Below are positions 1 through 64,000 of a stretch of 64,000 bases of DNA, piece after piece. Numbering within the stretch: the stretch's first letter is position 1; each line of letters begins with the position of its first letter. Source of the DNA: Enterobacter cloacae complex sp. ECNIH7 (GTDB lineage Bacteria; Pseudomonadota; Gammaproteobacteria; Enterobacterales; Enterobacteriaceae); assembly GCF_002208095.1 (NCBI RefSeq), contig NZ_CP017990.1, positions 1,984,001-2,048,000 on the forward strand, read 5' to 3'. The notes beneath the pieces were generated by a model. It made no database searches. It was not told the origin of the DNA and saw only the letters and a list, made by a program, of their open reading frames with translations. A program made the translations under genes and the position numbers.

Positions 1-1
1 G

Positions 2-1012
<1,011 letters not shown>

Positions 1013-1046
1013 ACCCTCCCGGAAGGCGTAGCGTGGTGAGAAGACG

Positions 1047-1589
1047 ATGATCATCTATTTACACGGTTTTGACTCAAACAGTCCTGGTAATCATGAGAAG
1101 GTGCTGCAGCTGCAGTTTATCGATCCGGATGTACGGTTGATCAGCTACAGCACGCGCCATCCGAAGCATGATATGCAGCATCTGCTCAAAGAGGTGGACA
1201 AGATGTTGCAGCTCAACGTCGACGATCGCCCGTTGATTTGCGGCGTGGGGCTGGGCGGCTACTGGGCGGAGCGGATTGGCTTCCTGTGCGACATTCGCCA
1301 GGTGGTGTTCAATCCTAATCTGTTCCCGAACGAGAACATGGAAGGCAAAATTGACCGCCCGGAAGAGTATGTCGATATTGCGACCAAGTGCGTGAGCAAC
1401 TTCCGTGAGAAAAACCGCGACCGCTGCCTGGTGATCCTTTCGCGTAATGATGAAGCGCTCAACAGCCATCGTGCAGCAGAGCTCCTGCATCATTACTATG
1501 AGATCGTCTGGGACGAAGAACAGACCCACAAGTTCAAAAACATCTCTCCGCATCTGCAGCGTATCAAAGCGTTTAAAACGCTGGGTTAA
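1047..1589 (+). CDS. ycfP: YcfP, YqiA/YcfP-family alpha/beta fold protein
   Basis: 180-residue protein of the esterase-like YqiA/YcfP family, opening with the characteristic [14 protein letters not shown] stretch. The serine-hydrolase elbow is altered: the expected G-x-S-x-G reads [11 protein letters not shown], so the nucleophilic serine seems to be missing and enzymatic activity is doubtful. In E. coli YcfP is reported as a partner of other cell-envelope proteins, but its function is not settled. The ATG is 34 bp after nagZ, with which it is probably co-transcribed, and a hairpin with a T-run follows. Length and sequence match the E. coli protein from end to end. Confidence 0.93.
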
Positions 1590-1610
1590 TCAATTACCCG
1601 CATGCATCAA

Positions 1611-1645
1611 AGCCCGGCCGTGAAAGCGTGCCGGGCTTTCTTTTT
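1611..1645 (+). terminator. Rho-independent terminator after ycfP
   Basis: Perfect 8-bp arms AGCCCGGC (1611-1618) and GCCGGGCT (1630-1637) around an 11-nt loop, followed by TTCTTTTT. It closes the nagZ-ycfP unit before the ndh promoter region. Confidence 0.85.
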
Positions 1646-1678
1646 GACCAGAATTGTCTACTTTTAAGCCATCAAAAC

Positions 1679-1692
1679 TTGATGCATATCAA
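1679..1692 (+). promoter_or_regulatory. FNR box upstream of ndh
   Basis: TTGAT-GCAT-ATCAA is an exact match to the FNR consensus TTGAT-N4-ATCAA. FNR represses ndh in anaerobic E. coli, so the same oxygen control is expected here. It lies 136 bp ahead of the ndh start; the AT-rich stretch between them (1735-1815) should carry the core promoter. Confidence 0.85.
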
Positions 1693-1827
1693 TTTTGGTA
1701 TGACCAATGCGCCTGACGTGGTATTCTCAATGCACCTGAATGGTTTCAGTGCTGTAACCTGTTGTTAATTAAGGGTTATTTTTATAACTTTTAATTAACA
1801 ATTGGTTAATAATTTGAGGGGGTCACG

Positions 1828-3132
1828 TTGACTACGCCATTGAAAAAGATAGTGATTGTAGGCGGTGGTGCTGGCGGGCTGGAGCTGGCTACACAGCTGG
1901 GCAAGAAGCTGGGTCGCGGTAAAAAAGCCAAAATTACGCTGGTCGATCGTAACCACAGCCACCTGTGGAAACCGCTGCTGCACGAAGTGGCGACCGGTTC
2001 TCTGGATGAGGGCGTGGACGCGCTCAGCTATCTGGCGCACGCGCGCAACCATCATTTCCAGTTCCAGCTGGGCTCGGTGGTGGACATCAACCGTGAAAGC
2101 AAAACCATCACCCTGGTAGAGCTGCGCGATGATAAAGGGGATCTGCTGGTTCCCGAGCGTAAACTGGCGTACGACACGCTGGTCATGGCGCTGGGCAGTA
2201 CCTCCAACGACTTCAACACGCCGGGGGTGAAAGAGCACTGTATCTTCCTCGATAACCCGCACCAGGCGCGTCGTTTCCATCAGGAAATGCTGAACCTGTT
2301 CCTGAAGTACACCAGCAATATGGGTGCGAACGGTAAGGTGAATATCGCTATTGTCGGCGGCGGCGCGACGGGCGTTGAGCTGTCAGCGGAGCTGCACAAT
2401 GCGGTGAAACAGCTGCACAGCTACGGTTATAAAGGGTTAACTAACGAAGCGCTGAACGTCACGCTGGTTGAAGCCGGTGAACGCATCCTGCCTGCGCTGC
2501 CTCCGCGTATTTCCGGTGCGGCGCACAATGAGCTCACCAAATTGGGCGTGCGGGTGCTGACGCAGACCATGGTGACCAGCGCCGACGAAGGCGGCCTGCA
2601 TACCAAAGACGGCGAGTATATCAAAGCGGATCTGATGGTCTGGGCGGCAGGTATCAAAGCGCCTGACTTTATGAAAGAGATCGGCGGTCTGGAAACCAAC
2701 CGCATTAACCAGCTGGTAACCGAGCCAACGCTGCAAACCACGCGTGACCCTGAAATCTTTGCCATCGGTGACTGTGCCTCCTGTGCGCGTCCTGAAGGTG
2801 GATTCGTGCCGCCGCGCGCGCAGGCCGCTCACCAGATGGCAAGCCTGGTGCTGCACAACATTCTGGCGCAGTACAAAGGCAAGCCAATGAAAGCCTATGT
2901 CTACAAAGACCACGGTTCACTGGTGTCGCTGTCAAACTTCTCTACCGTCGGCAGCCTGATGGGCAACCTGATGCGCGGCTCAATGATGGTAGAAGGGCGC
3001 ATTGCCCGCTTCGTGTATATCTCCCTGTACCGCATGCACCAGATTGCGCTGCACGGCTACTTCAAAACCGGGCTGATGATGCTGGTGGGCAGAATCAACC
3101 GAGTGATCCGTCCGCGTCTGAAGCTGCACTAA
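1828..3132 (+). CDS. ndh: NADH dehydrogenase II (NDH-2)
   Basis: Single-subunit, non-proton-pumping NADH:quinone oxidoreductase bound to the inner face of the cytoplasmic membrane. Two Rossmann folds are visible: [11 protein letters not shown] near residue 10 for FAD and [12 protein letters not shown] near residue 173 for NADH; the second FAD-binding motif AIGDCASC lies near residue 311. The C-terminal amphipathic membrane-anchoring region ends in RPRLKLH. The start is TTG in GGGGGTCACGTTGACTACG, with GAGGGGG as ribosome-binding site; 434 residues is the family length. It stands alone between two terminators with an FNR box upstream. Confidence 0.98.
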
Positions 3133-3138
3133 TCTTTC

Positions 3139-3169
3139 ACTCCCTCCGGGCCCTCCGGAGGGAGTTTTT
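3139..3169 (+). terminator. Rho-independent terminator after ndh
   Basis: Perfect 11-bp arms ACTCCCTCCGG (3139-3149) and CCGGAGGGAGT (3155-3165) followed by TTTTT, seven bases after the ndh stop. Confidence 0.9.
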
Positions 3170-3325
3170 AGCATTTCATGCTGTAGATCACAGTTTGACT
3201 GCTTAAGAGTTCTCCTAAATACAATATATCTCTTCTCAACGCTCCTTTTTTGATCCTTTATCTTATTGGCGAAGCCGTGCCTCCATTGCAAAATTGTTAC
3301 CAATAGCAACAAAGGAGGAAGTCCC

Positions 3326-3865
3326 GTGAATAAATCAATGTTGGCGGGTATAGGGATTGGCGTCGCGGCTGCGTTAGGTGTGGCTGCCGTTGCCAGTCTC
3401 AACGTATTAGATCGCGGCCCGCAGTATGCACAGGTGGTTTCTGCTACACCGATTAAAGAAACCGTGAAAACCCCTCGTCAGGAGTGCCGTAACGTTTCCG
3501 TGACGCACCGTCGTCCGGTGCAGGATGAAAACCGCATTGCCGGTTCTGTTCTGGGTGCAGTAGCGGGTGGCGTAATTGGTCACCAGTTTGGCGGCGGCCG
3601 GGGTAAAGACGTAGCGACCGTGGTCGGCGCGCTGGGTGGCGGCTATGCCGGTAACCAGGTGCAGGGCGCGATGCAGGATAATGATACCTACACCACGACT
3701 CAGCAACGCTGCAAAACCGTCTATGATAAGTCGGAAAAAATGCTGGGCTATGACGTGACGTACAAAATTGGCGATCAGCAGGGCAAAATCCGCATGGATA
3801 AAGACCCGGGCACGCAAATTCCACTGGATGGAAACGGCCAGCTGGTTCTGAATAACAAAGTGTAA
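3326..3865 (+). CDS. ycfJ: YcfJ, glycine-zipper 2TM outer-membrane-type protein
   Basis: 179 residues. An N-terminal hydrophobic segment (about residues 5-25) is followed by a Gly-zipper domain (AVAGGVIGHQFGGGRGKD, ALGGGYAGNQV, about residues 75-112) of the Rickettsia 17-kDa-antigen/YMGG type, then a C-terminal domain with two Cys in the QQRCKTV context and the N-terminal QECRNV. The exact role is unknown; the family is linked to envelope integrity and biofilm. I chose the GTG at 3326 because AAAGGAGG lies eight bases ahead and the product then begins MNKSMLAGIGIG like E. coli YcfJ; the longer reading from 3266 has no ribosome-binding site. It is monocistronic with its own terminator. Confidence 0.92.
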   Translation: MNKSMLAGIGIGVAAALGVAAVASLNVLDRGPQYAQVVSATPIKETVKTPRQECRNVSVTHRRPVQDENRIAGSVLGAVAGGVIGHQFGGGRGKDVATVVGALGGGYAGNQVQGAMQDNDTYTTTQQRCKTVYDKSEKMLGYDVTYKIGDQQGKIRMDKDPGTQIPLDGNGQLVLNNKV

Positions 3866-3885
3866 AAAAGATGTTCTCTGAATTT

Positions 3886-3922
3886 AGCTCCTCATGCGCT
3901 CAGGCTGAGGAGCTTTTTTTTT
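3886..3922 (+). terminator. Terminator between convergent ycfJ and comR
   Basis: Arms AGCTCCTCA (3886-3894) and TGAGGAGCT (3906-3914) followed by eight Ts. The T-run serves the plus strand, that is ycfJ. Confidence 0.88.
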
Positions 3923-3925
3923 GCT

Positions 3926-4561
3926 TTAGATTTTGAGTAGCTCAGGCCACAGCCGCAGCGTGGTTTCGCTAATATGCTGCAGTTTTTCCAGCGTGGCCCC
4001 TTCACGGGCGCTGATCGACATCCCCTGCAAAATACAGCTCAGGTATTGTGCCAGCAGCTGAGGGTTGCATTGCGCGGGGAGTTCACCGCGCTGCTGGCGC
4101 TGAGCCAGAAAGGCGCTGAGGGTCTCCTCCTGCATCGCATGCCGCGATTTCACCGTATTGGCAATCTCTTTGGAGGACGCCGCAAGGGTGGCAGAAGTGT
4201 TAATCATAAAGCAGCCCGCAGGCGTCTCTTTACTGGTAAAGCAGGTCGCGACGGCGGTGAAATAGTCGCGAAGCGCCTGTTCAACGCTTTTCTCTTCGCA
4301 GAACAGCTGGGCTTCGTGTTTCGCCGCAAAACGCGAAATGTATCTGTCCAGCACCGCCCTGAACAGTCCCTCTTTATTGGTAAATTCGGCATACAGCGTC
4401 GGCGCTTTGGCTCCGGTGGCTTCTACCAGATCGGAAAGCGAGGTTGCTTCATACCCATGTTGCCAGAAGAGAGTCATGGCCTTATCAAGCGCTGCATCCC
4501 TGTCAAACACTTTTGGTCGGCCACGGCTTTTCTTCGCACAACTCGTGACATCGGTTGTCAT
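3926..4561 (-). CDS. comR: TetR-family copper-responsive repressor ComR
   Basis: 211-residue TetR-type repressor. The N-terminal helix-turn-helix (about residues 18-65) includes RGRPKVFDRDAALDKAM and ATGAKAPTLYAEFTNKEGL, close to E. coli ComR (YcfQ), which represses the adjacent outer-membrane protein gene bhsA (comC) and is released by copper. It is divergent from bhsA across a 244-bp region. The comR -10 (TATAAT on the minus strand, 4597-4602) overlaps a motif repeated near bhsA, suggesting autoregulation. The C-terminal ligand domain has a Cys-containing loop (TCFTSKETPAGCF). The start ATG gives MTTDVTSCAKKSRGRP, an extra Cys/Lys-rich leader compared with E. coli. Confidence 0.9.
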   Translation of the reverse strand: MTTDVTSCAKKSRGRPKVFDRDAALDKAMTLFWQHGYEATSLSDLVEATGAKAPTLYAEFTNKEGLFRAVLDRYISRFAAKHEAQLFCEEKSVEQALRDYFTAVATCFTSKETPAGCFMINTSATLAASSKEIANTVKSRHAMQEETLSAFLAQRQQRGELPAQCNPQLLAQYLSCILQGMSISAREGATLEKLQHISETTLRLWPELLKI

Positions 4562-4590
4562 TTGCCGTTGGTCCTCTGTTGGTTTGGTGA

Positions 4591-4605
4591 ATGACCATTA
4601 TAAAA
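4591..4605. promoter_or_regulatory. Candidate ComR operator over the comR -10
   Basis: ATGACCATTATAAAA. It matches 12 of 15 positions of the segment at 4692-4706 near bhsA, and its core AATGACCATT is itself close to palindromic. The minus-strand -10 TATAAT of comR lies inside it, so a protein bound here would block comR transcription. Assignment to ComR is inference from position and repetition. Confidence 0.45.
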
Positions 4606-4691
4606 ATAAACGCAACCCACCACCAGTGCAGAATGCTTAAAAATAAATTAATCATATATGTATGAAAAATAACAATTTTAAAATTAAGTTA

Positions 4692-4706
4692 ATGGTCGTT
4701 ATAAAA
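4692..4706. promoter_or_regulatory. Candidate ComR operator upstream of the bhsA -35
   Basis: ATGGTCGTTATAAAA, the partner of the comR-proximal copy 101 bp away. GGTCGTTA (4694-4701) recurs inverted at 4770-4777 in the bhsA leader. It ends five bases before the bhsA -35 hexamer. Confidence 0.45.
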
Positions 4707-4711
4707 TTATG

Positions 4712-4741
4712 TTGACGCGTGACCTGGATCACGTTTATGAT
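4712..4741 (+). promoter_or_regulatory. bhsA promoter with CRP-like palindrome in the spacer
   Basis: The -35 TTGACG (4712-4717) and -10 TATGAT (4736-4741) are separated by 18 bp. Inside the spacer lies CGTGA-CCTGGA-TCACG (4718-4733), which keeps the GTGA-N6-TCAC core of a CRP site. If CRP binds here it should act as a repressor, since the site sits between the two promoter elements. Promoter call from sequence; CRP role is inference. Confidence 0.5.
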
Positions 4742-4750
4742 TTACCTATC

Positions 4751-4777
4751 GATCGTTAACTAAATGATTAACGACCT
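4751..4777. promoter_or_regulatory. Inverted repeat in bhsA leader, candidate main operator
   Basis: TCGTTAA (4753-4759) and TTAACGA (4768-4774) are perfect inverted arms 8 bp apart. They extend imperfectly to GATCGTTAA and TTAACGACC, sharing GGTCGTTA with the copy at 4694-4701. It lies just downstream of the predicted bhsA transcription start, a typical place for a TetR-family operator. Confidence 0.45.
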
Positions 4778-4805
4778 CCAAATTCATCTGCTAAAGGTAA
4801 ACATC

Positions 4806-5063
4806 ATGAAAAACGTAAAAACCCTCATCGCTGCTGCTGTTCTGAGTTCACTCTCTTTCGCAAGCTTTGCTGCTGTACAAGTGCAATCCACCCCTGCTGA
4901 CCAGCATAAAGTCGGGACAATCTCCGCGTCTGCCGGTACTAACCTGGGTTCACTGGAAGATCAGCTGGCACAAAAAGCGCAAGAGATGGGTGCTAAATCT
5001 TACCGCATCACCTCTGTGACCGGTCCTAACACCCTGCACGGCACTGCGGTCATCTACAAATAA
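4806..5063 (+). CDS. bhsA: BhsA (ComC/YcfR), outer-membrane stress protein of the YhcN family
   Basis: 85 residues. The Sec signal peptide (about residues 1-22, ending SFASFAA) is followed by a compact DUF1471/YhcN domain (VGTISASAGTNLGSLEDQL to LHGTAVIYK). In E. coli it is induced by copper, peroxide, acid and chlorine stress and lowers outer-membrane copper permeability and biofilm formation. The ATG at 4806 is used because the product then begins MKNVKTLIAAA like E. coli BhsA, and GGTAA precedes it. It is divergent from comR, its likely repressor, with promoter and repeated motifs between them. Confidence 0.95.
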   Translation: MKNVKTLIAAAVLSSLSFASFAAVQVQSTPADQHKVGTISASAGTNLGSLEDQLAQKAQEMGAKSYRITSVTGPNTLHGTAVIYK

Positions 5064-5099
5064 GCCGGGCATAAACCCTCATTTATGCCACTGCAATAA

Positions 5100-5130
5100 A
5101 AAACGCCCTGCTCAGCAGGGCGTTTTTTTA
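5100..5130. terminator. Bidirectional terminator between bhsA and ldtC
   Basis: AACGCCCTGCT and its complement AGCAGGGCGTT form a near-continuous stem with TTTTTTT on the plus side and AAAAAA on the left, so it can end both convergent genes. Confidence 0.88.
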
Positions 5131-5138
5131 TTTCTGAT

Positions 5139-6104
5139 TTACATCGACTGCTGGACGACGTCGTGATGCCGGGTGACATCGGTCGGCATGCCTGACCGGG
5201 CTTCCATCGCGCGCTCCATCACCACGCTGTTGGTATTCGCATTCGTTTTGAAGCTTACCATCGCGGCATTCAGGATAATGGGCAGCGTCTGCGGATCGTC
5301 GCCAATGTTTTTCGATAACGGCTGATGAATCTCAACCAGCCGCACGCCGCCGGGCTCCTCTGAAACCTTAATCGGCGTATTGATAATATTCACTTTGGTT
5401 CCAGGCGTAACGACGTTAAACAGCGTTTTGATATCGTCATCGCGCAGACGAATACAGCCGGAGCTGACGCGCATGCCGATGCCAAAGTCTGCATTCGTTC
5501 CGTGCAGCAGGTAGACGCCGCCGTATGCCGCGAGGCGTATCGCGTGATGCCCCATCGGGTTATCCGGACCAGCCGGCACCACGGCAGGAAGATCGATCCC
5601 CTGGGCCTTATAGCGGGCACGAATGTTGGCCGTCGGGGTCCAGGTTGGATTCGCGCGTTTATCCGAGACGGTGGTAACCATCGTCGGCGTCAGGGTGTCG
5701 CCGCCCAACTGACCAATACCGATAGGGTAGACGGTGACTTCATTTTTACCCGGCGGATAATAGTACAGACGCAGTTCGGCCAGGTTTATCACGATCCCCT
5801 CGCGCGGGGCGTCCGGCAGGATAGTCTGTAACGGGATGGTCAGTACGCTGCCCGCGCGCGGGACATACGGGTCGACGCCGGGGTTTGCCTGCAGCAGGGC
5901 CAGAAAACCGACGTTATATTTTTTGGCAATCGCTTCCAGTGAACCACCATTATTTTCAACCACATGAAAGCGGTTTTCGCCCACGACATTGCTGCCGGGA
6001 GGTGGAAGGGGCCAGGTGTTTGCCCGAGCGGGAAGCGCAACCGCGACGGTGGCTGCCAGCGCAAACAGGGTCATCCAGCGAGTAAAACGCGAAGAGGTCA
6101 TCAT
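5139..6104 (-). CDS. ldtC: L,D-transpeptidase LdtC (YcfS)
   Basis: Periplasmic enzyme that links Braun lipoprotein to meso-diaminopimelate of peptidoglycan. The order is signal peptide ending ALPARA (about residue 28), a LysM-like peptidoglycan-binding segment (FHVVENNGGSLEAIAKKYNV onward), then the YkuD catalytic domain with HGTNADFGIG and the active-site motif SSGCIRLRDDDI, whose Cys is the nucleophile. The start is placed at MMTSSRF (6104) to match E. coli; ATG at 6110 is also possible. A poorly conserved tail of about 70 residues follows the catalytic domain, as in the family. It is convergent with bhsA. Confidence 0.93.
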   Translation of the reverse strand: MMTSSRFTRWMTLFALAATVAVALPARANTWPLPPPGSNVVGENRFHVVENNGGSLEAIAKKYNVGFLALLQANPGVDPYVPRAGSVLTIPLQTILPDAPREGIVINLAELRLYYYPPGKNEVTVYPIGIGQLGGDTLTPTMVTTVSDKRANPTWTPTANIRARYKAQGIDLPAVVPAGPDNPMGHHAIRLAAYGGVYLLHGTNADFGIGMRVSSGCIRLRDDDIKTLFNVVTPGTKVNIINTPIKVSEEPGGVRLVEIHQPLSKNIGDDPQTLPIILNAAMVSFKTNANTNSVVMERAMEARSGMPTDVTRHHDVVQQSM

Positions 6105-6279
6105 TACCATAGTCCATACAAATGATAAGGTTATTGTTTTATAAAGCGTTAATGATAATTATGGCGAATGGGTGTGTCGGGAAGATCGGGTGAAGTGCAA
6201 AGAGTTTGTAAATTGTCCCCCGTAGCGCTGGGCTAACAGGGGAAGGGATCCCCATAAAATAATGCCTGCACGGACGACC

Positions 6280-6301
6280 CCCTCTCCCTTGAGGGAGAGG
6301 G
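6280..6301. repeat. Enterobacter-type palindromic intergenic repeat, copy 1
   Basis: CCCTCTCCCT-tg-AGGGAGAGGG. The same 9-bp arms occur at 55409-55429 and 62830-62850, always between genes. This copy is followed by GCTGGTGTGTGGGGG, a decayed form of the CCGGGGTGAGGG tail seen in the third copy. Confidence 0.75.
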
Positions 6302-6389
6302 CTGGTGTGTGGGGGAACATACGACTCTGGTGGTCATTCCGTTCACTTTATGTTCCTTAGTACTCTGTAACGACATGACCTGTGAACGT

Positions 6390-6590
6390 GCCAGGGTGGC
6401 TCAGTCGCCACCACCCTGGCGACCCGGGCTCCCGGCGGTAAATCGCCGCTACGCGGTACCTTCGGCTTATTCCTTCCGGCTTTTCGGGGACGGGCGGAGG
6501 TAACATCCCTGTAAAGCCCGCCCTCTCGGCGCATCCCTGCGCCTCGCCCCGGCCTGCAGGAAACGCCTCAGCGATTTACAGCCGGACCAG
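6390..6590. repeat. GC-rich structured intergenic element, possibly a dispersed repeat
   Basis: It begins with a 10-bp inverted repeat GCCAGGGTGG (6390-6399) / CCACCCTGGC (6411-6420), then GGCGGTAAATCGCC and further C/G-rich short palindromes. Read on the minus strand, 6343-6534 encodes a 63-residue Arg/Pro-rich peptide containing GDLPPGARVARVVATEP, which resembles small hypothetical proteins I recall from many enterobacterial genomes. I therefore suspect a multicopy non-coding element rather than a gene. Confidence 0.4.
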
Positions 6591-6685
6591 GGTGTCGCTG
6601 TAAGCTATTCATTTTCCGGAAGCAACTTTTATCGCTTCCGGTTAATAAACTACATGAAATTCCTCAGTTAAGAGGGGAATGGAGG

Positions 6686-9600
6686 TCAGGCGATCGCGTT
6701 CTCTTCCAGCTGGCGCATAAAGTTACGCACCCAGTCCATACGGGTTTTGCGCTCCGTCAGCTCCTGGGTAAATTTCAGACGGGTTGGACCATCCAGACGG
6801 AAATGCTGCGGCTGTTTTTGCAGCAGGCCGATCAGCCACATCGGGTTGACGTGATTCTTCTCGGCGAATTCAATCACGCCGCCTTTTTCATTGCCTTCGA
6901 GCTTGCGGATCCCCAGCTTTTGCGCCTGCTGGCGCAGCCTCGCGATATCCAGCAAATTTCTCGCCGGATCGGGCAGCAGGCCAAAGCGGTCAATCAGCTC
7001 CACCTTAATCTCTTCCAGCTCGTTCTCCTTCTTCGCGCTGGCGATGCGCTTGTAGAACGACAGTCGGGTATTCACGTCCGGAATAAAATCGTCCGGCAGC
7101 AGGGAAGGCATACGCAGCTCGACCTCGGTCTGCTGGCTGGTGAGATCTTCCAGCGACGGCTCGCGTCCGGCCTTCAGGGCATCAACCGCGTTTTCCAGCA
7201 GCTCCATATAGAGCGAGAAGCCGATGGTTTCCATGGAGCCGCTCTGGTCTTCACCCAGCAGCTCGCCGGCACCGCGGATCTCGAGATCGTGCGTGGCCAG
7301 CGCAAAGCCTGCGCCGAGGTCTTCCAGCGAGGCGATGGCTTCCAGACGCTTTTGCGCGTCGGTGGTCATCGCTTTCGGATGCGGCGTCAGTAGCCAGGCG
7401 TAGGCCTGATGGTGCGAACGCCCGACGCGGCCGCGCAGCTGGTGAAGCTGCGCCAGGCCAAAGTGATCCGCACGCTCAATGATGATGGTGTTTGCCGTCG
7501 GAATGTCGATCCCGGTTTCAATGATGGTGGTACACACCAGCACGTTAAAGCGCTGGTGGTGGAAGTCGTTCATTACCCGTTCCAGCTCGCGCTCGCGCAT
7601 CTGCCCGTGACCGATAGCAATACGCGCTTCCGGCACCAGCTCCGCCAGCCTGTCGGCGGCTTTCTGGATGTTTTCCACGTCGTTGTATAGGTAATAGACC
7701 TGACCCCCACGCAGCACCTCACGCAGAATAGCCTCCCGCACCACCAGATTATCGTACTCGCGGACAAAGGTTTTCACCGCCAGACGGCGCGCCGGCGGCG
7801 TAGCAATAATCGACAGATCGCGCATGCCGCTCATCGCCATGTTGAGTGTTCGCGGGATTGGCGTTGCGGTCAGGGTCAGGATATCGACGTCGGCGCGCAT
7901 CGCTTTGATGCGCTCTTTGTGACGTACCCCGAAGCGGTGCTCTTCGTCGACGATCAGCAGCCCCAGATCTTTCCACTTCACATCGCTTTGCAGCAGCTTG
8001 TGGGTGCCGATCAGAATATCGATTTTGCCTTCGCTTGCCTGTTCGAGAATCTGCGTCTGTTCTTTGGTACTGCGAAAACGCGAGAGCATCTCGATACGTA
8101 CCGGCCAGTTGGCGAAACGGTCGCGGAAGTTGTCGAAGTGCTGCTGAGCGAGCAGGGTGGTCGGCACCAGCACCGCCACCTGCTTGTTGTTTTCCACCGC
8201 AAGGAAGGCGGCGCGCATCGCCACTTCGGTTTTACCGAAGCCGACGTCGCCGCAGACTAAGCGGTCCATAGCCAGCGGCTGGCACATGTCGCTCAGCACG
8301 GCGTTGATGGCCTGGGCCTGATCCGGCGTGGTTTCAAACGGGAAGCTGTCGCAGAACAGCTGGTACTGTTCTTTATCATGCTTAAAGGCGAAGCCCTGTT
8401 TAGCCGCGCGCTGGGCGTAGATATCCAGCAGCTCGGCCGCCACGTCGCGCACTTTTTCCGCCGCCTTCTGGCGCGCGCGCGCCCAGGCGTCGCCGCCCAG
8501 CTTGTGCAGCGGCGCATTCTCTTCGGCGCCGCCCGCGTAGCGGCTGATCAGATGCAGGGAGGAGACCGGGACATACAGTTTGGCGTCGTTAGCATAGGTG
8601 AGCATCAGGTATTCACCTTTGATGCCGCCCGCTTCCAGCGTGGTCATCCCCTGATAGCGCCCAACGCCGTGTTCCAGGTGAACAATCGGCTGGCCCGGGT
8701 GTAGCTCGGCCAGGTTACGGATCAGCGTGTCCGGGTTGATGGTCCGACGGCTGTCCTGACGGCGGCGCGCGACGCGCTCGCCCAGCAGATCGCTTTCGCA
8801 AATCAGTGCCAGGTTGTTGAGCGTGTCGATGAACCCGTGCTCGGCGGCGCCAATCATCAGATAACGACCGTTTCCGGTCGCTTCGCTCAGGCGCAGGATG
8901 CGCTTCGGCGCCACCTTAATGCGTCCCAGCAGTTCACCTAACGCTTCACGGCGGCCTTCACTCTCAACGGAGAACACCACCGGGCCGGTGAAGGACTCCA
9001 GGAACTTGCGCAGATTATCCAGCGGGGATTTCTGCTGCGCCTGAACGGCCAGGTCCGGCAGCGTCCGGAAGGCGAGGTTGGTATTGGCGGCCTTGTCGGC
9101 AAGCGAATCGGTTTTCAGCTGCATGCGCGGCCAGCGCTTCAGCTCGGCGTTGAGCTCGTCGGTGCGCAGCCACAGCGCTTCCGGCGGCAGCAGTGGACGC
9201 ATTGGGTCAACGCCACGGTTTTCAAAGCGGGCGCGGGTTTCGCTCTCAAAGCGGCTGGCGCTGGCGTCGATATCCCCGGTGTTGACAATCAGCGTATTCG
9301 CCGGGAAGTAGCTGAACAGGGCAGGCAGCGGCTCGTTGAAGAACAGCGGCTGCCAGTATTCGATCCCGGCAGGAAGCGTGCCTTTACTGACCTGCTGATA
9401 AATATGTTCCGCGTCGCGCTTCACCTCGAACCTATCGCGCCACTGGCTGCGGAACAGTTCAATAGCGGTTTTGTCCGTGGGGAACTCATGCGCGGGCAGT
9501 AAATTGATGGACTCCACCTCTTCCAGCGTGCGCTGCGTGTCGGCGTCGAATACGCGCAGGCTGTCGATTTCATCATCAAAGAAATCCAGACGATACGGCT

Positions 9601-10132
9601 GGTCGCTGCCCATCGGGTAAAGGTCAAGCAGCGCGCCGCGGGTCGCGTATTCCCCGTGCTCCATCACCTGGTCGACGTGGCGATAGCCGGCACCGTCAAG
9701 CTGCGCGCGCAGGGCGTCACGGGACAGGCGCTGGCCTTTTTTCATCACCAGCGCGTGACCGTGCAGATAGCTGTGCGGACAGACGCGCTGCATCAGGGTG
9801 TTCACCGGCACAATCAGCACGCCGCGCTGCATGGTCGGCAGCTGATAGAGCGTCGACAGGCGCGAGGAGATGATCTCCTGATGCGGAGAGAAGCTGTCAT
9901 ACGGCAGCGTCTCCCAGTCGGCCAGGCTGAACACCAGGCTATCGGTGAACTGGCGAATTTCATCTTGCAGGCGCAGGGCGTTTTGCATATCCGGGGCAAC
10001 CAGAATCACCGGGCCTGAATGACGCTCGGCGATTTCCGCCACCAGCGTGGCGCACGCCGCGCCCGTGAGTTCACCCAGCTGGCGCTGGTCGCCCGCTTTG
10101 ACAGGCAAGGAATAACGATAGTGTTCAGGCAT
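6686..10132 (-). CDS. mfd: Transcription-repair coupling factor Mfd
   Basis: 1148 residues, the E. coli length. ATP-dependent translocase that removes stalled RNA polymerase at DNA lesions and recruits UvrA. The order is UvrB-homology domains (about 1-340), an inert domain, the RNA-polymerase-interaction domain (about 475-550), a RecG-like motor with Walker A CGDVGFGKTEVAMR (near 625) and DEEH box IVDEEHRFG (near 730), the TRG motif region after motif VI, and the C-terminal regulatory domain. I chose MPEHYRYSLP at 10132 because it aligns with E. coli MPEQYRYTLP; 17 further codons upstream are open. It is downstream of ycfT on the opposite side, as in E. coli order. Confidence 0.98.
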   Translation of the reverse strand: MPEHYRYSLPVKAGDQRQLGELTGAACATLVAEIAERHSGPVILVAPDMQNALRLQDEIRQFTDSLVFSLADWETLPYDSFSPHQEIISSRLSTLYQLPTMQRGVLIVPVNTLMQRVCPHSYLHGHALVMKKGQRLSRDALRAQLDGAGYRHVDQVMEHGEYATRGALLDLYPMGSDQPYRLDFFDDEIDSLRVFDADTQRTLEEVESINLLPAHEFPTDKTAIELFRSQWRDRFEVKRDAEHIYQQVSKGTLPAGIEYWQPLFFNEPLPALFSYFPANTLIVNTGDIDASASRFESETRARFENRGVDPMRPLLPPEALWLRTDELNAELKRWPRMQLKTDSLADKAANTNLAFRTLPDLAVQAQQKSPLDNLRKFLESFTGPVVFSVESEGRREALGELLGRIKVAPKRILRLSEATGNGRYLMIGAAEHGFIDTLNNLALICESDLLGERVARRRQDSRRTINPDTLIRNLAELHPGQPIVHLEHGVGRYQGMTTLEAGGIKGEYLMLTYANDAKLYVPVSSLHLISRYAGGAEENAPLHKLGGDAWARARQKAAEKVRDVAAELLDIYAQRAAKQGFAFKHDKEQYQLFCDSFPFETTPDQAQAINAVLSDMCQPLAMDRLVCGDVGFGKTEVAMRAAFLAVENNKQVAVLVPTTLLAQQHFDNFRDRFANWPVRIEMLSRFRSTKEQTQILEQASEGKIDILIGTHKLLQSDVKWKDLGLLIVDEEHRFGVRHKERIKAMRADVDILTLTATPIPRTLNMAMSGMRDLSIIATPPARRLAVKTFVREYDNLVVREAILREVLRGGQVYYLYNDVENIQKAADRLAELVPEARIAIGHGQMRERELERVMNDFHHQRFNVLVCTTIIETGIDIPTANTIIIERADHFGLAQLHQLRGRVGRSHHQAYAWLLTPHPKAMTTDAQKRLEAIASLEDLGAGFALATHDLEIRGAGELLGEDQSGSMETIGFSLYMELLENAVDALKAGREPSLEDLTSQQTEVELRMPSLLPDDFIPDVNTRLSFYKRIASAKKENELEEIKVELIDRFGLLPDPARNLLDIARLRQQAQKLGIRKLEGNEKGGVIEFAEKNHVNPMWLIGLLQKQPQHFRLDGPTRLKFTQELTERKTRMDWVRNFMRQLEENAIA

Positions 10133-10250
10133 GGCTATGTCAGAGTCTCTTATGGATATACCAACAGTATTGGGGCATATCACTGATACGCAATGTCTTT
10201 ATTATCCTCGATCGTTTTACATAAGCAAATCGTAACCGCACGGCAGGGCT

Positions 10251-10272
10251 AAACGCCCCCAAAACGGGGGCG
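10251..10272 (-). terminator. Hairpin downstream of ycfT
   Basis: CGCCCCC (10254-10260) and GGGGGCG (10266-10272). On the minus strand it is followed by only TTTA, so it is a weak terminator candidate for ycfT. Confidence 0.4.
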
Positions 10273-10281
10273 GAGAGGGCA

Positions 10282-11355
10282 TTAACGCGTTGAAGGTGAC
10301 AGGGTCAGCGTAGACGGAGGAGAGAAGAAAACGTCCCCAAACAGCGCGGTGGAGATCTTACGCACCCCGAGCCCGGCAAGGGTACAGATAAACAGGCTGG
10401 CAAACGGGTAGACCAGCACCAGGGTGAGCTCTGCCCAGACCGGCCACGAGGCGGCATTCATTTCGCCAATCAGGAACAGGCTAAAGGCCTCAATCAGGAT
10501 GCGGTGGGTGGTATAAATCGCAATGGTATTTGAGCCAATCACGTTCAGCAGATTGTTCGGGTGAACGGCATAGCGCTGCTCAAGGCTGTAGAACAGCTTC
10601 ATGATCAGCACAATCGACAGCAATGAGAGCAGCAGCGGAACGTTAGCAAACCACAGCACCACGGAGACGGCGGCGAAAGCCCCGGTTGCCAGCCAGATGC
10701 GGCGCAGGTTGACGCTTTTCATCCACGCCATCAGCTCTGCGCCATACCACGCCCCGAGGCTGTAGTAGATCATGTTGCGTACCACGCTGTTCATTCCCCA
10801 TCACGGCAGCGGCAGGAAGTTAATCGCGATGCTTGCCAGCGCCAGCAGTCCCAGTGCCGGCAGCTTCCAGCGGCTCAGCAGTTTACACAGCGTGAAGTAG
10901 ACCACCAGAGCATACAGATACCACAAACTGGTGCTGGCGGTGATCATCCCCAGCACAAAGCCTGAGAACGAGTCGGCGTAGGCCGCGTTCGACGAGGTGG
11001 CAAGCTCACGCTCGGGCGCCAGCCAGGCGTTCAGGTGGGTCAACGCCTGCCATTGCAGGACGCCCCACAGCGCCAGGACCCAGACAATGCTCCAGATCCG
11101 TTTATCGAGACTGGTTCGCCAGTCCACTTCGTCAATATAACGACGGATCAGGTAGCCGGAGATAAAGAAGAAGACCGGCATACGAAACGGTGCGAGATAG
11201 AGGTTAAAATAGACCCAGCATTTGGCGAGAAGGCCGGAGAGCGGGTGTTGCAGCCCGATCAGATGCGGATAAAACGTGATAACCGAATGATAGATAACCA
11301 CCAGGCAGATACACAGCCCTTTTATCTGGTTAATCCATAATGCTTTTTGCTTCAT
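10282..11355 (-). pseudogene. ycfT: ycfT acyltransferase-3 membrane protein, interrupted by an in-frame TGA
   Basis: The whole interval is one frame of 358 codons, equal to E. coli YcfT (357 residues plus stop), broken only by TGA at 10801-10803. The N-terminal half ends ...INFLPLP and the C-terminal half resumes after the stop as WGMNSVVRN. E. coli reads PTPWWGMNS there, so one Trp codon TGG has become TGA (codon 185). The protein is an inner-membrane acyltransferase-3/YeiB-like family member with about ten membrane spans, the early HSVITFYP segment and the RMPVFFFISGY motif. An ATG follows six bases after the stop and could allow a separate C-terminal fragment. It could be a recent pseudogene or a base-call error. 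Confidence 0.85.
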
Positions 11356-11549
11356 TGTTCGCCACTACCTTATTGCCATAAACGAACGAGCAATTGTTGT
11401 AAAACGACACCAGGATGTAATGGGTAACAGTCTGTATCAGGAGGTTTTTCGGAAAAGGTGGAGGTTGCGAGGTGAGAATTCAGACAATAGCACCCTGATT
11501 TATCTGAATTTTTCGGGAAAATGATTACCAAAGCTTACTGTTTCAGTCA

Positions 11550-14749
<3,200 letters not shown>

Positions 14750-14802
14750 TTACGTCATGATCTAGCGGCTTTCGGGCCGCCAGGTAAAAGGAGGAATGCG
14801 TT

Positions 14803-15714
14803 ATGTATTACGGATTTGATATTGGCGGCACCAAGATTGCGCTCGGCGCGTTTGATAAAGACCTCAAACTGCAGTGGGAAACCCGCGTTCCCACGCCGCG
14901 CGAAAGCTACGACGAATTTTTAACCGCGATTGCCGCGCTGGTGGCGCAGGCCGATGAACGCTTTGGCGTGAAAGGCAGCGTCGGCATCGGCATTCCGGGT
15001 ATGCCCGAAACCGACGACGGCACGCTGTATGCCGCCAACGTGCCTGCCGCCAGCGGTAAACCGCTCCGCGCCGATCTCTCTGCTCTCCTTGAACGCGACG
15101 TGCGTTTAGACAATGATGCTAACTGCTTTGCGCTCTCTGAAGCCTGGGACGATGAGTTCCGTCAGTATCCGCTGGTGATGGGGCTGATCCTCGGTACCGG
15201 CGTCGGCGGGGGGATTGTGATCAACGGTAAGCCCATCACCGGGCGCAGCTACATCACCGGCGAGTTTGGCCATATCCGCCTGCCGGTGGATGCTCTCGAG
15301 GTGGTGGGACGCGATTTCCCGCTGACCCGCTGCGGCTGCGGCCAGCACGGCTGTATTGAGAACTACCTCTCAGGGCGCGGGTTTGCATGGCTTTACGAAC
15401 ACTTCTATCATCAGAAACTTGAGGCCCCTCAAATCATTACCCTGTGGGAGCAAGGGGATGCGCAGGCGCGCGAGCACGTCGAGCGCTATCTGGATCTGCT
15501 GGCGGTGTGTCTGGGAAATATTCTCACCATCGTCGACCCGGATCTGCTGGTGATCGGGGGAGGGCTGTCAAACTTTACCGCGATTACGGAACGGTTGTCC
15601 GGGCGTTTGCCCCGACATTTATTGCCGGTTGCCCGCGTGCCGCGTATTGAACGCGCGCGACACGGGGACGCAGGAGGCATGCGCGGAGCCGCATTCCTTC
15701 ATCTCACCGATTAG
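14803..15714 (+). CDS. nagK: N-acetyl-D-glucosamine kinase NagK
   Basis: ROK-family sugar kinase, 303 residues, that phosphorylates GlcNAc released during peptidoglycan recycling. The ATP-binding motif [11 protein letters not shown] is at the N-terminus, the second nucleotide loop [10 protein letters not shown] near residue 130, and the ROK zinc site [15 protein letters not shown] near residue 180. GGAGG lies eight bases ahead of the ATG. It follows lolE by 53 bp and precedes cobB by 14 bp on the same strand. With nagZ at the start of the window it represents the cytoplasmic amino-sugar recycling route. Confidence 0.97.
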
Positions 15715-15728
15715 TTTACGAGGTTTCT

Positions 15729-16550
15729 ATGCTGTCGCGTCGCCAGGGTCGACTCAGCCGTTTTCGCAAAAACAAACGCCGCTTGCGTGAGCGCTTGCGC
15801 CAGCGGATCTTTTTCAGAGACAGAATGATGCCAGAAGCGATGGATAAACCCAGAGTGGTGGTGCTGACCGGGGCGGGGATCTCCGCCGAGTCAGGAATTC
15901 GAACCTTCCGCGCGGCGGACGGGCTGTGGGAAGAGCACCGCGTGGAGGATGTGGCCACGCCGGAAGGCTTTGCCCGCGATCCGGATCTCGTCCAGGCGTT
16001 TTACAACGCCCGCCGCCGTCAGCTTCAGCAGCCTGAAGTCGCGCCGAATGCGGCGCATCTGGCGCTGGCGAAGCTGGAAGAGGCGCTGGGCGATCGTTTT
16101 CTGCTGGTAACGCAGAATATCGACAACCTGCACGAGCGGGCCGGTAACAAGAACATCATTCACATGCACGGCGAGCTGCTCAAGGTTCGCTGCGCCTGGA
16201 GCGGTCAGGTGCTGGACTGGCAAGAGGACGTGCTGCCTGAGGATAAGTGCCACTGCTGCCAGTTCCCGTCGCGCCTGCGTCCGCACGTGGTCTGGTTCGG
16301 TGAAATGCCGCTGGGAATGGATGATATCTACAGCGCGCTGGCGATGGCCGACGTATTTATCGCCATCGGCACATCCGGCCATGTTTACCCGGCGGCGGGG
16401 TTTGTCCACGAAGCGCGACTGCACGGCGCGCATACGGTAGAACTCAATCTTGAGCCAAGCCAGGTGGGCAGCGAGTTTGAAGAGAAACACTACGGTCTGG
16501 CAAGCACGGTCGTCCCGGAGTTTGTCGACAAGCTGCTGAAAGGGCTGTAA
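15729..16550 (+). CDS. cobB: NAD-dependent protein deacylase CobB (sirtuin)
   Basis: 273 residues. The N-terminal Arg/Lys-rich extension of about 37 residues (long CobB isoform) is followed by the sirtuin core: [14 protein letters not shown] for NAD binding, [12 protein letters not shown], catalytic His in [11 protein letters not shown], and a zinc site with C-C...CHCC. It removes acetyl and succinyl groups, for example from acetyl-CoA synthetase. The start uses GAGG five bases ahead; an internal ATG at 15840 ([11 protein letters not shown]) matches the short E. coli isoform. The C-terminus stops at LLKGL, six residues earlier than E. coli. Confidence 0.95.
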
Positions 16551-16563
16551 CGGCAATCGCGTG

Positions 16564-16597
16564 AAAAGGCACCCGTCCAGCGGGTGCCTTTTTATTT
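16564..16597. terminator. Terminator after cobB, convergent with the chemoreceptor gene
   Basis: AAGGCACCCG (16566-16575), loop TCCAG, CGGGTGCCTT (16581-16590) followed by TTTATTT, with AAAA on the other side, so it may act in both directions. Confidence 0.88.
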
Positions 16598-18527
16598 ATG
16601 AATGGAAGAACGCCAGCGTCTTCTCGAGCGATTTAGCCTGCTCATCCAGCGAGAGCGCCGCCGCAGAGATCTGCTGAACCAGAGAGGCATTCTGCTGGGT
16701 CGTGCTGTCCATCTGGTTAACGGCGGTGCTGACCTGGCTAATCCCGCGATTTTGCTCATCCAGCGCCTGAACGATATCGTTGATGACCAGATGCACATGC
16801 GATACCGCTTCAATCACCTGTTTCATCATCACCCCCGTTTCATTGACCAGCTCAACGCCTTTGCTCACGCGCCCTGAGGACTCGGCAATCAGCTGAGAGA
16901 TCTCTTTTGCCGCGTTAGCGCTTCGCTGGGCCAGGTTGCGCACTTCCCCTGCGACGACCGCGAAGCCGCGCCCCTGTTCGCCAGCCCGTGCCGCTTCAAC
17001 AGCAGCATTCAGCGCCAGGATATTGGTCTGGAAGGCGATGCCATCGACAATGCTGTTAATCTCGCCGATCTTACGCGCGCTCTCGTCAATCTCCCCGATC
17101 ACCACGACCACGTCGTTCACCAGCGTTTCACCGTGCCCGGCGAGGCTCGCGGCGCGATCGGTCAGCGTGGTCGCCTTGTGGGCGTTGTCGGCGTTATTCT
17201 TCACCGTGACCGAAATCTCTTCCATGCTGGCTGCCGTTTCAACAATCGCAGCCGCCTGTTCCTCGGTTCGCGAGGCGAGGTCAAGGTTGCCCGCCGAAAT
17301 TTCACTGGTGCCGCCGTGCACGGAGTGGCTGGCTTCGCTGATATTGTCGACGATGCGCTTGAGCTGCATCTGCATGGTGTGCAGGGCATAAAAAATGCTG
17401 TGGGTATCTCCGGAACGAACCGGGATGGTGTTGTTCAGATCTCCCCGGGCAACGGCCAGGGCGATCCCGGCGGCCTCCGAAGGTTCGCCCCCAACCGGAC
17501 GGTCAACTTTACGGGTGAAGATCTGTGCCATGACCAGGCTAACCGCCACGATGCTTAACACCATCATGATGATGGCTTTCAGTAAAAATGCGCGCGCTTC
17601 GGCCATCACTTCGCTGACCGGCGTGATAATGGCGAGTTTCCACGGCGTCTGGCTGTTACCGACGGCGATGTCCTGCCAGGTGATGAACACGTCCTCCTTC
17701 AGCAGCGGATCGTTTACCCGGGTGACGTCATGACCGGCAATCTGACCGGCGTAAGGCTTGCCTGCCGCGCGCTTGTCCGGGCTGGACACCACGTTATTCC
17801 CCGCAGACAGGAGCAGGGCATAGCCTGTGCCGTTCCACGGTTTAATCGCGCCGATGGTCGACTGCAGCGTGGCGAGGGAGAAGTCAGAGGTGACCGAACC
17901 CAGAAACTGACCGTCGCGCATGATGGGGGCGGCAATCGAGGTGAGCATCACGTCCACGCCGTTGTAGGGATAGATATAGGGCTCGATGATCACATCTTTA
18001 TGGCGTTGTTTCGGCAGCAGATAATAATCGCCGCTGCCGGGCGTTTCGATGTCCGTCAGCAGGTGTAATGCCGGTTTGCCGGTGGCGTCCCGGTCGACGT
18101 AGCGGGCGTAGCGCCCGGCAGGATCTTCACCGCTCTGACCGGCCCAGACGGCATCTTTATCGTCGAACGCGTTAGGCTCAAAGGCCATCGACATGGAGAG
18201 AAACTGTGGGTGAGCCGAAAGGTAGTGGATGAGCAGCTGGTTCAGGCTCTGGCGTTCGGTCACGCCCGCCTCGCGCAGCGCCAGGGCGCTGTTGCCCATG
18301 TCCCGGGCGGCAGTCAGGGCAGAATCCAGCTGTTTGCTGACCTGCAACGCTTGCACCTCGGCAATCTGGCGGATATGTTTTTTGGCCAGAACCTCCTGCT
18401 GTGCCATCCACTGCCACATCATAAACCCGATCGTTGCCGTAAAGCCCACCGTTACGGTGAGGAAAATGGACAACAGCATCAACGTCTTGACGCTTATTTT
18501 TTTTCTTCGGACCATGGCGTCTTTCAT
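16596..18527 (-). CDS. Methyl-accepting chemotaxis protein with dCache sensor
   Basis: 643 residues from the ATG at 18527, which sits six bases after GGGAG; MRMK at 18533 is the alternative. TM1 is about residues 15-36, then a periplasmic double-Cache domain (about 40-305, with the [15 protein letters not shown] and [19 protein letters not shown] segments), TM2 about 310-333, a HAMP region and the cytoplasmic signalling hairpin with the conserved tip [16 protein letters not shown]-type sequence. The C-terminus ends LAFFHS with no NWETF-like pentapeptide, so it probably depends on other receptors for CheR/CheB recruitment. The ligand is unknown. E. coli has no gene like this between cobB and potD. 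Confidence 0.9.
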
Positions 18528-18572
18528 TCTCATCTCCCGTAATATCGTGCATGTCGGGCAGGCACATATTCC

Positions 18573-18580
18573 TTATCGGA
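18573..18580 (-). promoter_or_regulatory. Possible sigma-28 -10 element for the chemoreceptor
   Basis: On the minus strand this reads TCCGATAA, 7 of 8 to the FliA -10 consensus GCCGATAA, about 45 bases before the gene. The -35 side (TACAGAAA) matches poorly, so the call is tentative, though flagellar control of a chemoreceptor is expected. Confidence 0.35.
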
Positions 18581-18763
18581 TATTTTCTCCTCTTTCTGTA
18601 GAGCGTCAGAAATATTTAATTTAAATTTTGTTTCGTAAATCCAGTTAATTAGTGTGGATGCTTTTATTTTGTGCATTCAATCAAAATAGTGCTCGATAAA
18701 GCTCGTTATCGTCGTGTAGAAAGAGGATGCTAATAAATATAAAGTTGTAGAGGAGGATGGGAT

Positions 18764-19993
18764 ATGTACGGATTTATTGCGCGACAACCCATTTTTAACC
18801 CTGAGATGAAGACGGTGGCCTACGAGCTGCTGTTCAGAGATGGGATGACAAACCGTTTTCCGGATGTGTCGGCGGAATATGCCACCTCCAGGATGATCTC
18901 AGATCAGTTTTTATGCGTGCCGTCCCAGCGCATCGCCGGGGCACATACGTCGTTTATTAATTTCCCGTCGCGAATGGTCATAGACCGCAGTGGAGAAGCG
19001 CTGGATAAAGAGCGCGTGGTCATTGAGATCCTGGAAGATGCTGTGCCGGGAGAGGAGCTGTTGCAGGCCGTCAGGGAGATGAGTGCGGATGGTTATCAGT
19101 TTGCGCTTGATGATTTCACGCTTGCGCCAGAATGGGATGTTTTTTTACCCTATATTTCAATACTGAAGTTTGACGTCAGGAATTATACCTTAGCGCAAAT
19201 TAAACAGTATCTGAAAGAGCGTAAACATTTAACCGGGCATATTAAATATCTCGCTGAAAAAATTGAGACTAAAGAGGAATTCAGCGAATACAGGGAAGAG
19301 GGATTCTCGCTGTTTCAGGGCTATTTTTTCTGCCGTCCGGAGGTCATTAAATATAAACGGCTATCGCAAAATCAGCTGGCGATTTTTCGGCTGCAAATGG
19401 AGGTCGGACGCAATAAACCCGATTTTCGGATCGTCGAGTCGTTGATTAAAACCGATCTCACGCTGTCCTATAAGATTATGCGCTACATGAAGCACACCGC
19501 ATTTAAACATATCGGTGCCTGTAATTTCAGCAAGTTAACCCTGAGCGAAGTCCTCAGATACCTCGGGGAAAACCAGCTGAGACGGTTTGTTGCGGTCGTG
19601 GTCCTCGCCAGTGCGGGCAATGACACCGTCAGCGAGCTTTATCCGCTGAGCATGATGCGCGGCAAGTTCTGCGAGCTAATAGCCGAGACGATGAACGAAC
19701 CGACGCTGGCTGAAAATGCCTTCATGTGCGGCCTGTTTTCTCTGCTCGATACCCTCCTTGAGCTGCCGATGGCCGAGTTGATGAAGCAAATTGCGGTCCC
19801 GCAGAGCGTGAGCAATGCCCTGTGCCACCAGGAGGGACGGTTAGCCGATATGGTGAGCCTTTGCCGTTACTATGAACAGCAGCAGTGGGACGAGGCGACC
19901 CGGGTTCGTCAGGCGCTGGGTCTGTCGGATGAGGATGTGGTTGAGGCGATGAGAAAGGCGACAATCTGGGCAGGGGAGAATGCGGTCAGTTAA
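18764..19993 (+). CDS. EAL-HDOD (YuxH-type) signalling protein
   Basis: 409 residues without membrane spans. The N-terminal half (about 1-195) is an EAL-like domain that opens FIARQPIFNPEMKTVAYELLFRDG. Canonical catalytic motifs are degraded (no DDFGTG; instead LDDFTLAPEWD), so phosphodiesterase activity is unlikely. The C-terminal half (about 200-390) is an HDOD domain. Such proteins (for example Vibrio CdgJ) influence motility without turning over cyclic-di-GMP. AGGAGG lies eight bases ahead of the ATG. It is divergent from the chemoreceptor gene across an AT-rich 230-bp gap, and both are inserted between cobB and potD. Confidence 0.88.
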   Translation: MYGFIARQPIFNPEMKTVAYELLFRDGMTNRFPDVSAEYATSRMISDQFLCVPSQRIAGAHTSFINFPSRMVIDRSGEALDKERVVIEILEDAVPGEELLQAVREMSADGYQFALDDFTLAPEWDVFLPYISILKFDVRNYTLAQIKQYLKERKHLTGHIKYLAEKIETKEEFSEYREEGFSLFQGYFFCRPEVIKYKRLSQNQLAIFRLQMEVGRNKPDFRIVESLIKTDLTLSYKIMRYMKHTAFKHIGACNFSKLTLSEVLRYLGENQLRRFVAVVVLASAGNDTVSELYPLSMMRGKFCELIAETMNEPTLAENAFMCGLFSLLDTLLELPMAELMKQIAVPQSVSNALCHQEGRLADMVSLCRYYEQQQWDEATRVRQALGLSDEDVVEAMRKATIWAGENAVS

Positions 19994-19996
19994 TCC

Positions 19997-20024
19997 TCCT
20001 CACGCCGTACGGGCGGCGTGAGGA
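19997..20024. terminator. Hairpin between convergent EAL-HDOD gene and potD
   Basis: Perfect 11-bp arms TCCTCACGCCG and CGGCGTGAGGA around TACGGG. There is no T-run on either side, so it is a strong hairpin but only a possible terminator. Confidence 0.5.
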
Positions 20025-20038
20025 AGAACGCGATACCG

Positions 20039-21073
20039 TTACCGGCCCGCTTTTAATTTCTGGTAATACTCTTCGTAGAGGCGGCTGGCGTCACCGACAT
20101 CGTTCTGCCATTCACCTTTGCTGATGGTTTCGGCATCCGGATAGAGCGATTTATCGTTAGCTACCTCAGGCTTCAGCAGCTTGCGTGCGGCGAGGTTTGG
20201 CGTCGGGTAGCCAATCGTCTCGGCAACCTGTTTCGCTACGTCCGGGCGCAGCAGGAAGTTAATCAGCTTGTGCGCCCCTTCAGCGTTTTTCGCGTTGGCG
20301 GGGATCGCAAGGCTGTCCATCCAGAAGATCCCGCCTTCTTTCGGCCAGACCACCTCAAGCGGCGTACCGGCCTGGCGGGCGACATACGCGGAGCCGTTCC
20401 ACACCATCCCCAGGTTCACTTCGCCTTCCATATACGGATTTGCCGGGTTATCAGAGTTGAACGCCGCCACGTTAGGCATCAGCTTTTTCAGCTCGTTATA
20501 CGCCGCTTCAATCTCTTTCGGATCCGTCGTGTTGCCCGAGTAGCCCAGCTTGCGCAGCGCGACCTGGAACACTTCACGCGCGTCGTCGGTTAACAGCAGG
20601 CTACCCTTGTACTCTGGTTTCCAGAGATCGGCCCAGCTTGTCACCGTTTTTGGATCGACGGCCTCGCTGTTCACGCCGATCGCGGTTGCTCCCCAGATAT
20701 ACGGAATGGAGTAGTCGTTATTCGGGTCGAACGGCTTGTTGAGCATCTCAGGATCGAGGTTTGCAAAATTGGTTAGCTTCGTTTTGTCGATCTTCTGGAT
20801 CATGCCCTCTTTGCGCATTTTGTCGACAAAGTAGGTGGAAGGCACGACCAGATCGTACGCACCGTCTTTGTAGGTTTTCAGCTTGGCGTACATGGTTTCA
20901 TTCGACTCGTAGGTCGAGTAGATAACCTTGATGCCCGTTTCCTTTGTGAACTGTTCCAGCAGGCCCGGCGGCACGTACTCGGTCCAGTTGTAGAAGTAGA
21001 GTGTTTTGCTGTCATCAGCGTGCGCGGCACCCATGCCAAGCACCAGCGCCGCAGCGGCGAGCATTTTTTTCAT
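20039..21073 (-). CDS. potD: Spermidine/putrescine-binding periplasmic protein PotD
   Basis: 344 residues with a Sec signal peptide of about 19 residues ending GAAHA, then the SBP_bac-type mature protein beginning DDSKTLYFYNWTEYVPPGLL. Polyamine-binding residues sit in the YNWTEYVP, STYFVDKM and MVWNGSAYV segments, which match E. coli PotD. It supplies substrate to PotABC. Its ATG overlaps the potC stop by four bases (ATGA), so potA, potB, potC and potD form one operon read on the minus strand. Confidence 0.97.
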   Translation of the reverse strand: MKKMLAAAALVLGMGAAHADDSKTLYFYNWTEYVPPGLLEQFTKETGIKVIYSTYESNETMYAKLKTYKDGAYDLVVPSTYFVDKMRKEGMIQKIDKTKLTNFANLDPEMLNKPFDPNNDYSIPYIWGATAIGVNSEAVDPKTVTSWADLWKPEYKGSLLLTDDAREVFQVALRKLGYSGNTTDPKEIEAAYNELKKLMPNVAAFNSDNPANPYMEGEVNLGMVWNGSAYVARQAGTPLEVVWPKEGGIFWMDSLAIPANAKNAEGAHKLINFLLRPDVAKQVAETIGYPTPNLAARKLLKPEVANDKSLYPDAETISKGEWQNDVGDASRLYEEYYQKLKAGR

Positions 21074-21861
21074 TTCATTGTCCCCTGAGATTTTGTTTTA
21101 TCACGAGCAATAACCTGGCTGGCAATCACCAGAACCAGCGAAAACACCAGCAGAATGGTCGCCAGCGCGTTCACCTCCGGTGAGACGCCGACTTTCACCA
21201 TTGAATAGATCTTCAACGGCAGAATTTCATAGCTCGGACCGGTGACGAAGGAGGACACGACCACGTCATCCATCGACAGGGTGAAGCTAAGTAGCCATCC
21301 GGCCGCCACGGCGGGCATCGCCAGAGGCAGGATGATTTTGCGCAGGATGATCATCTCGCTGGCACCCAGATCTTTCGCCGCCTCCAGCATGCGCACGTCG
21401 AACCCTTTCAGGCGCGCGAAAACGGTCACCACCACAAACGGCAGGCAGAAGGTGATGTGCGAGAACAGCAGCGACCAGAAGCCAAGCTGTACGCCCAGCA
21501 GCATAAACAGCACCAGCAGCGAAATGGCCATCACGATGTCCGGCGACATCATCACCACAAACAGCATGCCGCTGACGAACGGTTTGCCGCGAAAGCGATA
21601 GCGGTACAGCGCCACGGCGGTGAGCGAGCCAATCAGCGTCGCGAAGGTGGCGGAGAAGATCGCCATCGTCAGCGAGTGCTGCGCGGCCTGCAGCAGGCTA
21701 TCGTTGTTCATCAGCAGGCTGTACCAGTTGGTGGTAAAGCCCTGCCAGTTAATCCCGAAGCGTGAGCTGTTAAACGAGTTCACGATCAAAATAACGATCG
21801 GGATATACAGGTAAGCGTAAATGGCGGTCATAAAACCGCCGCGAAGCAGTCGACCGATCAT
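21070..21861 (-). CDS. potC: Spermidine/putrescine ABC permease PotC
   Basis: 263-residue inner-membrane permease with six predicted TMs and the EAA loop in the form [24 protein letters not shown], which contacts PotA. The N-terminus [22 protein letters not shown] matches the family. It overlaps potB by four bases and potD by four bases. It works with PotB as the heterodimeric channel. Confidence 0.96.
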   Translation of the reverse strand: MIGRLLRGGFMTAIYAYLYIPIVILIVNSFNSSRFGINWQGFTTNWYSLLMNNDSLLQAAQHSLTMAIFSATFATLIGSLTAVALYRYRFRGKPFVSGMLFVVMMSPDIVMAISLLVLFMLLGVQLGFWSLLFSHITFCLPFVVVTVFARLKGFDVRMLEAAKDLGASEMIILRKIILPLAMPAVAAGWLLSFTLSMDDVVVSSFVTGPSYEILPLKIYSMVKVGVSPEVNALATILLVFSLVLVIASQVIARDKTKSQGTMK

Positions 21862-22715
21862 TCGAGTTCCACCTTCTTGTTCAGCAGCCGTGAAGCGCGC
21901 CAGTAGACCAGCAGCATCAGGCCCATGACCACCGTCAGCGTAATGCTCGTCGCGGACCCGAACGGCCAGTCGCGGATGTTCAGGAACTGGCTCTTGATTA
22001 CGTTACCGATCAGCAGGTTTTTCGCGCCGCCCATCAGATCCGACACGTAGAACAAACCCATCGCCGGGAGCATTACCAGCAGACAGCCCGCGATAATGCC
22101 GGGCATGGTCAGCGGGATAATAATGCGGATGAAGGTCTGCAGCTTATTAGCGCCCAGATCTTTTGCCGCCTCCAGCAGCGGTTTATCCAGCTTCTCGATG
22201 CTGGAGTAGAGCGGCATCACCATAAACGGCAGCAGGATATAGACCAGGCCGACAATCACCGCGCTCGGGGTAAACATGATGCGGATCGGCGTATCAATCA
22301 CTCCCAGCCACAGCAGAAACTCGTTGAGATAGCCTTTAGTGCTAAGGAAGATCTTCAGCCCGTAGATGCGGATTAACGAGTTGGTCCAGAAGGGAACAAT
22401 CAGTAAAAACAGCAGCAGGGGCCGCACCTTTTGCGGCAGGCCCGCGAGGAACCATGCGAAAGGATACCCCAGCACCAGACAGGCAAGGGTGGCAATCAGC
22501 GCCATGTTGAGCGAGTGCAGCAGCACGTCAAAATAGAGCGGATCGAGCAGGCGCGCGTAGTTGTCCAGCGTAAAGACCAGCGAAACGAAGCTAGCGTCGT
22601 CGCGGGTCAGAAAGCTGGTGGCAACGATCATCAGGTTGGGCAAAAAGACAAACAGCACAAGCCAACCGACGATCGTGGCGATCACCACATTCTGGAATTT
22701 ACTTGTGTTCTTCAT
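21858..22715 (-). CDS. potB: Spermidine/putrescine ABC permease PotB
   Basis: 285 residues and six TMs, with the EAA loop [26 protein letters not shown] near residue 190. It begins [20 protein letters not shown] and overlaps the potA 3' end by 17 bases. It pairs with PotC in the membrane. Length and sequence match E. coli PotB throughout. Confidence 0.96.
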
Positions 22716-23817
22716 CAGCTAGCACAACCTCCCAGCTTTCTACCCAGTTAATAACCATTTTCTGGTCGAGAGAGTGGTCGAAGTCAGGGTCGTCTTCGTT
22801 AAAGAACTCGCTGACCATCACCATTTTGCCGTTCTCCAGCTCGACAACGGACTCCAGCGTCATCCCTTTGTAGTTGCGCTCGCGGATATAGCCAATCAAC
22901 CCTTCGGCCTCGGTATTGCCGTGAATTTCATCGACGCGCAGATCTTCCGGGCGCAGCAGGACGTTGAGCTTTTGTCCCTTTTCGACGGGGAAAGTCACCG
23001 TGATATTGCACTCGCGTCCTTCGACGCTGGCGCGCACGCGCTGGTCGTCCAGACGCTCAATCACTGTAGCGTCGAAGATATTGATCTCGCCAATGAAGCT
23101 GGCGACAAACAGATTCTTCGGCTCTTCGTAGATTTCGCGCGGCGTGCCGTCCTGCTCGATTTTGCCGTCGCGCATCACCACGATGCGGTCGGACATGGTC
23201 AGGGCTTCTTCCTGATCGTGGGTGACGAAGACAAAGGTAATGCCGAGCTTGCGCTGCAGGGCTTTGAGCTCGCTCTGCATCTGCTTGCGCAGCTTGTAAT
23301 CCAGCGCCGAGAGGGATTCATCCAGCAGGAGCAGACGCGGCTTGTTGACCACGGCGCGGGCGATGGCTACGCGCTGCTGCTGGCCGCCGGAAAGCTGATG
23401 GGGTTTACGCTGGGCAAACGTCTCAAGCTGCACCATGCGCAGGGCGTCGGTGACGCGCGGTTCGATCTCGTTCGCCGGGGTTTTTTGCATCCGCAGACCA
23501 AACGCCACGTTTTCAAACACGGTCATGTGCGGGAACAGGGCGTAGCTCTGAAAGACGGTATTGACGTGGCGATCTTCGGCGGGAACCCGGGTGATGTCCT
23601 GGTTCTCAAGATGGATATGGCCGTTATCGACGCTTTCCAGCCCGGCGATAAGGCGCAGTACGGTTGTTTTGCCGCAGCCAGAGGGGCCAAGCAGCGTCAG
23701 AAACTCACCGTCATTGATGGTCAGAGTGAGGTCGGAGATAACGTCTTTACCATCAAAACTTTTACGAATTCGTTCCAGTTGCACCAGCGGTGAACGTGAA
23801 CGGGATTGTGTATTCAA
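22699..23817 (-). CDS. potA: Spermidine/putrescine ABC ATPase PotA, start region altered
   Basis: 372-residue reading with Walker [14 protein letters not shown], signature [14 protein letters not shown], Walker [13 protein letters not shown] and the C-terminal TOBE domain. The usual start seems to be out of frame. An ATG at 23834-23832 with GAGG seven bases ahead begins MGQRK like E. coli MGQSKKLN, but a run of five As at 23818-23822 (six in E. coli as I recall) puts it into TGA after six codons. The listed start is TTG at 23817, which has no good ribosome-binding site. Either the run lost one base, the assembly is one A short, or PotA now starts at TTG. Confidence 0.85.
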
Positions 23818-24015
23818 TTTTTGCGCTGTCCCATATAGACGCCTCAGGCAGCAGACTGAAGCGGGGTTTGTGTGTAACCACCTTGGTGACTCGTAATGAG
23901 GGCGGACATTCTACGGCAATCCCCTGCGATCGCCAATCCTTGTCACTGATTCATAAGCTACATTTATTAACGCATAACGATACAAACAGAAAATATTCTC
24001 GTTTGCGGGATAAAA

Positions 24016-24029
24016 GTGACCTGACGCAA
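24016..24029 (+). promoter_or_regulatory. Possible FNR site for pepT
   Basis: GTGAC-CTGA-CGCAA keeps 6 of 10 consensus FNR positions and is centred 41.5 bp before the start predicted from a GATAAT -10 (24052-24057). pepT is FNR-activated in Salmonella. The sequence match is weak; spacing and family knowledge support it. Confidence 0.3.
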
Positions 24030-24084
24030 TATTTGCGTTTTGATGCTTATTGATAATGTTGTCACAAAAAGTGAGGGTGACTGC

Positions 24085-25308
24085 ATGGATAAATTACTTG
24101 AGCGTTTTTTACAGTACGTTTCGCTGGATACCCAATCTAAGCCGGGTGTTCGCCAGGTGCCGAGCACTGAAGGCCAGTGGAAGTTATTAAACCTGCTGAA
24201 AGAGCAGCTTGACGCCATGGGGCTGGTCAACGTCACGTTAAGCGAAAAAGGCACTGTGATGGGAACGCTGCCGGCGAATGTCCAGGGTGACATTCCGGCG
24301 ATTGGCTTTATCTCCCATGTCGACACCTCTCCGGATTTTAGCGGCAAACATGTGAACCCGCAGATTGTGGAAAACTACCGCGGCGGCGATATAGCGCTGG
24401 GCATTGGTGACGAAGTGCTCTCGCCGGTGATGTTCCCGGTACTGCATCAGCTGCTGGGCCAGACGCTGATCACCACCGACGGTAAAACGCTGCTGGGGGC
24501 GGATGACAAGGCGGGGATCGCGGAGATCATGACCGCGCTGGCGGTGCTGAAGGGCAAAAATATCCCGCACGGGGATATCCGCGTGGCCTTTACGCCGGAC
24601 GAAGAGGTCGGCAAGGGCGCGAAGCACTTCGACGTGGAGGCCTTTAACGCGCAGTGGGCCTATACCGTCGACGGCGGCGGCGTCGGTGAACTGGAGTATG
24701 AAAACTTCAATGCCGCGTCCGTCACGATTAAAATTGTCGGCAACAACGTTCATCCCGGCTCGGCGAAAGGCGTCATGGTGAACGCGCTGTCGCTGGCGTC
24801 GCGAATTCATGCGGAAGTCCCGGCGGAAGAGAGCCCTGAACAGACCGAAGGGTATGAAGGTTTCTATCACCTGACCAGCATCAAAGGCAGCGTGGACAGC
24901 GCGCAGATGCACTACATCATCCGCGATTTCGACCGCAAAGCCTTTGAGGCGCGCAAGCGTAAGATGATGGAGATCGCCAGGAAGGTGGGCAAAGGATTAC
25001 ACCCTGATTGCTATATTGAGCTGATCATTGAAGACAGCTATTACAACATGCGCGAGAAGGTGATGGCGCATCCGCATATTCTCGATATCGCCCAGCAGGC
25101 GATGCGGGACTGCGATATCGAACCGCAGCTGAAGCCGATTCGCGGCGGCACCGACGGTTCTCAGCTGTCGTTTATGGGGCTGCCGTGCCCGAACCTGTTT
25201 ACCGGTGGCTACAACTACCATGGCAAGCATGAGTTTGTGACGCTGGAAGGGATGGAAAAAGCGGTTAAGGTGATAGTGCGAATAGCGGAGTTAACCGCGA
25301 AGCGGTAA
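24085..25308 (+). CDS. pepT: Peptidase T (aminotripeptidase)
   Basis: 407-residue M20-family dizinc tripeptidase of the cytoplasm. The metal-site motifs are intact: SHVDTSPD (first His and Asp, about residues 78-85), [12 protein letters not shown] with the bridging Asp (about 140), the catalytic EE in [10 protein letters not shown] and the last His in NYHGKHEF. The start [19 protein letters not shown] at 24085 is the E. coli start with GAGGGTGAC ahead; 15 open codons upstream are ignored. It is divergent from potA, as in E. coli. Confidence 0.97.
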
Positions 25309-25314
25309 GAAAAA

Positions 25315-25386
25315 GCCCGGTGGCGCTACGCTTACCGAGCCCGCGATCGGAATGTAGGCCGGGTAAGGCGAAGCCGCCACCCGGCA
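25315..25386. repeat. REP/BIME-type palindromic repeat between pepT and roxA
   Basis: Two inversely oriented REP units: GCCCGGTGGCGCTACGC... from 25315 and GTAGGCCGGGTAAGGCGAAG... from 25355 ending CCACCCGGC. It lies between convergent genes, the usual place for these elements, and may also serve as a 3'-end structure. Confidence 0.8.
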
Positions 25387-25397
25387 AATATCACGAC

Positions 25398-26519
25398 TCA
25401 GTCCTCAAAGAACCAGTAACCGCTGTTGACCAGCGCGGCCAGCATCGCGAGGAAGGAAGGATCTTCCAGCGCATCGCCAAAGGTGTCGGCAGTGAGCACC
25501 AGATGGCTGGCAATGGCTTCCAGCGCCGGGCGGTGCGGAGAGTCCAGCTTCTCGCCGTTGACGAACACCTCTTCACCAATGCGCAGCACGCGCAACCCGC
25601 CCAGACGCGTCAGCTTATCGCCCTGCTGAAGCGCATCATAAATCTCGTCAGCCTGATACGGCGGCTCTGGCGGCGCAACGTCCAGCTCATGACGAGACTG
25701 GCTGATAAACTCACCAAACCACTGTTTGAAGTGCTCCGGCTCGTTGATCAAATCCAGCATCATGCCGCGCAGCTTATCGAGTTCTTCTGGCAGAATATCC
25801 GCCGGATGCTCGCGTGCAGGCACATCAGGGTCGCTGTAACGATAGCTGCCCAGCTCGCGCTGCAGAACATAGTCGGCAAATCCGCTGATCATCTCGCGGC
25901 CGCTCGGCGCGCGGAACCCCACGGAGTAGTTGAGTGAGTTTTCCAGGGAGTAGCCTTCGTGAGGGAATCCCGGCGGGATGTAGAGAATATCACCCGGCTC
26001 CAGCTCTTCGTCGATAATCCCTTCAAACGGGTCAACCTGAAGCAGGTCAGGATGCGGGCAGTGCTGCTTCATCGGCACTTTTTCGCCCACGCGCCAGCGG
26101 CGGCGGCCCGTACCCTGAATGATGAACACGTCGTACTGGTCAAGATGTGGACCTACGCCGCCGCCCGGCACGGAGAAAGAGATCATCAGATCGTCCATGC
26201 GCCAGTCGGGCAGGGCGCGGAACGGACGCATTAGCGCGGCAGTCGGCTCGTGCCAGTGGTTGACCGCCTGCACCAGCAGCGACCAGTTGTTTTCACCGAG
26301 GTGATCGTAGCTTTCGAAAGGACCGTGGCTAACCTGCCATTTCCCGTCCTGGTGGCTGACCAGACGGCTGTCGACTTCGTTTTCCATGGCCAGACCTGCC
26401 AGCTCGTCAGGCGAGATAGGGTCGACAAAATTGCTGAATCCGCGTTTCAGAACCACCGGTCGTTTTTGCCAGTAACGTTCAATAAACTCGGGCCAGTTAA
26501 GCGTTAAGTGATAATCCAT
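25398..26519 (-). CDS. roxA: Ribosomal protein L16 arginine 3-hydroxylase RoxA (YcfD)
   Basis: 373-residue 2-oxoglutarate/Fe(II) oxygenase with a JmjC fold that hydroxylates Arg81 of ribosomal protein L16. The iron ligands are visible as His and Asp in GPHLDQYDVF (about residues 125-127) and His in PPGFPHEGYSLE (about 187). The dimerisation and winged-helix C-terminal domains follow. Length and sequence match E. coli YcfD. It is encoded alone and convergent with pepT. Confidence 0.95.
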   Translation of the reverse strand: MDYHLTLNWPEFIERYWQKRPVVLKRGFSNFVDPISPDELAGLAMENEVDSRLVSHQDGKWQVSHGPFESYDHLGENNWSLLVQAVNHWHEPTAALMRPFRALPDWRMDDLMISFSVPGGGVGPHLDQYDVFIIQGTGRRRWRVGEKVPMKQHCPHPDLLQVDPFEGIIDEELEPGDILYIPPGFPHEGYSLENSLNYSVGFRAPSGREMISGFADYVLQRELGSYRYSDPDVPAREHPADILPEELDKLRGMMLDLINEPEHFKQWFGEFISQSRHELDVAPPEPPYQADEIYDALQQGDKLTRLGGLRVLRIGEEVFVNGEKLDSPHRPALEAIASHLVLTADTFGDALEDPSFLAMLAALVNSGYWFFED

Positions 26520-26611
26520 AATTTTTTTATTCCGCAGGCTCTTACTGACTCGGATTATAACGGAAGCTCAGTCCCCCGGCTGCGAGATCCTCGCATTTTT
26601 CACATAACGGG

Positions 26612-28075
26612 TTAACTATCGTTCAATGTGGGCTGCTGGCGACCAAAAATAACCTCCATTCTGGCGCCGCCCAGCAGGCTTTCACTGGTTTCTATTTTCC
26701 CGTCGTACTGGTCGACAATCTCACGGGCGACGGCCAATCCTACGCCCTGGCCAGGACGTAGCGTATCGGCGCGCTGACCGCGAACGAACACCACGTCACG
26801 CTTATTGCGCGGGATGCCCGGACCATCATCCTCAACGATAATATGCAGCTCGGTTTCCGTCTGACGCGCTGACACTTCCACGAACTCCAGACAGTATTTG
26901 CAGGCGTTATCCAGCAGGTTACCCATCACTTCCATGAAGTCATTTTTTTCACCCACAAAGCTTATCTCTGGCGAGATATCGAGGCTGATGTTCACCCCTT
27001 TACGCTGATACACCTTATTGAGGGCGGACGTGAGGTTATCCAGAAGCGGGGCTACCGGGTGCAGCTCGCGGCTCAGAAGCGCGCTGCCGGAACGCATGCT
27101 GGCGCGGTGCAGGTAATAGCCAATTTGCTGGGAAATACGGCTGATCTGCTCCAGCATCACCGGCTCGGCATCATCGACGCTCAGCTTCGAACTGCGCATT
27201 GAACGCAGGGTACTTTGCATGACGGCCAGCGGAGTTTTCAGGCTGTGGGTCAGGTCGGTAAGGGTGGTACGGTATTTATCGTAGCGTTCGCGTTCACTTT
27301 TAAGCAGGCGGTTGAGGTTACGCACCAGGCTGGTGAGCTCACGGGTGGTTTCCGGGTTCAGCTTCTCGCGATGATGTTCTTCCAGCTCACGAACCTCTTT
27401 CGCCAGTGATTCAATGGGGCGCAAGCTCCACCACGCCGCCACCCACAGCAGCGGGATCACCAGCAGGAGATTCGCAGCCAGAACGTAGATGAACCAGCTC
27501 CAGACCATATAAGAACGCTTCAGCTCGACCGGAATGGTGTCGATCACCACGATGGTCAGCTGCGGCATGTTCAGCGTCGCTGGATAGAGGTTGATCGCGA
27601 CGGAGTGCGTCATCTCCGTCTCGGCGTTGTCGGCGCGGATCTCGTTCAGCTTTTGCTGCAGGGAGCGATCTTCATGGATCAGCGAGCTGGTGGTGTTGAG
27701 ATCGGCTTCAATTTCGTGAAATCCGTTGGTTTTGAGCCATTCCGGGCGAATGCTTTTGACCAGCCAGGGAATATCACGCTGCGCCCACAGTAATTTCCCC
27801 TTTTCGTTATAAATCAGGGCCAGCGTTGGACTCTGCTGGTTGAGGTTTTCCGGCATTTCGACGGTGATTCGGTTGTTTTCCCACTTCGCCAGGGTATAAA
27901 ACAGATTGCTTTCGCCACGCAGCAGCCGAAAGGTGGTTTTATCAAAGCTGACGCTGTAGCCCACCAGGGCGACCATGCCGTAGGAGAGCGACAGCACCAG
28001 CACGACGGCAGCCGTGGCCAGTAAGAAACGAACCCGCAGCGAGAGGGGCAGTATGTGGCGTAAAATCCCTCTCAT
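26612..28075 (-). CDS. phoQ: Sensor histidine kinase PhoQ
   Basis: 487 residues. Inner-membrane sensor of low Mg2+, acid pH and cationic peptides. TM1 is about residues 17-38, the periplasmic PAS-like domain about 45-190 with acidic patch residues, and TM2 about 195-215. Then come HAMP, the DHp helix with phospho-acceptor His in [12 protein letters not shown] (about 277), and the ATPase domain with [17 protein letters not shown] and GVGLAVA. Its ATG directly follows the phoP stop with no gap, so the two are co-translated. It phosphorylates PhoP; mgrB, its usual feedback partner, is not in the window. Confidence 0.98.
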
Positions 28076-28747
28076 TTAGCGTAATTCGAACAGGTAGCCC
28101 TGGCCACGGACGGTGGTAATCACATCCTGCGGATACTGCGCCTGAATTTTCTTACGCAAACGCCCCATCAGCACGTCAATGGTATGGCTCTCGCGCAGTT
28201 CAGCATCAGGGTAAAGCTGGAGCATTAAGGAATCTTTGCTCACCACTTTGCCATTGTTACGGATCAGCGTTTCCATGATGGTGTATTCGAAGGCGGTGAG
28301 CTTAATCACTTCATCATTGATCGCTAATTCCCGGCGGGAGAGATCGACCTGGAATGGCGGGATGGAAATAACCTGTGAAGCCAGCCCGCTGTTGCGGCGT
28401 AACAGCGCCTGCATGCGCGCCGCCACCTCTTCAATATGAAACGGCTTGGTGACGTAATCGTCTGCACCCGCGCTGAGCACTTCAACCTTATCCTGCCAGC
28501 CTTCACGGGCGGTCAGAACCAGAACCGGCAGGGAGACATCGTGGCTGCGCCAGCGGCGAATTAGCGACAGACCGTCTTCGTCAGGCAACCCTAAATCGAC
28601 AATGGCGATATCCGGCAGGTGTTCATTGAGATAATAATCGGCTTCTTTTGCATCTTCAGCATCGTCCACCTGATGTCCCATCTCCTGAAGCTGAACCTTC
28701 AGGTGATGGCGTAGTAATGCGTTATCCTCAACAACCAGTACGCGCAT
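28076..28747 (-). CDS. phoP: Response regulator PhoP
   Basis: 223-residue OmpR-type regulator. The receiver has the acidic pocket VVEDN, phospho-acceptor Asp in [12 protein letters not shown] (51) and LTAREGW plus KPFHIEE; the winged-helix domain carries the recognition segment [16 protein letters not shown]. The start is put at the second of two adjacent ATGs (28747) to match E. coli [14 protein letters not shown] is eight bases upstream. A PhoP box and matching -10 lie upstream, so it is self-activated together with phoQ. Confidence 0.98.
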
Positions 28748-28790
28748 CATCTCTTCTCCCTAAAAAATTGGTATGAATAGTTTAACGCTG

Positions 28791-28825
28791 ATTATGTTGT
28801 TGTGGGGATAAACATTGAGTAAACC
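28791..28825 (-). promoter_or_regulatory. PhoP box and -10 of the phoPQ promoter
   Basis: Read on the minus strand: GGTTTA-CTCAA-TGTTTA (28825-28809), an exact match to (G/T)GTTTA-N5-(G/T)GTTTA, then 12 bases, then CATAAT (28796-28791). This is the arrangement of PhoP-activated promoters in E. coli and Salmonella, where the box replaces the -35. Confidence 0.88.
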
Positions 28826-28828
28826 GGG

Positions 28829-28862
28829 AAAAAGCATCCCCCTTTTCGGGCGAAAAGGGGGA
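28829..28862 (-). terminator. Terminator after purB
   Basis: CCCCCTTTTCG and CGAAAAGGGGG are perfect 11-bp arms; on the minus strand they are followed by ATGCTTTTT. It lies just past the purB stop and ahead of the phoP promoter. Confidence 0.8.
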
Positions 28863-28870
28863 GAAGGGCG

Positions 28871-30890
<2,020 letters not shown>

Positions 30891-30916
30891 ACGGTCTCCT
30901 TTATGTGTGAATCGTA

Positions 30917-32029
30917 TTAAACAGCAGGCAGCGGCAGGCGCTGTTCAATGATCCCGCCGCCCAGACAGATTTCGCCGCTGTAGAAGACAGCAGACTGACC
31001 CGGGGTGACGGCGGCGACCGGCTCGTCGAAACGCACGTCAATGCGATCGTCATCGAGCGCGGTAATGGTGCAAGGAATATCGGTCTGACGGTAGCGGGTT
31101 TTCACCGTGCAGCGCAGCGTGCCTTTCAGCGGCTCACGATCGACCCAGTGTAGCTGCTGCGCGATAAGTCCAACGGACATCAGACGCGGATGATCGTGTC
31201 CCTGGGCAACAACCAGAATATTGTTTTCGACGTCTTTGTCGACAACATACCATGGATCTTCGCTACCTTCTTTGGTCCCGCCAATACCCAGGCCTTTACG
31301 CTGGCCGAGCGTGTGGTACATCAGCCCCTGATGCTGGCCAATCTCTTCCCCGTCGACGGTGACAATTTTACCCGGCTGTGCAGGCAGGTAACGTCCCAGG
31401 AAATCGCGGAATTTGCGCTCACCGATGAAGCAGATGCCGGTAGAGTCTTTTTTCTTCGCGGTGATCAGGTCCAGCTCTTCGGCGATTTTACGCACCTGCG
31501 GCTTTTCCAGCTCGCCGACCGGGAACAGGCTCTGGGCGATTTGCTCGTGGCTCAGCGTATAGAGGAAGTAGCTTTGATCTTTGTTGCCGTCCAGACCGCG
31601 CAGCAGCTGGCTTTTGCCATTCACGTCTGCACGGCGCACGTAGTGACCGGTCGCAATATAGTCTGCGCCCAAATCTTCTGCGGCGAATTCCAGGAAGGCC
31701 TTAAATTTGATCTCTTTGTTGCACAGAATATCCGGGTTCGGCGTGCGGCCCGCTTTGTACTCTTCGAGGAAGAGTTCAAAAACGTTATCCCAGTATTCTG
31801 CGGCAAAGTTAACGGTGTGCAGCTCAATGCCGAGCTTATCGCATACGGCCTGCGCGTCGGCGAGATCCGCTGCGGCGGTGCAGTATTCCTCGCCATCATC
31901 TTCCTCCCAGTTCTTCATGAACAGGCCCTCCACCTTATAGCCCTGTTGCTGTAACAGGTAGGCGGAAACGGAGGAATCGACACCGCCGGACATGCCGACG
32001 ATCACTTTTTTCTGGCTGTTATCTGACAT
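30917..32029 (-). CDS. mnmA: tRNA 2-thiouridylase MnmA
   Basis: 370 residues. It makes the 2-thio group of the wobble uridine in tRNA Lys, Glu and Gln, with sulfur delivered by the Tus relay. PP-loop [13 protein letters not shown] is at the N-terminus; the catalytic cysteines lie in [12 protein letters not shown] (about residue 102) and [12 protein letters not shown] (about 199). I use [16 protein letters not shown] at 32029, matching E. coli; the longer frame to 32176 runs through nudJ and is not used. It starts the mnmA-hflD-purB series. Confidence 0.97.
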
Positions 32030-32069
32030 GGAATACTCACGACATTGAACTTCAAGGCGGCGTATTCTA

Positions 32070-32543
32070 TCACGCCCCCCCACCATTGGCACCCTCTGTA
32101 AACGGCCAGTTAAATGCGCCGATAACATCCAGCGGCAGGCGTGCGCCTGACTGCCAGCAGCGAATGCTTTCCGCAACCAGCGGCGAGCGCAGGTTTGGCG
32201 CGTTCAGGATCTCGTCGGCAGTGACCCACAGACAGCGGTCGATATCGTCATCCTGCGGCTCTGTGGCGCACGTTTCGCTAAGCTCAACGGCGAATAAAAA
32301 GCGCAGGAAGGGCGTGTGGTCAGGTGCGATCCACTGATGCATGCGGATGAGGTGCTGAGGCTCAGCGTGAATACCGGTCTCTTCCCACAGCTCGCGTTTC
32401 GCTGCCTGCAGCAGGGTCTCATTGGCTTCAAGGTGTCCGGCAGGCTGGTTCCACAGCGCTTTGCCGTTAATGCTCTCTTCGACAACAAGGAATTTACCCC
32501 GGGCGTGGACCACGCAGGCAACCGTGACATGAGGTTTAAACAT
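32070..32543 (-). CDS. nudJ: Nudix phosphatase NudJ
   Basis: 157 residues. Nudix box G-x5-E-x7-REUxEExGU is present as [20 protein letters not shown] followed by TGIH (about residues 36-58). E. coli NudJ hydrolyses thiamine-phosphate precursors (HMP-PP) and nucleoside di- and triphosphates. It is between rluE (9 bp) and mnmA (40 bp) on the minus strand. The C-terminus is Gly/Ala-rich (EGANGGGA), slightly longer than E. coli. Confidence 0.94.
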
Positions 32544-32552
32544 AGTGACTCC

Positions 32553-33206
32553 TTAAGGGGTAACGTCGCGCCATTCGCCGTTTGCCAGCGTTTCCAGGGT
32601 GTAGCTGCCCATGGCGTAGCGAATCAGACGCAGGGTAGGGAAGCCGACGTGTGCGGTCATGCGCCGAACCTGGCGGTTGCGGCCTTCATAAAGGGTTATT
32701 TTGAGCCAGCTTGTTGGAATGGATTTGCGTTCGCGAATCGGCGGGTTGCGCGGCCACAGCCACTCCGGTTCATTCACGCGTTCAATACCCGCCGGCAGGG
32801 TTGGGCCGTCGTTCAACGTCACGCCGCTGCGTAGCGCTGCCAGCGTCGCGTCATCCGGCTCGCCTTCCACCTGGACGAAGTAAATTTTGCCGGTGCGTTT
32901 GCCCGGCTGCGTGAGCTTCGCCTGCAATGCGCCGTCGTTGGTTAAGACCAGAAGGCCTTCGCTGTCGCGGTCCAGGCGCCCGGCCGCGTAGACGCCCTGA
33001 ACAGGGATATAATCCTTCAGCGTGCTGCGTCCGGCTTCATCGGTAAACTGAGGCAAAACATCGTAGGGTTTATTGAACAAAATAACCCGCTTCGGCTGGG
33101 TTTCCTGCGGTCTTCTGGCGGCTTGTCGCGAGCTGAATCGCTCAACCCGGTGTTTTGTAAAAGAAGTTTTCTTCATGGTATTTTCAGGCGTTATCAATTG
33201 CCGCAT
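32553..33206 (-). CDS. rluE: 23S rRNA pseudouridine(2457) synthase RluE
   Basis: 217 residues, RsuA-family pseudouridine synthase. The catalytic Asp is in [16 protein letters not shown] (about residue 75); motif [22 protein letters not shown] is present near the C-terminus. There is no S4 domain, which distinguishes RluE from RsuA/RluB. The N-terminus is a basic leader ([17 protein letters not shown]). It is divergent from icd. Confidence 0.95.
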
Positions 33207-33323
33207 TATAGCCTAATAACGAAGACCTTTCATGGCGCAGGACAATCAGGTACTATCGAAGGGCTCATTACAATTTATTAACATAAGATCAGTAACAACC
33301 AGAAGCGCTCGAAGGAGAGGTTA

Positions 33324-34574
33324 ATGGAAAGCAAAGTAGTTGTTCCGGCGGAAGGTAAAAAGATCACCCTGCAAAACGGCAAGATTAACGTTCCTCACAA
33401 TCCGATTATCCCGTTCATCGAAGGTGACGGTATCGGTGTAGACGTTACCCCGGCGATGCTGAAAGTGGTTGATGCCGCTGTTGAGAAAGCCTACAAAGGC
33501 GAGCGTAAAATTTCCTGGATGGAAATTTACACCGGTGAGAAATCTACTCAAGTTTATGGCCAGGACGTCTGGCTGCCAGCAGAAACGCTGGATCTGATCC
33601 GCGACTACCGCGTTGCTATTAAAGGCCCACTGACGACGCCAGTTGGCGGCGGTATCCGTTCCCTGAACGTGGCACTGCGTCAGGAGCTGGACCTGTACGT
33701 GTGTCTGCGTCCGGTTCGTTACTATCAGGGCACCCCAAGCCCGGTTAAGCACCCTGAACTGACCGATATGGTTATCTTCCGCGAAAACTCAGAAGACATC
33801 TACGCGGGTATCGAATGGAAAGCGGACTCTGCTGACGCAGAAAAAGTGATTAAATTCCTGCGCGAAGAGATGGGCGTGAAGAAAATTCGCTTCCCTGAGC
33901 ATTGCGGTATCGGCATCAAGCCATGCTCTGAAGAGGGTACTAAACGTCTGGTGCGTGCGGCTATCGAATACGCGATCACCAATGACCGTGACTCTGTGAC
34001 CCTGGTTCACAAAGGCAACATCATGAAGTTCACCGAAGGCGCGTTCAAAGACTGGGGCTACCAGTTGGCGAAAGAAGAGTTCGGCGGTGAGCTGATCGAC
34101 GGTGGCCCATGGCAGAAAATTAAGAACCCGAACACCGGCAAAGAGATCATCATTAAAGATGTGATCGCCGATGCGTTCCTGCAGCAGATCCTGCTGCGTC
34201 CTGCAGAATACGACGTAATTGCCTGTATGAACCTGAACGGTGACTACATCTCTGACGCCCTGGCTGCTCAGGTTGGCGGTATCGGTATCGCCCCTGGCGC
34301 GAACATCGGTGACGAGTGCGCTCTGTTCGAAGCGACCCACGGCACTGCGCCAAAATACGCGGGTCAGGACAAAGTGAACCCAGGCTCTATCATCCTGTCC
34401 GCAGAGATGATGCTGCGTCATATGGAATGGTTCGAAGCCGCAGACCTGATCGTTAAAGGTATGGAAGGCGCGATCAACGCGAAAACCGTAACCTATGACT
34501 TCGAACGTCTGATGGAAGGCGCTAAGCTGCTGAAATGCTCAGAGTTTGGCGACGCGATTATCGCGAACATGTAA
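33324..34574 (+). CDS. icd: Isocitrate dehydrogenase (NADP), TCA cycle
   Basis: 416 residues. It catalyses oxidative decarboxylation of isocitrate to 2-oxoglutarate. The AceK-phosphorylated Ser113 is in [13 protein letters not shown], catalytic Tyr in [11 protein letters not shown], Lys in [12 protein letters not shown] and metal-binding Asp in [13 protein letters not shown]; the cofactor segment [10 protein letters not shown] is intact. GGAGAGG precedes the ATG. The 3' end ([12 protein letters not shown]) is a known integration site for e14 and lambdoid phages; here it is complete with no integrase next to it. The gene shows the optimal codon use of highly expressed genes. Confidence 0.99.
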
Positions 34575-34598
34575 TCCTGATTCTGGGTTAAACAAGAG

Positions 34599-34626
34599 CG
34601 GGGGCCTGAGGGTTCCCGTTTTTTTT
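34599..34626 (+). terminator. Terminator after icd
   Basis: CGGGGGCC and GGTTCCCG pair with two G-U wobbles around TGAG, followed by eight Ts. Confidence 0.8.
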
Positions 34627-34651
34627 GCCTCTGCCTGCGGGAGACAACACG

Positions 34652-34999
34652 ATGTTAGCCACCGTCCTTATCGCTGTCGTTGCTTTCATTCATCTCTACA
34701 TTCTTGTGCTGGAAATGTTCCTGTGGAATACCAAAACAGGGCACAAGGCCTTTAATCTGCGTCCTGATTTTGCGCGTGAGACCCGCGTGCTGGCCGCAAA
34801 CCAAGGGTTGTATAACGGTTTTCTGGCGGCCGGTCTGCTCTGGAGCCTCTGGCTCGGCGAAAAGGGTATTCAGGTGGCCATCTTCTTCCTGACCTGCGTA
34901 TTGATCGCCGGGCTCTTTGGCGCAGCCACCGCCAGCCGAAAAATTTTGTATGTACAGGCCGCGCCCGCTCTCGCAGCGCTGCTTGCGTTACTCATCTGA
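34652..34999 (+). CDS. DUF1304 small membrane protein
   Basis: 115 residues with about four predicted TM helices (residues 2-22, 45-66, 72-92, 97-114). The conserved N-terminal HLYILVLEMFLWNTKTGHKAFNL and the central ANQGLYNGFLAAGL are typical of the DUF1304 family, whose function is unknown. The ATG at 34652 follows GGGAGACAACACG; the nine codons upstream overlap the icd terminator and are not used. E. coli K-12 has no such gene after icd. Confidence 0.85.
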   Translation: MLATVLIAVVAFIHLYILVLEMFLWNTKTGHKAFNLRPDFARETRVLAANQGLYNGFLAAGLLWSLWLGEKGIQVAIFFLTCVLIAGLFGAATASRKILYVQAAPALAALLALLI

Positions 35000-35073
35000 A
35001 GCAATGCTTTGGTTGAGATAAGGCGTCCGATATACTGATGGCTTTACCCTTACAGGTTAGCGACGAGACTGTT

Positions 35074-35319
35074 ATGAACAACGATATCCCACTGAAATAT
35101 TATGACATTGCCGATGAGTACGCGACGGAAGCCGCAGAGCCCGTCGCTGACTCAGAGCGCGACGCGCTGGCACATTATTTCCAGCTGCTGCTCACCCGTT
35201 TATCGAATAATGAGGAGATTAGCGAGGAAGCCCAGCAGGAGATGGCCACTGAGGCCGGGATCCGTGCGGGTCGCATCGATGATATTGCGAACTTCCTCAA
35301 TCAGTGGGGAAATGAATAG
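35074..35319 (+). CDS. ymjA: YmjA, DUF2543 protein
   Basis: 81 residues, acidic and soluble, matching E. coli YmjA over its whole length ([26 protein letters not shown]... to NQWGNE). Function unknown. The start ATG at 35074 is chosen by that match; the open frame reaches 35038. In E. coli ymjA lies elsewhere (next to the puu genes), so its position next to icd is a rearrangement relative to E. coli. Confidence 0.88.
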
Positions 35320-35325
35320 TCTGCT

Positions 35326-35487
35326 TCAAAAGCCGTTATGCTGATGCTTTGCGATGCAGCTTAGCATCACGCTATCGGACCACATGCATTTTTTCCGCAG
35401 AATATGCGACGCGGGGGCGTCTATAAACAGCGCGAAAATAACGGTCAGACAAAAGAGTACCACTGGTAATAGTAAGGATAATTTCAC
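35326..35487 (-). CDS. Possible 53-residue single-span membrane protein
   Basis: A GTG-started frame reads MKLSLLLPVVLFCLTVIFALF (one strong TM helix, about residues 3-22) followed by a basic, Cys-containing tail ending KHQHNGF. I do not recognise it. Support is the charge-hydrophobic-basic pattern of small inner-membrane proteins. Against it are the GTG start, no clear ribosome-binding site (GG 11 bases ahead) and its presence in an AT-rich gap between ymjA and an EAL gene. Confidence 0.35.
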   Translation of the reverse strand: MKLSLLLPVVLFCLTVIFALFIDAPASHILRKKCMWSDSVMLSCIAKHQHNGF

Positions 35488-35609
35488 GTTTTTAACCAAA
35501 ATATGAGTGTGCTTCAGGGTAATCTACCGTCTGAATGTGACGACTATATGTTTTTGCGTAAAAAATAGAAATGCCCGACTGGAAAAAAACGGACGCGCAA
35601 GGCTTCGGA

Positions 35610-37109
35610 TTACGGTGCGACCCCGGTGAGTCGCTTCGCCAGCTCGCTTCGGGTGAGTGCTTTTGAAAAATACCATCCCTGAATCAGCGCATCGGGATAT
35701 CTGCTTGCAATAAAGCGATATTGAATTTCATTTTCCACGCCCTCGAAAACAAGCGTTTTATTCAATCTTGCAAGGGCATCGCTGAAGATTACAAAGATGT
35801 TTTGCTTATAATGCTCGCTGATGCCGTCCACCAGCGACTTATCGATTTTGATTTCATCATATTCAAGCAGCGAAAGGCGGGCGAGGTTCGAGTTCTGCAC
35901 GCCAAAATCATCTATTGATATTTTAACGCCGAGCGATTTCAGCTCCTGACAGAATTCCCCGAGGATATCTGCCGTGGAAACGGCTTTCTCAGAGAGTTCG
36001 ACCTTCATCAGGGAAAGGGGAAGGTGGTTGGCAAAACACGCACGGCGCAAAATAGTAATGAACTGTCCATCTTCAATTTCCTTGTGCCCAACGTTTATTG
36101 AGACTATCAGCTGGTGTTTTATCGCCAGAGGGGCAATTTCGGAAAGGGATTTTTCGATAATATTACTGTAATATTTTTTATACAGGCCGATCTTCTTAAT
36201 TAATGGGATAAACAGCTCCGGAGAGACGTCCCCGTGCTTTTGATCGCGCCATCTCGACAGAACTTCGACACCCACGATTTTTTGATCGTGAATGCGAATA
36301 ATGGGCTGATAGTTAACGCTGATAGTATTCGTGATGACGGCTTTTATCAGCGTACGTTCCAGAGAAAAACGGTCTTCATAGATACGGAAGATAAATAACG
36401 TTATCGCAATCCAGATAAAACAGAGAATTACTGCGAGAAGCGCAAAGATAAACGGCGGCAACGAGGCCAGCCCGGCGTCGTGATGCTTCACGATGACGCA
36501 CAGGTCCCAGAAGGTGCTGCACTGTGTCAGAGTCAGGGTAAACAACGTCGAATGCAGCCAGCTCTGCTGATTTAGCTCCGTGGCGGCCGAAAAAAAGACT
36601 CTGCCGAAGTCTTTGGTGGTAGCACTGAGCGAATAGCTTGCGGTAACCGGGGTGAATTTATCGTAAGCATAGCGGGAGGTGAAGATAATAATATTATTAT
36701 AAATTGCCGCATTGCCCGTGAAAAAGTCTTTTCTCGAAAACTGGGCCAGGAGAAAGCCCCTCGGCGTTTTATGCAGTTCTGCAGGAAGTGCAACGGGCGT
36801 CGCGAGTTTCCCCCAAAAAGCGGTACAGACAATTTTTCCCTTCTCAATAAAGCCGATATCGGCAAAATAAAGATTATTAAGCTTAATTTGTCTGTAGCGA
36901 TCGAGGCTGGTTTTATCACATCCCTGCGTCGTGATGCTTTTGAGACCCAGCGCCACGCTTTGGGACACGTCTTCTGAATAATGTAAAAGGGTACGGGATA
37001 TTTCACGCTGTTTGCTCTTCTGCTGACCGATGATTACAACATTGACCGCATAAAGAGACAGGAAGACCAGAAGCGTTGAAGCAATAGCAACGGCAATGAG
37101 CTTTTTCAT
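35610..37109 (-). CDS. CSS-type EAL cyclic-di-GMP phosphodiesterase
   Basis: About 499 residues from MKKLIAVAIAST at 37109 (the frame is open to 37172). TM1 is about residues 2-24, the periplasmic CSS-like sensor about 25-215 with the short motif GCDKTS in place of Cys-Ser-Ser, TM2 about 220-245, then an EAL domain. Catalytic positions look present: EVL for EAL, SINV, the ELSE Glu, SIDDFG, KIDKS, EGVE and QGWYF, though DDFGVQNSN differs from DDFGTGYSS. It should hydrolyse cyclic-di-GMP, with activity perhaps set by periplasmic thiol state. AT-rich codon use (many AAA, ATT, TTA) contrasts with neighbours and suggests transfer. Confidence 0.85.
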   Translation of the reverse strand: MKKLIAVAIASTLLVFLSLYAVNVVIIGQQKSKQREISRTLLHYSEDVSQSVALGLKSITTQGCDKTSLDRYRQIKLNNLYFADIGFIEKGKIVCTAFWGKLATPVALPAELHKTPRGFLLAQFSRKDFFTGNAAIYNNIIIFTSRYAYDKFTPVTASYSLSATTKDFGRVFFSAATELNQQSWLHSTLFTLTLTQCSTFWDLCVIVKHHDAGLASLPPFIFALLAVILCFIWIAITLFIFRIYEDRFSLERTLIKAVITNTISVNYQPIIRIHDQKIVGVEVLSRWRDQKHGDVSPELFIPLIKKIGLYKKYYSNIIEKSLSEIAPLAIKHQLIVSINVGHKEIEDGQFITILRRACFANHLPLSLMKVELSEKAVSTADILGEFCQELKSLGVKISIDDFGVQNSNLARLSLLEYDEIKIDKSLVDGISEHYKQNIFVIFSDALARLNKTLVFEGVENEIQYRFIASRYPDALIQGWYFSKALTRSELAKRLTGVAP

Positions 37110-37314
37110 TTTCCAGTTATCCAGTCCGCTCCCTGATTTCACAAATCTTAACACAGCCAGGGCAAGGAACAAGCCTGATAGTCACGTCATGTGAGTAAAT
37201 GCCGGCAGGTGAACTCATACGAAAGTATCAGTTTTTTAAGACAATTCTCATCTAAGCTATTTTCATTGTTATAAGCAATACCGGGTTAGCACAGGCTCTT
37301 CAACCAGAACATCC

Positions 37315-38865
37315 ATGCTTGATTTTTCTATTAAGGAAAACATCGTGCGCAACGTGATGATCCCTATTCTTAGCGCTCTGTTTCTTTTTCTGAGCGGCAT
37401 TTTGATTATTAACTGGCAGCTATGGCAGATGGCGAAGCTGAGTAATAGTCATACCGCCACGGCCAGCACCCAAAAAATAGAAAACATTCTGGCTGAAGCA
37501 GTCAGTGCGGCCAGCACGGCGAAGCGCGTTGCGGCCGAAGGGTGTACCAGTAGCGGACAGCTGGCGCTGGGGACAGAGGCAGCGCTAAAACCGCATCTGC
37601 GCGCCATCATGATCGAGCAGCAGGGTAAGATCATCTGTACTTCCCTTCCCGGGAATGGCGTGTTGATTATTCATCCTGAGACGTTACCTGCCGAAAAATT
37701 GGTGCTGTTACCGGGCAGTCGACTGGTGAACGGCATTCCGGTGCTTGTCTTTCAGATGCCCATCGTGGGAGGGCGCGTCATCGTCAGCATCAGTGACGCG
37801 CATTTACAGGACGTCATTGCAAGCGCATCGAACAGCATGGATCTGGGGCTGGTTGTCGGCGAAAGCATGCTTGTTCGCAACGGTGCAGTGAGGGGCTGGA
37901 AAGCGGCCTCCTGGGCGGGGGCGCTTACGGCATCAACGCAATTTCCCTTCAGCCTCGCCTGGCAACCTCCTGCCTTTTTCAGCCTGACGCGGCTTTTGCA
38001 ACAGGGATGGAGCCTGATACTGCTTATTCTTGCGCTATCGGTGGCGGTGGGTATTTTGATCCGCCGATGCAAGGGGAAAAGTACCTCATTTGAAGACGAC
38101 TTACGTAAGGCCATTTTGCAGGGGGAGATCGTGCCTTATTACCAGCCGATCGTGAACGGCGAAACCGGCGGGTTATACGGCGTTGAGGTCCTGGCAAGAT
38201 GGAAGCATCCAAAGTCAGGCTTTATCCCGCCGGATGTCTTTATTCCGATTGCCGAACGTAGCGGGTTGATTATACCGCTGACCAAAGGGTTAATGGCAAA
38301 AGTGGTGACCCAGCTTAAGCCGCTTTTGCCTAAGCTACCGGACGGGTTTCATATCGGGGTAAACATCAGCGCCAGACATATTAATGCGCCTTCATTTATC
38401 GGTGACTGCCGCGTCTTCGGGAAGGGGTTTCAGGGTAAAGAGGTCAAACTGGTTCTCGAGGTGACCGAGCGTGAACCGCTGATCGATAATCCCCACCTCG
38501 TGGAAAACCTCAACATGCTGCATAACGCCGGCTTTGTTATTGCCCTGGATGATTTTGGTACGGGTTATTCCGGGCTGTCATGCCTTAATGCGCTGGCCAT
38601 TGATTATATTAAAATTGATAAAAGCTTTGTGAACCGGGTTTCAGAGGAAAAGGACTCAACGATCCTGCTGGACTGCGTCATTGACCTGGCGAAAAAACTC
38701 TCTTTACGCATTGTTGCTGAAGGCGTAGAAACAAAAGAGCAACTGGAGTATCTCAACCGTAATGAGATAACCCTGTTACAGGGATATTATTTTGGTAAGC
38801 CCGTCTCCTATATCGATTTTATTAAAGTCATTTTATCTAAACCCAGGGAGACCGTTAGTTTGTAA
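37315..38865 (+). CDS. CSS-type EAL cyclic-di-GMP phosphodiesterase
   Basis: 516 residues. TM1 is about 15-36, the periplasmic sensor about 40-235 with EGCTSSGQ holding the CSS-like Cys, TM2 about 237-256, and a complete EAL domain: VEVLARW, GVNISARH, LEVTERE, ALDDFGTGYSGLSCL, IKIDKSF, AEGVETKEQ and LQGYYFG. All metal and substrate residues expected for an active enzyme are visible. It is divergent from the other EAL gene (205 bp) and followed 125 bp later by a cyclase, so one locus can both make and destroy cyclic-di-GMP. Ligand unknown. Confidence 0.9.
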   Translation: MLDFSIKENIVRNVMIPILSALFLFLSGILIINWQLWQMAKLSNSHTATASTQKIENILAEAVSAASTAKRVAAEGCTSSGQLALGTEAALKPHLRAIMIEQQGKIICTSLPGNGVLIIHPETLPAEKLVLLPGSRLVNGIPVLVFQMPIVGGRVIVSISDAHLQDVIASASNSMDLGLVVGESMLVRNGAVRGWKAASWAGALTASTQFPFSLAWQPPAFFSLTRLLQQGWSLILLILALSVAVGILIRRCKGKSTSFEDDLRKAILQGEIVPYYQPIVNGETGGLYGVEVLARWKHPKSGFIPPDVFIPIAERSGLIIPLTKGLMAKVVTQLKPLLPKLPDGFHIGVNISARHINAPSFIGDCRVFGKGFQGKEVKLVLEVTEREPLIDNPHLVENLNMLHNAGFVIALDDFGTGYSGLSCLNALAIDYIKIDKSFVNRVSEEKDSTILLDCVIDLAKKLSLRIVAEGVETKEQLEYLNRNEITLLQGYYFGKPVSYIDFIKVILSKPRETVSL

Positions 38866-38990
38866 AACGAAATAAAGACGAGCTTCAGTTGCATGCTTAA
38901 GTGCAATTCATTTTCCTCTTATCCCGAGCTTTGTTACAGTGACAAGAGTTGTCAGCCAGGGATGTCAGGCGTGATAAGGTGGAAAAGCTC

Positions 38991-40463
38991 GTGCATGTGA
39001 AAAATACTTTTTACACAACAACCATTACCGTCATCATTGTCTCATTGATCATCTCGCTGTCGCTTGCCGTCCAAATTGCCACGTCCAGACAGCAGTCAAT
39101 TCAGCAAATTAATACCAGCGTTGCTAACCTGAGCCATACCCTTGATGTCTACACCGAGGGGATCATGCGCCAAAGCGAAATGTTAATTACTACCGTTTCC
39201 GACATAATAGAAATTTATGGCATGACGCCGCAACAGGCGACCAATATTCAGCGGATGATAAATAATCAGGATAATCTTCTTACCCAGATTAATAATGTGG
39301 TTGTTTACGACGCTCAGGGCGATATCTTTACCGCGTTGCACGAAACTTTTACAGGCCCACGCAAAGGATCGGACAGGTCATTTTTTATCTATCACAAGGA
39401 AAATAAAAATCAGCAGATTTTTATTGGTGAGCCGGTGGTAAGCAGAACCAATGGCAAATGGGTCATTACCATTAGTCGTCGCCTTGAAACCCAGACCGGA
39501 GCATTTAACGGTGTGGTGGTGGTGACGTTGGGTATCGAGAATTTTCTCGCGCTTTACGGGCAGATTAATATTGGTCACCTGGGCGTCATTGGCTTAACGA
39601 CACAATCCGGCGTGCTGCTGGTCCGGTATCCCTTTAAAAATACCTATATTGGCACGATTGTTTCTGATTCACCCCTCTTCAGGAAATACCTAAAGGTACA
39701 AAATACGGGGATAGCCAGCTCCATCTCGCGGTTTGATAAAATCGAGCGCATCTATGCCTATGAGAAAAACAGACGCTACGGACTGGTCACCACCGTGGCG
39801 GTTAGCATTGATGAAGCTCTTGCCCCCTGGCGCAAGCAGGCTATTCAGCTGGCGCTACTCATTTTCGTGTTCACGGCGATACTCATCGTAGCGTCATACT
39901 TCCTGTATTCCGACCTGTCCCGAAAAACACGTGATAACAAAGCGCTGAAGATTATTGCCTCAGAAGATGCGTTGACCGGGCTGTACAATCGCCGCGTATT
40001 TGATGAAAAAATCCTCTCGGACATCGCTATGTGTGCCGCGCATGACGCGCCGATTTCGATACTGATCGTGGACGTTGACTACTTCAAAAAATACAACGAT
40101 AACTACGGCCATCCGGAAGGGGATCGGTGTCTGGCTATGCTCGGAAACAGCCTCAGGGAGAGCCTTACCCGTGATAATCAGCTTGTGGCGCGCTACGGCG
40201 GAGAGGAGTTTGCCCTGATATTACCTGATACGGATATCCAGGAGGCGCTTCGACTGGCGCAGACGATCATTCGCAACGTGTTTTCCCTGCAAATCGCCCA
40301 TGCCTTTAGCCCCTTCGGCCGGGTGACGGTAAGCGTCGGTATTTCTACCGCCCGTGCCGTCGACATCGCGGGCAGCCAGCAGAATATCATTATTGCCGCT
40401 GACCAGGCGCTCTACCAGGCAAAACGCGCAGGACGTAACCGGTACGCGTTTGTTGGGGTATGA
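38991..40463 (+). CDS. Membrane dCache-GGDEF diguanylate cyclase
   Basis: About 490 residues. TM1 is about 9-30, the periplasmic dCache domain about 35-280, TM2 about 287-308, and the GGDEF domain has the active motif GGEEFALILP preceded by DALTGLYNRR and IVDVDYFKKYND. The inhibitory I-site RxxD reads RDNQ, so product inhibition is probably lost. The frame is open from TTG at 38949; I prefer GTG at 38991, nine bases after AAGGTGG, which gives MHVKNTFYTTTITVI. Four bases after its stop is the 3' end of a minus-strand small-RNA candidate. Confidence 0.88.
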   Translation: MHVKNTFYTTTITVIIVSLIISLSLAVQIATSRQQSIQQINTSVANLSHTLDVYTEGIMRQSEMLITTVSDIIEIYGMTPQQATNIQRMINNQDNLLTQINNVVVYDAQGDIFTALHETFTGPRKGSDRSFFIYHKENKNQQIFIGEPVVSRTNGKWVITISRRLETQTGAFNGVVVVTLGIENFLALYGQINIGHLGVIGLTTQSGVLLVRYPFKNTYIGTIVSDSPLFRKYLKVQNTGIASSISRFDKIERIYAYEKNRRYGLVTTVAVSIDEALAPWRKQAIQLALLIFVFTAILIVASYFLYSDLSRKTRDNKALKIIASEDALTGLYNRRVFDEKILSDIAMCAAHDAPISILIVDVDYFKKYNDNYGHPEGDRCLAMLGNSLRESLTRDNQLVARYGGEEFALILPDTDIQEALRLAQTIIRNVFSLQIAHAFSPFGRVTVSVGISTARAVDIAGSQQNIIIAADQALYQAKRAGRNRYAFVGV

Positions 40464-40467
40464 ACAG

Positions 40468-40600
40468 AAAAAAAAGCCCACTCAGGAGTGGGCAAAAAAT
40501 ACTGGAAGCAATGTGAGCAATGTCGTACTGAATACCTGAGTGTTACGCTCAACTATTCAGTGTTGAGAAAGATAATCTTTCTCAACAAAAGATGCAACCC
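40468..40600 (-). ncRNA. Candidate CRP-controlled small RNA
   Basis: On the minus strand, from an inferred start near 40600, three structured modules follow one another. A 13-bp-arm hairpin lies at 40587-40561 (TGTTGAGAAAGAT / ATCTTTCTCAACA). A second stem at 40560-40528 has arms CTGAATA/TATTCAG with inner TGAG/CTCA. After a 30-base unpaired stretch containing CATTGCTTCC comes a terminator GCCCACTC/GAGTGGGC (40493-40476) with eight Us. The terminator faces only the minus strand, yet there is no minus-strand protein gene here. A CATAAA -10 (40611-40606) and a perfect CRP core centred 62 bp upstream of the start complete it. I do not recognise the RNA. Confidence 0.6.
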
Positions 40601-40654
40601 CACAGTTTATGCGGCAGGTTCTTTTTGTTGGTGAATAATTGCGCACTCTCTCAT

Positions 40655-40670
40655 TGTGATGCCTGTCACA
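40655..40670. promoter_or_regulatory. CRP site between yeaQ and the small-RNA candidate
   Basis: TGTGA-TGCCTG-TCACA is a perfect CRP core. Its centre is about 62 bp before the inferred minus-strand RNA start (class I spacing). It is about 44 bp before a possible yeaQ start read from TGCTATTCT (40692-40700), a sigma-S-like extended -10. Confidence 0.75.
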
Positions 40671-40748
40671 AATTTCCTTTTTGAAATCCTGTGCTATTCT
40701 TTTTTGTGTCGTTGATTTAATGACAAAAACCATACAGAGAGGAAAGTT

Positions 40749-40997
40749 ATGGGAATTTTATCCTGGATTATCTTTGGGCTTATTGCGGGTATTCTGGCGA
40801 AGTGGATTATGCCGGGCAAAGATGGCGGTGGTTTTATCGTCACCGTAATACTGGGTATTATCGGCGCGGTAGTCGGCGGCTGGATCAGTACGCTGTTCGG
40901 TTTTGGCAAAGTCGATGGCTTTAATTTCGGCAGCTTTGCCGTCGCGGTCATCGGTGCGCTGGTTGTTCTGTTTATCTACAGAAAAATCAAAAGCTAA
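40749..40997 (+). CDS. yeaQ: YeaQ/YmgE family (GlsB/transglycosylase-associated) membrane protein
   Basis: 82 residues, three predicted TM helices and a Gly-rich core (AKWIMPGKDGGGFIVTVILGIIGAVVGGWI). This family is stress-inducible and of unknown function; its transglycosylase-associated name is historical. E. coli has two paralogues, yeaQ and ymgE. The neighbourhood (yoaJ, yoaK, dgcP, yoaF, yeaO) is that of yeaQ, hence the symbol. GAGAGGAAAGTT precedes the ATG. Confidence 0.88.
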   Translation: MGILSWIIFGLIAGILAKWIMPGKDGGGFIVTVILGIIGAVVGGWISTLFGFGKVDGFNFGSFAVAVIGALVVLFIYRKIKS

Positions 40998-41011
40998 GGC
41001 TTAAAAGCGTT

Positions 41012-41041
41012 AAAAAAGGCTGCCAGATGGCGGCCTTTTTT
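41012..41041 (+). terminator. Terminator after yeaQ
   Basis: AAAAAGGCTGCC, AGAT, GGCGGCCTTTTT; 11 of 12 positions pair. The A-tract on the left lets it also end yoaJ transcription from the other side. Confidence 0.82.
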
Positions 41042-41052
41042 ACGTGGCGGGT

Positions 41053-41127
41053 TTACCACCAGCCAAGCTGCGCGCCGGCAAACGCCGCGATGGCTACGAT
41101 CAGCATAATGAGGGTCGTTTTTCTCAT
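41053..41127 (-). CDS. yoaJ: YoaJ, 24-residue membrane peptide
   Basis: Reads MRKTTLIMLIVAIAAFAGAQ followed by LGWW, which aligns with E. coli YoaJ (MKKTTIIMMGVAIIVVLGTE then LGWW). One TM helix after a short basic start. Its ATG follows the yoaK TAA with no gap (TAAATG), so it is translationally coupled. Function unknown; in E. coli the protein was confirmed as expressed and membrane-located. Confidence 0.85.
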   Translation of the reverse strand: MRKTTLIMLIVAIAAFAGAQLGWW

Positions 41128-41226
41128 TTATGCCCCAGGCGCCGCGTAACCACCGACAAAAAACCATGCTAAAAAAATCACCGCCGTTATAAAAATAACG
41201 ACCGGGAAGAGGATCCCTATTCTCAT
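41128..41226 (-). CDS. yoaK: YoaK, 32-residue membrane peptide
   Basis: Reads MRIGILFPVVIFITAVIFLA then WFFVGGYAAPGA, nearly identical to E. coli YoaK (same length, same GGYAAPGA ending). A single TM helix occupies most of the peptide. GATGGTATG precedes the start. It is followed directly by yoaJ; both lie between yeaQ and dgcP, on the dgcP strand. Confidence 0.88.
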   Translation of the reverse strand: MRIGILFPVVIFITAVIFLAWFFVGGYAAPGA

Positions 41227-41271
41227 ACCATCACCTGTTTCGGTTTCTATAACGCCGTAGAGTGTACGGGG

Positions 41272-42300
41272 TTAATCCATAGTGAGAAAGCGTGTTTTGC
41301 TTTTTCCTTTCTTATCCTGATACATCGCGACATCCGCGTCGCGTAATGCGCTGTCCGGATCGGTTACCCCAGGGTCTACTTCGATAACGCCGACGCTGGC
41401 TCCGGGGTAAATGAGGTTGACGCTACCCAGCCAGTATTCACCGGCAATACAGGCGCTGAGGCGCGTTTTGAGCAGCGTGACCTGCGCGTTATCTCCTTCA
41501 CAGTGGGATGTGCTCAACGACGCCACCAGAAACTCATCGCCGCCCAGCCGGCCAATGATATCGTCCTGCTGTTTTTCTTCCGTCAGACGCTTGCCCACTT
41601 CAATCAGGAACTGGTCGCCGGCCTCGTGGCCGTAGCGATCGTTAATCAGCTTGAAATCATCCAGATCGATGAACGCGATGACGGTGTTACGCTTAAGGTG
41701 CCGCGCCAGGGAAAACAGCGTGGTCAGATCTTCAAAAATGGCGCGACGGTTGGGTAAACCGGTAAGGGCATCCGTGTAAGAGTGCGCGATGAGGGCCGCA
41801 TTGGCTTCGCGAAGCTGGGTTACCAGCGACTCTTTCTGAATGGACTGGGCAATCAGCCCGGCGAATAACTTCAGAACCTGTTCACCACGCTCGCTAAGCG
41901 GCTTTCTGGCCGTGCTGGTGGCACAAAGCGTTCCGTAGAGTGAACCATCCGCAAGATGGACAGGAATACTCATGTAGGTCGTAATGCCGAGCGCTTTCGC
42001 CGCCTCGCACTCCGGCCAGCGTTCGGGAACGTCGTTGCTGAATACGGTGTCGCTATCCAGCGCGCGCTTACACAGCGTTTCATCCCAAGGGACGCTCAGC
42101 CCCTCAGGGATTGTCATCTGCTTGCTGTTGCGGGCGTAGAGGATATGCTGCAGTCGGGCTTCGATATCTACCTTGGTGAGGTAAGTCGACTCCATGTCAG
42201 TCACGATCTCCAGCATCTCCAGCAGCTGACGAACGAGACCTTCAAGGGATTGTTCAGTGGCGAGGGTTTCTGAAACACGGGCAAGGATAATATCCGACAT
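41272..42300 (-). CDS. dgcP: GAF-GGDEF diguanylate cyclase DgcP (YeaP)
   Basis: 342 residues, soluble. The N-terminal GAF domain (about 20-165) contains YLTKVDIEARLQHILYARNS and SIPVHLADGSLYGTLCA; the GGDEF domain (about 180-340) has DALTGLPNRRAIF, FIDLDDFKLINDRYGH and the active motif GRLGGDEFLV. The I-site position reads QQDD, without the Arg. I use MSDIILARVSETLA at 42300 to match E. coli DgcP; the open frame reaches 42342. yoaK ends the gap downstream. A small-RNA or leader-attenuator candidate lies 127-204 bp upstream on the same strand. Confidence 0.93.
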   Translation of the reverse strand: MSDIILARVSETLATEQSLEGLVRQLLEMLEIVTDMESTYLTKVDIEARLQHILYARNSKQMTIPEGLSVPWDETLCKRALDSDTVFSNDVPERWPECEAAKALGITTYMSIPVHLADGSLYGTLCATSTARKPLSERGEQVLKLFAGLIAQSIQKESLVTQLREANAALIAHSYTDALTGLPNRRAIFEDLTTLFSLARHLKRNTVIAFIDLDDFKLINDRYGHEAGDQFLIEVGKRLTEEKQQDDIIGRLGGDEFLVASLSTSHCEGDNAQVTLLKTRLSACIAGEYWLGSVNLIYPGASVGVIEVDPGVTDPDSALRDADVAMYQDKKGKSKTRFLTMD

Positions 42301-42426
42301 GACGTAGAATGACTCCCAGGCAGAAGACGTCTGCATCTGCATGTTATGCTGAGTTTTTAGACTTCAGGCATAGTAAAACATGAATATAAAAAATTTAATA
42401 TATGCAGGGAGTGGGCCGCAGGATAG

Positions 42427-42504
42427 AAAAAAGGCCCCGTTGTTGAGACCGGGGCAAAGACATCTTGATTACGGAATGATGTTCTCTGGTCATATCGAGA
42501 ACAT
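42427..42504 (-). ncRNA. Candidate ~78-nt small RNA, or dgcP leader attenuator
   Basis: Minus-strand reading. Predicted -10 TATAGT (42515-42510) lies within the perfect palindrome CAACACTATAGTGTTG. The transcript would begin near 42504 with a hairpin ATGTTCTC / GAGAACAT (10-nt loop), pass a 23-nt unpaired stretch, and end at a terminator GCCCCG-N10-CGGGGC followed by C and six Us (42455-42427). No protein gene on the minus strand lies upstream. The -35 match is poor. It could be an independent RNA or a premature-termination leader for dgcP, whose start is 127 bp further on. Confidence 0.55.
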
Positions 42505-42609
42505 GCAACACTATAGTGTTGAAAAGTGCAGTTAAAATGGAGAAATCATGGAGAAAGCGGCGATGACCCGTTACCCTTAGACTGTCATGATGTCACAAGG
42601 ATCAATGAG

Positions 42610-42864
42610 ATGAGATTTCTGCTTCTGGCGCTGGCGCTTCCCCTGGCTGCCTGCACCGCGAAAACAACCCCACCCGATGCGCCGAAACCGCCTCACGCTA
42701 TCGGTATGGCGAACCCGGCCTCCGTGTACTGCCTGGAGAAAGGCGGGGAACAGATCCCGGTTCAAAGCCCGCAGGGCGTACGCACGGAGTGCAAACTACC
42801 GGGCGGCGAAGTGATTGATGAATGGACGCTCTACCGTCGCGATCGTCCGCAACCCACCAGGTGA
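42610..42864 (+). CDS. yoaF: YoaF, small outer-membrane-type lipoprotein
   Basis: 84 residues. Lipobox LPLAAC with the lipidated Cys at position 17; the mature part has the DUF333 core IGMANPASVYCLEKGGEQIPVQ and GGEVIDEWTLYRRD, matching E. coli YoaF. There is no Asp at +2 after Cys, so outer-membrane sorting is expected. CAAGGATCAATGAG precedes the ATG at 42610; upstream codons are ignored. Divergent from dgcP. Confidence 0.9.
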   Translation: MRFLLLALALPLAACTAKTTPPDAPKPPHAIGMANPASVYCLEKGGEQIPVQSPQGVRTECKLPGGEVIDEWTLYRRDRPQPTR

Positions 42865-42944
42865 CAGACGTATATTGCCTGCGATACACTTCTCTTTAGG
42901 ATTATTCTTAGCCAGCCCCTGGCTACCGTTACCGTGAGAGAAGT

Positions 42945-43250
42945 ATGTTTCAGCTTAAACCGGGCAGCATGGCGATGATCATCGGTGCCCGCACGGCGTC
43001 AGGCCGTCGCAATATTGGTAAATCTGTTGAGCTGTTTGGCCTGTGTCAGCCCGGCCTGCGTTTCGTTAACCCGGTCAACGGCGTGATGACGCAATTACCC
43101 GCTACCGCCGATCGCGCGCTTTGGCTGGTGACTGGCGATGTTTATGCCTTTGACAATCAGCACGGCTTTGCCTTTGTCCGCGCCGAACATCTGATGCCGC
43201 TCACCCCCGATGAAGCGCCGCAAATGCTTGACGAGCTGGCGATCGGCTGA
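42945..43250 (+). CDS. Uncharacterised 101-residue soluble protein
   Basis: I do not recognise this protein. It begins MFQLKPGSMAMIIGARTASG and has a small beta-rich look (CQPGLRFVNPVNGVMTQLPAT, ALWLVTGDVYAFDNQHG) ending in an acidic helix TPDEAPQMLDELAIG, with no signal or TM. GAGAGAAGT precedes the ATG. Codon use is like its neighbours. Its stop abuts the yeaO stop with no space, so the two converge tail to tail. E. coli has no gene here. Confidence 0.75.
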   Translation: MFQLKPGSMAMIIGARTASGRRNIGKSVELFGLCQPGLRFVNPVNGVMTQLPATADRALWLVTGDVYAFDNQHGFAFVRAEHLMPLTPDEAPQMLDELAIG

Positions 43251-43595
43251 TCAGAGATGGCGCAGCCAGTCGGCTAATACCAGGGCGTGATTTTGCTTCG
43301 TGTCTTTGGCCGCGTAGAGCAGGGTGACGGTTTGCCTGTTCGCCAGCGTCGCAAGACGCATTCCCTCGTCAGCATGCTGCGCCAGCTCTTCCTTATAGGC
43401 CTTACTGAAGGCGGCGAAATCAATGGTTTCGCTATGAAAGGCCTTGCGTAATTCATTCGAGGGCGTGAGCGCTTTACACCATTCATCATACGCAAGGTCC
43501 GTCTTTTTAACCCCGCGCGGCCACAGTTTGTCCACCAGTACCCGATAGCCGTCGTCCGGGCCAGCCTGCTCGTATACGCGTTTGCATTGAATCAT
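43251..43595 (-). CDS. yeaO: YeaO, DUF488 protein
   Basis: 114 residues with the DUF488 signatures RVYEQAGPDDGYRVLVDKLWPRGVKK and LRKAFHSE plus VTLLYAAKD. The DUF488 fold has a conserved Arg/Cys-type pocket but no agreed function. Matches E. coli YeaO. Its start is 101 bp from the divergent amidotransferase-like gene and its end touches the 42945-43250 gene. Confidence 0.9.
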   Translation of the reverse strand: MIQCKRVYEQAGPDDGYRVLVDKLWPRGVKKTDLAYDEWCKALTPSNELRKAFHSETIDFAAFSKAYKEELAQHADEGMRLATLANRQTVTLLYAAKDTKQNHALVLADWLRHL

Positions 43596-43650
43596 AATTC
43601 CACCCTCCCAATTTAAGGTATTGTGATAATTGCAGAAGATCGGTAGTCTG

Positions 43651-43693
43651 AGGTTCCTTATGTTATCTGATAATACTCTGACATAAGGAACCT
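43651..43693. promoter_or_regulatory. Perfect 13-bp inverted repeat at the amidotransferase start
   Basis: AGGTTCCTTATGT (43651-43663) and ACATAAGGAACCT (43681-43693), separated by 17 bp that contain a -10-like GATAAT (43669-43674). The right arm includes the AAGGAA ribosome-binding site of the gene starting at 43697. It could be a regulator site flanking the -10 or, if transcription starts upstream, a hairpin hiding the ribosome-binding site. Confidence 0.6.
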
Positions 43694-43696
43694 TTC

Positions 43697-44404
43697 ATGG
43701 AACACCTCCCGGTTAAAACGACGCTGCGCATTGCGCTGGTTGGCGATTACAATCCCAGTGTTATTGCGCATCAGGCGATCCCGCTAGCCATTGACGACGC
43801 CGCCGCAGTCCTTGACCTCACCGCCGATTACGACTGGCTTGCCACCACGGAGCTGACAAGCCCTGAAGATCTGGTGGGCTACGATGCCATCTGGCTGGTG
43901 CCTGCCAGCCCCTATAAAAACACCGAGGCGGCTTTTATCGCCGCGCGCTATGCGCGTGAAAACGGCATTCCATTCCTTGGCACCTGCGGCGGATTCCAGC
44001 ACGCGCTGATTGAGTATGCCCGCAATGTGTTGGGCTGGGCCGATGCGGCACATGCCGAGACGGATACCGAAGGCACCATGGTGATTGCGCCGCTGGCCTG
44101 TTCGCTGGTGGAAAAAACCGATGCCATTGAGCTGCGCAAAAATACGCTGATCGCGAAAGCGTACGGCAAGCCGGAAATTGAAGAGGGCTATCACTGTAAC
44201 TATGGCGTGTCGCCGGCGTTTTCCCAGGCGCTGGAAAGCGGTGATATGCACGTTACGGGCTGGGACGAACAGGGGGAAATTCGCGCCGCAGAGCTGGTTA
44301 CGCATCCGTTCTTCGTGATTACCTTATTCCAGCACGAGCGTGCCGCGCTCGAAGGCCGCCCGGTCGTGCTGGTGCAGGCGATGCTGCGCGCGGCGCGCGG
44401 GTAG
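43697..44404 (+). CDS. CTP-synthase C-terminal-like class I glutamine amidotransferase
   Basis: 235 residues. The domain resembles the glutaminase half of CTP synthase alone: IALVGDYN opening, DAIWLVPASPYKN (oxyanion side), nucleophile Cys in FLGTCGGFQHALIEYARNVLG, and His/Glu in the ITLFQHERAALEG segment. There is no synthetase domain, so the role is not CTP formation as such; the substrate and partner are unknown. AAGGAA lies six bases ahead of the ATG, inside an inverted repeat. It is convergent with nimT and not present at this place in E. coli. Confidence 0.82.
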   Translation: MEHLPVKTTLRIALVGDYNPSVIAHQAIPLAIDDAAAVLDLTADYDWLATTELTSPEDLVGYDAIWLVPASPYKNTEAAFIAARYARENGIPFLGTCGGFQHALIEYARNVLGWADAAHAETDTEGTMVIAPLACSLVEKTDAIELRKNTLIAKAYGKPEIEEGYHCNYGVSPAFSQALESGDMHVTGWDEQGEIRAAELVTHPFFVITLFQHERAALEGRPVVLVQAMLRAARG

Positions 44405-44429
44405 GAAAAGGCAGACCAGATGGTCTGCC
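44405..44429 (-). terminator. Terminator after nimT
   Basis: GGCAGACC-AGAT-GGTCTGCC, followed on the minus strand by TTTT. Shared by the convergent amidotransferase gene. Confidence 0.7.
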
Positions 44430-44436
44430 ACACTGT

Positions 44437-45624
44437 TTAACGGGGCGCGATCTCGCGGTCTCGCCCGGCAAGCACGCCGCAGAGCGCCATTATCACGGCG
44501 GCCAGGGCGCAGCCCAGAAGCGGGATCCGCCAGTCTCCCGCGCTATCGTGAATTTTCCCCATCAGCGGAGGGCCGCAGGCGGCGAGCAGATAGCCAATCG
44601 ACTGCGCCATGCCGGACAGCGCCGCAGCCTGGTGCGCAGAGCTGGCGCGCAGGCCGATGAACGTCAGGCCGAGGATCATCGTTGCTCCAGAGCCGAAGCC
44701 AAACACCAGCGTCCACATCACCGCCATGTCAGGCATAAACCATAGCCCCGCCGCGCTTACCGCGCACATCAGCGCCACCGCACCTGCGATCCCCCGCTGA
44801 TCTTTCAGACGGTGGAGTACCAGAGGAACGGCAAGCCCCGGCACGGCCGTGGCCAGCTGCAACAGCCCGTGCACCGAGCCGGCCTGCGCTTCGCTGTAGC
44901 CGTGGCTGAGCAATATCGCCGGCAGCCAGCCGATGATGACGTAGTAAATCAGCGAGTTAATCCCCAAAAAGAGCGTTACCTGCCAGGCAAGGGCCGAGCG
45001 CCAGATGGCGCGATTATGCAGCGCGCCAGCGCCCGTTACCGTCGCAACGTGTTTCTGACGCCACTGCGGCAGCCAGAGCAGCAGCGCGACCAGCGGAAAC
45101 GCCATCAGCATCAGCAGCGCGCCATGCCAGCCCGCGCTACCCTGCGCCAGGGGAACAATCATCGCTGAGCCAAAGGCCGCCGAGACGCCCATCGTCAGGG
45201 AATAGGCTCCGGTGAGTCGGGCTACCTGGCCCGGGAAGTCACGCTTAATTAATCCGGGTAACAGCACGTTACCGAGCGCAATCCCGCAGCCGATGACCGC
45301 CGTTCCGATGAAAAGCAGCGCGGCGGAAGGCAGCGAGCGAAGTGCAATTCCGGCGCAAATCAGCAGCAGGGCGACAAACAGGCTGCGCTCCATGCCGATA
45401 CGTCGGGCAACGCCTGCGGCAAGCGGTGAGACAAGGGCGAAAGCCAGCAGGGGCAGGGTGGTCAGCAGACCGGTTTGCGCCGTGCTTAAGCCATAATCAA
45501 GACGAATAGTGTCGAGCAGCGGGGCTGCGCCGGTAAAGGTGACGCGAAGCGTAGTGGCAATCATCAGGATGCCTGCAATTAACAGCGCGCCGTGTTTTCC
45601 TGAGGTGCGAATAGCAGTAGTCAT
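44437..45624 (-). CDS. nimT: MFS transporter NimT (YeaN), cyanate-permease type
   Basis: 395 residues with 12 predicted TM helices, CynX/NimT family. E. coli NimT exports 2-nitroimidazole. Conserved segments include LRVTFTGAAPLLDTIRLDYGLSTAQTGLLTTLPL near the N-terminus and the R-D-rich loop after TM2-3 (AAGVARRIGMERS). It is divergent from nimR, its repressor in E. coli, across 99 bp. Confidence 0.92.
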   Translation of the reverse strand: MTTAIRTSGKHGALLIAGILMIATTLRVTFTGAAPLLDTIRLDYGLSTAQTGLLTTLPLLAFALVSPLAAGVARRIGMERSLFVALLLICAGIALRSLPSAALLFIGTAVIGCGIALGNVLLPGLIKRDFPGQVARLTGAYSLTMGVSAAFGSAMIVPLAQGSAGWHGALLMLMAFPLVALLLWLPQWRQKHVATVTGAGALHNRAIWRSALAWQVTLFLGINSLIYYVIIGWLPAILLSHGYSEAQAGSVHGLLQLATAVPGLAVPLVLHRLKDQRGIAGAVALMCAVSAAGLWFMPDMAVMWTLVFGFGSGATMILGLTFIGLRASSAHQAAALSGMAQSIGYLLAACGPPLMGKIHDSAGDWRIPLLGCALAAVIMALCGVLAGRDREIAPR

Positions 45625-45659
45625 TATGTTCTCATACGTTCAAGCGAGCGCACACAATA

Positions 45660-45715
45660 CCGATTTTCCAGGCGGTTGAAATCAGGCTAAAATGACAGTT
45701 TATCGCTAAAATCGG
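45660..45715. promoter_or_regulatory. Widely spaced inverted repeat between nimT and nimR
   Basis: CCGATTTT (45660-45667) and AAAATCGG (45708-45715) are perfect inverted arms separated by 40 bp, each arm close to one of the two divergent starts. A pair of NimR half-sites is a plausible reading but not shown. Confidence 0.4.
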
Positions 45716-45723
45716 ACAAACTG

Positions 45724-46515
45724 ATGATTGGTCTGGGACTGGACGGCTATGATCCCGATAGCCAGCACGATGCGGCCGTCGCATTTCGCATCCGCGTGGT
45801 GGCGGAGGAACAGTATATTCCCCGACATCATCACCGTAAGGGGCAGCTCATTCTGGCCCTCGGCGGCGCGATCACCTGCGAAGTGGAAAATGCCATGCTG
45901 ATGGTTCCGCCCCAGTACGCCGTCTGGATCCCCGGCCAAATGCCGCACAGCAACAGGGCTACCCCGGGGGCGCAGCTCTGCTTTTTGTTCATTGAACCGG
46001 GGGCGGCAAGCTTGCCCGACCGCTGCTGCACCCTGAAAATCTCCCCTCTGGTGCGGGAACTGATTTTATCCCTGGCGGAAAAATCGCGTGAACAGCTCTC
46101 TCTTGCGGCCACGTCGCGCCTGGTGGACGTTCTGTTTGACGAGCTGCCGCTCCAGCGTCAGGAGCATCTTCAGCTGCCCGTCTCGCCCCATGCTAAAATT
46201 CGGCTGATGAGCGAGAAAATGGCGGAAGAGCCCGCCGCCTGGCAGACGCTGACGCAGTGGGCGAGCCACTTTGCCATGAGCGAACGCAGCCTGGCGCGGC
46301 TGGTGGTGAAAGAGACCGGTTTAAGCTTTCGCCGCTGGCGCCACCAGCTGCAGCTGATTGTGGCCTTACAGCATTTGATTGGTGGGAAATCGGTACAGCA
46401 GGTGGCACAGTCACTCGGCTATGACTCTACCACCGCGTTTATCACCATGTTCAGGAAGGGACTCGGCCAGACGCCGGCGCGTTATATGGCCAGCCTGACT
46501 ACGACTTCCCAATAA
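45724..46515 (+). CDS. nimR: AraC-family regulator NimR (YeaM)
   Basis: 263 residues. N-terminal cupin-like sensor ([21 protein letters not shown]) and C-terminal double helix-turn-helix with [26 protein letters not shown] and [29 protein letters not shown]. coli NimR represses nimT. The start ATG at 45724 follows the inverted repeat by eight bases. Its 3' end overlaps the yeaL 3' end by 17 bases (convergent). Confidence 0.92.
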
Positions 46516-46945
46516 ACAGAGAGACAAGGCCTGCCGCAATCAGCGGCCCCACCGGAACGCCGCGAAAGAGCGCCACGCCCAGCACGGTGCCCACCAGCAG
46601 ACCCGCCACCAGCGAGGGCTGGCTGCTCATCAGCGTAACGCCGCGTCCGCCCAGCCATGACACAAAAATCCCCACCGCGATCGCCACCAGCGATTTCCAG
46701 TTTACAAACGAATGCAGCAGCGTTGAGGCGGGAAGCGTGCCGCTGGCGATGGGCGCCATTACCCCGATGGTTAAGATGATGATCCCGATGGTGAGGCCCT
46801 GTTTTTCTATCCACGGGAAAAAGCTATTTAACGGGGTCACGCGAACAATAATCAGCACCAGAATCGAGATGGCGACGGTGGTGTTATGGCTGACAAAGCC
46901 GAGCGCGGCGAGTGCCAGAAGAATGAGAAGAGTAGGGTCAAGCAT
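46499..46945 (-). CDS. yeaL: YeaL, DUF441 membrane protein
   Basis: 148 residues with about four TM helices ([59 protein letters not shown] and a C-terminal span). DUF441 has no assigned function. Matches E. coli YeaL. It is divergent from yoaI. Confidence 0.92.
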
Positions 46946-47025
46946 AGGGAATCCTTGCCAAAATAATTAACCTGCTTACTGTACGCGCAAACGCGGCGGA
47001 GGACAGTTTTAAAAAGATTATAGTG

Positions 47026-47043
47026 CTGTCATAACCTTGTCAT
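47026..47043 (+). promoter_or_regulatory. Pho box upstream of yoaI
   Basis: CTGTCAT-AACC-TTGTCAT, two 7-bp direct repeats with a 4-bp gap, 15 of 18 to the PhoB consensus. An AT-rich GATTAAAA follows eight bases later as -10 region. As I recall, yoaI has been reported as phosphate- (PhoB-) and PhoP-responsive in E. coli. Confidence 0.7.
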
Positions 47044-47090
47044 TTACGCGGATTAAAACGAAGGCAGATATCGCAAAAGGGGTCGCCATC

Positions 47091-47195
47091 ATGAACGATC
47101 ACATGTTTGTGGAAACGCTGATTATCTCCTCATCGTTTTTCGCTATTGCCGTTATTCTCATCGCCTCCGTGCTGTTTCTGGAAAGAAAAGGCTGA
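47091..47195 (+). CDS. yoaI: YoaI, 34-residue membrane peptide
   Basis: Reads [20 protein letters not shown] followed by [15 protein letters not shown]. coli YoaI is [20 protein letters not shown] then VILVLSVLLIERG, the same length. One TM helix after an acidic N-terminus and a basic end. AAAAGGGG lies about nine bases ahead of the ATG. Function unknown; in E. coli it is induced in phosphate and Mg2+ limitation. The window holds its likely regulators' genes phoPQ about 18 kb away. Confidence 0.92.
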
Positions 47196-47215
47196 CAGGT
47201 CGTCAGCCATCACGG

Positions 47216-47716
47216 TTACGCTTTGTGGAAGGTCACCAGCTCAGGACGGGCGATGCGCAGGTAATCCTGGGTATCCATAATCACGGATTTCTCCAGCAGG
47301 CCGGCGTTAAAGGCGATTTCGTCAAAACGCTCGAACAGCAGCGGGTCGGCAACCAGCGCCAAATCAGGATGGAAGCTAAAGGGTGGGATCGCGCCGAAAA
47401 CGCAGGCGGTCAGGGTATCGACCTCAGCCGGGCTGGCGAGGGAGGCCTTCAGCCCGCCAAAATGGCGGGCAAGCTGGCTCAGGTCGGCCTGCAGATCGGC
47501 GGCGAGGATAGCCAGAACGTGTTTTTTTACGCCGTTTCCCTTCACCTTGCAGACGAGGGCCTTTGCGCCTTGTCGCAGATCGGTCCCGCGAATTTCACTT
47601 ACCGCTTCACATTTTCCGACCGCCTCGTGCTCCATGACGCGAAACCGCGCGCCCTGCTCGGTGAGTAAGGTAATCAGTTGCTGGTGGGTGCCTGTTCCAA
47701 TAACGTCGTCAGTCAT
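47216..47716 (-). CDS. yeaK: YeaK, YbaK/ProX-type editing-domain protein
   Basis: 166 residues of the INS/YbaK superfamily of free-standing aminoacyl-tRNA editing domains. E. coli YeaK is reported to hydrolyse mischarged Ser-tRNA species. Characteristic segments are GAKALVCKVKGNGVKKHVLAIL (with the conserved Lys), and GCVFGAIPPFSFHPDLALVADP. Its upstream side faces yeaH after 99 bp; E. coli has cdgI and dgcJ in that gap. Confidence 0.9.
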   Translation of the reverse strand: MTDDVIGTGTHQQLITLLTEQGARFRVMEHEAVGKCEAVSEIRGTDLRQGAKALVCKVKGNGVKKHVLAILAADLQADLSQLARHFGGLKASLASPAEVDTLTACVFGAIPPFSFHPDLALVADPLLFERFDEIAFNAGLLEKSVIMDTQDYLRIARPELVTFHKA

Positions 47717-47781
47717 AACGATTTTCCCGGTGATAATCCAGTATGCAGCGTTCTACATTAGCACGGGATGAACGGGGTCGA

Positions 47782-47812
47782 AAGAAAACAGCCAGCGCGT
47801 TCGCTGGCTGTT
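47782..47812 (-). terminator. Terminator after yeaH
   Basis: Perfect 11-bp arms AACAGCCAGCG / CGCTGGCTGTT around CGTT; on the minus strand TTTTCTTTC follows. It ends the yeaG-yeaH operon three bases before... within the tail of the transcript. Confidence 0.82.
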
Positions 47813-47815
47813 GGA

Positions 47816-49167
<1,352 letters not shown>

Positions 49168-49174
49168 CTTGTTT

Positions 49175-51109
49175 TTAAGACGATTTACGCACGCGCAGAT
49201 ACCATTCGCAGAGCAGGCGGACCTGCTTGCGGGTGTAGCCTTTTTCCATCATACGGTCGACAAAGTCGTCGTGCTTTTTCTGCTCATCGGTTGAGGTTTT
49301 GGCGTTAAACGAGATCACCGGCAGCAGCTCTTCGGTATTGGAGAACATTTTCTTCTCAATGACCGTGCGCAGCTTCTCGTAGCTGGTCCAGTTCGGATTT
49401 CGCCCGTTGTTATGCGCTCTGGCGCGCAGGACGAAGTTCACAATCTCGTTACGGAAGTCTTTCGGGTTGCTGATCCCGGCAGGCTTCTCGATTTTTTCCA
49501 GCTCCGCGTTCAGGGATTCACGGTCAAACAGCTGGCCGGTATCCGGGTCGCGGTACTCCTGATCCTGGATCCAGAAGTCAGCATAGGTGACGTAACGGTC
49601 GAAAATGTTCTGCCCGTATTCTGAATAGGATTCCAGGTAGGCCGTCTGGATCTCTTTGCCAATGAACTCGGCGTATTTCGGGATCAGGTAACCTTTGAGG
49701 AACTCAAGGTAGCGTTCAGCCTGCTCCTGCGGGAACTGCTCGCGTTCGATTTGCTGCTCCAGCACGTAGAACAGATGAACCGGGTTGGCCGCCACTTCCG
49801 CATGGTCGAAGTTAAAGACGCGGGAGAGGATCTTAAACGCGAAACGCGTGGACAGACCGTTCATCCCCTCGTCGACGCCAGCGTAATCGCGGTACTCCTG
49901 ATACGACTTCGCTTTCGGGTCGGTATCTTTCAGGCTTTCACCGTCATAGACGCGCATTTTCGAATAGATGCTCGAGTTTTCCGGCTCTTTCAGACGCGAA
50001 AGGATGGAGAAGCGCGACAGCGTTTCCAGCGTTCCCGGTGCGCAAGGAGCGTGCACCAGCTCGCTGTGGTTAAGCAGTTTCTCGTAAATTTTGATCTCTT
50101 CGGAGATCCGCAGGCAATAAGGCACCTTGACGATGTACACGCGGTCAAGGAAGGCCTCATTGTTTTTGTTATTACGGAAGGTCACCCATTCAGATTCGTT
50201 CGAGTGGGCGAGAATAATCCCGTTAAACGGCAGGGCGGAGATACCTTCCGTCCCGTTGTAGTTGCCTTCCTGCGTAGCCGTCAGCAGGGGATGCAGCACT
50301 TTAATCGGTGCTTTAAACATCTCGACGAATTCCATAATCCCCTGGTTCGCACGGCACAGCGCGCCTGAGTAACCGTAGGCGTCCGGATCGTTTTGCGCGA
50401 AGTTTTCCAGCTTACGGATATCGACTTTACCTACCAGAGCCGAGATATCCTGGTTGTTCTCATCACCCGGTTCTGTTTTGGCGATGGCGATCTGCTCAAG
50501 GATAGACGGCCAGACCTTCACCACGCGGAATTTGGTGATGTCGCCACCAAACTCGTGCAGGCGTTTTGCCGCCCACGGCGACATGATGGTCCCGAGATAG
50601 CGACGCGGGATGCCATACTCTTTATCCAGAATCTGCGCGTCTTCCTGCGGATTGAACAGGCACAGCGGATGGTCGTTCACCGGGCTGCGTTCACCGTTGG
50701 CGCTCAGCACATAGATAGGGACGCGCTGCATCAGCGACTTCAGGCGTTCAGCCAGCGAGGATTTACCGCCACCCACCGGGCCGAGTAAATAGAGGATCTG
50801 TTTCTTCTCTTCCAGACCCTGAGCGGCATGCTTCAGATAGGAGACAATCTGTTCGATGGCATCTTCCATACCATAGAACTCTTCAAACGCCGGGTATCGG
50901 GCGACCACCCGATTCGAAAAGAGACGGGAAAGCCGAGGCTCCAGGGCAGTGTCAACCATGTTTGGCTCACCAATAGCCATCAATAGCCGTTCTGCCGCAT
51001 TGGCATAGGCACTGCGATCTTGCCGACAGATGGTAAGAAACTCCTGCAGTGTGAACTCTTCGTCCTTGGCAGCTTCATAGCGCTGGCGATAGTGATCGAA
51101 TATATTCAT
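49175..51109 (-). CDS. yeaG: PrkA-type serine protein kinase YeaG
   Basis: 644 residues, E. coli length. N-terminal AAA domain with Walker A LLGPVGGGKSSLAERL (about residue 109) and HSNESEWVTFRNNKNNEAFLDRV (sensor region), and C-terminal PrkA kinase-like domain. Cytoplasmic stress kinase, in E. coli needed for survival and metabolic silencing in prolonged nitrogen starvation. It forms an operon with yeaH. The start MNIFDHYRQRYEAAKDEEF has AAAGGAC ahead. Confidence 0.96.
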   Translation of the reverse strand: MNIFDHYRQRYEAAKDEEFTLQEFLTICRQDRSAYANAAERLLMAIGEPNMVDTALEPRLSRLFSNRVVARYPAFEEFYGMEDAIEQIVSYLKHAAQGLEEKKQILYLLGPVGGGKSSLAERLKSLMQRVPIYVLSANGERSPVNDHPLCLFNPQEDAQILDKEYGIPRRYLGTIMSPWAAKRLHEFGGDITKFRVVKVWPSILEQIAIAKTEPGDENNQDISALVGKVDIRKLENFAQNDPDAYGYSGALCRANQGIMEFVEMFKAPIKVLHPLLTATQEGNYNGTEGISALPFNGIILAHSNESEWVTFRNNKNNEAFLDRVYIVKVPYCLRISEEIKIYEKLLNHSELVHAPCAPGTLETLSRFSILSRLKEPENSSIYSKMRVYDGESLKDTDPKAKSYQEYRDYAGVDEGMNGLSTRFAFKILSRVFNFDHAEVAANPVHLFYVLEQQIEREQFPQEQAERYLEFLKGYLIPKYAEFIGKEIQTAYLESYSEYGQNIFDRYVTYADFWIQDQEYRDPDTGQLFDRESLNAELEKIEKPAGISNPKDFRNEIVNFVLRARAHNNGRNPNWTSYEKLRTVIEKKMFSNTEELLPVISFNAKTSTDEQKKHDDFVDRMMEKGYTRKQVRLLCEWYLRVRKSS

Positions 51110-51540
51110 GGCATGCCGTCCTTTCGTTTTTTAGCACAGGATAAGAGCCGTTCGTATGAGTAGTGGAGGCTCCCGGAAGAGAATCTCTCGCACCTCACTG
51201 CCAGAGCAGCAACCTGTGTGCCAGGTCAGACGCTAAGAACCGCAGGGTGTTCAGGAAAACTCTTCTTAAATTAAAGCGTAGATGGCATTTGCAAAACTTG
51301 CATGCCCAGAAAATCTACTTTCAATGACATATCAATAACTCATCCAAAAATTTCCACTGTCGTTATAAGACAAATGCACGTTTTTCATTCAGTGGTCATA
51401 TAAATGAAAGCGGGTTGTCATCTGAAAAGTTAAAAATAACGGGTTAATCAGACTGATTAGCAGGCAAAAAATTTTGGGATGTACGGGAATGGCGGTTACA
51501 CTTCATCCGCTGATTATTTGACTACAGGAAAGAATGGATT
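51110..51540. promoter_or_regulatory. AT-rich divergent control region yeaG / mipA
   Basis: About 430 bp without a gene. It must hold both promoters. Two palindromes stand out: a near-palindrome GGCATTTGCAA...TTGCATGCC at 51284-51306 and the perfect TAATCAG-A-CTGATTA at 51445-51459, whose half CTGATTA recurs at 51510-51516 just ahead of mipA. I find no convincing sigma-54 promoter for yeaG (best match has wrong spacing). Confidence 0.5.
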
Positions 51541-52287
51541 GTGACCAAACTCAAACTTCTGGCATTAGGCATCTTTGCCGCGACCGCAGTGAACACCGCA
51601 CAGGCGGAAAGTCAGTGGACGGTTGGCGCGGGTGTTGGCGTCATTAACAGCCCGTATAAACAGTATGACCGTGATGTTTATCCTGTTCCCGTTATCACCT
51701 ATGAAGGCGACAACGTCTGGTTCCGCGGGCTCGGCGGCGGCTACTATCTCTGGAACGATAAGGCCGATAAGCTCTCCATCATGGCCTACTACGACCCAAC
51801 GCACTTCAAGCCGGGTGACAGCGACAGCCATGCGCTTCGCCAGCTCGACAAGCGTAAAAGCACCATGATGGCCGGGCTCTCTTATGTACATAACACCGAG
51901 TATGGCTTCCTGCGTACGGCCCTGGCGGGTGATACGCTGGATAACAGCAACGGCTTTATCTGGGATCTGGCGTGGTTGTACCGCTACACCAACGGCGGGC
52001 TCACCCTGACGCCGGGTATCGGTGTGCAGTACAACAGCGAGAACTACAACGACTACTATTACGGCGTCTCTAAAAACGAGTCCCGCCGCAGTGGTCTGAA
52101 AAGCTACAGTGCAGATGACGGCTGGGATCCTTACCTGGAGCTGACCGCGAGCTACAACTTCCTTGGCGACTGGAGCGTGTACGGTACCGGCCGCTATGAG
52201 CGTCTGAGCGACGAAGTGAAGGATAGCCCGATGGTCGATAAGTCCTGGGCAGGCATCTTCTCTGTGGGTGTGAGCTACAAGTTCTGA
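51541..52287 (+). CDS. mipA: MltA-interacting protein MipA, outer-membrane beta-barrel
   Basis: 248 residues. Signal peptide about 1-22 (ending VNTAQA), then a MipA/OmpV beta-barrel with alternating aromatic strands and the C-terminal Phe (SVGVSYKF) used by the Bam machinery. In E. coli it bridges MltA and PBP1B; homologues influence antibiotic uptake. The start is GTG (GTGACCAAACTCAAA) with AGGAAAG nine bases ahead. In E. coli yeaE follows; here the terminator and yeaD come next. Confidence 0.93.
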   Translation: MTKLKLLALGIFAATAVNTAQAESQWTVGAGVGVINSPYKQYDRDVYPVPVITYEGDNVWFRGLGGGYYLWNDKADKLSIMAYYDPTHFKPGDSDSHALRQLDKRKSTMMAGLSYVHNTEYGFLRTALAGDTLDNSNGFIWDLAWLYRYTNGGLTLTPGIGVQYNSENYNDYYYGVSKNESRRSGLKSYSADDGWDPYLELTASYNFLGDWSVYGTGRYERLSDEVKDSPMVDKSWAGIFSVGVSYKF

Positions 52288-52318
52288 TTGCGCACTAATA
52301 TCGTGCAATTGATGCATT

Positions 52319-52346
52319 AAAACGGGGCGCTTGCGCCCCGTTTGCT
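52319..52346. terminator. Terminator between convergent mipA and yeaD
   Basis: AAACGGGGCGC-tt-GCGCCCCGTTT with short T-rich flanks; it can act on both genes. Confidence 0.75.
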
Positions 52347-52365
52347 TTAGCGTGGTGCAGAGAAT

Positions 52366-53250
52366 TTATCGCTTAACAATGCGAATCGTCTGCCCTAAAC
52401 GAGACGGTTTTTCTTCACTCGCTTTTTGCGGGTTGGTCACGCGAGCCGTTTCCACGCAGACAAACGTTTTATACCCATCATCCGTCATGTCGGCCATGCT
52501 GACGGACAGCGCCGGACCCGGGTTCCAGCCCACCACGTCGCTGTGATGATGATGGACCACTTCAATGCCGCGGTTCAGGGCGCCGTCGTGGATCACGCTG
52601 CACGCTTCCGGGTGCAGGTAAACGCGGTCGGTACGGTCAGGGAATGCCTGAACGCCGTCGCTCAGTTTGCCTTCTTTCGCGTTATCGACTTTATCAATAT
52701 AGGTATCGCCCAGGCCGCTCACCTTCACGGCGCTGATATCACCCACGTTGAAATAGGTGTGCAGGGCAGAGGTGGTTTCGAACTCGCCGTGAGCTTCCAG
52801 TTCGATTTCACAGGTTTTACCCAGTTTGAAGCGGGCATACAGGGTGAAATCGTGCGGCCAGAGGGCGCGGGTTTCATCGTTTGCCTGCAGCTCAAAGGTC
52901 AGCGCTGCGCCGTTGTCATCTTCGTTATGCGCTTTCAGCGTCCACTGCTGGTTGCGGGCAAAACCGTGAGACGGCAAACCCGGCTGTGCGGACGGGCCGA
53001 ACCACGGCCAGCAGATCGGCACGCCGCCGCGAATAGCCGCCCCTTTTTTGAAGGAGGTCGCATCGCTCAGCCACAAACCTTCGGCTTCACCTTCCGGTTT
53101 CCAGGAGAGCAGGTGCGCGCCGTTCAGCGCCACGGAAGCTTTAACTCGTGGGTGGTCAACGACGATAACGTCGGCACCGTCAATCTGACGGCGGGAGAGC
53201 ACAGGGGTAAGTTGTTCGACTACCGGAAGTGCAAAAATTTTATTAATCAT
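52366..53250 (-). CDS. yeaD: YeaD, glucose-6-phosphate 1-epimerase-like mutarotase
   Basis: 294 residues, galactose mutarotase superfamily. Conserved segments are GAHLLSWKP, IRGGVPICWPWFGP, catalytic His in LPSHGFARN and the Glu/His in the ALHTYFNVGD and WNPGP regions. It should interconvert anomers of hexose-6-phosphates. I use MINKIFALPVVEQ at 53250 as in E. coli; upstream codons cover the gapA terminator. It lies 73 bp after gapA on the same strand. Confidence 0.95.
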   Translation of the reverse strand: MINKIFALPVVEQLTPVLSRRQIDGADVIVVDHPRVKASVALNGAHLLSWKPEGEAEGLWLSDATSFKKGAAIRGGVPICWPWFGPSAQPGLPSHGFARNQQWTLKAHNEDDNGAALTFELQANDETRALWPHDFTLYARFKLGKTCEIELEAHGEFETTSALHTYFNVGDISAVKVSGLGDTYIDKVDNAKEGKLSDGVQAFPDRTDRVYLHPEACSVIHDGALNRGIEVVHHHHSDVVGWNPGPALSVSMADMTDDGYKTFVCVETARVTNPQKASEEKPSRLGQTIRIVKR

Positions 53251-53274
53251 TAAGCAATCCTCTGTCTTATAAAT

Positions 53275-53302
53275 AAAAAAAGGCGACCGAAGTCGCCTTT
53301 TT
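53275..53302 (-). terminator. Terminator after gapA
   Basis: AAAAAGGCGAC-CGAA-GTCGCCTTTTT, followed by a T-run on the minus strand. It limits read-through from the very highly expressed gapA into yeaD. Confidence 0.9.
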
Positions 53303-53323
53303 GGATCAAGCACTCATCTCAAC

Positions 53324-54331
<1,008 letters not shown>

Positions 54332-54522
54332 CTATTTGTTAGTGAATAAAAGGTTGCCTGTAAAATTACAAAAACCTTACGCAGCGTCAAGCGGAATCGT
54401 GTCAATCATTGCGACAAATCAATCCTGTGACTAACGTTTGTGCGACTGACTCGCCTCACTTTCCCTTTGAGCTTGCACCCATATGGGGGCTGAGCCGGGA
54501 TTTTAAAGTCCTCGCAGGATAA

Positions 54523-54544
54523 AAATGTGAACATGATCACAATT
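54523..54544. promoter_or_regulatory. CRP site in the gapA/msrB divergent region
   Basis: AAATGTGA-ACATGA-TCACAATT: a perfect TGTGA-N6-TCACA core with A/T flanks. gapA has a CRP-dependent promoter in E. coli, so this is its probable site; msrB starts 116 bp away on the other side. Confidence 0.85.
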
Positions 54545-54659
54545 GCCTGACCGCTTATTCGCGACACATAAGTTTAGATCAAAAGTGCACGCAAGGGTGT
54601 TAATGTTTTGTTAGAATCCGGGTTGAAAGATGTCTGTTTCTACAGCGAGATGTAAGCAT

Positions 54660-55073
54660 ATGTCGAACCAACGTAACCCTGACGATTTGAAAAAAAACCT
54701 CACAGAAATGCAGTTTTACGTGACGCAGAATCACGGAACGGAACCGCCGTTCACCGGGCGTTTACTGCACAACAAGCGAGACGGCGTCTACCACTGTCTC
54801 GTCTGTGATGCCCCGTTGTTCAATTCACAAACGAAATTTGATTCTGGCTGCGGCTGGCCGAGTTTTTACGAGCCGGTGAGCGATGAGGCCATCCGCTATC
54901 TGACCGACTCGTCGCACGGCATGGTGCGCACGGAAATTCGCTGCGGCAACTGCGATGCGCACCTTGGGCACGTCTTCCCGGATGGCCCACAGCCTACGGG
55001 CGAGCGTTTCTGCGTAAACTCTGCCTCAATGAGCTTCACCGATGATAAGAACGGTGACCAGATTAAGGGTTGA
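54660..55073 (+). CDS. msrB: Peptide-methionine (R)-S-oxide reductase MsrB
   Basis: 137 residues. Zinc-binding CxxC pairs CLVCDAP (about residue 46) and CGNCDAH (about 95), the catalytic Cys in [11 protein letters not shown] (about 118), and [11 protein letters not shown] are all present. It repairs oxidised methionine. The ATG at 54660 follows AGATGTAAGCAT and gives [14 protein letters not shown]; ten upstream codons are ignored. yeaC follows 41 bp downstream. Confidence 0.96.
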
Positions 55074-55114
55074 AAAAACGATTCAGCAAATTATTCCTTT
55101 GAAAGGGCGCGAGT

Positions 55115-55393
55115 GTGAATATTGATGACATGATTAGCGGCATGACGCCGGAAATTTATCAGCGTCTGGTGACCGCCGTAGAACTGGGAAAATGGCCCGA
55201 CGGCGTCGCGCTGACGCCGGAGCAAAAAGAGAACAGTTTACAGCTGGTGATGCTGTGGCAGGCGCGCAATAACACCGACGCGCAGCACATGACGATCGAC
55301 ACCAAAGGCCAGATGGTGATGAAGAGCAAGCGCGAGCTGAAAGAAGACTTCGGCATCACGCCGAAGCCGATTGCGACGATGAAAATGCAATAA
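55115..55393 (+). CDS. yeaC: YeaC, DUF1315 protein
   Basis: 92-residue soluble protein, GTG start with AAAGGGCG ahead, product MNIDDMISGMTPEIYQRLVTAVELGKWPDGVALTPEQKENSLQ... Function unknown; matches E. coli YeaC. It probably shares a message with msrB. Confidence 0.92.
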   Translation: MNIDDMISGMTPEIYQRLVTAVELGKWPDGVALTPEQKENSLQLVMLWQARNNTDAQHMTIDTKGQMVMKSKRELKEDFGITPKPIATMKMQ

Positions 55394-55408
55394 CGGTGCG
55401 GGTTGATA

Positions 55409-55429
55409 CCCTCTCCCACAGGGAGAGGG
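55409..55429. repeat. Enterobacter-type palindromic intergenic repeat, copy 2
   Basis: CCCTCTCCC-aca-GGGAGAGGG between convergent yeaC and pncA. The same 9-bp arms occur at 6280 and 62830. No T-run. Confidence 0.75.
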
Positions 55430-55438
55430 CGTAAAAGA

Positions 55439-56080
55439 CTACGCCTGCGTTTCCAGCCAGTCTTCGAGCGTATACAGCGTTGCGCCTTCCGCAGCCATAT
55501 CCATAAACGCCTGAGCGCTGTCCTGCGGGTGAATGTTTACCCCGCGGCAGCCGTCGGTGATGACGCTGACGGTATAACCTAACTGGAGCGCGTCCAGCAC
55601 GGTAAACTTCACGCAGTAATCCGTCGCCAGGCCCAGCACGATCAGCTCCGTGATTTCGTGATGACGTAACCACGCGTCCAGCGCCGTTTTCTGGCGATGC
55701 CCGTTATCAAAAAACGCGCTATAGCTGTCGATAGCCGGGTTTTCACCTTTATGGAACACCGCGTCGACGGCTTTCTGATTCAGGAGCGGATGCAGCTCCG
55801 CGCCTTCCGTCTGCTGTACGCAGTGATCCGGCCAGAAGGTTTGCGCCAGCCCGTCGAGTTCACCCTGAGTGAAAGGCTCGACGTTGTGCTGGCTGGCAAA
55901 GCTGCCGTGGTTCGCCGGGTGCCAGTCCTGGCTTGCGACAACCGCTTCGCCGCGGGCTTTGCACCAGTCAATTAGCGTGTTTGCCACGTCAACGGTGCTG
56001 TCACCTTCGGCGACGGCCAGCGCACCGCCCGCGCAGAAATCATTTTGCAAATCGACCAGTAGCAGGGCGCGTTGCTTCAT
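55439..56080 (-). CDS. pncA: Nicotinamidase PncA
   Basis: 213 residues, isochorismatase-like hydrolase converting nicotinamide to nicotinate for NAD salvage. Catalytic Asp in LLVDLQNDFCAGGAL (about 10), Lys in VFHKGENP (about 111) and nucleophile Cys in GLATDYCVKFTVLDA (about 156); metal-binding SQDWHPANHGSF is intact. I use ATG at 56080, seven bases after GGAG; GTG at 56086 is the alternative. It is nine bases after ansA, so the two are co-transcribed. Confidence 0.96.
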   Translation of the reverse strand: MKQRALLLVDLQNDFCAGGALAVAEGDSTVDVANTLIDWCKARGEAVVASQDWHPANHGSFASQHNVEPFTQGELDGLAQTFWPDHCVQQTEGAELHPLLNQKAVDAVFHKGENPAIDSYSAFFDNGHRQKTALDAWLRHHEITELIVLGLATDYCVKFTVLDALQLGYTVSVITDGCRGVNIHPQDSAQAFMDMAAEGATLYTLEDWLETQA

Positions 56081-56089
56081 GAGCACTCC

Positions 56090-57106
56090 TTATTCGTCCG
56101 GGGTCAGCTCGCCGCGCAGGTTTTGCATCATCGCGCTGCGAATGGACTGAATGTCCAGATCCTGACTCAGTAAATAGTGAAGTTTAGTCAGCGTTGCCTC
56201 AACGGTCATATCGAAGCCGCTGATGACTCCCGCATGAGCCAGCGCGTTGCCGGTGGCATAGCCGCCCATGTTGACCTTTCCGGACATGCACTGGGTCAGG
56301 TTCACGACCACAATTCCGCGCTCGCTGGCTTCCTGGAGCTCTTTCAGGAATTCGCCGTTCTGCGGGGCATTACCTACGCCATAGGAGCGCAGAATCAGCG
56401 CTTTCACCGGCTGGCGGAGGAAGTTACGCACTACGTCGGCAGAGATACCCGGGTAGATAGTGACCACGCCAATCGGTTGCGGAGTGATCGGATGCACGAT
56501 CAGCTCGCCGGCGGTGTTCGGCGCAGGCGGCGTGCCCAGACGACGGATATGAATTCCGGCCTCCAGCAGCGGCTGCAGGTTAGGGGAGGCGAAGGCGTCA
56601 AAACCGTCAGCATGGGCTTTGGTGGTGCGGTTGCCGCGATACAGACGGTTATTAAAGAATAGCGACACTTCGTTGATCGGATAATTCGCCGCCACGTACA
56701 GGGAGTTCAGCAGGTTGATCTGCCCGTCCGAGCGCAGCTCCGCCAGCGGGATTTGCGACCCGGTGACGATAACCGGCTTGCTCAGGTTCTCCAGCATGAA
56801 GGAGAGCGCCGAGGCGGTAAACGCCATGGTGTCGGTGCCGTGCAGGATCACGAAGCCGTCGTACTGGTCGTAATGGGCTTTAATGTCATCCGCGATGTGC
56901 TGCCAGTCTTCCGGCGTCATGTCGGAGGAGTCCATCAGCGGCTCGTATTCGTGGATGGTGAAGTCAGGCATTTCCGGACGGTGGAATTCCGGCATCAGCG
57001 CAAGCTGACGCTGAAGGTGGCCGGAGACAGGGATATAGCCGTTTTCAGAGCGCTGCATACCGATGGTACCGCCAGTGTAGGCTACATAAATCGATTTCTT
57101 CTGCAT
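56090..57106 (-). CDS. ansA: Cytoplasmic L-asparaginase I
   Basis: 338 residues. First catalytic Thr in VAYTGGTIGMQRS (about 14) and the second in VILHGTDTMAFTASAL with Asp/Thr (about 90). Low-affinity housekeeping asparaginase converting Asn to Asp and ammonia. No signal peptide, which separates it from periplasmic AnsB. Operon with pncA (9-bp gap), separated from sppA by a terminator. Confidence 0.96.
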   Translation of the reverse strand: MQKKSIYVAYTGGTIGMQRSENGYIPVSGHLQRQLALMPEFHRPEMPDFTIHEYEPLMDSSDMTPEDWQHIADDIKAHYDQYDGFVILHGTDTMAFTASALSFMLENLSKPVIVTGSQIPLAELRSDGQINLLNSLYVAANYPINEVSLFFNNRLYRGNRTTKAHADGFDAFASPNLQPLLEAGIHIRRLGTPPAPNTAGELIVHPITPQPIGVVTIYPGISADVVRNFLRQPVKALILRSYGVGNAPQNGEFLKELQEASERGIVVVNLTQCMSGKVNMGGYATGNALAHAGVISGFDMTVEATLTKLHYLLSQDLDIQSIRSAMMQNLRGELTPDE

Positions 57107-57130
57107 GGTAGTGAGTTCTTGTTCTTCAAA

Positions 57131-57163
57131 AGAAAAAAATCCCCTCTTCGCGGGAAGAGGGGA
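57131..57163 (-). terminator. Terminator between sppA and ansA
   Basis: CCCCTCTTC-GCGG-GAAGAGGGG with ATTTTTTTC following on the minus strand, just past the sppA stop. Confidence 0.87.
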
Positions 57164-57169
57164 CGGTTT

Positions 57170-59026
57170 TTAACGGACGTTAGCGCAGGTCAGGCAAAAC
57201 GCGTAACGACTCTGTGGATCGTTAAAGGCCGCGAGCTTATCGCTTTCCGCCTTCATCGCTTTCGCCGCTGTGGCGACTGGCGCAGGCAGGTAAGCCTGCA
57301 TCGCCTCCGGCAGCATGGCGCGTACCGAGCCGGACATGCTGTCCATGACCATATCGAAGAACGAAGGCTCGTCCTGGTAATACTCGATATGCCATTGCTT
57401 GAGCTTCGCCAGCTCGGCGGCTTTTTTCACCGCGTCATCGAAGTCGCCCAGGCTGTCCACCAGACCGTTGCTCTTCGCATCCTGGCCGGTCCAGACGTGT
57501 CCCTGTGCGATCTGGTCGATCTGCTCAGGCGTCTTTTTACGCGAGTCCGCCACCAGGGTGATAAAGCGCTTATAGCCGTTCTCAATGCTGAGCTGCATCA
57601 TCTCAGAGACTTCTGGCGGCAGGGATTTGGTCACCGACACATCAGCCAGCGGAGAGGTGGCCACGCCATCGGTATGCACGCCCAGAGAATCCAGGCTGTT
57701 CTCCACGGTGTTGATCACCCCGAAGATGCCAATCGAACCGGTCAGCGTGCTTGGGTTGGCCACGATGTAGTTGGCTGGCGTTGAGATCCAGTAACCCCCG
57801 GAGGCGGCCATTCCGCCCATGGATACGACGACCGGCTTGCCGGCGGCACGCGCCGCGGCAAGTTCAGCGCGGATCACCTCGGAGGCGCTGACGCTGCCGC
57901 CAGGGCTGTTCACCCGCAGGACGATCGCTTTCACTTTTGGATCCAGACGAGCATCGCGGATTTGTGACGCGGTAGTATCGCCGCCCACGTTCCCCGGAGT
58001 CTCCTGGCCGTCCATGATGGCACCGTTGGCAAACACCACCGCGACGCTGTTACCGCTGTCATCAGGCTTTTTCGTCGAGTAATCATACATGCTGATGGCG
58101 CTGTAATTTTTGTCCTCTTTGCTCCAGCCAAACTGTTTGCTAAGGGATTTTTCAATCTCGGCGCTGGTGCCCAGGGCATCAACCAGTTTGTTGTCGAGCG
58201 CATATTTCGCGGTATCACCGTCAAGCTTACGCAGGCCATCCAGCACGCCCTTCGCGCCAGGGAACGCCTGCTCAGGCGTAATCTGGCGGTTGGCGGCAAC
58301 GGTGCCGAGATAGTTCTGCCACAGCTCGCCAATCCAGCGGCTGTCAGCTTCACGGGCGGCAGGAGACATGTCGTCGCGGATAAACGGCTCGACGGCGGAT
58401 TTATACGTGCCGACGCGGAAGACGTGGGTGGTGACCTTCAGCTTGTCGAGCAGCGACTTGTAGTACAGGCCGTTGGTGGCAAAGCCGTGCAGATCGACCG
58501 TACCCTGCGGGGAGAGCCAGATTTTATTGGCGAAGCTCGCCAGATAATATTGCCCCTGGCTGTAGCTGTCGCCCACGGCAATCACCGGCTTGCCGCTGTC
58601 GCGGAATTCGCGCAGCGCTTTACCGATGTACTGCATTGAAGGCTGATCGCCCCCGGCAAAATCTTTCAGATCCAGCACGATCCCAGTGATGTTCCGGTCA
58701 TCTTTCGCCTGGCGGATGGTATCGACGATATCGAACAGGGAGTTTTCCTGCAGACGGTCTGATGTCGCGCCAAACAGCTGGCGGCTGATTGCCCCCAGAC
58801 GGTTGCTGGCGGACGGTTTATCAACGATAACGCCGGTGATATCGAGTAACAGGGCCCCGCGAGTCGAATGCTGCGCCTGATTCGCGTTGCTGATATGCAT
58901 CCAGATGCCCGCGCAAACCAGAACCAGGAAGATGAAGAAGATGTTCATCACCAGGTTGCGGACGAAGTTGAGCAGTCGCCACGTCCATTTAAAGAAACCG
59001 GCAATGATTCGCCAAAGGGTTCGCAT
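57170..59026 (-). CDS. sppA: Protease IV (signal-peptide peptidase) SppA
   Basis: 618 residues. N-terminal TM about 24-46, then two tandem SppA/ClpP-like repeats forming a membrane-bound tetramer that degrades released signal peptides. The catalytic Lys is in [11 protein letters not shown] (about 209) in the first repeat and the nucleophile Ser in [15 protein letters not shown] (about 409) in the second. Divergent from ydjA, as in E. coli. Confidence 0.97.
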
Positions 59027-59193
59027 GTATTCTCCCTAACCAGAAAATGACTGTTTCCGTCGCCACTGGACGGTAATGTTGGGTTATCGTAATGACCCAA
59101 CCGCCACTTGTCAGCAGGAATCGCCTGCCAGGCTGTAACAAAATCTGCCGTCGTGTTAATTTTGTGAGTAAATTTCAAGAAAGGAGTTAACCA

Positions 59194-59745
59194 ATGGACG
59201 CACTCGAACTGCTTGTTAACCGCCGTAGCGCTTCCCGTCTGGCCGAACCTGCCCCGACAGGCGAGCAGCTGGAGAATATTCTGCGTGCCGGCATGCGTGC
59301 CCCCGATCACGGCACGCTGCAGCCGTGGCACTTCTTTGTGATTGAAGGCGAAGGCCGCGATCGTTTCAGCCAGCTGCTGGAGCAGGGCGCTATTGCCGCC
59401 GGGCAGGATGAGAAAGGTATCGACAAGGCGCGCAATGCCCCGTTCCGCGCCCCGATGATTATCGCCGTCGTGGCGAAATGCCAGGCTGACCATAAGGTGC
59501 CGATCTGGGAACAGGAAATGTCCGCAGGCTGTGCGGTGATGGCGATGCAGATGGCCGCCGTCGCGCAGGGCTTCAACGGCATCTGGCGTACCGGTGCGCT
59601 GACCGAAAGCCCGGCGGTCCGTGACGGTTTTGGCTGCGGTGAGCATGACAAAATTGTCGGTTTCCTCTATCTCGGCACCCCGCAGCTTAAAGCCTCCAGC
59701 ACCATCAGCATTCCGGACACCACGCCTTTCGTCAGCCATTTCTGA
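59194..59745 (+). CDS. ydjA: Minimal nitroreductase YdjA (FMN)
   Basis: 183 residues. Nitroreductase-family NAD(P)H oxidoreductase. FMN-contact residues lie in [33 protein letters not shown] and [17 protein letters not shown]. It is among the smallest of the family and probably dimeric; physiological substrate unknown. AAAGGAG lies eight bases ahead of the ATG. It heads ydjA-selD-topB. Confidence 0.95.
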
Positions 59746-59757
59746 TAACGCACCTAA

Positions 59758-59798
59758 ACTGTCTGGATTCTGAGCATCTGCCGCAGAATTCAGACAGT
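59758..59798 (+). other. Strong hairpin between ydjA and selD
   Basis: ACTGTCTGGATTCTG (59758-59772) pairs with CAGAATTCAGACAGT (59784-59798), 15 bp with one G-U, around an 11-nt loop. No T-run follows. It may stabilise or separate the ydjA and selD messages. Confidence 0.6.
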
Positions 59799-59860
59799 CA
59801 TACTTACCTCTTTATGGAATGAGCGCTACCATAGCGTGATTGAGATGACAGGAGACGTCC

Positions 59861-60904
59861 ATGAGCGAGCAAACCATTCGTTTAACGCAGTACAGCCACG
59901 GAGCCGGTTGCGGTTGTAAAATTTCGCCGAAAGTGCTGGAGACCATCCTGCACAGTGAACAGGCGAAGTTTGTCGACCCGAACCTGCTTGTCGGCAACGA
60001 AACGCGTGACGATGCTGCAGTTTATGACTTAGGTAACGGTACCAGCATTATCAGTACTACCGACTTCTTTATGCCGATTGTCGACAACCCGTTCGACTTC
60101 GGGCGCATTGCGGCCACCAACGCCATCAGCGATATCTTCGCGATGGGCGGTAAGCCGATCATGGCGATTGCCATTCTGGGCTGGCCGATCAACACCATCC
60201 CGCCGGAAGTGGCCCGTGAAGTGATTGATGGCGGTCGTTTTGCCTGCCAGCAGGCGGGGATTGCCCTGGCCGGCGGTCACTCTATTGATGCGCCGGAGCC
60301 AATCTTTGGCCTGGCCGTTACTGGCGTAGTGCCGACCGAACGCGTGAAGCGCAACAGCACCGCGCAGGCGGGCTGCAAACTGTTCCTCACCAAGCCGCTG
60401 GGCATTGGCGTGCTGACCACCGCCGAGAAAAAATCCCTGCTGAAACCGGAGCACAAAGGCCTGGCAACGGAAGTCATGTGCCAGATGAACCTCGCCGGTG
60501 CGGCGTTTGCCAATATCGACGGCGTGAAGGCGATGACCGACGTCACCGGTTTTGGCCTGCTGGGACACCTCTCCGAAGTGTGTCAGGGCGCGGGCGTGCA
60601 GGCGCAGGTCTGGTATCAGGACGTGCCGAAGCTGCCGGGAGTGGAGGAGTATATTGCTCAGGGCGCGGTCCCGGGCGGTACCCAGCGCAACTTCGCCAGC
60701 TACGGTCACCTGATGGGCGAAATGCCTGAGGAGTGGCGCAACCTGCTGTGCGATCCGCAAACTTCCGGCGGCCTGCTTCTGGCGGTCACGCCGGAATCCG
60801 AAGCCGAGGTTCAGGCCACTGCCGCCGAGTTCGGCATCACCCTGACGGCGATCGGCGAGCTGGTGACCGCGCGCGGCGGTCGTCCGATGATTGAGATCCG
60901 TTAA
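59861..60904 (+). CDS. selD: Selenophosphate synthetase SelD
   Basis: 347 residues. Makes selenophosphate from selenide and ATP for selenocysteine and selenouridine. The N-terminal [14 protein letters not shown] motif carries Cys17 and Cys19 (Cys, not Sec, at the catalytic site) and Lys20; the ATP-binding Asp residues lie in [31 protein letters not shown] and [18 protein letters not shown]. It is followed four bases later by topB. Confidence 0.97.
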
Positions 60905-60908
60905 TTCG

Positions 60909-62816
60909 ATGCGGTTGTTTATTGCCGAAAAGCCGAGCCTGGCCCGCGCCATCGCCGACGTGCTGCCTAAACCGCATCGCAAAGGTGACGGCTTTATCGA
61001 ATGCGGTAACGGGCAGGTGGTCACCTGGTGTATTGGTCACCTGCTTGAGCAGGCGCAGCCGGACGTCTATGACAGCCGCTACGCCCGCTGGAATTTAAAC
61101 GATCTGCCCATCGTGCCGGAAAAATGGCGCCTGCAGCCCCGACCTTCGGTCACCAAACAGCTCAACGTGATCAAGCGCTTCCTGCATGAAGCCGATGAAA
61201 TCGTGCACGCGGGTGACCCGGACAGGGAAGGACAGCTGCTGGTGGATGAGGTGCTGGACTATCTTGAACTGGCGCCGGAAAAGCGCCAGCAGGTGCAGCG
61301 CTGTCTGATCAACGATCTCAACCCGCAGGCCGTCGAGCGGGCGATTTCGCGCCTGCGTGCCAACAGCGAATTTATTCCGCTGTGCGTCTCGGCATTAGCC
61401 CGCGCCCGCGCCGACTGGCTGTACGGCATCAATATGACCCGCGCCTACACCATTCTTGGGCGCAACGCGGGCTATCAGGGCGTACTTTCAGTGGGGCGCG
61501 TGCAGACGCCGGTGCTGGGGCTGGTGGTGCGTCGCGACGAAGAGATTGAGAACTTCGTCGCCAAAGATTTTTTTGAAGTGAAAGCGAATATTGTCACGCC
61601 TGAAGACGAGCGCTTTACCGCCGTCTGGCAGCCGAGCGACGCCTGCGAATCTTACCAGGATGAAGAGGGGCGCTTGCTGCACCGTCCGCTGGCGGATCAT
61701 GTGGTTAACCGCATTACCGGCCAGCCGGCTATTGTTACCAGCTATAACGATAAACGGGAATCAGAACCCGCGCCGCTGCCGTTCTCGCTGTCGGCCCTGC
61801 AGATTGAGGCCGCGAAGCGCTTTGGCCTCAGCGCGCAGAACGTGCTGGATATCTGCCAGAAGCTCTATGAAACCCATAAGCTCATCACCTACCCGCGTTC
61901 GGACAGCCGCTATCTGCCGGAAGAGCACTTTGCCGGTCGCCACTCGGTGATGAACGCCATCGGCGTGCACGCGCCGGATCTGCTCCCGCAGCCGGTGGTG
62001 AACCCGGACACCCATAACCGCTGCTGGGATGATAAAAAAGTCGATGCCCACCACGCGATTATCCCGACGGCCCGCGCCAGCAGCGTCAACCTGACCGAGA
62101 ACGAAGCGAAGGTCTATCACCTGATTGCCCGTCAGTACCTGATGCAGTTCTGCCCGGACGCGGTATTCCGCAAGTGCGTGATTGAGCTTGAGATTGCCAA
62201 AGGTAAGTTTGTCGCCAAAGCCCGTTTCCTCGCGGAAGCAGGCTGGCGCACGCTGCTCGGCAACAAAGAGCGTGACGAGGAGAATGACGGCACGCCGCTG
62301 CCCGTGGTCGCCAAAGACGACGAGCTGCTGTGCGAGAAAGGGGAAGTGGTGGAACGCCAGACCCAGCCGCCGCGCCATTTTACCGATGCGACGCTGCTTT
62401 CCGCGATGACCGGGATCGCCCGGTTCGTGCAGGATAAAGATCTGAAGAAGATCCTGCGCGCCACCGACGGTCTGGGCACGGAGGCGACCCGCGCGGGGAT
62501 CATCGAGCTGCTCTTTAAGCGCGGCTTCCTGGAGAAAAAGGGACGCTATATCCACTCAACGGAGCCGGGCCGGGCGCTAATCCACTCTCTGCCGGAGCTG
62601 GCCGCCAGGCCGGACATGACCGCACACTGGGAATCTGTGCTGACGCAGATCAGCGAGAAGCAGTGCCGCTATCAGGACTTTATGCAACCGCTGGTCGGGA
62701 CGCTTTATCAGCTGATCGATCAGGCGCGCAGCACGCCAGTGAAAACGTTCAGAGGGATGGTTGCGCCCGGTAGTGGCGCGAAGAAACCGTTTAAAAAGAA
62801 AAAGAGCGCGGCCTGA
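60909..62816 (+). CDS. topB: DNA topoisomerase III
   Basis: 635 residues. Type IA topoisomerase, decatenase working with RecQ. Toprim acidic residues are in FIAEKPS and [15 protein letters not shown]; the active-site Tyr is in [15 protein letters not shown] (about 328). The basic C-terminus ([15 protein letters not shown]) is about 18 residues shorter than E. coli TopB. The ATG at 60909 is four bases after the selD stop; the ORF beginning at 60891 is not used. Confidence 0.96.
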
Positions 62817-62829
62817 CACACGGTTTTCT

Positions 62830-62873
62830 CCCTCTCCCCGTGGGAGAGGGCCGGGGTGAGGGCACCCGGCCGC
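62830..62873. repeat. Enterobacter-type palindromic intergenic repeat, copy 3
   Basis: CCCTCTCCC-cgt-GGGAGAGGG, then a second palindrome GGCCGGG...CCCGGCC overlapping GTGAGGGCA. This is the fullest of the three copies and lies between convergent topB and gdhA. Confidence 0.78.
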
Positions 62874-62885
62874 ACGCGATAAACC

Positions 62886-64000
<1,115 letters not shown>

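Follow-up and report, generated by a model that had tools for sequence, protein, structure and literature searches.

A probable ryhB-2 small RNA gene with a putative Fur box, divergent from yeaQ in an Enterobacter genome

Background

The closest described counterparts of the locus analyzed here are the second ryhB copies of Salmonella enterica and Klebsiella pneumoniae. In Salmonella, where the copy is called ryhB-2, isrE or rfrB, a table row gives the arrangement as 'ryhB-2 isrE STM1273/yeaQ -> <- ->' (PMC2515195), and the promoter work excerpted in PMC8970401 gives an RNA of 98 nt and describes the ryhB1 and ryhB2 promoters as both overlapped by Fur sites. According to the same excerpt, a mutation in each promoter relieved Fur repression, whereas a different one (mut1) had no such effect, and Fur is countered by sigma S. 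The Salmonella copy is described in a passage of one review as located on a genetic island specific to S. enterica (PMC4211561) and in a passage of another paper as Salmonella-specific (PMC4228915). K. pneumoniae likewise has a second ryhB copy, the start of which is stated to have been mapped and which is stated to be expressed (PMC3415461). The published signs on Hfq dependence of ryhB-2 are mixed; a Salmonella Hfq table lists 0 and 0 reads for ryhB-2 (PMC2515195), and a review statement has Hfq affecting the stability of Yersinia RyhB1, not RyhB2 (PMC4211561). Both points weigh against the reading proposed here. Our literature search for ryhB as a small RNA in two copies in 'Enterobacter cloacae' found no paper.

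Identity and structure of the small RNA

We analyzed a window of 64,000 nucleotides (the whole stretch of DNA under study), in which a first-pass annotation had proposed an unrecognised, CRP-linked small RNA on the minus strand beside a diguanylate cyclase gene. Family membership, the second copy, synteny, the sequence and conservation of the Fur box, complementarity to sodB and the spacing of the CRP site were all computed. An Rfam scan of the whole window gave a RyhB (RF00057) match on the minus strand at 40469-40532, with 72.2 bits against a gathering cut-off of 55 (E = 1.4e-11 over the window) and the covariance model aligned over positions 1-67 of 67; the claim that the RNA matches no known enterobacterial sRNA is overturned by this score. 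Seven other Rfam families in the local scan all fell below their own cut-offs, and RyhB was the sole match at the gathering cut-off in the whole window. A minus-strand sRNA gene with a terminator and an unpaired pairing region had thus been recognized correctly; it was only taken for an unrecognised one. It is a real sRNA gene of an already known kind, RyhB-2, most likely under Fur. With a probability of roughly 95%, we regard it as ryhB-2, corresponding by position to Salmonella ryhB-2/isrE/rfrB and probably repressed by Fur. It would be a paralogue of RyhB, the well-known iron-sparing sRNA linked with iron limitation in enteric bacteria. The gene, of about 94 nt, would occupy 40468-40561 on the minus strand, its 5' end near 40561 being placed from the promoter and from what we take to be the layout of E. 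coli RyhB.

The 94-nt RNA (40561 to 40468) folds at z = -3.96, and none of 200 shuffles did as well; the fold consists of a bipartite 5' stem, a largely open middle part and a terminator. The 5' stem-loop (40528-40560, minus strand), which lies exactly where the first-pass annotation had placed a bipartite stem, is paired in 99.3% of cells across 41 sequences, and one of its 11 pairs is altered on both sides, in the single row of S. arizonae. The unpaired RyhB core, the mRNA-pairing region (40498-40526, minus strand), carries two substitutions over the alignment of 41 distinct sequences, one in S. arizonae (locus L119) and one in locus L061. It is followed by a terminator stem-loop with a loop of 4 (40476-40493, minus strand) and a U-run of eight T (40468-40475, minus strand); the terminator had been described at 40468-40493 with eight pairs, and its eight T are there, but the fold gives seven pairs. 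Both-side changes are found at two of these seven pairs, and the innermost pair is unformed in 9 of the 41 sequences. For the whole set of 41 distinct RNAs the share of paired cells is 98.4%, against 22-49% in slid versions of the structure, and both-side changes at three pairs (two in the terminator, one in the 5' stem) were reached by 7 of 500 shuffles. The RNA has the conserved pairing core and rho-independent terminator of RyhB.

The genome has two RyhB matches. The other, ryhB-1 (C1:332503), lies between an acetyltransferase gene (NF007527, 352 bits, cut-off 236) and an oxidoreductase gene (NF007574, 761 bits, cut-off 352), which are presumably yhhY and yhhX, the site of canonical ryhB. 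The two copies share the 29-base core, an upstream Fur-like box (14/19 in ryhB-1) and the terminator, but differ in genome place and in their 5' half. With Salmonella ryhB-2, the copy in the window shares its standing as second copy, convergent with its 3'-side gene and divergent from yeaQ, and a Fur box over the promoter; it differs in the 3'-side gene (STM1273 in Salmonella, a GGDEF gene here), in RNA length (98 nt against about 94 here) and in the sequence of the 5' stem (S. arizonae row). The annotation is thereby settled as two RyhB genes in this genome; for ryhB-2, the regulator indicated by the sequence is Fur rather than CRP.

Promoter and Fur box

The 13-bp palindrome noticed earlier is present as a 27-base element at 40561-40587 (13/13 pairs), and the window has two such odd palindromes with 13-base arms. 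Judged by its sequence, its most plausible role is that of a Fur box over the -10, not that of an RNA hairpin. Its core at 40565-40583 is a putative Fur box, overlying the inferred -10 and matching the Fur consensus at 15/19 on the plus strand and 14/19 on the minus strand. Matches of 15/19 averaged 0.03 per resample when the window was resampled 100 times by a first-order Markov model, and one turned up in 2 of 2,000 resamples made from the intergenic stretch. A second Fur-like match of 15/19 (35717-35735, minus strand) lies inside an EAL coding region; it is perhaps due to chance, but counts against the reading. The first-pass annotation had taken the palindrome for a structured module of the RNA, which we rejected because it lies over the inferred -10, because it fits the Fur consensus and because S. 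arizonae (17/19) and Intestinirhabdus (16/19) match that consensus better at the same place than the window does (15/19, better strand in each case).

The probable -10 of ryhB-2 is TATCTT (40569-40574, minus strand), found in 31 of 32 aligned sequences, and the probable -35 is TTGCAT (40592-40597, minus strand), found in 26 of the 32. With TTGCAT, TTGCAA or TTGTAA as the -35, the spacing to the -10 is 17 in all 32. The hexamer CATAAA (40606-40611), earlier proposed in this role, is present but was rejected as the -10 on being kept in just 6 of the 32. The start is accordingly moved from near 40600 to near 40561. Across 56 ryhB-2 loci, the best Fur match on the ryhB strand is 13 to 16 of 19 and the box is centred 49 bases ahead of the core in 50 of them and 55 bases ahead in the other six; on the better strand, and with identical loci counted once, the match is 14-17/19 in 45 of 45 distinct loci. 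A Fur box over the promoter, as expected of RyhB, is therefore indicated by sequence match and conservation. In the presence of iron, Fur would sit on the palindrome at 40561-40587 and cover the -10, keeping ryhB-2 off; when iron is lacking, transcription would run from near 40561 to the U-run at 40468 and yield an RNA of about 94 nt. From the computed features we infer where transcription starts, the binding of Fur, a possible role of Hfq and the repression of targets.

CRP site and yeaQ

The gene divergent from ryhB-2, which serves as the synteny anchor, is yeaQ (40749-40997, plus strand) of the GlsB/YeaQ/YmgE family (PF04226; NF007771 above its cut-off), and its E. coli match carries the annotation yeaQ. 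Between the two genes lies a TGTGA-N6-TCACA element, the putative CRP site TGTGATGCCTGTCACA at 40655-40670, which had been read as linking the sRNA to CRP. The site is present and conserved, occurring with at most two mismatches in its ten set bases in all 56 ryhB-2 loci (41 match perfectly, 14 have one mismatch and 1 has two); the linkage is what fails, as the site tracks yeaQ. Its centre is 84.5-90.5 bases from the yeaQ ATG across the 56 loci, whereas it is 117.5-141.5 bases from the ryhB core, or 129.5-141.5 without S. arizonae and Intestinirhabdus, in both of which it is 117.5. The distance of 62 bp before the start, earlier taken as typical of a class I site, becomes about 101 bp from the centre of the site to the start near 40561.

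The site also remains where ryhB-2 is absent. In E. coli, two further Escherichia and a Citrobacter, none of which has a ryhB core within 1,500 bases upstream of yeaQ, it begins at -95 before that gene; in the same-genus genome G022, from which ryhB-2 is gone, it begins at -94 and has one change. In the Klebsiella, Pantoea and Serratia YeaQ loci examined no such site was found at that place, which speaks against a universal role. An E. coli genomic SELEX list names yeaQ among new CRP targets (PMC3105977). From the tight spacing to yeaQ, the persistence of the site without ryhB-2 and this SELEX listing, the predicted CRP site is most likely that of yeaQ, which it would serve from upstream. Conceivably, RyhB-2 could also be acted on by the site, with carbon and iron signals meeting at the divergent promoter; the two lie in one 285-base intergenic stretch and the site occurs at every ryhB-2 locus. 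We nevertheless consider this improbable, given a spacing that ranges over 24 bases to the ryhB core (12 without S. arizonae and Intestinirhabdus) against 6 to yeaQ, and a site that stays where ryhB-2 is missing. CRP as regulator of the sRNA was thus set aside as the main reading, the spacing being neither fixed nor the site tied to the sRNA gene.

On the yeaQ side, an extended -10 is seemingly present at 40693-40700, reading GCTATTCT here and GCTATCCT in many relatives. To us it resembles, presumably, a promoter of the sigma S type.

Neighboring genes

The cyclase gene reported beside the sRNA is indeed there, as a Cache-GGDEF gene (38949-40463, plus strand) that ends at 40463 and is convergent with ryhB-2 on its 3' side. 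It belongs to a cluster of c-di-GMP genes (35610-42342) surrounding yeaQ and ryhB-2, along with two genes of CSS-motif EAL proteins (35610-37172, minus strand; 37315-38865, plus strand) and a GAF-GGDEF gene (41272-42342, minus strand). The association is loose, a GGDEF C-terminus being found downstream at 18 of 56 ryhB-2 loci (14 of 45 with identical loci counted once), and cyclase linkage was not retained as a feature of the gene. A three-way switch can be imagined, with Fur over the -10, a shared CRP site and read-through of the convergent cyclase mRNA acting as a perfect antisense sponge; if true, it would tie c-di-GMP, carbon and iron signals together, but we hold it to be very improbable.

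In G022, a gene end like that of the EAL protein at 37315-38865 directly precedes yeaQ, the cyclase and ryhB-2 being missing between them. Past yeaQ, at 41053-41226 on the minus strand, two small membrane proteins are encoded, a YoaJ-like one of 24 aa (46.7 on its model, below the cut-off of 54) and YoaK of 32 aa (above its model cut-off).

Distribution among relatives

RyhB matched twice in 31 of the 35 same-genus genomes, and the second copy lies beside yeaQ in 31 of these 31; a second copy beside and divergent from yeaQ is thus common to the window, the same-genus second copies and S. arizonae. In one further genome (G032), the 5' part of ryhB-2 and its Fur box are present next to a stretch of N. 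The gene is absent in 3 of the 35 relatives (G005, G008 and G022): in the first two the YeaQ search gave merely a 66%-identical YeaQ paralogue, and in G022 yeaQ and the CRP site are kept. These absences could suggest a decayed, unexpressed ryhB copy, which we find very improbable, as 41 distinct sequences preserve the core, the 5' stem, the terminator and the Fur box and the ryhB-2 genes of Salmonella and K. pneumoniae are stated to be expressed in the cited excerpts (PMC8970401, PMC3415461). That the RNA is a new CRP-activated sRNA outside known families, starting near 40600 with the palindrome as its hairpin, has next to no probability: the palindrome, CATAAA and CRP site all exist, but the Rfam match, the rarity of CATAAA beside a nearly invariant TTGCAT/TATCTT pair, the looser spacing of the CRP site to the ryhB core than to yeaQ and its persistence without that core in E. 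coli, two other Escherichia, a Citrobacter and G022 all go against it.

Beyond the genus, a ryhB core lies upstream of yeaQ in 24 of the best 80 of at least 478 named YeaQ loci, in records named Enterobacter, Lelliottia, Leclercia, Huaxiibacter, Pseudenterobacter, Silvania, Salmonella arizonae, Intestinirhabdus and one other Enterobacteriaceae. The yeaQ loci of S. arizonae and Intestinirhabdus exceed the Rfam RyhB cut-off. Three records named Enterobacter (L104, L123 and L129) have no ryhB core upstream of yeaQ. Since the 80 loci were picked by YeaQ, the link of ryhB to yeaQ was tested by the 31 same-genus second copies instead. A RyhB match was found in at least 191 of 295 genomes in a family-wide search, which was left out of this test. 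Twenty further ryhB loci of other genera, fetched as possible second copies, had YeaQ upstream in none of the 20 and were excluded from later counts. In none of 5,426 E. coli genomes was 80% of window positions 40440-41010 covered at one place, and, unlike the window, the one K. pneumoniae yeaQ locus examined (L097:1-5246) has no RyhB.

Better supported than the three-way switch is a milder reading, in which ryhB-2/isrE has long been linked to yeaQ in several genera of Enterobacteriaceae and is not specific to Salmonella. Its occurrence at the same yeaQ site in records of Enterobacter, Lelliottia, Leclercia, Huaxiibacter, Silvania, Pseudenterobacter and Intestinirhabdus is contrary to the Salmonella-only descriptions, and the division of labour between two RyhBs could therefore be studied outside Salmonella.

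Target pairing

Against the 5' regions of the yeaQ, GGDEF and EAL genes, the RyhB-2 core paired no better than with shuffled targets (193, 150 and 146 of 300 shuffles as good, respectively), and for the RyhB-1 core 188, 64 and 90 of 300 shuffles were as good. An excerpt on Salmonella lists yeaQ as a target of RyhB-2 (PMC4228915), which counts against our reading given the null pairing here, and a review passage names STM1273 (PMC4211561).

The sodB gene of the genome was located by PF02777. We took this gene to be sodB from its N-terminus. Over its start codon, the RyhB-2 core gave a predicted duplex of -25.5 kcal/mol and the ryhB-1 core one of -25.0 kcal/mol, with 3 of 300 shuffled targets as good in each case. 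The predicted duplex is consistent with pairing to iron-protein mRNAs such as sodB, and we infer for this copy a RyhB function, Fur-repressed and probably pairing with sodB and similar mRNAs. The unpaired core would pair with the translation starts of dispensable iron-protein mRNAs, such as that of sodB, and lower their expression, alongside ryhB-1.
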